28,422 nt of DNA from positions 1 through 28,422 of the IMG/VR virus record IMGVR_UViG_3300000553_000254, one strand, 5' to 3'. Made by a program: the position numbers and the translations under genes. The notes beneath the pieces are model-generated. The model searched no databases. It was not told where the DNA came from and saw nothing but the letters and a program-made list of their open reading frames with translations. Positions 1 through 28,422 of the stretch are shown piece after piece. The DNA is from a virus. Within the stretch, counting starts at the first letter, position 1, and each line of letters opens with the position of its first letter.

Positions 1-240
1 CAAATCTTCAGAAGATAAACCTGGAGACTGTTCAAGTATAGAGTCTGTTACTAATGCACTAAAGGTTAAACCACCATGAACATCAATAATTTGATTGAGT
101 TCTTCATAGTGTTTACCATATGCAGGATGCCCTTCAGGTACAATTACATAACCATTACCCCATCCATATGAATCATCATCATCTGATAGGTAAAACGCCA
201 CTGCATAATTTACTATTGATTTTACAACAAAATGTTTCAT
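1..240 (-). CDS. Conserved phage protein of unknown function, C-terminus cut by window edge
   Basis: The reading frame begins at an ATG at 240 and stays open for 80 codons to the left edge, so the C-terminus is missing. It starts MKHFVVKSIVNY and then has an Asp run (DDDD) and a Trp-Gly rich stretch (SYGWGNGY). It also carries the phrases GHPAYGKHYEEL and IDVHGGLTFS. I recall similar Gly-His-Pro...Tyr-Gly-Lys and HGGLTFS phrases from small phage proteins in many hosts, none with an assigned function; this is memory, not a search. It lies last in the minus-strand small-gene block, 21 nt beyond the preceding tiny ORF. The leader before the ATG is A-rich with no Shine-Dalgarno, like the other genes here. 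Coding status is fairly sure and function unknown. Confidence 0.75.
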   Translation of the reverse strand, partial: MKHFVVKSIVNYAVAFYLSDDDDSYGWGNGYVIVPEGHPAYGKHYEELNQIIDVHGGLTFSALVTDSILEQSPGLSSEDL

Positions 241-261
241 AGGATTTAAGTGTTTAGTTAT

Positions 262-327
262 TTAATTTGTGAGAAGGTTGATAAGAATACTGGATAATAT
301 TGCAAACAGGGCCGGCGTTACTATCAT
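262..327 (-). other. Possible frameshifted second half of a small two-helix membrane protein
   Basis: An ATG-started 21-aa frame reads MIVTPALFAILSSILINLLT plus one residue and a stop; it is strongly hydrophobic. Upstream in the same frame, with no stop back to about position 363, come residues FYVNDRFFRK, a typical charged loop between two membrane helices. The neighbouring 36-aa frame (344-454) supplies a first helix in another frame. A single-base shift near 345-360 would join them into one protein of about 60 residues. Either this is a tiny separate peptide or the gene is broken by an indel or sequencing error. The sequence alone cannot decide. Confidence 0.3.
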
Positions 328-343
328 CTTTCTAAAGAATCTA

Positions 344-454
344 TCATTTACATAGAATGTAAACAATAAATATTAGAAGAATACCTATAAGGAAGTAAAG
401 AACAACATCTTGTTTATCAGGTTTATTGTTTGGTTGATTAATGAGTAACGGCAT
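344..454 (-). CDS. Tiny single-helix membrane peptide (36 aa)
   Basis: ATG at 454, stop TGA at 344-346. The product has a polar N-terminus rich in Asn, Pro, Lys and Asp (INQPNNKPDKQD) and then one membrane helix (VVLYFLIGILLIFIVYIL). It starts only 6 nt after the stop of the 75-aa gene at 461-688, a spacing typical of an operon. The amino-acid pattern is that of a real one-helix phage peptide, not random translation. The function is unknown; small early membrane peptides of phages often act on the host envelope, but nothing here shows that. It may be the first half of a two-helix protein (see 262-327). Confidence 0.45.
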   Translation of the reverse strand: MPLLINQPNNKPDKQDVVLYFLIGILLIFIVYILCK

Positions 455-460
455 AACATG

Positions 461-688
461 TTAATTAATATGGGACAGATGAATGATTAAATTCTCGCGG
501 GTAACAGGTTTAAATACTTTACTGCCCGGGAAGATACAGTAATAAAGAAAGCTTCTATTAACATAAGAGATCTTAACATTACCTCCTATACAAACTATCT
601 TCTCTTTATCTTGTATCCCTAGATTATACTCAATAGTAATAACAAGAGTCTCTATGAGAGGAGATAGAAAAGTAATATTAGTATCCAT
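461..688 (-). CDS. Small hypothetical protein (75 aa)
   Basis: ATG at 688, preceded on the minus strand by an A/T-rich leader (TTTAACTTTTTAAATT) and no Shine-Dalgarno. The product starts MDTNITFLSPLIETLVITIEY, contains KEKIVCIGGNVKISYVNRSF and ends in NLIIHLSHIN. Alternating hydrophobic residues suggest a small beta-rich fold, and no motif is recognised. The reading frame fills most of the gap between the SSB-like gene and the membrane peptide, and the next ORF starts 6 nt after its stop. One copy of the repeated AGAGCATTAATA sequence lies about 70 nt upstream. Coding is likely but not certain because of the short length. Confidence 0.55.
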   Translation of the reverse strand: MDTNITFLSPLIETLVITIEYNLGIQDKEKIVCIGGNVKISYVNRSFLYYCIFPGSKVFKPVTRENLIIHLSHIN

Positions 689-757
689 AATTTAAAAAGT
701 TAAAGAAGATACGTGAGTGAGTATGTAGCTATATAGTGTGCTGATTTTTTTGGTTTT

Positions 758-769
758 AGAGCATTAATA
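758..769. promoter_or_regulatory. AGAGCATTAATA repeat, copy A
   Basis: The 12-mer AGAGCATTAATA is repeated in the intergenic DNA of the minus-strand block (also at 1596-1607, and as AGAGCATTCAATA at 1695-1707). This copy is preceded by TTTT and followed by GTAAAATACTA. It sits about 70 nt upstream of the start at 688. Recurrence only between genes suggests a control site; whether it is a promoter part or an operator is open. Confidence 0.4.
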
Positions 770-840
770 GTAAAATACTAGATGGGTAAAGGGTGGATAA
801 TCAAGTAGTTACAGCGTTTACTTAAAGTAAAATCAAATAA

Positions 841-892
841 ATGAAGTGCTTGACATTTGGTTATACTGTACCAATGTCAAGCTTAACTTCAT
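841..892 (-). terminator. Long hairpin downstream of the SSB-like gene, probable terminator
   Basis: The inner stem pairs 849-860 with 871-882 (GCTTGACATTTGG-side against CCAATGTCAAGC, one bulged T) around a 10-nt loop. An outer stem pairs ATGAAGT (841-847) with ACTTCAT (886-892). It lies about 40 nt beyond the stop of the gene at 931-1389. Read on the minus strand it is followed by TTATTTGATTTTACTTT, which is T-rich but not an uninterrupted run. Because it contains two inverted TTGACA sequences, a protein-binding operator is an alternative. Confidence 0.55.
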
Positions 893-930
893 CTATTCAA
901 TTCTCAGCGGTTTCAGCTGTTCAAATTAGA

Positions 931-1389
931 TTAAAACGGTGTTGTTTCATCATCTAATTTAGCATCTGAACCGTTGTCTAATACCGGTTCTTCAACTTCA
1001 GTTTTTGTAACTGCTTGATTTTCAGGTGTTAGTGTGATATTAGCACGTTGTCTAGTGCCAGATTTAAGATTGGCAAAGATTTGTGCGGCATCAAGTTTTG
1101 CTAACTCCTTACCTGAATCAGTGTTTACACGTTTAGCAAGTTCTGCATTCATTAAATCTTCATCTAATGTATCAGCGTAAACACCTGAGTCAGTGATGAT
1201 TAGATCACAAGATCTACCGTGTGCTTGATTAGTAAACCATAATGGTTGAGAAGTTACCTTATCTTCAGCATAGAATTCTCCCTGTGCTATACGGTAAGCT
1301 TTCAATTCAGCAGGTGTACCTGTTACTACATACATAAATGCTACTTCACGTTTTTTGTTTCTGTAGCTACTTTTCAAAATTGCTTTCAT
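931..1389 (-). CDS. Single-stranded DNA-binding protein-like (152 aa, acidic DDETTPF tail)
   Basis: ATG at 1389 after an A-rich leader (CCAAAAACCAAAAACAA), stop TAA at 931-933. The first ~75 residues alternate hydrophobic and polar residues with several basic and aromatic ones (KSSYRNKKREVAFMYVV, SQPLWFTNQ), compatible with an OB-fold. A low-complexity linker of about 35 residues follows. The end is the acidic tip SDAKLDDETTPF. A terminal Asp-Asp...Pro-Phe is the hallmark of bacterial and phage SSBs, where the tip docks replication proteins. crAss-like phages carry an SSB in their replication block, which fits the position. The next gene upstream (1845-2384) ends with nearly the same DAKLD tail. 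The element at 1471-1493 may be its promoter. SSB assignment is inferred from the tail and context, since no OB-fold motif is diagnostic. Confidence 0.6.
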   Translation of the reverse strand: MKAILKSSYRNKKREVAFMYVVTGTPAELKAYRIAQGEFYAEDKVTSQPLWFTNQAHGRSCDLIITDSGVYADTLDEDLMNAELAKRVNTDSGKELAKLDAAQIFANLKSGTRQRANITLTPENQAVTKTEVEEPVLDNGSDAKLDDETTPF

Positions 1390-1453
1390 TTGTTTTTGGT
1401 TTTTGGATTTGTTTAACTGTTTATTTTATATTAACTGATTGATATTCAGGGTT

Positions 1454-1573
1454 TTATATTTGACACCAAATATCACGGCGAAGCCGGGGGCAAGAGAGGT
1501 AAAGAAGATAATCCACAAAGTCATTATACACCCTGTTACTAGAAAGTGTTTTCCCGGGGATTTTGGAGACCAT
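1454..1573 (-). CDS. Possible 39-aa peptide upstream of the SSB-like gene
   Basis: ATG at 1573, stop TAA at 1454-1456. The product starts MVSKIPGKTLSSNRVYNDFV and continues with Asp, Tyr, Leu and a basic end containing RLRRD. The first 28 residues look protein-like. The last ten codons overlap the repeated GCCCCCG element, so the frame there may be accidental. There is no Shine-Dalgarno. It lies 64 nt upstream of the SSB-like start. Weak evidence; it could be noise or a leader peptide. Confidence 0.25.
   Translation of the reverse strand: MVSKIPGKTLSSNRVYNDFVDYLLYLSCPRLRRDIWCQI
1471..1493 (-). promoter_or_regulatory. GCCCCCG/GATA composite element, copy 1 (diverged)
   Basis: Minus-strand reading: TTGCCCCCGGC, 8 nt, GATATTT. 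It matches the other three copies in the G/C core and the GATAT half, but has GGC in place of GTC. This copy carries a mini-hairpin CGGC-GAA-GCCG at 1476-1486 (plus strand), a very stable DNA loop type. It lies 82 nt upstream of the start of the SSB-like gene. Likely a phage promoter or operator; function inferred from recurrence. Confidence 0.5.
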
Positions 1574-1595
1574 TTTACTTAACTCATTGTAAATC

Positions 1596-1607
1596 AGAGC
1601 ATTAATA
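1596..1607. promoter_or_regulatory. AGAGCATTAATA repeat, copy B
   Basis: Exact copy of the 12-mer at 758-769, here followed by AAATATCACTT. It lies in the control region upstream of the SSB-like gene, about 207 nt before its start. Probable regulatory sequence, role unknown. Confidence 0.4.
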
Positions 1608-1667
1608 AAATATCACTTGGAATAGAGAGAAAAATAAGTGTTTTTACGGTGAGCATTAGGCATCAGT

Positions 1668-1687
1668 TGGATTCTGTACAGATTCCA
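1668..1687. promoter_or_regulatory. 20-bp palindrome TGGATTCTGTACAGATTCCA, operator-like
   Basis: Nine of ten base pairs are symmetrical about a central TA (only T1672 opposite T1683 breaks the dyad). Such a dyad is typical of a site for a dimeric regulator. The surrounding 26 nt (1664-1689) recur at 3316-3341 with 21 of 26 identical bases. The half-site GGATTCTGTA also occurs at 3173-3182, ahead of the plus-strand genes. Confidence 0.5.
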
Positions 1688-1694
1688 GCATTTT

Positions 1695-1707
1695 AGAGCA
1701 TTCAATA
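1695..1707. promoter_or_regulatory. AGAGCATTCAATA repeat, copy C
   Basis: Variant of the AGAGCATTAATA repeat with one inserted C, preceded by TTTT as in copy A and followed by CTATATAAC. It starts 8 nt after the palindrome at 1668-1687, so the two may form one control site. Confidence 0.35.
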
Positions 1708-1767
1708 CTATATAACTTATAATAAAATAAATAAACTATATGTTAACGTTTATTTATTTCCCAACTA

Positions 1768-1790
1768 TATCTTACCTGTGACGGGGGCAA
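1768..1790 (-). promoter_or_regulatory. GCCCCCGTC/GATA composite element, copy 2
   Basis: Minus-strand reading: TACTTGCCCCCGTC, 8 nt, GATATAG. It lies just beyond the terminator of the 179-aa gene, where a new transcript toward the SSB-like gene would have to start. It is flanked by a short inverted repeat CTTAC/GTAAG (1771-1775 and 1791-1795). Confidence 0.55.
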
Positions 1791-1805
1791 GTAAGGTAGC
1801 TACGC

Positions 1806-1845
1806 AAAAAAAAGAAAGAGAGCCATTTCTGGCTCTCCTTTCTTT
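1806..1845 (-). terminator. Rho-independent terminator of the 179-aa gene
   Basis: On the minus strand the hairpin has a 7-bp core (GAGAGCC at 1818-1824 paired with GGCTCTC at 1831-1837) and a 6-nt loop. It extends by seven A-T/G-C pairs (1811-1817 with 1839-1845, one bulged C). Eight T residues follow (complement of A1806-A1813). It abuts the stop codon at 1845-1847. Confidence 0.85.
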
Positions 1846-2384
1846 TACTCATCTAGTTTAGCGTCTGCGCTAGACTCTAACACTGCGTGTGCAGGGTTAG
1901 GTTGTTGCGCAGTTTGGGCATGTTGTGAATGTGAGTAATTGGCCATCTGTGCTCTGCGTTGCTCACGTTTCATCTCTGCCTCACGCTCTTCACGTTCTAC
2001 ATCAGCGGCGCCCTTAGCATTGAAGTAAGATTGCTGATACATAAGTGGTTTACGGGTGATGCTTTTGAACCTTGCTTCCTGTATCAATCTTTCAGTATCA
2101 TCTATGAACACTGATTGTCCATTCATAGAGATTGTTAGATAGATAGTTTCACCATCTGCTTCCTCATTACTGCGGAACGTTGGTAATCCATCAGGTGTTT
2201 CCTTGTAAAATTCTTTGTTCTGTGCTTTCAACACAGTTCTGAATTCATTTACAAGTGCTGGGTTCTGACCTGGGTCAACGTGGTAAATATATCCACCAAC
2301 CTCATGTGGTGTAATAATTTTACCTGTAGCCTTGTCTTTTTTCAAATGAATGCCTGCAAATGATGCTGTTACAAATTTCTTCAT
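1845..2384 (-). CDS. Early-region protein with SSB-like shared acidic tail (179 aa)
   Basis: ATG at 2384 after an A-rich leader (CAATTAAAAAAACAATT). The N-terminal ~125 residues form a beta-rich domain (MKKFVTASFAGIHLKKDK, VGGYIYHVDPGQNPALV, ETIYLTISMNGQSVFIDD). A highly charged Glu/Arg helix of about 30 residues follows (EREEREAEMKREQRR), then a Gln/His/Ala-rich linker, then the tip SSADAKLDE. That tip is almost the same as the SDAKLDDE near the end of the neighbouring SSB-like protein, so both may dock to the same partner. It is a single-gene unit: element copy 3 lies 31 nt upstream and a terminator follows at 1806-1845. I do not recognise the family; a replication or ssDNA-binding accessory role is inferred only from the tail and neighbour. 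Confidence 0.7.
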   Translation of the reverse strand: MKKFVTASFAGIHLKKDKATGKIITPHEVGGYIYHVDPGQNPALVNEFRTVLKAQNKEFYKETPDGLPTFRSNEEADGETIYLTISMNGQSVFIDDTERLIQEARFKSITRKPLMYQQSYFNAKGAADVEREEREAEMKREQRRAQMANYSHSQHAQTAQQPNPAHAVLESSADAKLDE

Positions 2385-2414
2385 AATTGTTTTTTTAATT
2401 GTTTATTTATTAAT

Positions 2415-2437
2415 TATCATAAGCAATGACGGGGGCA
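2415..2437 (-). promoter_or_regulatory. GCCCCCGTC/GATA composite element, copy 3
   Basis: Minus-strand reading: TAAGTGCCCCCGTC, 9 nt, GATAATT. The GATA half lies 31 nt before the ATG of the 179-aa gene and just past the terminator of the 85-aa gene, so it is placed exactly where a promoter is needed. No TAnnTTTG host-type box is present in the gap. Short inverted repeat TAAG/CTTA flanks the G/C core. Confidence 0.6.
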
Positions 2438-2452
2438 CTTACTCTGGATTTA

Positions 2453-2480
2453 AAATAAAGGGGTTAAAACCCCTTTATTT
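2453..2480 (-). terminator. Terminator of the 85-aa gene, perfect hairpin
   Basis: Perfect 13-bp inverted repeat (AAATAAAGGGGTT at 2453-2465 against 2468-2480) with a minimal loop, ending 4 nt from the stop codon at 2485. On the minus strand T-rich sequence continues past the stem. The A/T outer stem means it could also act in the other direction, though no plus-strand gene ends here. Confidence 0.85.
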
Positions 2481-2484
2481 AATA

Positions 2485-2742
2485 CTACATATCTTCTTCA
2501 GTTATCTCTTCAAGTAGATGGTAACGTTCTATTAAAGCCTTAACCTCTGAAAGATTATCTAATGTTTCAATAACTTTTATTACATTGTTAGATAATGTAG
2601 TAAATTCATCTTTATCAAAAATGGGTGGATAACAATAATGTGTTAGATACAACTTTAGTTGTTCCTGAACGTTATCTTGTAGTTCCTCTACATTTTTAAA
2701 GATTGTCTTTAAGTGATCCAATGCCTCTGTTGTGTTTCTCAT
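2485..2742 (-). CDS. Small helical hypothetical protein (85 aa)
   Basis: ATG at 2742, stop TAG. The product is acidic and almost wholly alpha-helical by composition, with heptad-like Leu spacing (ALDHLKTIFKNVEEL, NNVIKVIETLDNLSEV, ERYHLLEEITEEDM) and one central Pro-Pro break (YCYPPIF). No motif is recognised. The start follows an A-rich leader (TTTAAAACTTAAACATT). A terminator-like hairpin (2771-2795) lies only 29 nt upstream on the same strand. Transcription from element copy 4 would therefore have to pass that hairpin to reach this gene. The gene has its own perfect terminator at 2453-2480. Confidence 0.65.
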   Translation of the reverse strand: MRNTTEALDHLKTIFKNVEELQDNVQEQLKLYLTHYCYPPIFDKDEFTTLSNNVIKVIETLDNLSEVKALIERYHLLEEITEEDM

Positions 2743-2770
2743 AATGTTTAAGTTTTAAATGATAGTAAAA

Positions 2771-2795
2771 CCCATCGGGCATTGTGCCCAATGGG
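2771..2795 (-). terminator. Hairpin upstream of the 85-aa gene, terminator or attenuator
   Basis: CCCATCGGGCA (2771-2781) pairs with TGCCCAATGGG (2785-2795): 10 of 11 pairs around a 3-nt loop. On the minus strand the stem is followed at once by TTTTAC. There is no T run in the plus direction. It lies 9 nt after a 20-aa micro-ORF and 29 nt before the 85-aa gene, an arrangement like a leader-peptide attenuator. Confidence 0.6.
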
Positions 2796-2804
2796 GGAAT
2801 GTTG

Positions 2805-2867
2805 TTAATCTAATAGAAGCATTACCACTCCCGTGGTAACGTCAACCCAATAACTCTTGTGATACAT
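2805..2867 (-). CDS. Possible 20-aa leader peptide
   Basis: ATG at 2867, stop TAA at 2805-2807. The product is MYHKSYWVDVTTGVVMLLLD. Composition and the Trp-Val-Asp-Val-Thr-Thr-Gly phrase look protein-like. The leader TTTAAAACATACAGT resembles other starts here. The GATA half of element copy 4 is 29 nt upstream, almost the same spacing as for the 179-aa gene (31 nt). The hairpin 2771-2795 follows. It may be a real tiny gene, a leader peptide, or chance. Confidence 0.35.
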   Translation of the reverse strand: MYHKSYWVDVTTGVVMLLLD

Positions 2868-2895
2868 ACTGTATGTTTTAAATTAATAATACTAA

Positions 2896-2919
2896 TATCA
2901 TTAACCATGACGGGGGCAA
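2896..2919 (-). promoter_or_regulatory. GCCCCCGTC/GATA composite element, copy 4
   Basis: Minus-strand reading: TAATTGCCCCCGTC, 9 nt, GATATTA. It shares with copy 3 the exact core, the 9-nt spacer and the distance to the next ATG. It would drive the 20-aa micro-ORF and, by readthrough of the hairpin, the 85-aa gene. Confidence 0.6.
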
Positions 2920-2989
2920 TTACCTGGCTCATAAAAGAATGCTTTCTGGTTTTGGCCCTAATAGGTGAAACATTTCTAGGTAGGATTGA

Positions 2990-3049
2990 CCCCCTAGGGG
3001 GAGAGCAGAACACCCCGGGGGCGGAGCAGGGAGGATCCACCCCCCTCTC
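2990..3049. other. GC-rich island with nested palindromes
   Basis: In otherwise AT-rich DNA these 60 nt are mostly G and C. They include the perfect 12-bp palindrome CCCCCTAGGGGG (2990-3001), CCCCGGGG (3013-3020), GGATCC (3033-3038) and a CCCCCC run followed by TCTCT. The GGGGGC string at 3017-3022 resembles the core of the repeated element but lacks the GATA half. It could be a protein-binding site, an origin-associated structure or foreign DNA. Confidence 0.45.
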
Positions 3050-3283
3050 TAATACAAACTATTTTTGTGGCCATTTAGTCAGTCCAAAATTTTTGGAAAA
3101 ATATTTTAAAGTGAATACCTTAAGGGAGATATGATTAGGGTAATAATTAAGGTTTGGTGTTTTGTCTATATAGGATTCTGTAAGAAGTGTGCTTCCGACC
3201 TATTCTTTTTGCGAATGTTTCTTTTGAATGACATGCTGTCAAAATTATAGTTTCTTACACAAGGTAGATAACTAATAACAGGC

Positions 3284-3348
3284 TTAGGTAAAAGCATGTG
3301 TGCAGATACACTGCGCAGTTAGACCCTGTATAGAATCCAGCTACCTAA
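3284..3348. other. 65-nt hairpin-rich element upstream of the plus-strand block
   Basis: A perfect 7-bp closing stem pairs TTAGGTA (3284-3290) with TACCTAA (3342-3348). Inside is a 7-bp hairpin (TGTGCAG 3299-3305 with CTGCGCA 3311-3317, loop ATACA, one G-T pair), and then 3316-3341, a 21-of-26 copy of the sequence at 1664-1689. It resembles part of a tRNA cloverleaf but lacks D and T arms and CCA. It ends 71 nt before the first plus-strand gene and may act as DNA or as a 5' untranslated RNA. Confidence 0.45.
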
Positions 3349-3419
3349 AGAAAGTTTATTATTCTCTTGCATCCCATGGTATAATTCTTTATATTGTAGT
3401 ATAACTAAATTTTAATATC

Positions 3420-3758
3420 ATGGGATTAGGTAACGGAAATGCCAACGAAGGCAACAAAGGAAGTAACTGGAAGTTTGACTTCTCAGTCCTTACAGGTTTA
3501 TTAGATATTGCATCTACCCTTGGTGGTGGACCAAACCCAACTGTTAGAACTCCGGCTGTGATCAGTTCATCATCTACTGGTACAATTGCTGCAGGTTCTG
3601 TATTAGTAACTATTCAAAATGTTGGTGCTGCCACAGGTACCGTATTAGGAGTGTCTCTCCCAGCTGGTAAATCAATTACATTTTCTGGTAATGGTCAGAT
3701 TGGTGCTATCACTTATGTAGCTACTGGCACTACATTTTTAATTAATACTTTGACGTAA
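3420..3758 (+). CDS. Small Gly/Thr-rich virion or fibre-like protein (112 aa), first gene of the plus-strand block
   Basis: ATG at 3420 after leader TAACTAAATTTTAATATC. The N-terminus is GNGNANEGNKGSNWKFDF, a Gly/Asn-rich opening that I associate with small accessory or fibre proteins of Bacteroidota phages. From residue ~45 it becomes a beta-sandwich-like repeat of Ser, Thr, Gly and Val with repeated short phrases (GSVLVTIQNVGAATGTVLGV, TFSGNGQIGAITYVATG), ending TTFLINTLT. There are no Cys and few charges. It lies alone ahead of a separate promoter box (3800-3807). A structural role is inferred from composition; no enzyme motif is seen. Confidence 0.75.
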   Translation: MGLGNGNANEGNKGSNWKFDFSVLTGLLDIASTLGGGPNPTVRTPAVISSSSTGTIAAGSVLVTIQNVGAATGTVLGVSLPAGKSITFSGNGQIGAITYVATGTTFLINTLT

Positions 3759-3799
3759 AATTTTTTACTTTTGTTGGTACAACCAAATGAAATTATACT

Positions 3800-3807
3800 T
3801 AAATTTG
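3800..3807 (+). promoter_or_regulatory. TAnnTTTG (-7) box, TAAATTTG
   Basis: An exact match to the Bacteroidota -7 consensus TAnnTTTG, 24 nt before the ATG at 3832. A TTTG lies at 3770-3773 but the gap (26 nt) is longer than usual for a -33 box. It supports the downstream ATG at 3832 as the true start, since the box would otherwise fall inside the gene. Confidence 0.5.
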
Positions 3808-3831
3808 TCTAAACCAACAAACACTATTATT

Positions 3832-4263
3832 ATGACTATTAACATTTCCAACTTAGAATTAAAAGCATCTTTTCAACCTACTCTTATTGAGTTGTCTAAA
3901 TCTAAGGCTCCGTTGAAAGTATCTTGGAATGCTGCTAAGACTATTAAGTCTGTAGGAGCTGCTATTGATACGTTTGATGCTGCACGTCAAAACATCCTTG
4001 AGTCACGTTGTAGTAAAGACAGTGAAGGCAATCCTGTTACTGAAACACAAAACGTAATCAATGAACAAGGTATTACTGTTCCTAGTTCTGTGTATGTATT
4101 CCCTACACCAGAAATTAAAGCAGAGACTGAAAGTTTGTTAGACGCTTTAGCAAAGACAATGGTAGATGTAGAAATCTATCCGGTTAAATTAGATGATTTT
4201 GGTTCAAGTGAACAAATTACAGGTTTAAGTGTATTAGCACTTAGAGAGTTCATAACTGAATAA
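3832..4263 (+). CDS. Hypothetical protein (143 aa)
   Basis: The frame is open from an ATG at 3787, but I chose the ATG at 3832. It follows a leader (CTAAACCAACAAACACTATTATT) like those of other genes here, and a -7 promoter box lies between the two ATGs. The product starts MTINISNLELKASFQPTLIE. It has a helical middle with KAPLKVSWNAAKTIKSVG and a loop with DSEGNPVTETQNVINEQGITV. The C-terminal half is acidic (PTPEIKAETESLLDALAKTM...VEIYPVKLDD). No family motif is recognised. The next gene starts 8 nt after the stop, so the two are probably co-transcribed. Confidence 0.75.
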   Translation: MTINISNLELKASFQPTLIELSKSKAPLKVSWNAAKTIKSVGAAIDTFDAARQNILESRCSKDSEGNPVTETQNVINEQGITVPSSVYVFPTPEIKAETESLLDALAKTMVDVEIYPVKLDDFGSSEQITGLSVLALREFITE

Positions 4264-4271
4264 ATCTAACA

Positions 4272-4502
4272 ATGATGACCACTGATCAAGAAAAAAAACT
4301 AGACGATATCTACACTGCAATAGTAGGTAATCAAAATACAGGAGTAAAAGGTCTTGCATCTAGAGTTGATAGTCTTGAAGCTTATAAAGAGTCAGATGAA
4401 AAACTTAAAGGTAAAATTGCCGGTGGACTTATCATTGGTACCCCAATCCTTATTGGATTGTATCATTGGTTTCTTGATCATTTCTTTGGTATAAAACATT
4501 AA
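4272..4502 (+). CDS. Coiled-coil plus C-terminal membrane helix protein, XhlA/holin-like architecture (76 aa)
   Basis: Two adjacent ATGs (4272 and 4275) give 76 or 75 residues. The first ~47 residues are a charged helix (DQEKKLDDIYTAIVGNQ, LASRVDSLEAYKESDEKLKG). One membrane segment of about 20 residues follows (KIAGGLIIGTPILIGLYHWF), then the short tail LDHFFGIKH. A coiled coil followed by one C-terminal helix is the layout of XhlA/hemolysin-type accessory holins. An endolysin gene follows 1.2 kb downstream (5720). No sequence motif proves a holin; a virion or membrane anchor is possible. A strong terminator follows at 4543. Confidence 0.7.
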   Translation: MMTTDQEKKLDDIYTAIVGNQNTGVKGLASRVDSLEAYKESDEKLKGKIAGGLIIGTPILIGLYHWFLDHFFGIKH

Positions 4503-4542
4503 TTGTTTTCCGTCCTGGAAAACTTTACACTGCCAAGTGTTG

Positions 4543-4577
4543 AATCCCAAATCCTTAAAAAAGATTTGGGATTTTTA
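4543..4577 (+). terminator. Rho-independent terminator
   Basis: Perfect 11-bp stem (AATCCCAAATC 4543-4553 with GATTTGGGATT 4563-4573), loop of nine mostly A residues, then TTTAAG. It separates the 3420-4502 genes from the unit starting at 4689. Confidence 0.85.
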
Positions 4578-4630
4578 AGTTTAAACTTGTAAGGTTAAAC
4601 AATATTAATTTTCAAAATTAATGTCATTAA

Positions 4631-4662
4631 TTTGTATAATAACTAAAATAAGTTTAACTTTG
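4631..4662 (+). promoter_or_regulatory. Host-type promoter, TTTG-N20-TAACTTTG
   Basis: TTTG at 4631-4634, a 20-nt spacer and TAACTTTG at 4655-4662 match the Bacteroidota primary-sigma consensus (-33 TTTG, -7 TAnnTTTG). It lies between a terminator and the 4689 gene, which leaves a leader of about 20 nt. It is the best host-type promoter in the window. Confidence 0.75.
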
Positions 4663-4688
4663 AAAAGTTTAAACCTAAACCTATAACA

Positions 4689-5060
4689 ATGGCAAACCAA
4701 AATCAAGAACCAACTCCTGAGCAAATAGCCGCGTATATTGCAAGAGTTGAAGAAATTCAAAAGGCTGACATGGCCCAATGGAAGAAAGAAGAATCTTACA
4801 TTAAAGCAAAGAAAGCTCATCTTACTTTAATGGTGGAATTATCTGAGTTAGATCTGCGTTATAAAGTAGCGCGTATGAGAATTGCTCAAATGATGGCTCC
4901 TCAACAACCTGATGAAGACACTGAAGAACAAGATGGTCCTGAACCACAAATGCCTGAAGTTCCCACTAACAAAGTAGCATCAGAACCTCCAGTAGAAGAA
5001 CAAGAAGAAACCAGCAATGGTCTTTCTGAAAACCAAATCCGTAAACTTAAAAAGAGCTAA
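4689..5060 (+). CDS. Helical, acidic-tailed hypothetical protein (123 aa)
   Basis: ATG at 4689 after leader CCTAAACCTATAACA. Residues ~8-70 are one or two long amphipathic helices with alternating Lys/Glu and hydrophobic positions (EQIAAYIARVEEIQKADM, AHLTLMVELSELDLRY, VARMRIAQMM), suggesting a coiled coil. Residues 71-112 are disordered, very acidic and Pro/Gln/Glu-rich (PDEDTEEQDGPEPQMPEVP). A short basic end follows (NQIRKLKKS). The family is not recognised. It is the first gene after a good promoter and ends 1 nt before the thyX start, so the two are translationally linked. Confidence 0.8.
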   Translation: MANQNQEPTPEQIAAYIARVEEIQKADMAQWKKEESYIKAKKAHLTLMVELSELDLRYKVARMRIAQMMAPQQPDEDTEEQDGPEPQMPEVPTNKVASEPPVEEQEETSNGLSENQIRKLKKS

Positions 5061-5061
5061 G

Positions 5062-5715
5062 ATGAAAGTAGAACTTATATCTCATACATCTAGTGTAGAT
5101 CTTTTACCTGAAGAGATCATTGTATATACGGCTAGGGTTTCCAATCCAGAGAATCAAATGAATATGGAAACTGCAGACAGATTGATTGCTTTCTTGATTA
5201 AACATAAGCATTGGTCCCCATTTGAAATGGTTGATATGACTGTTTCAATTGAAACATCTAGGGCTATTGCTCAACAAATCTTGAGACACAGAAGCTTTTC
5301 TTTTCAGGAATTTTCCCAAAGGTATTCTAAGGCTACAGAATTTGAGCCAGTACAATTAAGAAAACAAGCTGAAAAGAATAGACAATCCTCTACAGAATCC
5401 TTCAATCCTAAAATGTTCAATACATTAGAAGGTATTATAGATGCTCAAAAACTTATTGAAGAACATATAATGTATAGTGAACGTTTATATAAAGACCTTC
5501 TAGATAAAGGTGTGGCTAAAGAATGTGCGCGTATGGTACTCCCTTTAACTACCCAAACTAAGATTTACATGAAGGGTTCTGTAAGAAGTTGGATCCATTA
5601 TTTGCAAATCAGGTGTGCTGAGAATACTCAATTAGAACACAGGGAGATTGCTTTAGCAATTTCTGATATCTTTAAGAACTTATTTCCTAATATTTCTAAA
5701 TCCCTAAATCTTTAA
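5062..5715 (+). CDS. thyX: Flavin-dependent thymidylate synthase ThyX (217 aa)
   Basis: ThyX makes dTMP from dUMP using FAD, NADPH and methylene-tetrahydrofolate, and so feeds phage DNA synthesis. The family signature RHRX7S is complete at residues 75-85 (RHRSFSFQEFS), followed by QRYSK. Upstream is the conserved HWSPFE (residues 50-55), and downstream the C-terminal substrate-binding stretch RSWIHYLQIRCAENTQLEHREIA. Length is normal for the family. The frame is open 45 nt further upstream, but the ATG at 5062 gives the canonical start MKVELISH and sits 1 nt after the previous stop. The gene lies among lysis and packaging genes, not with other nucleotide-metabolism genes. Strong call. Confidence 0.95.
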   Translation: MKVELISHTSSVDLLPEEIIVYTARVSNPENQMNMETADRLIAFLIKHKHWSPFEMVDMTVSIETSRAIAQQILRHRSFSFQEFSQRYSKATEFEPVQLRKQAEKNRQSSTESFNPKMFNTLEGIIDAQKLIEEHIMYSERLYKDLLDKGVAKECARMVLPLTTQTKIYMKGSVRSWIHYLQIRCAENTQLEHREIALAISDIFKNLFPNISKSLNL

Positions 5716-5719
5716 CCTC

Positions 5720-6406
5720 ATGGCTTTTACAGATGACTTATTAACCCCGGGTGTTTACTTTCAACAAGTTGTTAAGAAGAACACTATTTACATTCACCAT
5801 ACTGCAGGTGGTAACCGTCCTGACTGGACTATTTCAGGATGGCAATCAGCAACAGATAAAGAAGGACATCATGTCCCTGTATCTACTGCATATGTTATTG
5901 GTGGTAAAGCTACTACTGATGGTAACACTGACTTTGATGGCAAGGTGTACCGCGCATTTGATGATAAGTATTGGGCCTACCATCTAGGTCTTAATGCAGC
6001 AAACAATGTTCAATTGAATAGTGAATCAGTTGCTATTGAGATCTGTAACTACGGACCACTTACAAAGACTATTAATGGTACCTATTTGAACTATGTTAAT
6101 AAAGCAGTTCCAGAATCAGATGTAGTAGATTTAGGTAAACCTTTTAGAGGGTTCCGTTACTATCATAAATATACTGATGCTCAATTAGTTAGCCTTAAAG
6201 CATTGATATTAGATGTGGCTAAAGTTCATTCTATAGATTTGTCAGTAGGTTTAAAGCAATTAGTTCCACTAGGAGCTACAGCTTTTGAACTTAACCAAGG
6301 TGCATTAAAAGGTACCGGAGGATTATGGACACATACCAATGTACGTCAGGATAAATTTGATTGCTCACCACAACCTCAATTACTTGAACTAATTAAATCT
6401 TTATAA
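5720..6406 (+). CDS. N-acetylmuramoyl-L-alanine amidase, PGRP/amidase-2 type endolysin (228 aa)
   Basis: Cuts the amide bond between N-acetylmuramic acid and the first L-Ala of peptidoglycan; probable host-lysis enzyme. Visible features are YIHHTAGG (residues 24-31, H26 the likely first zinc ligand), the PGRP core VSTAYVIGG, the YWAYHLGLNA strand-loop (YWA..H..G is typical), the strand SVAIEICNYG, and near the end WTHTNVRQDKFDCSP. There H205 and C215 would be the other zinc ligands, with a Lys (K212) close to the Cys as in T7 lysozyme-type amidases. No signal peptide or membrane segment is present, so release would need a holin (4272-4502 is a candidate). The start at 5720 is 4 nt after thyX. 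Confidence 0.9.
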   Translation: MAFTDDLLTPGVYFQQVVKKNTIYIHHTAGGNRPDWTISGWQSATDKEGHHVPVSTAYVIGGKATTDGNTDFDGKVYRAFDDKYWAYHLGLNAANNVQLNSESVAIEICNYGPLTKTINGTYLNYVNKAVPESDVVDLGKPFRGFRYYHKYTDAQLVSLKALILDVAKVHSIDLSVGLKQLVPLGATAFELNQGALKGTGGLWTHTNVRQDKFDCSPQPQLLELIKSL

Positions 6407-6408
6407 AC

Positions 6409-6603
6409 ATGGCTGAAATAAAAGTTGACCTACAGATAGTTTATAGTAATACAGAAGCGCCTAAAGTTCTCATAGCTAAGAACAAGGTTCCAATGTCAGT
6501 TATAATCCAGGACCTAGATGATGCTTTAAATCAACTTAATGATACATTAATTGATGAAGCTTTAGAAGAGGTTCCTGAAGATGGGGTTCATAAATACATC
6601 TAA
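6409..6603 (+). CDS. Small acidic hypothetical protein (64 aa)
   Basis: ATG at 6409, only 2 nt after the amidase stop, so very probably co-translated. The product starts MAEIKVDLQIVYSNTEAP, with a short beta segment, then a helix (SVIIQDLDDALNQLNDTLIDEALEEV) and the end PEDGVHKYI. The family is not recognised. The same frame continues for 22 sense codons beyond the TAA (GRLSTDRKKVEELLKEIATP...), which looks like coding sequence. The stop may therefore be recent, or belong next to a decayed small gene (see 6581-6672). Confidence 0.65.
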   Translation: MAEIKVDLQIVYSNTEAPKVLIAKNKVPMSVIIQDLDDALNQLNDTLIDEALEEVPEDGVHKYI

Positions 6604-6672
6604 GGAAGACTTTCAACTGATAGAAAAAAGGTTGAAGAACTTCTGAAAGAGATAGCTACTCCATCAGTCTAA
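6581..6672 (+). pseudogene. Remnant of a small helical gene split over two frames
   Basis: An ATG at 6581 opens a 21-aa frame (MGFINTSKEDFQLIEKRLKN...) that overlaps the end of the 64-aa gene and stops at 6644-6646. A second frame, in line with the 64-aa gene but after its TAA, encodes RKKVEELLKEIATPSV up to 6672. Joining them by a one-base shift near 6635-6645 gives a continuous Lys/Glu-rich helix of about 30 residues. Both pieces look like real protein, so an inactivating indel or a sequence error is the simplest reading. Confidence 0.35.
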
Positions 6673-6706
6673 TTTATATTAAGCGTAATAGAAAACCTAA
6701 ACCAAC

Positions 6707-7078
6707 ATGGCAATTTCATTAACACAAGTGGATAAACAAATCCGTATGGATTTATGGCGTATAGTCAAGCTTCAGCTTGCTATGCATTGCCATATTAAAG
6801 ATATAATTATATCTGATTTAGATCTTAGTTGTCTTACTCTCCTGGCATTAACAGGAGAGAAGACTCTAGGAGAATTTTGTAATGATGCTTCTTCTAATAA
6901 GATTTTTGGCTGTAGTCAATCTGTAAGGAATGCAGTTACTAAAGCTGAAAAGAAAGGTTTGATTATAAAGAAAGGATCTAATAAAAAGAAGATAGCTCTT
7001 AACATTCCTGACATTCAAACTGAAGGGAATATTTTTATTAACTATAAAATCTTAAGAGTTGAACCAGCAACAGTATAA
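6707..7078 (+). CDS. Predicted winged-helix/HTH DNA-binding protein (123 aa)
   Basis: ATG at 6707 after leader GAAAACCTAAACCAAC. Residues ~35-95 have the shape of a winged helix: a helix (SDLDLSCLTLLALTGEKTLGEFC), then SVRNAVTKAEKKGLIIKKG. The latter is the usual recognition helix leading into the wing, with a basic hairpin KKGSNKKKIAL. The C-terminus is a short beta segment. A site-specific DNA-binding role, such as regulator or packaging/replication factor, is an inference from this pattern. It overlaps the HU/IHF-like gene by 20 nt and heads the packaging cluster. The exact family is not recognised. Confidence 0.7.
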   Translation: MAISLTQVDKQIRMDLWRIVKLQLAMHCHIKDIIISDLDLSCLTLLALTGEKTLGEFCNDASSNKIFGCSQSVRNAVTKAEKKGLIIKKGSNKKKIALNIPDIQTEGNIFINYKILRVEPATV

Positions 7079-7505
7079 TAAACTAATAGCAAAGACAGCT
7101 GAAGAAACAGGTTACTCTGAAGAACTAGTTGATTGTATAGTTGACTTCTATTGGAAAGAGATTAAACTCAAAATGAATACGTTAAAGTTTTTAAGAATCA
7201 AGATTATAAACTTTGGAGTGTTTACCATTAACCATTTAAAATTGGAAAAAAGGTATGAGGATCTTAAATCTAAAATAGAACAGTCAGAACTACCTTTAAC
7301 GTTTGGAAGAATGGAAAGATACAATGAAGCTGTTGAGTATTGTGCTAAACTAGAAAAACTAGTTGCAGATACTAAAAAAGAATATGAACTAGAAAAACAA
7401 CACATAATTAAAAAACATGGAGAACTCTATTATAAAAATCTGGAAAGAAAAAGGCAAAATATTAGAAGGCGTAAAAAACTCTCTGTTCAAGACGGAGCAT
7501 GTTGA
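7059..7505 (+). CDS. HU/IHF-family DNA-bending protein with C-terminal coiled coil (148 aa)
   Basis: Residues 1-66 match the HU/IHF N-terminal half and dimer core: a helix-turn-helix (YNKLIAKTAEETGYSEELVDCIVDFYWKEI) followed by FLRIKIINFGVFTINHLKLEKR, where IxxFGxF is the HU/IHF signature. The long DNA-embracing arm with its Pro is not obvious. Instead residues 70-148 are a Lys/Glu-rich coiled coil ending in a very basic segment (RKRQNIRRRKK). IHF-like subunits near the packaging genes are typical of crAss-like phages. The only in-frame start giving the complete domain is TTG at 7059, inside the end of the previous gene; the first ATG would delete half the domain. Function in DNA bending for packaging or replication is inferred. 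Confidence 0.75.
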   Translation: MNQQQYNKLIAKTAEETGYSEELVDCIVDFYWKEIKLKMNTLKFLRIKIINFGVFTINHLKLEKRYEDLKSKIEQSELPLTFGRMERYNEAVEYCAKLEKLVADTKKEYELEKQHIIKKHGELYYKNLERKRQNIRRRKKLSVQDGAC

Positions 7506-7755
7506 AGATATTGCTGCCCAACGTAAAGCTATCTGTGAGGCTTGTCCTCATATAGATACTGAAGGAAGTAAATGTATGGTACCAGGAACTAATCCATGTT
7601 GTGGTCTTTGTGGATGTTCTTTAGCTTTTAAATTAAGATCTTTATCTAGTGCTTGTGATGACTCCCGCTGGAAAGCAGAGGTTACTGAAGAAGAAGAAAA
7701 CGCTATTAATGAACAAATTAAATCTAAAGAAAATGATACTAACATTCACTCCTGA
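7417..7755 (+). CDS. Cys-rich, probable zinc-binding protein (112 aa)
   Basis: Eight Cys lie in the middle (C40, C43, C53, C61, C62, C65, C67, C80), in the pattern CxxC...C...CCxxCxC...C around GTNPCCGLCGCSLAFKLRS. This suggests one or two zinc sites. The N-terminal helix (IIKIWKEKGKILEGVKN) is basic and the C-terminus is acidic (VTEEEENAINEQIKSKEND). I recall similar small Cys proteins, also unassigned, next to packaging genes of gut phages. The start at 7417 overlaps the HU/IHF-like gene by 89 nt, unusually long. A start further in would remove only the helix. Its 3' end overlaps the nuclease gene by 23 nt. Confidence 0.7.
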   Translation: MENSIIKIWKEKGKILEGVKNSLFKTEHVEDIAAQRKAICEACPHIDTEGSKCMVPGTNPCCGLCGCSLAFKLRSLSSACDDSRWKAEVTEEEENAINEQIKSKENDTNIHS

Positions 7756-8563
7756 GAAACATGAATACAAAAGTGTAGATACCTTAATAGATTGGTTAAG
7801 TGTAACAACTTTTGTAAGCCACTTTAAACAACCTTTTGATTCTGTAAAGTCTTCTATCAGTTCTTCTAAGAATAAGAAATCTACTTGGTATGGAATGAAT
7901 CCGGAATCTATAAGAAATATATGGGATAATGAAGGCTTCCGCGCAACTGACATGGGTACCTGGTATCATGATCAAAGAGAAAAAGATATAACTGATTGTG
8001 ATACAATTGTAAGAGATGGTATAGAACTTCCTGTATTTAAACCATTATTTAAAGAGGGTATTAAAATTGCACCTGAACAAAAACTTGTTAATGGTATTTA
8101 TCCAGAACATTTTGTTTATCTAGTATCTGCAGGATTATGTGGACAATCAGATAGGGTAGAAGTTATCAATGATCATGTTAATATTGGAGATTACAAAACC
8201 AATAAGAAACTAAATTTCAATGGGTACACTAATTGGGAAGGTGTTACTACAATGATGACTGGTCCACTTTCTCATCTAGAAGATTGTCACATTGTACATT
8301 ATGGTATTCAATTAAGTTTGTATATGTACATGATTCTAAAACATAATCACAACTTAAAACCTGGTAAGTTAACCATAGAACATGTGATTTTTGAAAGTGA
8401 AGGTAAAGATGCCCATGGATATCCTCTTTATAAAAAGGATGAACAAGGAAACTTTATAGTAAAGGATGTACAGGTTCACGAATTACCTTATTATAAGAAA
8501 GAAGTTCAGGACATGATTAACTATGTAAAAAGTAATAGACACCTAATTAAAACCAAGAAATAA
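7733..8563 (+). CDS. PD-(D/E)XK family nuclease (276 aa)
   Basis: A Cas4/RecB-like nuclease fold is recognisable. In order: GTWYHD (H79), PEQKLV (E105), AGLCGQSDRVEV (D140, motif with catalytic Asp), the strand NIGDYKTNKK (D153 and K155, the D-x-K core), and the motif HYGIQLSLYMYMIL (Q193, the QxxxY helix of this family). It would cut DNA with a metal ion; a role in genome processing, recombination or packaging is inferred from its place just before TerL. The frame is open 84 nt further upstream, but the ATG at 7733 (MILTFTPEKHEY) is chosen because it gives the usual short overlap with the Cys-rich gene. It is joined to the next gene by TAATG. Confidence 0.85.
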   Translation: MILTFTPEKHEYKSVDTLIDWLSVTTFVSHFKQPFDSVKSSISSSKNKKSTWYGMNPESIRNIWDNEGFRATDMGTWYHDQREKDITDCDTIVRDGIELPVFKPLFKEGIKIAPEQKLVNGIYPEHFVYLVSAGLCGQSDRVEVINDHVNIGDYKTNKKLNFNGYTNWEGVTTMMTGPLSHLEDCHIVHYGIQLSLYMYMILKHNHNLKPGKLTIEHVIFESEGKDAHGYPLYKKDEQGNFIVKDVQVHELPYYKKEVQDMINYVKSNRHLIKTKK

Positions 8564-9081
8564 TGATAATTAGTTTGATAGATATAGAAAATGGTGTTAT
8601 AATACCTAGTGTACACTGTTATAATTTAAAGAAGCTAAAGGCTGTAAAAGAAGCTTATCCTGAAAACCATATTAAGGTTTATTCATATCTCTTTTATATG
8701 ACGTGTCCTAACCCTGAGATTAATCCTTTCTTTAATACTCCTGAAGAGACTAAAGAGGAATTAATCCTTGTAGAAGTTGGTGTGGACTTTTCAACAGAAG
8801 ATACAGTTGTTCAAGAAGCTTTAGCTCTTTGTCACACTTTATATGAAACCCCAACCTTAAGAGCTTTTAATGGTATTAAAAGCATGCTTGATAGATTGGC
8901 TACTTACATGGGTAGCACAAGCATATCCCATGGTAGAGATGGTAACCTAACAGCTTTAATTAATGCGGCCTCTAAATATAATGAGGTAAGAGATGCTTAT
9001 AAAGGTGCCTATAAAGATCTTATGGAAGAACAAAAAGGTTCTGCGCGCGGAGGTTCATTTACAGCTTATGACCAAAAATAA
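8563..9081 (+). CDS. Conserved-looking protein upstream of TerL, small-terminase candidate (172 aa)
   Basis: It shares one base with the nuclease gene (TAATG at 8561-8565) and one with TerL (TAATG at 9079-9083), so the three are translationally coupled. Residues 1-75 are a compact alpha/beta region (MIISLIDIENGVIIPSVHCY, NHIKVYSYLFYMTCPNPEIN). Residues ~85-150 are helical (EALALCHTLYETPTLRAFNG, RLATYMGSTSISHGRDGNLT, YNEVRDAYKGAYKDLMEE). The tail GSARGGSFTAYDQK is flexible. The gene before TerL often encodes the small terminase subunit, and the helical C-terminal half would suit an oligomer, but no HTH is visible. Small terminase is therefore only a hypothesis. Confidence 0.75.
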   Translation: MIISLIDIENGVIIPSVHCYNLKKLKAVKEAYPENHIKVYSYLFYMTCPNPEINPFFNTPEETKEELILVEVGVDFSTEDTVVQEALALCHTLYETPTLRAFNGIKSMLDRLATYMGSTSISHGRDGNLTALINAASKYNEVRDAYKGAYKDLMEEQKGSARGGSFTAYDQK

Positions 9082-11279
9082 TGGATAACTACATAGATAT
9101 ACCACAATGGAAAAACGGTACATGGTCTCTTAGATCATTTGCTACCTTACAAGATTTTAGGGATTTTGTATTAAGCATGTTTAAAATCCCTGGTGAATAT
9201 AACTTTGATGAGACTAGTTACATGTTTAATGAGCAGGCCCGGATCTGGAATAAAACTAAGATTTATTGTGCAGCTCCTTATATGAGTAAAGATTTTCTTA
9301 ACTATTGGGATGATCAGAAATTAAAATGTAGAAGAGGGGTTATATTTGTGAATGATAAAAACACCTGGTATATTCCTAGAGATTATTACATGTGGTTAAA
9401 TTTTCTTCCTATATATGATAAGGAGTCTGCTAAATTTGGTTTTGCTAAAGTAAGGGATGCACAATATCATATGGCCTTATATGAGTGCTTAGCTGAATTA
9501 CATTATAGACATATAGCCATCTTAAAGAAACGTCAGATAGCATCTAGTTATTATCACGCTGCTAAAATGATTAATCAGATTTGGTTTGAAGAAGGTTCCA
9601 TTAATAAAATGGGGGCTAGCCATAAAGATTACATTAATGAAAAAGGAACTTGGAAGTTCTTAAATGAATATATGTCTTTCTTAAATGAACATACTGCTTG
9701 GTACCGGCCAATGACTCCTGGTAAAGTAGGTATGTGGCAACAACAAATTGAATCTAAAAAGGGTAATAAAAAATCCATGGTAGGTCTGAAAGGAACCATT
9801 CAAGGATTAACTTTTGATAAGGATCCTACTAATGGTGTAGGGGGACCTTGTAAAATATTCTTTCATGAAGAAGCGGGTATTGCCCCTAAGATGGATGCCA
9901 CATATGAATTTGCCACACCGGCTCTTCAATCTGGAGATCTTACTACTGGTGTTTTTATAGCAGCTGGATCCGTGGGTGATTTAGATCAGTGCGGACCTCT
10001 TAAACAAATGATTCTATACCCAGAGGTTAATAACATTTACGCGGTGGATACCAACCTTTTAGATGACAAAGGAACCATTGGTGTATCCGGTTTGTTCATC
10101 CCAGAACAATGGTCTATGCCACCCTATATAGATTCCTATGGTAACTCTTTAGTTGCTGATGCCATTCAAGCCATAGATGACAAAAGACTTATATGGAAAA
10201 AAGATCTTCAACCTGATATTTATCAGTTAAGGATCTCTCAACGTCCTAAGAATATAGCTGAAGCTTTTGCATTTAGAAAAGCCTCTGTATTTCCTTTACA
10301 TCTTGTCAGTGCTCAGAAACAAAGGATTGAAGAGAAAACATACGCGTATGAATTTATAGAACTTAGCTATGATGCTCTAGGAAAAGTAGAATCTAAAACA
10401 TCTACTAAGTATCCTATCAGGGAATTCCCAATATCTATGCGGACAGAAGATAAAGAAGGGGTATTAGTAGTTTGGGAAAGACCTATTCCAAATGCTCCTT
10501 TTGCAACTTACTATGCTTCTGTGGATCCTGTGTCTGAAGGAAAGACAACTACTTCAGACTCCCTTTGTTCTATTATTGTTTATAAGAATCCAATAGAGGT
10601 AACTAAGAATACCCCTGATGGACCACAAACCCATATTGAAGGTGACAAAATAGTAGCATCTTGGTGTGGCCGGTTTGATGATGTTAATAAAACACATGAG
10701 AGATTAGAAAAGATAATTGAATGGTATAATGCGTGGACGGTAGTGGAAAACAACGTACCTTTGTTTATTAGACATATGATTGAAAGAAAGAAGCAAAAGT
10801 ACCTGGTCCCAAAGACCCAAATGATCTTCTTAAAAGAGATAGGTTCTAATGCCAATGTATATCAAGAGTATGGATGGAGAAATACCGGTACACTGTTTAA
10901 ACAACATCTTCTTAGTTATGGAATTGAATTCTTAAAAGAACATTTAGATGAGGAAACTAAACCGGACGGTACCATTGTAAAAACCATTTATGGGGTAGAA
11001 AGGATTCCAGATATGATGATTCTGGAAGAAATGGCAGCCTATGAAGAGGGTTTAAACGTGGATAGATTAGTTTCTTTTTGTGCTTTAATTGCCTTTGTAA
11101 AAGTGCAACAAGCTAATAGAGGGATGAAAAAAAGAGTAGAAGAATCAAAAGAAGACTTGCAAAAGTCAAAAAATTTGTATAAATTGTCTAAGAGTGCATT
11201 TAATCATATGGGAGGAAGGGGTCAATCTCCTGATTCCAATTATACAGTTAAAAGAAGTGCTTTTAAAAACTTAAAGTAA
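9081..11279 (+). CDS. terL: Terminase large subunit, DNA-packaging ATPase/nuclease (732 aa)
   Basis: Drives ATP-dependent packaging into the prohead through the portal and cuts the concatemer. The ATPase half has a deviant Walker A-like segment KKRQIASS (residues 149-156), a Walker B strand ending CKIFFHEEAG (257-266, catalytic Glu), and a coupling motif FIAAGSVG (292-299). The RNase-H-like nuclease half shows ATYYASVDPVSEG (first Asp, D482) with SLCSIIVYK, then VVENN (E556), and near the end RIPDMMILEEMAAYEEGLNV before the Asp of DRLVSFCAL (D661). The C-terminal 50 residues are basic and helical. Length fits TerL of crAss-like phages. It directly precedes the portal gene (1-nt gap). Confidence 0.92.
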   Translation: MDNYIDIPQWKNGTWSLRSFATLQDFRDFVLSMFKIPGEYNFDETSYMFNEQARIWNKTKIYCAAPYMSKDFLNYWDDQKLKCRRGVIFVNDKNTWYIPRDYYMWLNFLPIYDKESAKFGFAKVRDAQYHMALYECLAELHYRHIAILKKRQIASSYYHAAKMINQIWFEEGSINKMGASHKDYINEKGTWKFLNEYMSFLNEHTAWYRPMTPGKVGMWQQQIESKKGNKKSMVGLKGTIQGLTFDKDPTNGVGGPCKIFFHEEAGIAPKMDATYEFATPALQSGDLTTGVFIAAGSVGDLDQCGPLKQMILYPEVNNIYAVDTNLLDDKGTIGVSGLFIPEQWSMPPYIDSYGNSLVADAIQAIDDKRLIWKKDLQPDIYQLRISQRPKNIAEAFAFRKASVFPLHLVSAQKQRIEEKTYAYEFIELSYDALGKVESKTSTKYPIREFPISMRTEDKEGVLVVWERPIPNAPFATYYASVDPVSEGKTTTSDSLCSIIVYKNPIEVTKNTPDGPQTHIEGDKIVASWCGRFDDVNKTHERLEKIIEWYNAWTVVENNVPLFIRHMIERKKQKYLVPKTQMIFLKEIGSNANVYQEYGWRNTGTLFKQHLLSYGIEFLKEHLDEETKPDGTIVKTIYGVERIPDMMILEEMAAYEEGLNVDRLVSFCALIAFVKVQQANRGMKKRVEESKEDLQKSKNLYKLSKSAFNHMGGRGQSPDSNYTVKRSAFKNLK

Positions 11280-11280
11280 T

Positions 11281-14043
11281 ATGGAAGTATTTAACGGAAT
11301 GCAATTAAAGTCAGGCGCCAAAGCTGACGGTAATAGATTAGGAACACTCATCCAACCCATTCAATTTATTCCCAGGGATAAAAAAGATGAACAATGGACT
11401 GCTTGGAATATAGATTGGCAAGAATGGCAAGGTCTTAAACAGTTGAGACGTAATGCTAGAAGGTTGATGAAGAATTATAAATTAGCCAAAGGGATTATTG
11501 ATAGGACGGATTATATAGTAGAAGAAAATAATGAATACTCTGATCTAATTGATAACCTTACTAAAGAAGATTCAGGAGCTCTTGAGTTAAAGTTTTACCC
11601 TATTATCCCCAATGTCATCAACACAATGGTGACAGAATTTGCTAAAAGAAATACAGAAATCACCTACAAAACCACTGATGACTACTCTTACAATGAAATG
11701 TTTGAGATGAAAAGGCAGCAAATAGAAGATGCTTTGGTATCAGATGCAGAACAAAAGATGCAACAAAAGATGCAGGAGATGGGTGTAGATCCTGAGAGTG
11801 ATGATTTTAAACAACAAATGTCTCCTGACAATATTAAATCACTTCCTGAAATTCAAAGCTTTTTTACTAAGAAATATCAAAATATTCCTGAGCAATGGGC
11901 TGAGCATCAGTATGCTATAGATAAAGAACGCTTCCATATGGAAGAATTAGAAGAGCGTGGCTTTAGAGATTCTTTAATTACTGATAGAGAATTTTGGCAT
12001 TTTAAAATGATGGAAGATGATTATGAAGTAGAACTGTGGAACCCAGTACTTACTTTTTATCATAAGTCTCCTGAAACTAGATATATTTCCCAAGGAAATG
12101 CTGTAGGTAAAATAGAAATGATGACTGTATCTGATGTAATTGACCGTTATGGTTATATCATGACAGAAGATCAGACTAAATCTTTAGAGGCTATATACCC
12201 GGTTAGGTCTGCTGGTATGGCTGTACAAGGTTTCCAAAATGATGGAACTTATTATGATCCTACTAGATCTCATGAATGGAATACTAATATGCCATCTTTA
12301 GGATGGAGACAGTATGCTTCTATGTGGGATAACATGCAAGTAGGGGGTGATATTGTGAATTGGATTACTTCTGAATCAGAAGATTACCTGGATTTAGGTA
12401 CAAGTTACCTATTACGCGTAACAACTGCTTATTGGAAATCACAACGCCGGGTTGGACATCTAACCAAGATTGATGAAAATGGAGTATCTACTATGGATGT
12501 AGTAGATGAGACATATAAGATAACTGATAAACCATTATATAACAATACTCTGATCAAGAGAAAAGATAAAGATAATTTGGTCTTTGGTGAACATATTGAT
12601 TGGATTTGGATTAATGAAACATGGGGTGGAGTTAAAATTGGACCTAATAGACCTAGCTTCTGGGGGATGCCTAATAGCGGTGGTGTAACACCTATGTATC
12701 TAGGTATCAATAAGAATACAATATCTAGACTACCGTTTCAATTTAAAGGTGATAGTACAGTTTATGGTTGTAAACTTCCTGTAGAAGGTGCGGTATTTAC
12801 AGATAGAAATACCAGGTCAACAGCTATGATTGACTTAATGAAACCATATCAAATTGGTTATAATATAGTTAACAATCAAATAGCTGATATCTTAATTGAT
12901 GAGTTAGGTACTGTGATCATGTTAGATCAGAATGCATTACCTAAACATTCATTAGGAGAAGATTGGGGTAAGAACAATTATGCTAAAGCTTTTGTGGCAA
13001 TGAAGAACTTCCAAATCTTGCCATTGGATGGTACTATTGCTAATACAGAAAATGCTATAGGTAATACTCATTTCCAAAAGTTAGATATGGAACAAACCAA
13101 TAGGTTGTTATCCCGTATCAAATTAGGAGAGTATTTTAAACAACAAGCTTTTGAAATCATAGGTGTTAATCAACAACGTATGGGAGAGAACCTGGAGCAA
13201 TCAACTGCAACCGGGGCCAAGATAGCAGTTAATGCATCTTTTGCTCAAACAGAAATGTACTTTATTCAACATAGTGATTACTTAATGCCACGCGTACATC
13301 AGATGAGAACTGATCTGGCCCAGTACTATCAAACAAAGAATCCAACTAATAGACTACAGTATATCACTAATAATGAAGAACGTAAGTTCTTTGAGTTGAA
13401 TGGCACTGATTTACTATTAAGAGATATCAATGTATTTGCAGTTACCAAAGCTTCCATGCGTAATGTTGTAGATCAACTTAAGCAAATGGCCATGAGTAAT
13501 CCTAATACTGGAGCTAGTATCTATGATCTGGCTAATATAATTAAGTCTGACAGTTTGGCTACTATTGAGCAAATCCTTAAAGATTCCGTTGAGAAAGCTG
13601 ACAAGGCTAAGAAGGATGAACAAGAACATGAGTTCAATATGCAACAAGAACAGCTTAAAGCTAAACAAGCTGAAGAACAACAAAAAGCTGAATTCCTTGC
13701 ATCTGAAAATGAAAAAGATAGGCAATCACATATTCTTGAAGCTGAGATCCGTGCTGCAGGTTATATGGCCATGAAAGACTTTAATAATAACGCTCAGTCT
13801 GATTATGTAGATTATATGGATTCTTTACAAAAAGACAAAGTATATCAATCTACTATGGACCTAAATCAGCAAAAGGTTGATAACCAATCTAGAACTCATG
13901 AAGATAAAATGAATATTGCAAGAGAAAAGATTCAAGCACAAAGAGATGCTTCAGAAAAAGCACTTGAAATTGCTAGAACTAATAAGAATAAATATGATGT
14001 TGCTGCTAAGAAAAAGGCACAGGACGCTAAGAAGAAAAAGTAA
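11281..14043 (+). CDS. Portal protein (920 aa)
   Basis: Forms the dodecameric ring at the capsid vertex through which DNA is packaged and to which the neck attaches. Identification rests on position directly between terL and the scaffold/capsid genes, on length, and on portal-like features. These are a helical N-terminus (LKQLRRNARRLMKNYKLAKG), PIIPNVINTMVTEFAKRN, a central region with many Trp/Tyr and the clip/wing-like stretch around WINETWGGVKIGPNRP, and the helical stem with QTNRLLSRIKLGEYFKQQAF. The last ~150 residues are a long Gln/Lys/Glu coiled coil (EHEFNMQQEQLKAKQAEEQQ) ending in Lys-rich KKKAQDAKKKK, probably the barrel/crown facing the capsid interior and DNA. crAss-like portals are similarly large. 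No close alternative. Confidence 0.85.
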   Translation: MEVFNGMQLKSGAKADGNRLGTLIQPIQFIPRDKKDEQWTAWNIDWQEWQGLKQLRRNARRLMKNYKLAKGIIDRTDYIVEENNEYSDLIDNLTKEDSGALELKFYPIIPNVINTMVTEFAKRNTEITYKTTDDYSYNEMFEMKRQQIEDALVSDAEQKMQQKMQEMGVDPESDDFKQQMSPDNIKSLPEIQSFFTKKYQNIPEQWAEHQYAIDKERFHMEELEERGFRDSLITDREFWHFKMMEDDYEVELWNPVLTFYHKSPETRYISQGNAVGKIEMMTVSDVIDRYGYIMTEDQTKSLEAIYPVRSAGMAVQGFQNDGTYYDPTRSHEWNTNMPSLGWRQYASMWDNMQVGGDIVNWITSESEDYLDLGTSYLLRVTTAYWKSQRRVGHLTKIDENGVSTMDVVDETYKITDKPLYNNTLIKRKDKDNLVFGEHIDWIWINETWGGVKIGPNRPSFWGMPNSGGVTPMYLGINKNTISRLPFQFKGDSTVYGCKLPVEGAVFTDRNTRSTAMIDLMKPYQIGYNIVNNQIADILIDELGTVIMLDQNALPKHSLGEDWGKNNYAKAFVAMKNFQILPLDGTIANTENAIGNTHFQKLDMEQTNRLLSRIKLGEYFKQQAFEIIGVNQQRMGENLEQSTATGAKIAVNASFAQTEMYFIQHSDYLMPRVHQMRTDLAQYYQTKNPTNRLQYITNNEERKFFELNGTDLLLRDINVFAVTKASMRNVVDQLKQMAMSNPNTGASIYDLANIIKSDSLATIEQILKDSVEKADKAKKDEQEHEFNMQQEQLKAKQAEEQQKAEFLASENEKDRQSHILEAEIRAAGYMAMKDFNNNAQSDYVDYMDSLQKDKVYQSTMDLNQQKVDNQSRTHEDKMNIAREKIQAQRDASEKALEIARTNKNKYDVAAKKKAQDAKKKK

Positions 14044-14111
14044 TGAAATCTAGTATAGCTATATTGGGCGCAAAATTTTTTTTGAAACTTAAACATTTAA
14101 GGTTTAAATCT

Positions 14112-14119
14112 TAATTTTG
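14112..14119 (+). promoter_or_regulatory. TAnnTTTG (-7) box, TAATTTTG
   Basis: An exact consensus match in the 106-nt gap between portal and scaffold candidate, 30 nt before the ATG at 14150. A TTTG at 14081-14084 is 27 nt upstream, too far for an ideal -33 box. It probably gives extra transcription of the capsid genes. Confidence 0.5.
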
Positions 14120-14149
14120 TACTTACCAACAAGCTAAAACATAGAAAAC

Positions 14150-15475
14150 ATGGCAGACACAACAGAAGCTACAAACATTCAAAGGGTAGAAATTGACAAC
14201 TTAGATGCTCTATTGGGCACTCCAGGTGCTGACAATATTCTTACATCTACTGAACCAGTTGTACCTAATATCTTTAGTAAACCAAGTAAAGTAGATATGT
14301 CATTTACTTCACCTAAAGAAACTGAAGAAGAAAAAGCACTTAAAGCACAAGCAGTAAAAGACGCAGCCGCTAAAGCTGCTAAAGAAGCTCAAACAAATCC
14401 TACTACTGCAAACGCTGCTAATCAAATAGTACCAGGTGCTCCTGTACCAACAGCAGAGGAAATTGATCAATTTAAAGCTATTGTTGATGAATTTAAAAGT
14501 GACCCTAATGATCCTACAGATAAAAATAAAGGTGCTGGACGTCCTAAAATGGATAAAGACAGCATGGTTGAACTTACTAAAAAGTTTATTGAAAAAGGGA
14601 TCATGGTTCCTTTTGAAGACGGTAAACCTATTGAAGAATACAGCACAAAAGACTTTGAAGAACTTTATGAAGCTAACCACCAAGACAGGGAAGCCAGAAT
14701 AAGGGAATCAGTTCCTGTAGAATTCTTCCAATCTCTTCCTCCTGAATTACAAGTAGCTGCTAAATACCATGCAGATGGTGGAAAAGATATGAAGACTTTA
14801 TTTAGAGTACTTGCTCAAGTAGAAGAAACAAGATCTTTAAACCCTGAGAATCCACAAGATCAAGAACATATTGTAAGGGAATATCTCCGTGCAACTAGAT
14901 TTGGTGATGATGTAGAGATTCAGGAAGAGATAGATGGCTGGAAAGACATGGAAAAATTAGCTGAAAAAGCTAATAAGTTTAAGCCAAAATTGGATGCAAT
15001 GAATGAGCAAGTTGTTGCTCAGAAATTAGCTGAACAAGAAAGTAACAAAAAGAATCAAGAAAATGCCTCAAGAGCTTACATGAGTAACGTGTATGAAACC
15101 TTGAAACCTGCAGAACTTGGTGGAATTAAGTTAGATAAGAAAACACAAAGTATGCTTTATAATGGTTTGGTAGCTCCTAATTATCCTTCTATGAGTGGAC
15201 GTCCTACTAATTTGTTAGGTCATTTACTTGAGAAGTATCAATTTGTAGAACCTAATCATGGTTTAATTGCAGAAGCTCTTTGGTTATTAGCTAACCCTGA
15301 TGAGTACAAAGCCAAATTGCGTGAAGGTGGAAAGCAAGAACAAGTAGCTGCTACTATAAGAACTTTAAAAACAGAAGAAGCTTCAAGAAAAGGAACTGGT
15401 CAACAACCTATTGAGGAAACAACTTCAACTAAGCAAAGGACTATTCAAAGAACAAGCAATTTCTTTTCAAGATAA
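14150..15475 (+). CDS. Probable scaffolding / head-assembly protein (441 aa)
   Basis: It sits between portal and major capsid protein, the usual place of a scaffold. Composition fits: an acidic Ala/Pro/Thr-rich disordered N-terminus (~1-115), then a predominantly helical charged body (SMVELTKKFIEKGIMVPFED, DREARIRESVPVEFFQSL, AEKANKFKPKLDAMNEQVVA), no Cys, and a basic tail (STKQRTIQRTSNFFSR). A basic C-terminal helix that binds the capsid lattice is known for P22 and phi29 scaffolds; here it is only a resemblance. In-frame start ATG at 14150 after leader CATAGAAAAC. An internal virion protein is the alternative. There is no enzyme motif. Confidence 0.65.
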   Translation: MADTTEATNIQRVEIDNLDALLGTPGADNILTSTEPVVPNIFSKPSKVDMSFTSPKETEEEKALKAQAVKDAAAKAAKEAQTNPTTANAANQIVPGAPVPTAEEIDQFKAIVDEFKSDPNDPTDKNKGAGRPKMDKDSMVELTKKFIEKGIMVPFEDGKPIEEYSTKDFEELYEANHQDREARIRESVPVEFFQSLPPELQVAAKYHADGGKDMKTLFRVLAQVEETRSLNPENPQDQEHIVREYLRATRFGDDVEIQEEIDGWKDMEKLAEKANKFKPKLDAMNEQVVAQKLAEQESNKKNQENASRAYMSNVYETLKPAELGGIKLDKKTQSMLYNGLVAPNYPSMSGRPTNLLGHLLEKYQFVEPNHGLIAEALWLLANPDEYKAKLREGGKQEQVAATIRTLKTEEASRKGTGQQPIEETTSTKQRTIQRTSNFFSR

Positions 15476-15518
15476 TGAACAACAAACAATAATAATAAAC
15501 TAAAAACAAAAAACAGAA

Positions 15519-17135
15519 ATGGCAACTCCAGTATTAAATAATGGTATATTCCTAAGAGATACCGCGTATCAGGCTACTTCCCATGTAGACTCTTACCACT
15601 TAGTGAATATGATGAAATCTGCGGAACCAATGGATTTGGGTCCAGTAGACATTTGGGCAATGGCACAAAAGGTAGAAATGCCTTTGTATCAATTATCATC
15701 TTTTGGTGGTAAAAACGTTATCATGGTTGATAACGCACGTGGTGAATACAAATGGCAAACACCAGTTGTACAAGATCTTCCTTACATCATTGAAGATATT
15801 GAACCACTTAATGTTAACAAAGGTGTTGATGGAACTACCTTCAAATTGAAGTTAAACAAACGTGAATTTGGACATGGTGATATCATCACTTATGACAAAT
15901 ACAACGGTGTTGAAATGCACATTACTGCTGATGATATCATGCCTATTGGTGATGGTTTCATCTACACTGTTGCATTGGTTAACAATGACAATTACAAGTT
16001 CTTGGATAACAAGTACTTAGCATCAGGTACCCGTGTGTTCCGTAAAGGTTCTGCACGTGGTGAGTATGGTGAAAGGTTCTCTGACATCCGTACTTCTACA
16101 GGTTTCCGTGAGTTCTATAACTACGTAGGTGGTTCTGAAGCTCATGTACATTACTCAATTTCTAGCCGTGCAGATCTTATGATCAAGGGTGGAGTTAATG
16201 CAGATGGTACAGTTCCTGTAACTGAAATCTGGAGAAACTTTGATAAGAACATTGACCCTTCTATTACTTCTATGGAAAACATGGTTACTGTAATGGGTAA
16301 GGAATATGTTAAAAAAGCAATGTCTAATGGTCAATTGAACCGCACATTCTTGACTACTTTAGAAGCAGCTCATTTATCAAAAGTAGCAACTGATATTGAA
16401 ACCTACTTGATGTGGGGACATGGTGGAAGAATTAAACAAGATGGTCCAGATGATATCCGCTTGTCAGTGGGTCTTTGGAGACAATTGGATTCTTCTTTCA
16501 AACGTGTTTATAACAAGTCAGGTTTTTCTTTAGATTTGTTTAAATCAGAACTTTACAATTTCTATGCTGGTAAAGTTGAATTCCAAGGTCCAGATCCTAA
16601 ACGTTCTTTGGTTGTTCAAACTGGTATTGGAGGTATGAAACTAGTTAATGATGCTATTAAACGTGAGGCTGTATCATCTGGTCTTGTGGTTAATGCTTCT
16701 GAAATTGGTGCTATCACTGGTAAAGGAATGGATTTGAATTTTGGATTTGCTTACACAAGTTACATTATTCCTTTCTTGGCAAACGTTAAGTTTGTATTGA
16801 ATCCTGCATTTGATAACTTGCATACCAATGATATTGAAAACCCAATCATTGATGGACGTCCATTGAGCTCTTATAGCTTTGTTATTTTTGACGTTACTGA
16901 TACTGGAAATGACAACATCTTCTTGTTGAAACTTTCTTGGGATAATCAATTGAAATGGTTCTACCAAAATGGAACTATGGATTACATGGGACGTACCCAA
17001 GGTTTCCAATCAAATGGTAACTTCAATGGATACCGTGTGATGATGACTCAAACAATGCCTGCTTTGTGGGTTAAAGATCCTACCAAGGTTCTTAAAATTG
17101 TTATGAGAAACCCAATCACTGGTGGATCATTCTAA
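15519..17135 (+). CDS. Major capsid protein (538 aa)
   Basis: Expected HK97-fold shell protein, identified by position after portal and scaffold candidate, by size, and by its own strong terminator. Phrases that resemble crAss-like capsid proteins as I remember them are MVDNARGEYKWQTPVVQDLP near residue 70, the loop region KGSARGEYGERFSDIRTSTG, and LLKLSWDNQLKWFYQNGTMD near the end. Composition is balanced, without low complexity. Its codons look different from many neighbours, with frequent CGT for Arg, GGT for Gly and AAC for Asn, as expected for very high expression. The start is ATG at 15519 after A-rich leader AAAAAACAGAA. Fold assignment is from context, not shown by motif. Confidence 0.85.
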   Translation: MATPVLNNGIFLRDTAYQATSHVDSYHLVNMMKSAEPMDLGPVDIWAMAQKVEMPLYQLSSFGGKNVIMVDNARGEYKWQTPVVQDLPYIIEDIEPLNVNKGVDGTTFKLKLNKREFGHGDIITYDKYNGVEMHITADDIMPIGDGFIYTVALVNNDNYKFLDNKYLASGTRVFRKGSARGEYGERFSDIRTSTGFREFYNYVGGSEAHVHYSISSRADLMIKGGVNADGTVPVTEIWRNFDKNIDPSITSMENMVTVMGKEYVKKAMSNGQLNRTFLTTLEAAHLSKVATDIETYLMWGHGGRIKQDGPDDIRLSVGLWRQLDSSFKRVYNKSGFSLDLFKSELYNFYAGKVEFQGPDPKRSLVVQTGIGGMKLVNDAIKREAVSSGLVVNASEIGAITGKGMDLNFGFAYTSYIIPFLANVKFVLNPAFDNLHTNDIENPIIDGRPLSSYSFVIFDVTDTGNDNIFLLKLSWDNQLKWFYQNGTMDYMGRTQGFQSNGNFNGYRVMMTQTMPALWVKDPTKVLKIVMRNPITGGSF

Positions 17136-17143
17136 TTAATTTT

Positions 17144-17176
17144 AATCAGGGGAGGCTATTCTCCCCTGATTTTATT
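17144..17176 (+). terminator. Strong terminator after the capsid gene
   Basis: Perfect 11-bp stem (AATCAGGGGAG 17144-17154 with CTCCCCTGATT 17161-17171), loop GCTATT, followed by TTATT. It lies 8 nt past the capsid stop codon and would limit readthrough or stabilise capsid mRNA 3' ends. Confidence 0.88.
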
Positions 17177-17197
17177 AACTTTATAAAAAAAACAGAC

Positions 17198-17653
17198 ATG
17201 AACAATTTCTATCCAGCACAACCTGATCCCTATATTAAACATAGTCCTGATCAAGAATTGGCAAAGTTTGGACATCTTAATGCATTAGTTGCAGTATTTA
17301 ATGCTTGGTCTGGTTCTCAGACTGGCCTTACTGCAAAAGCAGGTGGTGGACAAACCGGTGCTACACAATTGATACAAAACTTTAACCAAGTTACTACTGT
17401 AGCTACAACTGGTGACAGTGCTGTATTACCTTCATTGACTGCAGCTGCTGCATGTACCCCTTGTGGTCCAATTGCACCAGTTATTGTAGTTAATGCCGGT
17501 GCTTATACTTTGAATGTATTTCCTGCTCTTGGAGAATCTATTGTTACCGCTTCATCAAATACTAACGCAGGTGTAAACACTGCTGTTGCTATTGCTTCTG
17601 GTGCAACATTGAAATTCCAATATGTAGGAACAAGATGGTATGCATTTAATTAA
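17198..17653 (+). CDS. Head decoration or fibre-like protein (151 aa)
   Basis: ATG at 17198 after AAAAAAAACAGAC. The N-terminal ~45 residues (MNNFYPAQPDPYIKHSPDQE, then HLNALVAVFNAW) form a helix that could insert into the capsid or trimerise. The rest is a beta-rich, Ala/Thr/Val/Gly-rich domain (TTVATTGDSAVLPSLTAAAA, VVNAGAYTLNVFPALGE) that ends in the pattern ATLKFQYVGTRWYAFN, a frequent last strand of small phage decoration and fibre domains. One Cys pair CTPC is present. The position right after the capsid gene fits a capsid-surface protein. This is inference from composition and place. Confidence 0.7.
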   Translation: MNNFYPAQPDPYIKHSPDQELAKFGHLNALVAVFNAWSGSQTGLTAKAGGGQTGATQLIQNFNQVTTVATTGDSAVLPSLTAAAACTPCGPIAPVIVVNAGAYTLNVFPALGESIVTASSNTNAGVNTAVAIASGATLKFQYVGTRWYAFN

Positions 17654-17661
17654 TTAGAATA

Positions 17662-17716
17662 AGCTGGGTACTAATGTTAGGCCCCGTAAGGCAGAGCTCA
17701 TAACTCTAACCCAGCT
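17662..17716 (+). other. Structured intergenic element, cloverleaf-like
   Basis: An 8-bp stem (AGCTGGGT 17662-17669 with ACCCAGCT 17709-17716) encloses two adjoining hairpins. One is GCC-CCGTAA-GGC (17681-17692). The other is AGAG-CTCATAA-CTCT (17693-17707), whose 7-nt loop is the same as a tRNA-Met anticodon loop. There are no T arm, normal D arm or CCA, so it is not a normal tRNA. Without a T run it is a poor terminator. A processing site, regulatory RNA or recombination relic are options. Confidence 0.5.
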
Positions 17717-17768
17717 CAAAAGCGTATAGATTAACCAAAACCAACCAACAAACCTAAACTAAATTATC

Positions 17769-18785
17769 ATGAGCAATTTATCAATTGTAGAAAGTTATCC
17801 GCAACTTAAAACGGGATCTATTTCAGTAAAGACTTATGTTGACACTTCAATGTCTAATATGGGATTGGAAAAGTATAACATGGCTTTATATGACGGAGTA
17901 TTTCATGAAGAACAATTAGCTTGCATTGAACTTAATGGTATTAAAAGATATGTAAGTGGGTTAAATGAGTTTGCTCCAGAAGTTAAGTTATTACCTGAAG
18001 AACAAAGAGAAGCTAAAGTTGCTCATATCAGAGAGGTAGTTGCTCAATTAGAAAGAGATTTAGCAGCTAATGTAATTGACCCTAAAGATCCAGATTTTTG
18101 GAATAAAGTTAAACTTTTGAAACCTGACAATGATCAGTTTTGGAGTAAAGTATCTATCCGTGTAGGTAATGATCCTTTATACTTGATGCCTCAGAAAGAT
18201 CCACATGATCTTATTAAATTAATGGCAATTGAAGCAGGTGGATTCTCTATAGTATGTAAATCATATGAAGAAGCCAGGGCTATGGCGGTACCTCCTAAAT
18301 TTTACCTTGATAAATATCAAGATACTGTGGTATCCACCAATGAATACAAGAAACTTAAAAATAAAGCGATATCTGAGATGGAGAAGCTTTTCTCTAAGAA
18401 TCTTGTTAAGTTTATGTACGTTGCTAAGGTATTGGATACAAATAGTCCACAGTATAGAAAATCTACTCCTACTGATATACTCTATGATAAAGTAGATAAG
18501 TATATTAATGGTGAAGGTTCTGAAACTAATAAGAAACGTGCAGCCCAACAATTCATTGATACTGCAGTGTTGGATATAGAAACTCTTAAGTTAAGAGCTT
18601 TGATCAAAGATGCTACTTTTTATAAGTTTATTGCTACCAAGAGTGATGGGTTTATTTATCATGTAGAGTCATCTGCATTAATGGGTAGAAATCCTAGTGA
18701 TGTATTAGAGTTCCTAAAGAATCCGTTGAATGATCAAATTTTACACAAAATGCTCAATTCAGTGGAAAAACACTGGAATGAATAA
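17769..18785 (+). CDS. Conserved-looking virion or head-assembly protein of unknown function (338 aa)
   Basis: ATG at 17769 after leader CCTAAACTAAATTATC. It is a soluble mixed alpha/beta protein: an N-terminal beta region (SIVESYPQLKTGSISVKTYV, YDGVFHEEQLACIELNGIKR), a charged helix (VAHIREVVAQLERDLAAN), a middle part with DPLYLMPQKDPHDLIKLMAI, and a long helical C-terminus (STNEYKKLKNKAISEMEKLF). The end reads DVLEFLKNPLNDQILHKMLN. The family is not recognised. Its place between capsid and neck genes, where Crassvirales carry conserved genes of unknown role, suggests head or packaging-related work. No membrane segment or enzyme motif is seen. Confidence 0.75.
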   Translation: MSNLSIVESYPQLKTGSISVKTYVDTSMSNMGLEKYNMALYDGVFHEEQLACIELNGIKRYVSGLNEFAPEVKLLPEEQREAKVAHIREVVAQLERDLAANVIDPKDPDFWNKVKLLKPDNDQFWSKVSIRVGNDPLYLMPQKDPHDLIKLMAIEAGGFSIVCKSYEEARAMAVPPKFYLDKYQDTVVSTNEYKKLKNKAISEMEKLFSKNLVKFMYVAKVLDTNSPQYRKSTPTDILYDKVDKYINGEGSETNKKRAAQQFIDTAVLDIETLKLRALIKDATFYKFIATKSDGFIYHVESSALMGRNPSDVLEFLKNPLNDQILHKMLNSVEKHWNE

Positions 18786-18796
18786 AAACTAAAACC

Positions 18797-18985
18797 ATGG
18801 CAAAAGAAAAAACCGGTGCAAACCTTAATGATTTAGTAGATGGTTATAATAAGATGATGGAGGATCCAGCAGCTTATGCCTCAACTACTTACGCTCAACA
18901 AATTAAAAACCAAGGACGTGTATCTGACAGGGATGCCAGAACAAAAGCTAATAAGCCTTGGGGTAAAAATGATATACCTGTATAA
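18797..18985 (+). CDS. Small hypothetical protein (62 aa)
   Basis: ATG at 18797, 11 nt after the previous stop, with leader AAAACTAAAACC. The product is hydrophilic and Lys/Asn/Asp-rich (MAKEKTGANLNDLVDGYNKM, RVSDRDARTKANKPWGKNDI), ends in Pro-Val, and is probably largely disordered. No motif is recognised. It forms a run of small genes with the next ones; the following start is 2 nt after its stop. Confidence 0.65.
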   Translation: MAKEKTGANLNDLVDGYNKMMEDPAAYASTTYAQQIKNQGRVSDRDARTKANKPWGKNDIPV

Positions 18986-18987
18986 CT

Positions 18988-19257
18988 ATGATAACTGTAC
19001 CATTTACAAACCCCACAACAGTAACTATCAGACCTGCAGTAGTTGCAACAACTAGTTCTTTTAACATCCTTCAGTGGAGAGATACTCAAACAGCTGTATT
19101 AGCTGATGTATCTTTAGGAGATGATAATAGCCCTTTGAATTCAACTACTAAAACAATTGTTTTATGGGATTCTACAACAACTCCTTCTTATTCTGATATA
19201 GGAGATTGGACTCAGGCTCAAGCAATTGCAAGAGCAACTGTTGTAATTACAGAATAA
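18988..19257 (+). CDS. Small beta-rich hypothetical protein (89 aa)
   Basis: ATG at 18988, 2 nt after the previous stop, so translationally linked. The product is Thr/Ser/Val-rich with few Lys or Cys (MITVPFTNPTTVTIRPAVVA, NILQWRDTQTAVLADVSLGD). It has one helix near the C-terminus (GDWTQAQAIARATVVITE). The pattern suits a small beta-sandwich virion protein. No family is recognised. Confidence 0.7.
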   Translation: MITVPFTNPTTVTIRPAVVATTSSFNILQWRDTQTAVLADVSLGDDNSPLNSTTKTIVLWDSTTTPSYSDIGDWTQAQAIARATVVITE

Positions 19258-19309
19258 TTATTATCTTTACAATTAATAAACCAATAAGTCTAATTTAAAA
19301 CTAAAAACA

Positions 19310-19432
19310 ATGGCTGTTAAGAAAGCTGTGAGCAAAGCTCCAAAAGTAAAACAAGGTACCAAAGTAGGTTTGAACCCTAAAGTAGCGGTTGCTCCTGCAG
19401 CCTTTAAAAAAGGTGGTTCAAAAAAAAAATGA
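19310..19432 (+). CDS. Very basic 40-aa Lys/Ala/Pro peptide
   Basis: ATG at 19310 after leader AATTTAAAACTAAAAACA, stop TGA at 19430-19432. The product is MAVKKAVSKAPKVKQGTKVG followed by LNPKVAVAPAAFKKGGSKKK: twelve Lys in 40 residues and no acidic residue. This composition is that of histone-H1-tail or protamine-like peptides that bind nucleic acid. In a virion gene region it may be packaged with the DNA, but that is inference. The gene ends in ten consecutive A residues, a slippage-prone stretch. The typical leader and the clean frame support it despite its small size. Confidence 0.65.
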   Translation: MAVKKAVSKAPKVKQGTKVGLNPKVAVAPAAFKKGGSKKK

Positions 19433-19465
19433 GTAATTGTTAATTAATACCTAACACTCTAGCAA

Positions 19466-20170
19466 ATGAATGTTCAAACTCTCATGATCAAGATGAAGCA
19501 ACGGTTGAATAAACTGGATAGCTTGGATTATGATAATGTTGAGTGTTGGCAATTTGTAGAAGTTTTTAATAAGGCACAGGTTGAATGGTGCCGGAGACAA
19601 CTTGCTGGAACTAATGTATTAAAACAAGGGGATGAGCAGTCTTCAAGAAGAGTAGATGATTTACAAGCTCTAATGACAACTGCTCCTTTAAACTTGAATG
19701 TCTTACCTATTTATTCTGAGACATTATCAATGCCTGTAGATTATTTTTCATTCAAAAGGTTAGAGCTCTTTGCAACTAAAGAATGTTGCAAAGAGCCACG
19801 CCTGATGGCTGTTTATGAAACAGAAGAAGGTAATGTCAGTAATGACTTACTTGATAAGTTTAAAGAACCAAGTTTTGAATGGGCTGAAACATTCATGACT
19901 TTTATTGGTAACAAGATTAGAATCTATACAAACCAAGCATTTGATATTTATTCAGCAAATTTAATCTATTATAAACAACCCGTTAAAATTCAGGTTTCAG
20001 GTTGTATGAACCCTTATACTGGAACAGTGTCTACTGCAGATGTAGATCCTGGATTAAAAGATGATATTGTAGAGGTTATCATTGATGATGCCGTTGCAAT
20101 TTTAGCAGGTGATATAGAATCTCTAAATCAAAAAGGAAGAGAAGAAAGTGCTGCAGAACAAAATAATTAA
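19466..20170 (+). CDS. Head-tail connector / neck protein candidate (234 aa)
   Basis: ATG at 19466 after CACTCTAGCAA. The N-terminal ~60 residues are helical (MIKMKQRLNKLDSLDYDNVE, FVEVFNKAQVEWCRRQLAGT). A beta-rich middle follows (LPIYSETLSMPVDYFSFKRL, ETFMTFIGNKIRIYTNQAFD, YYKQPVKIQVSG). The C-terminal helix (LKDDIVEVIIDDAVAILAGD) is the part often seen in P22-gp4/tail-adaptor-like connector proteins (DDIVE.I...A..LAGD.). Place after the capsid genes and before fibre/tail genes fits a ring below the portal. Inference from pattern and synteny; the exact connector type cannot be named. Confidence 0.6.
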   Translation: MNVQTLMIKMKQRLNKLDSLDYDNVECWQFVEVFNKAQVEWCRRQLAGTNVLKQGDEQSSRRVDDLQALMTTAPLNLNVLPIYSETLSMPVDYFSFKRLELFATKECCKEPRLMAVYETEEGNVSNDLLDKFKEPSFEWAETFMTFIGNKIRIYTNQAFDIYSANLIYYKQPVKIQVSGCMNPYTGTVSTADVDPGLKDDIVEVIIDDAVAILAGDIESLNQKGREESAAEQNN

Positions 20171-20197
20171 CATTATTCTTGTTTTTGCATTAAAAGT

Positions 20198-20227
20198 TTT
20201 GTATATTGAATGTATAATTAACCTTTG
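20198..20227 (+). promoter_or_regulatory. Probable host-type promoter, TTTG-N17-TAACCTTTG
   Basis: TTTG at 20198-20201 and TAACCTTTG at 20219-20227, which has one extra base relative to TAnnTTTG, lie 25 nt before the start at 20253. The gap between the two genes is otherwise A/T-rich. An approximate match only. Confidence 0.4.
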
Positions 20228-20252
20228 TATATAAATTTAAAACCAAAAAAAC

Positions 20253-22178
20253 ATGGCTTATTTTAATCACGCGTTTAGAAAAATCTTGGTGGGAACCAAA
20301 TTTTCTCAGTCTTACAGTGCTGGTGTATCTGTAAAAGTTGACCACGGTTATGTGGACATTACGGCTGGTGTACCAACTGTTAATGGACAAACTGGTGTTC
20401 AATCTGTAAACTTAGTTCAAACTGCTGCACCTTTTGCTTTAGGTGTTGGTTCATTTGGATTATTTTCACAACAAACTAATAATGGAAACGGTGCATTACT
20501 TGCTGTAGGAAATTCTTCTACTGAAGTTATAAACGGTATTCCTTTGTATTTAGTTAGTACTGCTCTTTATCAAAATGACAAGATTGGTCCTTTTGCAGGA
20601 GGTTATCAAGAGACTACCAAGTCTAAATTGATTAACCCACGTTATGTATCTAACTTTAATAGGATTGATCCTGTTACTGCTAATCAAAACGTAATTCACA
20701 TTGGAACAACTCCTTTCACTAAAACTGGAACTTCTTTGACTCCAGCGTTGGGAACTAACACAAGTTGTGCTTTCCAATTCTTATGTGATGAAACATATTA
20801 TTTGCGTATTGATGTTAAAGGTTCTCCTGAACTACGTGCATTAAGCCGTAATGGTTATTGGACAGTAGATTATTATACTGGATGTTGCGCTGCAGGTTGC
20901 ATTGCACCAACCCCAGTTGATTCAACTCTTGCTATGATTGGTTGGGCTACCCAAATCATGAATAGCCGTATTGTAGGTCCTTTCATTATGCCTGTGGTTT
21001 ATGACCAATTAGGTGGTGCATGGTATGCTCCTGGAACAACTGGAGAATATTTTGATAACGTTGCTAAACCTGGTATCAGTTCTTTGGCTATCACTAACGG
21101 TGGTACTCTTTATACTGATGGAACTTATTACAATGTAATTTTCCAAGGTCTTGACGGAACTCCTAATAACGGTGCAGGTGCAACTGCTACAGTAACTGTA
21201 TCAGGTGGTGTTATTACAACTGTAGTTGTAGAAACTCCTGGTTTAGGTTATTTAGTAGGTGATGTATTGCGTTTCCCTCAACTTGAACAAGGTGAAGCAG
21301 GTGTTCTTGCAACATTTACAGTAACTGGAACAGCTATTCCAACTTGGGATAATTATGTATCTCCTGGTTATATCACTGGTAAAACAGCTGGTATGTCTTT
21401 GACAGGTGCGTTTGTTGATACCCGTTTTGGAGATTGCACTTTCTACCCTTCAGATTTCTTTGAAAAACAACCTGTGAACATTTATGCTTCAATGGTTGAT
21501 GAAATAGGAGATCCTTGTACGTTCTCTAGCATTTGTGTTGAAACACAATGTTTGCCACGTCAAGCAATGGGTCTTGGTGAAGAAGTATTACGTGATTTGA
21601 TTCTTTCTGAATCATATATGCAAAACTACTTTAACACTAGTAAAGATTTACGTATCCGCGAAGTAACTCAAGGATATGATGTTACTAATGCAATTCAACG
21701 TGCTAACTTATATACACGTTACCAAATTCTTCATAATGTTCCAAGACTTAATAACCCTTCTGGAATGTTTGATAATGACCGTTACTTGTTAGACGTTATT
21801 ACAAATGGTATTTCATCTGCTTTTGAAACCGCTATGAAAACTTGGTTAGGTGCTGCAGGAACTGGTGTAACTCTTACTATTTATGCTCCTGTAACAGCTG
21901 CTTGTCCTGCTGCTTGCGGTGCTTGGACTTTTGCTACATACGCTACAGAAACTGCTAGCGGTGCTGTAAGTAAATCTTTGGCTGCTACCATGGTTGGTGG
22001 TGGATCATATGTTTACGAAATCACCAACGGTACTTTTGGTACTTGTGTAATTAATGCTACAACCGGATTGTTGACAGGTACTGCACCAGTTGCAGGAACT
22101 TATAGCTTCACTTTAGCTGTAACTGATCAAACAACAGGATGTTCACAAATTAAAGTTTACACTGTAGTTGTTAGTTAA
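20253..22178 (+). CDS. Large modular structural protein with Ig-like C-terminus (641 aa)
   Basis: ATG at 20253. Residues ~1-270 and ~365-545 form the core (MAYFNHAFRKILVGTKFSQS, QNDKIGPFAGGYQETTKSKL, CDETYYLRIDVKGSPELRAL; later DCTFYPSDFFEKQPVNIYAS). Residues ~274-363 look like an inserted all-beta domain with the phrase PGLGYLVGDVLRFP, a type common in phage tail and baseplate proteins. Residues ~551-641 end in an Ig/cadherin-like domain with the pattern INATTGLLTGTAPVAGTYSF and TLAVTD. Several Cys are present (GCCAAGC). It has its own promoter-like box and terminator, and highly adapted codons (CGT, GGT), so it is probably abundant. Tail/sheath, baseplate or head-surface protein are all possible; the family was not settled. 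Confidence 0.7.
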   Translation: MAYFNHAFRKILVGTKFSQSYSAGVSVKVDHGYVDITAGVPTVNGQTGVQSVNLVQTAAPFALGVGSFGLFSQQTNNGNGALLAVGNSSTEVINGIPLYLVSTALYQNDKIGPFAGGYQETTKSKLINPRYVSNFNRIDPVTANQNVIHIGTTPFTKTGTSLTPALGTNTSCAFQFLCDETYYLRIDVKGSPELRALSRNGYWTVDYYTGCCAAGCIAPTPVDSTLAMIGWATQIMNSRIVGPFIMPVVYDQLGGAWYAPGTTGEYFDNVAKPGISSLAITNGGTLYTDGTYYNVIFQGLDGTPNNGAGATATVTVSGGVITTVVVETPGLGYLVGDVLRFPQLEQGEAGVLATFTVTGTAIPTWDNYVSPGYITGKTAGMSLTGAFVDTRFGDCTFYPSDFFEKQPVNIYASMVDEIGDPCTFSSICVETQCLPRQAMGLGEEVLRDLILSESYMQNYFNTSKDLRIREVTQGYDVTNAIQRANLYTRYQILHNVPRLNNPSGMFDNDRYLLDVITNGISSAFETAMKTWLGAAGTGVTLTIYAPVTAACPAACGAWTFATYATETASGAVSKSLAATMVGGGSYVYEITNGTFGTCVINATTGLLTGTAPVAGTYSFTLAVTDQTTGCSQIKVYTVVVS

Positions 22179-22197
22179 TTAATTTCTAATTAAAAAG

Positions 22198-22241
22198 ATG
22201 AGGGAGGAGAGGTAAAATACTTCCTTCCCTCATTCTTTTTT
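22198..22241 (+). terminator. Terminator after the 641-aa gene
   Basis: ATGAGGGA (22198-22205) pairs with TCCCTCAT (22226-22233), with further partial pairing inside, followed by TCTTTTTTAT. It begins about 20 nt past the stop codon. Confidence 0.8.
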
Positions 22242-22242
22242 A

Positions 22243-22250
22243 TACCTTTG
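22243..22250 (+). promoter_or_regulatory. TAnnTTTG (-7) box, TACCTTTG, 4 nt before an ATG
   Basis: Exact consensus match placed directly after the terminator. The start codon at 22255 follows by 4 nt, so transcription would begin at or just after the ATG region. This implies a leaderless or nearly leaderless mRNA. The T-rich terminator tail occupies the -33 region and no TTTG is found there. Confidence 0.5.
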
Positions 22251-22254
22251 ATAT

Positions 22255-22809
22255 ATGGCAAAGCAAAGTTTGAGTTTAGATATTGCAGACTTCTTAAATA
22301 CATGCATTATTCATATAGTGGATACATCTATTTATGCTCCTTCTTTACCCATCACTTGCCCTACTTTGGAAATAACTCCTCCAGGGTTTAATTTACCTAT
22401 TGTAATTACTAATAGGGCCCCATTATTTACAGCTAATATTACAGCTTGTGATCTTGGTATTCAACAAAGTAATTGTGACAATTATAATAACTTTTTAGTT
22501 GATGGTATCTATATAATCCGTTGGAGTGTATCCCCAAATGAGGTTGTCTTTGTAGAATACAATCATTTAAGAATAGCAACCATTATGACAACTTATATGA
22601 ATGTATTGTGTAAGTTGGATATTTCTAATTGTGCCCCTGATATTGAAATAGAACAGAAGATCAGAGAAGCACAGTTTATCAAAACTTTAATTGATGCTGC
22701 AAAAGCTAAGGTAGAGATTGCTCAAAATCCTCAAGCAGGTATGGCAATTTATAATTATGCAAGGCAGAGATTAAATAAATTAGCGAAATTTTATAACCTT
22801 TCTTGTTAA
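22255..22809 (+). CDS. Virion-associated hypothetical protein (184 aa)
   Basis: ATG at 22255; no A-rich leader, since the promoter box abuts it. The first ~115 residues are beta-rich with scattered Cys (MAKQSLSLDIADFLNTCIIH, YAPSLPITCPTLEITPPGFN, VDGIYIIRWSVSPNEVVFVE, YNHLRIATIM). The remainder is helical (DIEIEQKIREAQFIKTLIDA, MAIYNYARQRLNKLAKFYNL). I recall similar proteins with the DGIYxIxxSVSPNxxVFVEYNHLR phrase in Bacteroidota phages, next to tail or fibre genes and of unknown role; this is memory, not a search. An alternative later start would lose the beta strand and is unlikely. Followed 15 nt later by a zinc-ribbon gene. Confidence 0.75.
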   Translation: MAKQSLSLDIADFLNTCIIHIVDTSIYAPSLPITCPTLEITPPGFNLPIVITNRAPLFTANITACDLGIQQSNCDNYNNFLVDGIYIIRWSVSPNEVVFVEYNHLRIATIMTTYMNVLCKLDISNCAPDIEIEQKIREAQFIKTLIDAAKAKVEIAQNPQAGMAIYNYARQRLNKLAKFYNLSC

Positions 22810-22824
22810 CCTAAACCAACTAAC

Positions 22825-22989
22825 ATGCTACAATGTTCTAATTGCGGGGCTCAATTAACCTGCGGATGTCAAAAGAAAATAGCCACTGATGGAAGATCTG
22901 TCTGTGCAAATTGTGTTAATGCTTACAATGCAAAAATACATCAACAAAATTTAACTAAGATTAGTACAGTAGTACCTCCAAAACAATAA
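22825..22989 (+). CDS. Small zinc-ribbon protein (54 aa)
   Basis: ATG at 22825 after leader CCTAAACCAACTAAC. The first 31 residues hold the Cys pattern CSNCGAQLTCGCQKKIATDG then CANC: CxxC, CxC and CxxC, enough for one or two zinc ions. A short Asn/Gln/Lys/Thr tail follows, ending VPPKQ. I have seen similar proteins with NCGxxLTCGCQ in many gut-type phages, usually near tail genes and without an assigned function. It may be a structural zinc protein or assembly helper. The next gene starts 4 nt after its stop. Confidence 0.75.
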   Translation: MLQCSNCGAQLTCGCQKKIATDGRSVCANCVNAYNAKIHQQNLTKISTVVPPKQ

Positions 22990-22993
22990 TACA

Positions 22994-25669
22994 ATGGTAT
23001 CATTAGAGAGTAGATGTTACAAAACTTTTACTGATCAGTATATCCCATGTGGTTGCCCAGATGGTTATACTCCTAATCAAGATGGTTCAGGTTGCACTGG
23101 ACCAACTACCTATTGTACAGATTGCATTGGTAAAGACGGGAATGGAATTGGTTTACAAAGTGGTGCGTTACTTGGTGATGATACTGATACTAACTCTACT
23201 GGTGCAGCTAATTCAGGTAATTACTTTCAAGTTTGTCAAGTTGTTTATCAAGATCAATTTGGTAACCCTTCAATAACTCCTCATCAAGTAGGTAATTCAG
23301 AAGTAGGCATCCATGGTAAAAATGGAACTGTTTTTTATAATATTCCATTTGGAACACCTGTTGGAGCACAACCTTCACTTAGTGCTTACCCTATTAAAAA
23401 TGGTAGTTATAATTCTATTACAGATAGTAATAGTAACGCTGTAACACTTAATGGAACTGCTGTTTTAGATATAAATACTGTTTGGGGTAATCCATCAGGT
23501 ACCGCAGGACCTATTACAGATCCTACAAAATATTCTTTTGGTAGATTAGATAATGTAGGTGTTTGGACAAAAGTACCTAATTATGGAGGTGTATCACCTG
23601 CTCCATCTCCAGCTGTAATGTATCCTTTCAATAGGTTCATTGGTTTTTCTCAATGCTTACCAACAGTATCTTCAACAGGTTTTTATTATATAGGTTTTGG
23701 TGCAGATGATTTAATAAAGATTTCAATATCTGGTGGTATATATGGTACCGGCCCAGTTACATCTAATATAGTAGGTAGTGTATTAGAAGGAACTTTATTA
23801 TTTGATTTTGAAGTTGTTACCCCTAATAATGCATGGATATGGCATGTATTTCCAATCTGGTTAGTTGCTGGTGAAAGTTATACTGTTTATTTACAAGGTT
23901 CAAATACAGGAGCTCAAGCAATTTTTGGTGCTGAGATATATGGTTCTTCAAATACAGGTCTTCTTCAAGTAGCTGATTTAAAAGCTTTTAAAGATGAAAC
24001 TGCTTTAGCGTCTTACTTGTTATTTAGTACTAAAAATACATATTCATTACCACCACTTAGTAGTAGTGCAACAGTCACTGCTTCTGATGGTGTAACTCTC
24101 ATTCCTATTTTTCCAATAGTGGATGATGGTAATTTAACCAATCTAGGAACTTATCCTGCATATACAGGGTTCAACTGTTCACCAGGTAGTGTACCAAGTA
24201 ATTGTGGACAAAACTATGGATGTTATATAACACCTACAAGTAAATGTCAAAGTTGCTTTTTATTAACTAGTTGTGATGACCCTACTAAAACATATGTAGT
24301 AACTCCAGACAGTAGTTATAATTTTTCTCAATATGTAAATAAAGTGATTAAGATCACAGGTAATATTACATTTGTAAATACCTGTTGGACAGTAACTTAC
24401 TCTACACATTGTACTAATAGTACCCTCCTTACAAACATTAGCATTCAAAGTTACAGTTCTTGCAGTATATGTAATCCGGAACCATATTTTACATTACAGG
24501 CTTGTTCAAACCAAGGTACTGTATCAAATACTTATACCACAGGTTATGACCTATCAAATTATGTAGGAACCTCTGCAAGTATTAAGATATCTCCTGATTT
24601 AGGTCCATATTGCTGGCAAGTAATATCTAAAAATAATCTTCCGGCTCCTACAGGAGTAAATGTAAATTACATATCACCTTCTGCATTAAATGTAGAATTA
24701 TACACAACATGTGTTCAGTGTAATCCAATATGCTACATCCTTACAGAATGTAATGGAGCTCATGCACCTTTAAAATTCAAAGATGATTTTTCAGCATATG
24801 TTGCTAGCGGAAGTCCTTTAACTCCTGTAATTAAAATATCTACATTTCCAGGATACTGTTGGACAGTATCTGTAGCTTCTGATTGTAATAACTCTACTTG
24901 GTTAGTAGAACCTGATACAACTCCTTTATTACCTTCTCTAATAACAGAGTTTGCAGATTGTTGCCATTGTTATGAATTACTTTGTTATACTTTAACACCT
25001 TGTGCAGGACAAGCAATTAGTGCCCCAATCATTGTTAAAAGTGATCTACATAAGTACGTAGGTTCAGTAGTAAAAGATGTTAAAACATCTACTACAACTT
25101 ACTTGTCTACAATATGTTGGACCGTATCTGAACCTAGTTATTGCAGTTGTCCTACAGATTCCATCCCTACAATATTAACAATCTCTGCCCCTTATGCGGA
25201 TTGTGTCTGTTGTTTACCACAGGTTCCTGTACCACTTCCTGCAATACCAAGAGTTCTACCTGCCCCTGTTAAGGATTATACTAGGACAGATTTAACTAAA
25301 TGTGATATTGACGCTAATATAAACTTTGCTCAATCCTATTGGAATGTGACTAAGAAATATAGATTTGGTATCTCTACATGTGAATGGAATAAAGATGTTA
25401 CTCAATTGTGGGTTAGAAAATCTTTATCTGATCTATCTTTTAAAATAGATCCTTTATATTGTTTAGGTACTCAAGAATCTAATTCATATGGTTCTCCAAT
25501 AAATTCATGTAATCACCCTGTATCACAAACATGTCATAGCTGCCAACCAATTTTTGCAGGAATGCCGTGCAGAAATGAACCTATTCCTCAAGCATATTTA
25601 CTATGGTCTGATGGTAATATTTTATGGTATGGTTATGAAAATCCATTAATAAATTCAACAAATACTTAA
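22994..25669 (+). CDS. Large Cys-rich tail or fibre protein with four tandem repeats (891 aa)
   Basis: ATG at 22994 (MVSLESRCYKTFTDQYIPCG). The N-terminal ~40 residues are a Cys/Gly knot-like region. Residues ~60-415 are a beta-rich fibre part (Gly, Ser, Thr, Asn-rich, with GFGADDLIKISISGG and WIWHVFPIWLVAGESYTVYL, a jelly-roll-like carbohydrate-binding pattern). Residues 418-736 hold four repeats of 72-83 residues, each with C-(Y/F)xLxxC, a (Y/V)VGxxIKIS-like strand, CWTV and a closing CxxC. The C-terminal ~155 residues (DYTRTDLTKCDIDANINFAQ, WVRKSLSDLSFKIDP, ending YLLWSDGNILWYGYENP) are another domain with Cys. No catalytic motif is seen. Probable virion surface or receptor-binding component. 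Confidence 0.75.
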   Translation: MVSLESRCYKTFTDQYIPCGCPDGYTPNQDGSGCTGPTTYCTDCIGKDGNGIGLQSGALLGDDTDTNSTGAANSGNYFQVCQVVYQDQFGNPSITPHQVGNSEVGIHGKNGTVFYNIPFGTPVGAQPSLSAYPIKNGSYNSITDSNSNAVTLNGTAVLDINTVWGNPSGTAGPITDPTKYSFGRLDNVGVWTKVPNYGGVSPAPSPAVMYPFNRFIGFSQCLPTVSSTGFYYIGFGADDLIKISISGGIYGTGPVTSNIVGSVLEGTLLFDFEVVTPNNAWIWHVFPIWLVAGESYTVYLQGSNTGAQAIFGAEIYGSSNTGLLQVADLKAFKDETALASYLLFSTKNTYSLPPLSSSATVTASDGVTLIPIFPIVDDGNLTNLGTYPAYTGFNCSPGSVPSNCGQNYGCYITPTSKCQSCFLLTSCDDPTKTYVVTPDSSYNFSQYVNKVIKITGNITFVNTCWTVTYSTHCTNSTLLTNISIQSYSSCSICNPEPYFTLQACSNQGTVSNTYTTGYDLSNYVGTSASIKISPDLGPYCWQVISKNNLPAPTGVNVNYISPSALNVELYTTCVQCNPICYILTECNGAHAPLKFKDDFSAYVASGSPLTPVIKISTFPGYCWTVSVASDCNNSTWLVEPDTTPLLPSLITEFADCCHCYELLCYTLTPCAGQAISAPIIVKSDLHKYVGSVVKDVKTSTTTYLSTICWTVSEPSYCSCPTDSIPTILTISAPYADCVCCLPQVPVPLPAIPRVLPAPVKDYTRTDLTKCDIDANINFAQSYWNVTKKYRFGISTCEWNKDVTQLWVRKSLSDLSFKIDPLYCLGTQESNSYGSPINSCNHPVSQTCHSCQPIFAGMPCRNEPIPQAYLLWSDGNILWYGYENPLINSTNT
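24245..25204 (+). repeat. Four tandem ~80-residue Cys repeats within the 891-aa protein
   Basis: Repeat units start at nt 24245 (residue 418), 24461 (490), 24710 (573) and 24959 (656), and the last ends near 25204. Conserved positions are CFLLTSC / YFTLQAC / CYILTEC / CYTLTPC at the start, and NTCWTV / PYCWQV / GYCWTV / TICWTV in the middle. Each unit ends with a Cys-x-x-Cys-like pair that also opens the next unit. Unit lengths are 72, 83, 83 and 81. They are diverged at DNA level, so this is old duplication. Confidence 0.75.
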
Positions 25670-25673
25670 AAAT

Positions 25674-25931
25674 ATGATACCTTTAAGAATAGATCAACTT
25701 ACACCTATTACATCTAGTACTAACTCTGATGTAATTCCTGTAGTTCCTTATGGAACCTCTGTAGCTCAAATTATTACTTTGGGTCAAATTCAAAGTTATA
25801 TTATGGGACATGCTATATCAGGATCATTACCTCAGCTTCCTTATTTTGCTGATGATATATCAGCGGCAAATGCTTTACCTCTAGGTTCATTATATAGATT
25901 AACAGGTAGCAAAGTAGTTTCTCAAGTTTAA
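25674..25931 (+). CDS. Small fibre-attachment-like protein (85 aa)
   Basis: ATG at 25674, 4 nt after the previous stop. The first half (MIPLRIDQLTPITSSTNSDV, IPVVPYGTSVAQIITLGQIQ) is like the N-terminal attachment or adaptor segments of phage tail-fibre proteins. The end (FADDISAANALPLGSLYRLTG then SKVVSQV) matches the widely seen phrase D..A...LP.G.LYR..G at the end of small phage fibre proteins. It likely trimerises on the virion. Length is short, which suggests a minimal fibre or adaptor. A terminator follows at once. Confidence 0.75.
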   Translation: MIPLRIDQLTPITSSTNSDVIPVVPYGTSVAQIITLGQIQSYIMGHAISGSLPQLPYFADDISAANALPLGSLYRLTGSKVVSQV

Positions 25932-25964
25932 CTGAAATCATTAGGATTTTAGTATTATTTTTTG
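25932..25964 (+). terminator. Terminator after the 85-aa fibre-like gene
   Basis: CTGAAATC (25932-25939) pairs with GATTTTAG (25945-25952), one G-T pair, loop ATTAG, followed by TATTATTTTTTG. It starts immediately after the stop codon. Confidence 0.7.
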
Positions 25965-25988
25965 TAGATTGTATAAAGGGATAAAATT

Positions 25989-27536
25989 ATGGCCGGTTTA
26001 CCAACAAGTAGTCAGAATCAAGCAGGGTGTACTCCAGTAGCAAGTAATTGTGTAATCTGGCAAGGCCCTAATATTCCGTGCATTCAATTATGCACTGGGG
26101 ATTCTATAAGTGATGTTACAGCTAAATTAGCTCAACAACTTTGTAATTTAATAGATCAAGTTGACTTATCTAACTTTGCTCCTGCATTACTTTGTTTTGA
26201 TCCTATTTGCCCAGCATTAACAGATTTTGAAGATCTTATTAACTTCATTCTCAATCAGTTATGTGCTTTAAAAGGTGCTACACCTGGATCAACATCAACA
26301 GGATGTCCTGATACATGTTTAGTTACTATTGCACCTTGTTTTCAAACAGTTACTCCTTTAGGAGATACTGTAACTCAAATGACTTTAGTAGATTACGCTA
26401 GAGCTATTGGTACCCAAGTTTGCTCTATGTTGGACCAGTTAGTTACAGTAAATGCAACTTTAGTAGCCTATAATACTAGGATTACTGCTTTAGAAACAGC
26501 AACTCCTCCTGCTCCTTATGTACCACCTACAGTAACGTTTAACTTTAATTCTTGTAATCTTGCTACAGGTACTTTGTCTTTACAGGCTGGTATATTAGCT
26601 GTAGCATCTGAATTATGTATGTTAGAATCTGCAGTTGGTGATCCTCAATCAGTTGTAAACGCCTTATCTTCAGGTTGTTCTAGTACATTAGCTCAAGCTA
26701 AATCACTAGGAATTCCTGGTTCTAACTTAGGTCAGCTGTCAGGATGGATTTCACCTGTTCCTAATCTTGCTAGTTTCATAAACAATATGATGATCACCAT
26801 ATGTGATTTAAGAAACGCGGTAACTAATTTAGCAACTTGTTGTGGAAATAATTGTGATGATGTAATTATCCATTTGAATCCTAGTTATGCTAATGGTGTA
26901 ATCACTCTTAATCCTGCATTAATTGGTAACCCTCCTTTTAATGATATGCCTTCTGGAAGTACATTGACTATTACAGATCTTTTTGGTAATCTTCAAATCC
27001 TTACAGGTATCCCATTATTGAATGATGCTAGAAGTAGTAATCCTATTGTAATCACTCTTAATTCAAATATGAGTATTTCTAGTGATTATGTTCTTTCAAT
27101 GAATGGTTTATGGCAAAATACTACCACAGGATTAATGTGTGATAGAACAATTGTTAATACTATTGTTAATGTGGCCAATTGTCCTTCATTAACTATAACC
27201 CCTGGTCTAGCTGATGTAAGTTGGTCATTTACAAATTCAGTTGCTAATGGTTGTCCTTTCACTGTTTACTTATTAAACAATGCAGGATCTATTCTTCAAA
27301 CTGTAACTTTAACACCTGCTTTAGGATTAGTTAGTGGAATATTCAATGCTCTATCACCAGGTACACCTTATAAATTACAAATTGGAGTTAATCCTAATAG
27401 TGTTAGTCCGGCACCTCCATTATGTACTCCTGTATTATTTAGTACAATTCCTTCAACCGCAAGCCGTTGGGTAGTAACCAATGGTGGAGGATATTGGTTG
27501 CAATCAGCAGGAGGTAGTAAATGGTTAATTCAATAA
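25989..27536 (+). CDS. Cys-rich tail fibre protein with Fn3-like domain and aromatic tip (515 aa)
   Basis: ATG at 25989 after GATAAAATT. The N-terminal ~150 residues are helical with many Cys (QLCTGDSISDVTAKLAQQLC, LCNLIDQVDLSNFAPALLCF). A coiled-coil-like piece follows (LDQLVTVNATLVAYNTRITALET), then a Pro break (PPAPYVPPTV). A second part (~175-300) has a similar Cys/helix layout and ends TCCGNNC. Residues ~398-490 resemble a fibronectin-III domain (LADVSWSFTNS, GLVSGIFNALSPGTPYKLQI). The last 24 residues (from 492, SRWVVTNGGGYWLQSAGGSK then WLIQ) form three short Trp/Tyr strands, a likely trimer tip. A fibre on the virion is inferred. Confidence 0.75.
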   Translation: MAGLPTSSQNQAGCTPVASNCVIWQGPNIPCIQLCTGDSISDVTAKLAQQLCNLIDQVDLSNFAPALLCFDPICPALTDFEDLINFILNQLCALKGATPGSTSTGCPDTCLVTIAPCFQTVTPLGDTVTQMTLVDYARAIGTQVCSMLDQLVTVNATLVAYNTRITALETATPPAPYVPPTVTFNFNSCNLATGTLSLQAGILAVASELCMLESAVGDPQSVVNALSSGCSSTLAQAKSLGIPGSNLGQLSGWISPVPNLASFINNMMITICDLRNAVTNLATCCGNNCDDVIIHLNPSYANGVITLNPALIGNPPFNDMPSGSTLTITDLFGNLQILTGIPLLNDARSSNPIVITLNSNMSISSDYVLSMNGLWQNTTTGLMCDRTIVNTIVNVANCPSLTITPGLADVSWSFTNSVANGCPFTVYLLNNAGSILQTVTLTPALGLVSGIFNALSPGTPYKLQIGVNPNSVSPAPPLCTPVLFSTIPSTASRWVVTNGGGYWLQSAGGSKWLIQ

Positions 27537-27543
27537 TATTGTT

Positions 27544-27551
27544 TAAATTTG
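27544..27551 (+). promoter_or_regulatory. TAnnTTTG (-7) box, TAAATTTG
   Basis: Exact consensus match 21 nt before the ATG at 27573, in the 36-nt gap after the fibre gene. No clear -33 TTTG. Supports separate transcription of the last gene. Confidence 0.45.
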
Positions 27552-27572
27552 TAAATCTAAAAACTATATAAC

Positions 27573-28422
27573 ATGGCAGATCAAACGGTCAATCAATTTT
27601 TAACAGCAACTCTTCCTTTAGCAGCTAATACTATTATTCCAATAGTACCTCCTGCAAATTACGGAAATCAACCTTCTAGCCCTCAAGCTATGCAGACTCC
27701 GCTATCATCAATCCTTACAGATTCAGGATGGCAAAATATGGTTGGGTTTTCATGGATGTCAACTCCTCCTCAATATAGAGTTATAGGTAGGACAATGTAT
27801 TTTAGAGGTTCTTTAGTAGTTCCTTTGAATACAGGAAGTACAACTCCTACATCTTATTCAAGTGAGTCTTCATATTCTAATTCTTTTTATGTAACACCTG
27901 CTCAAGGTGGTGTTGCTGGAGCTAATGCTGGAGTAGTTGTTAATGGAAATGGAAATGTTACTTTCAATTTAGGAAGTCCTGTTTTACAATCAGCTGACAT
28001 TTCTGCAGGAAATCTTCCTGATACCGTTTATACAATGAAAGGTATTGGATTAAGACGCGTTGCTGCAAATGCTACTTCTGGAAATGGATGTCTAGTATAT
28101 AGTGGATACTATTCTGTAATTATCTCTACAACTGGTACTTTGATTTTACAAACGTTCTTAGATCTTGAAAATGGTGGTGGTGTATTACCTGATAGTAGTT
28201 TCTTAGGTACTTCTGCATTAAGATTTGTCAATTCTAAAGTAACTACTGGAGATCACGCTATAGACTATAGAATTATCAATTCAAATGGTTCTTTACATGG
28301 TGCTACTTCAGGTTCACAAACAATTATTGTTCCTGAAGCATCTACTAACCCAACTCATAGTGTTACATTAGATGCAATGGATCCTACAACTATTGGTGGA
28401 TTTAATATTGATATCAATGGTT
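27573..28422 (+). CDS. Tail-fibre-like protein, C-terminus beyond window
   Basis: ATG at 27573 after leader TCTAAAAACTATATAAC, open for 283 codons to the right edge. The product starts MADQTVNQFLTATLPLAANT followed by an IVPP turn. It has the fibre-type phrase DSGWQNMVGFSWMSTPPQYR, then RVIGRTMYFRGSLVVPLN (the R.iG.tvyfrGsl pattern typical of phage fibre domains). Ser/Thr/Asn-rich beta strands follow without Cys clusters, unlike its left neighbours. It is probably a receptor-binding or fibre shaft domain. Function is inferred from composition and position in the fibre cluster. Confidence 0.75.
   Translation, partial: MADQTVNQFLTATLPLAANTIIPIVPPANYGNQPSSPQAMQTPLSSILTDSGWQNMVGFSWMSTPPQYRVIGRTMYFRGSLVVPLNTGSTTPTSYSSESSYSNSFYVTPAQGGVAGANAGVVVNGNGNVTFNLGSPVLQSADISAGNLPDTVYTMKGIGLRRVAANATSGNGCLVYSGYYSVIISTTGTLILQTFLDLENGGGVLPDSSFLGTSALRFVNSKVTTGDHAIDYRIINSNGSLHGATSGSQTIIVPEASTNPTHSVTLDAMDPTTIGGFNIDING

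Follow-up and report, generated by a model that had tools for sequence, protein, structure and literature searches.

Results

Genes and features at the locus

The stretch of DNA analyzed here (the window, 28,422 nucleotides) is part of a Crassvirales-like phage, whose terminase is about 65–68% identical to those of many IMG/VR contigs and 22–26% identical to those of the listed named crAss-like phages. A near-identical contig of 123,597 bp, G001, spans the whole window in reverse orientation, with 99.0% identity over window positions 1–2491 and 99.8% over 2488–28422. In G001, replication genes (helicases, primase, DNA polymerase, ligase, a Sak4-like protein, and exonuclease) lie on the plus strand between 0 and 35.4 kb, giant and structural genes on the minus strand between 35.5 and 111.2 kb, and small genes on the plus strand between 111.8 and 123.6 kb. 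The first and last genes of this contig (7–591 and 123115–123597; L085 and L091) are 79% identical at the DNA level over 308 bases, so that the two ends of the contig belong to one run of similar genes. The repeated element that is the subject of this work clusters at G001 111.66–113.15 kb, at the head of the plus-strand module and beside the divergent junction; this module is presumed to be early from its gene content and from the genome plan of crAss-like phages.

In the window, the locus is read on the minus strand and holds three small genes. Gene A (931..1389, 152 aa) has homologues in L034 and in L201–L206, in each case the first early gene (33% identity, tblastn E down to 1.5e-6), while gene B (1845..2384, 179 aa) belongs to no known family and has a relative only in the near-identical contig. 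When genes A and B were used as queries, in fact, the twin contig alone was matched, and the gene A relatives were reached via L034; bacterial genome contigs yielded no relative of gene A. Structures predicted for the two proteins were unusable (mean pLDDT of 36 for gene A and 45 for gene B). The two genes end in acidic tails that resemble each other weakly (SDAKLDDETTPF in A and SADAKLDE in B; 34 residues, E 0.02), and that of gene A recalls the tail of single-stranded DNA-binding proteins. Gene C (2485..2742, 85 aa) has no copy of the element of its own; it lies behind a terminator-like hairpin at 2771..2795 and may be read through that hairpin (2795–2771). It is also 14 codons shorter in the window (2485–2527) than in G001 (L090, near 12100–12141) due to an in-frame deletion near the gene end, within DNA that is otherwise 99% identical.

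Terminator-like hairpins are frequent here, with seven found in positions 1–3500 versus 1.7 expected. Those on the minus strand include the one at 2771..2795, which closes the unit headed by the fourth copy of the element, one at 2457..2475, behind gene C and before copy 3, and one at 1815..1840, behind gene B and before copy 2; reading of the sequence also revealed an inverted repeat behind gene A, at approximately 890–843. Between copies 2 and 1 there is an apparent noncoding unit (1490..1767, minus strand) that opens with a 12-bp A/T stem-loop and has a counterpart in L201–L206. At the divergent junction, a GC-rich stretch on the minus strand (2990..3040) contains two further runs of five C, at a place where relatives carry arrays of C5-6. 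Other noncoding similarities were seen between approximately 1669–1692 and 3317–3345 (minus-strand GGAATCTGTACAGAATCCAACTG and GGATTCTATACAGGGTCTAACTG), and a sequence like ATTAATGCTCT occurs in three copies in the window, near 765, 1605, and 1700. No Rfam match was found in the window.

A two-box element in four copies

The minus strand of the window contains four matches to TTGCCCCCG(T/G)C-N8/9-GATA, all intergenic and all oriented toward the small early genes or the apparent noncoding unit. Copy 1 (1471–1493, TTGCCCCCGGC-TTCGCCGT-GATA, N8 spacer) heads gene A; copy 2 (1768–1790, TTGCCCCCGTC-ACAGGTAA-GATA, N8 spacer) heads the noncoding unit of about 270 nt; copy 3 (2415–2438, GTGCCCCCGTC-ATTGCTTAT-GATA, N9 spacer) heads gene B; and copy 4 (2896–2919, TTGCCCCCGTC-ATGGTTAAT-GATA, N9 spacer) heads a short unit with a 20-codon ORF (MYHKSYWVDVTTGVVMLLLD, 2805..2867, minus strand, read from the sequence). 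A preliminary description of this DNA had listed the four copies with their sequences and spacers, and all of them were recovered on re-reading the window, with the single amendment that copy 3, although its sequence is as described, is one base longer once its leading G is counted. The exact form CCCCCGTC-N8/9-GATA was found three times, always on the minus strand, compared to a mean of 0.01 in shuffled sequence and to no instance of three in 100 shuffles. In G001 the elements are unchanged, with the exception of one base in copy 1.

The placement of copies 2 and 3 directly after terminators also held, as they start approximately 25 and 19 nt past terminator-like hairpins. Copy 4 had been said to precede an ATG; this ATG opens only the 20-codon ORF, followed by a terminator-like hairpin, and not the gene at 2485–2742 directly.

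Confinement to the head of the early module

GCCCCCG occurs five times in G001, on one strand only and all within 1.6 kb, and nowhere else in that genome; the fifth occurrence (window 3016–3022) sits in the GC-rich stretch and lacks the rest of the motif. With a weight matrix built from the four copies, these score 23.0–24.7 bits, and the next-best site in G001, which is inside a late gene, scores 15.3 bits, leaving every other site more than 7 bits below them. The genome scan that had been proposed as a check for strand and intergenic bias, run here on a nearly complete genome, gave the pattern expected of a promoter: the element recurs before early units, on one strand and in the orientation of the genes, in the gaps between them at the head of the early module, and nowhere else in G001. 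The same scan found no copy in the remainder of the early module, and the element could thus be, at most, the promoter of the very first units.

The window phage and G001 are the only genomes found to bear the element. Scanning a viral collection for TGCCCCCGTCA-N6-8-GATA returned at least 80 stretches, mostly with single matches and in contigs with a median GC of 0.50, as chance would give. Among the matches listed, and leaving the phage's own contig aside, L126 (41% GC) is the sole contig of 42% GC or less with more than one TGCCCCCG per strand.

An RNA polymerase encoded by the same genome

A search for an RNA polymerase gene outside the window, also suggested in the preliminary description, was successful. 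The product of G001 43,273–53,721, at 3,482 aa, is a homologue of AGO48955, a 2,180-aa protein of phi14:2, with a match across the catalytic part (blastp E 2e-17) and the motif DFDVD. We take AGO48955 to be the published virion RNA polymerase of phi14:2, based on its length and its DFDID motif. In 2021, Drobysheva et al. reportedly found that the early genes of phi14:2 are transcribed by this virion enzyme. No other polymerase and no sigma factor were found among the early proteins scanned, which were part of the set.

A different repeat in the same place in related phages

L201–L206 carry another two-part repeat at the head of every early unit, GGCTACTCT-N3/4-TTACTCTTTG, also written as GGCTACTCT-N3 or N4-TTACTCTTTGTTTA, with a short inverted repeat directly after it. 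The order in the group formed by L034 and L201–L206 is that of the window, namely element, noncoding unit (about 200 nt), element, and gene A homologue, and L204 and L206 have a third element plus a further short unit. Allowing one mismatch, TTACTCTTTGTTTA has two, two, and three matches in contigs of 112,048, 125,557, and 8,890 bp, respectively, all at this locus and on one strand, and is absent from G001, G003, and G011. A pattern scan of the viral collection, run with a spacer of 4–5 where the true spacer is 3–4, gave at least five matches. Like the window element, this repeat has two boxes, a length of 22–24 bp, and one base of freedom in its spacer, is confined to the locus, and heads a noncoding unit and gene A; it differs in having an unrelated sequence, two or three copies, and the inverted repeat that directly follows. 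That two unlike sequences occupy the same place in the same order, with the same length (22–24 bp) and spacer freedom, suggests that they have the same function, which would most simply be that of a promoter.

Runs of C are another feature of this junction. In L102–L116 and L201–L206 at least two runs of 5–8 C precede the first early gene, often 27–29 or 14–15 nt apart, and among the approximately 95 related loci surveyed, such runs gather in groups of three or more almost exclusively here. The C5-6 arrays of the relatives are no more than possible counterparts of the window element: they share CCCCCCGT and their position with it, but are spaced at 14 or 28 nt before the first gene. Consensus folding of the C-run leader of these relatives gave no compensatory changes. 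In L102–L112, the first early gene has a leader (approximately 4925–5000, plus strand) in which a near-invariant block, TATAAGCTATCAACTCCCCTCCTTACTTTTAGC-GGGACTAA-CCCCC, lies just before the ATG; the block includes a short G/C hairpin as well as CCTCCTTA, which is anti-Shine-Dalgarno-like.

Another noncoding element recurs in the early region of related phages, and consists of TTACTTTAATGCA(T/C)CATAAC, a hairpin, and GTAATA. It was located on the minus strand in L079 (1298, 913, and 389) and L077 (2835), and on the plus strand in L103 (5750), L104 (5737), and L108 (6014). Its stems differ yet stay paired (CTCAC/GTGAG, CCGG/CCGG, CTAC/GTAG), and it looks like a structured RNA, with up to three copies in an early region; the L077 and L079 sites have no Rfam match. 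Elsewhere in the early region of L077, positions 1778–1839 (minus strand) match the Rfam family freshwater-1 RNA (RF02979).

Discussion

Our analysis points to the element as an early promoter of bipartite, lineage-specific design, with an injected phage polymerase as its probable reader, an interpretation that on the sequence evidence we would give about an even chance of being correct. In such a promoter, TTGCCCCCGTC would be the upstream box and GATA plus an A or T the downstream box, with 8 or 9 bp between the two; it would drive the transcription units that open the early module, from a start shortly downstream of GATA. Promoter function, start site, and identity of the polymerase are all three what we infer here. 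Several observations favor this interpretation: there are four sites only, intergenic and on one strand, where the early and replication module starts; every copy leads a single unit, with copies 2 and 3 just behind terminator-like hairpins; the spacer has the one-base freedom of two-box promoters; the same contig encodes the homologue of the phi14:2 virion RNA polymerase; and L201–L206 follow the same plan with another locus-confined two-part repeat. Since the element is particular to this phage, is absent from all its other genes, and is replaced by a different repeat in a related group, recognition by a phage-specific transcription apparatus would be most likely, and the first candidate would be the injected virion RNA polymerase, which we name as the reader only tentatively, at clearly less than even confidence. 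It is also possible, though we would hold this view with reserve, that elements of this kind are promoters of crAss-like virion RNA polymerases that change completely between lineages together with the polymerase, while the plan of element, noncoding unit, element, and gene A is kept. What speaks against a promoter is that the remainder of the early module has no copy of the element, even though transcription by the phi14:2 enzyme is reported for early genes generally, that no such motif was found in the phi14:2 stretches examined, and that the complementary flanks of copies 2 to 4 would fit an RNA structure better.

These flanks are, in fact, the best argument for reading the element as RNA, though one that we treat with caution. 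According to this explanation, which we regard as quite unlikely, the element would be a hairpin in the leader of the early mRNAs, with CCCCCGUCA(U) as its loop and a stem of six to eight pairs of variable sequence, and would be bound by a phage protein or stabilize the 5' end. On the sense strand, the bases that flank CCCCCGTCA(T) are complementary in copies 2, 3, and 4, with 8, 7, and 6 pairs of different sequence, and a conserved loop with compensatory stem changes could thus be drawn for three of the four copies; with a shared free geometry and G-U pairs allowed, the sense strand alone gave p values of 0.003 (three copies) and 0.002 (all four). With Watson-Crick pairs only, however, these values became 0.06 and 0.18, an earlier and looser complementarity test was negative, and copy 1 does not fit. 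A figure of 0 in 20,000 shuffles, obtained with the position fixed after the fact, overstates the case for the hairpin. Folding scores were mixed (element z of +0.4, -2.1, -2.3, and +0.3), and copies 2 and 3 follow the terminators so closely that little room would remain for an upstream promoter.

Reading of these units by the host RNA polymerase is unlikely, though worth keeping in view. Flavobacterium promoters have the form TTG-N17-23-TAnnTTTG, and in the host scheme TTGCCCCCGTC would act as an activator box, taking the place of the -33 element or flanking it in the manner of MotA boxes at T4 middle promoters, and GATA(A/T) would be part of a -7/-10 element. Two copies come near this form, with a TTG 16–18 nt before a five-of-six match to the box (GATATTTG in copy 1 and TATAGTTG in copy 2), but a TTTG-like box is lacking in copies 3 and 4, an exact TAnnTTTG at the right distance, as in Bacteroidetes host promoters, is found in none of the copies, and the early proteins scanned, which were part of the set, included no activator of a known family. 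The preliminary description had contrasted the lack of host boxes beside the copies with their presence before plus-strand units; no exact box does lie beside them, but intergenic TAnnTTTG boxes are about equally common on the two strands of G001 (14 versus 15), and their absence beside the copies therefore says little. Operators would also be few, near-identical, and placed before each unit, as these sites are; a repressor or other regulator made by the phage would bind there, next to ordinary promoters that serve the first early genes. We nonetheless consider this very unlikely, as comparison of the four copies revealed neither a palindrome nor a direct repeat common to them within the element, the spacer varies by one base, and no host-type promoter accompanies copies 3 and 4.

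Turning back to the bipartite promoter, a formal parallel is with T4 middle promoters, which have a MotA box near -30 and an AT-rich element downstream. The conserved box near -30 and the AT-rich downstream element are common to both, but T4 middle promoters are numerous and spread across the genome, while the window element occurs four times in 1.5 kb. With phi14:2, the window phage shares the genome plan with its divergent early/late junction and a homologous polymerase, but the phi14:2 stretches examined contain no C-run element. Phage N4 has three or four early promoters close together (PMC4496689), as the window phage would have on our reading. The promoters of its virion RNA polymerase require a template-strand hairpin with a 3-base loop (PMC4496689), and a loose likeness to them had been proposed on account of a mini-hairpin in copy 1, CGGC-TTC-GCCG, whose template strand reads GGCGAAGCC with a GAA loop and whose stem is longer in G001. 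We find an N4-type promoter, in which such a hairpin is read by the virion polymerase, hardly credible, as the 5–7 bp stem and 3-base loop that every N4 promoter has are seen here in copy 1 only, the remaining three copies have no such hairpin, and the crAss-like enzyme is a two-barrel polymerase, a different family from the T7-like enzyme of N4 (PMC10770324; PMC4496689). Thermus phage P23-45 offers a precedent, as its virion and non-virion polymerases likewise use distinct motifs, located upstream of different early gene groups, and mapped start sites assign an AT-rich motif to the virion enzyme and a GC-rich one to the non-virion enzyme (PMC10770324). The pre-early promoters of P23-45 are, like our element, short motifs found only before the units nearest one genome end and ascribed to phage polymerases, but they rest on those mapped start sites, whereas the window element is a predicted promoter (PMC10770324).

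On the whole, the idea of a phage-specific early promoter put forward in the preliminary description is strengthened by the confinement of the element to one strand and to intergenic positions, by the polymerase homologue, and by the analogous repeat in relatives, but not in its appeal to an N4-like hairpin nor in naming the polymerase that reads it. In the open literature that we searched, we found neither a described promoter of a crAss-like virion polymerase nor crAss promoter motifs. The four natural copies of a defined 23–24-bp candidate, together with the second candidate from the related group, are directly testable in vitro, and could show how a two-barrel phage polymerase chooses its start sites. 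If the element is indeed read by the virion polymerase, such an enzyme would recognize a bipartite, C-rich signal.
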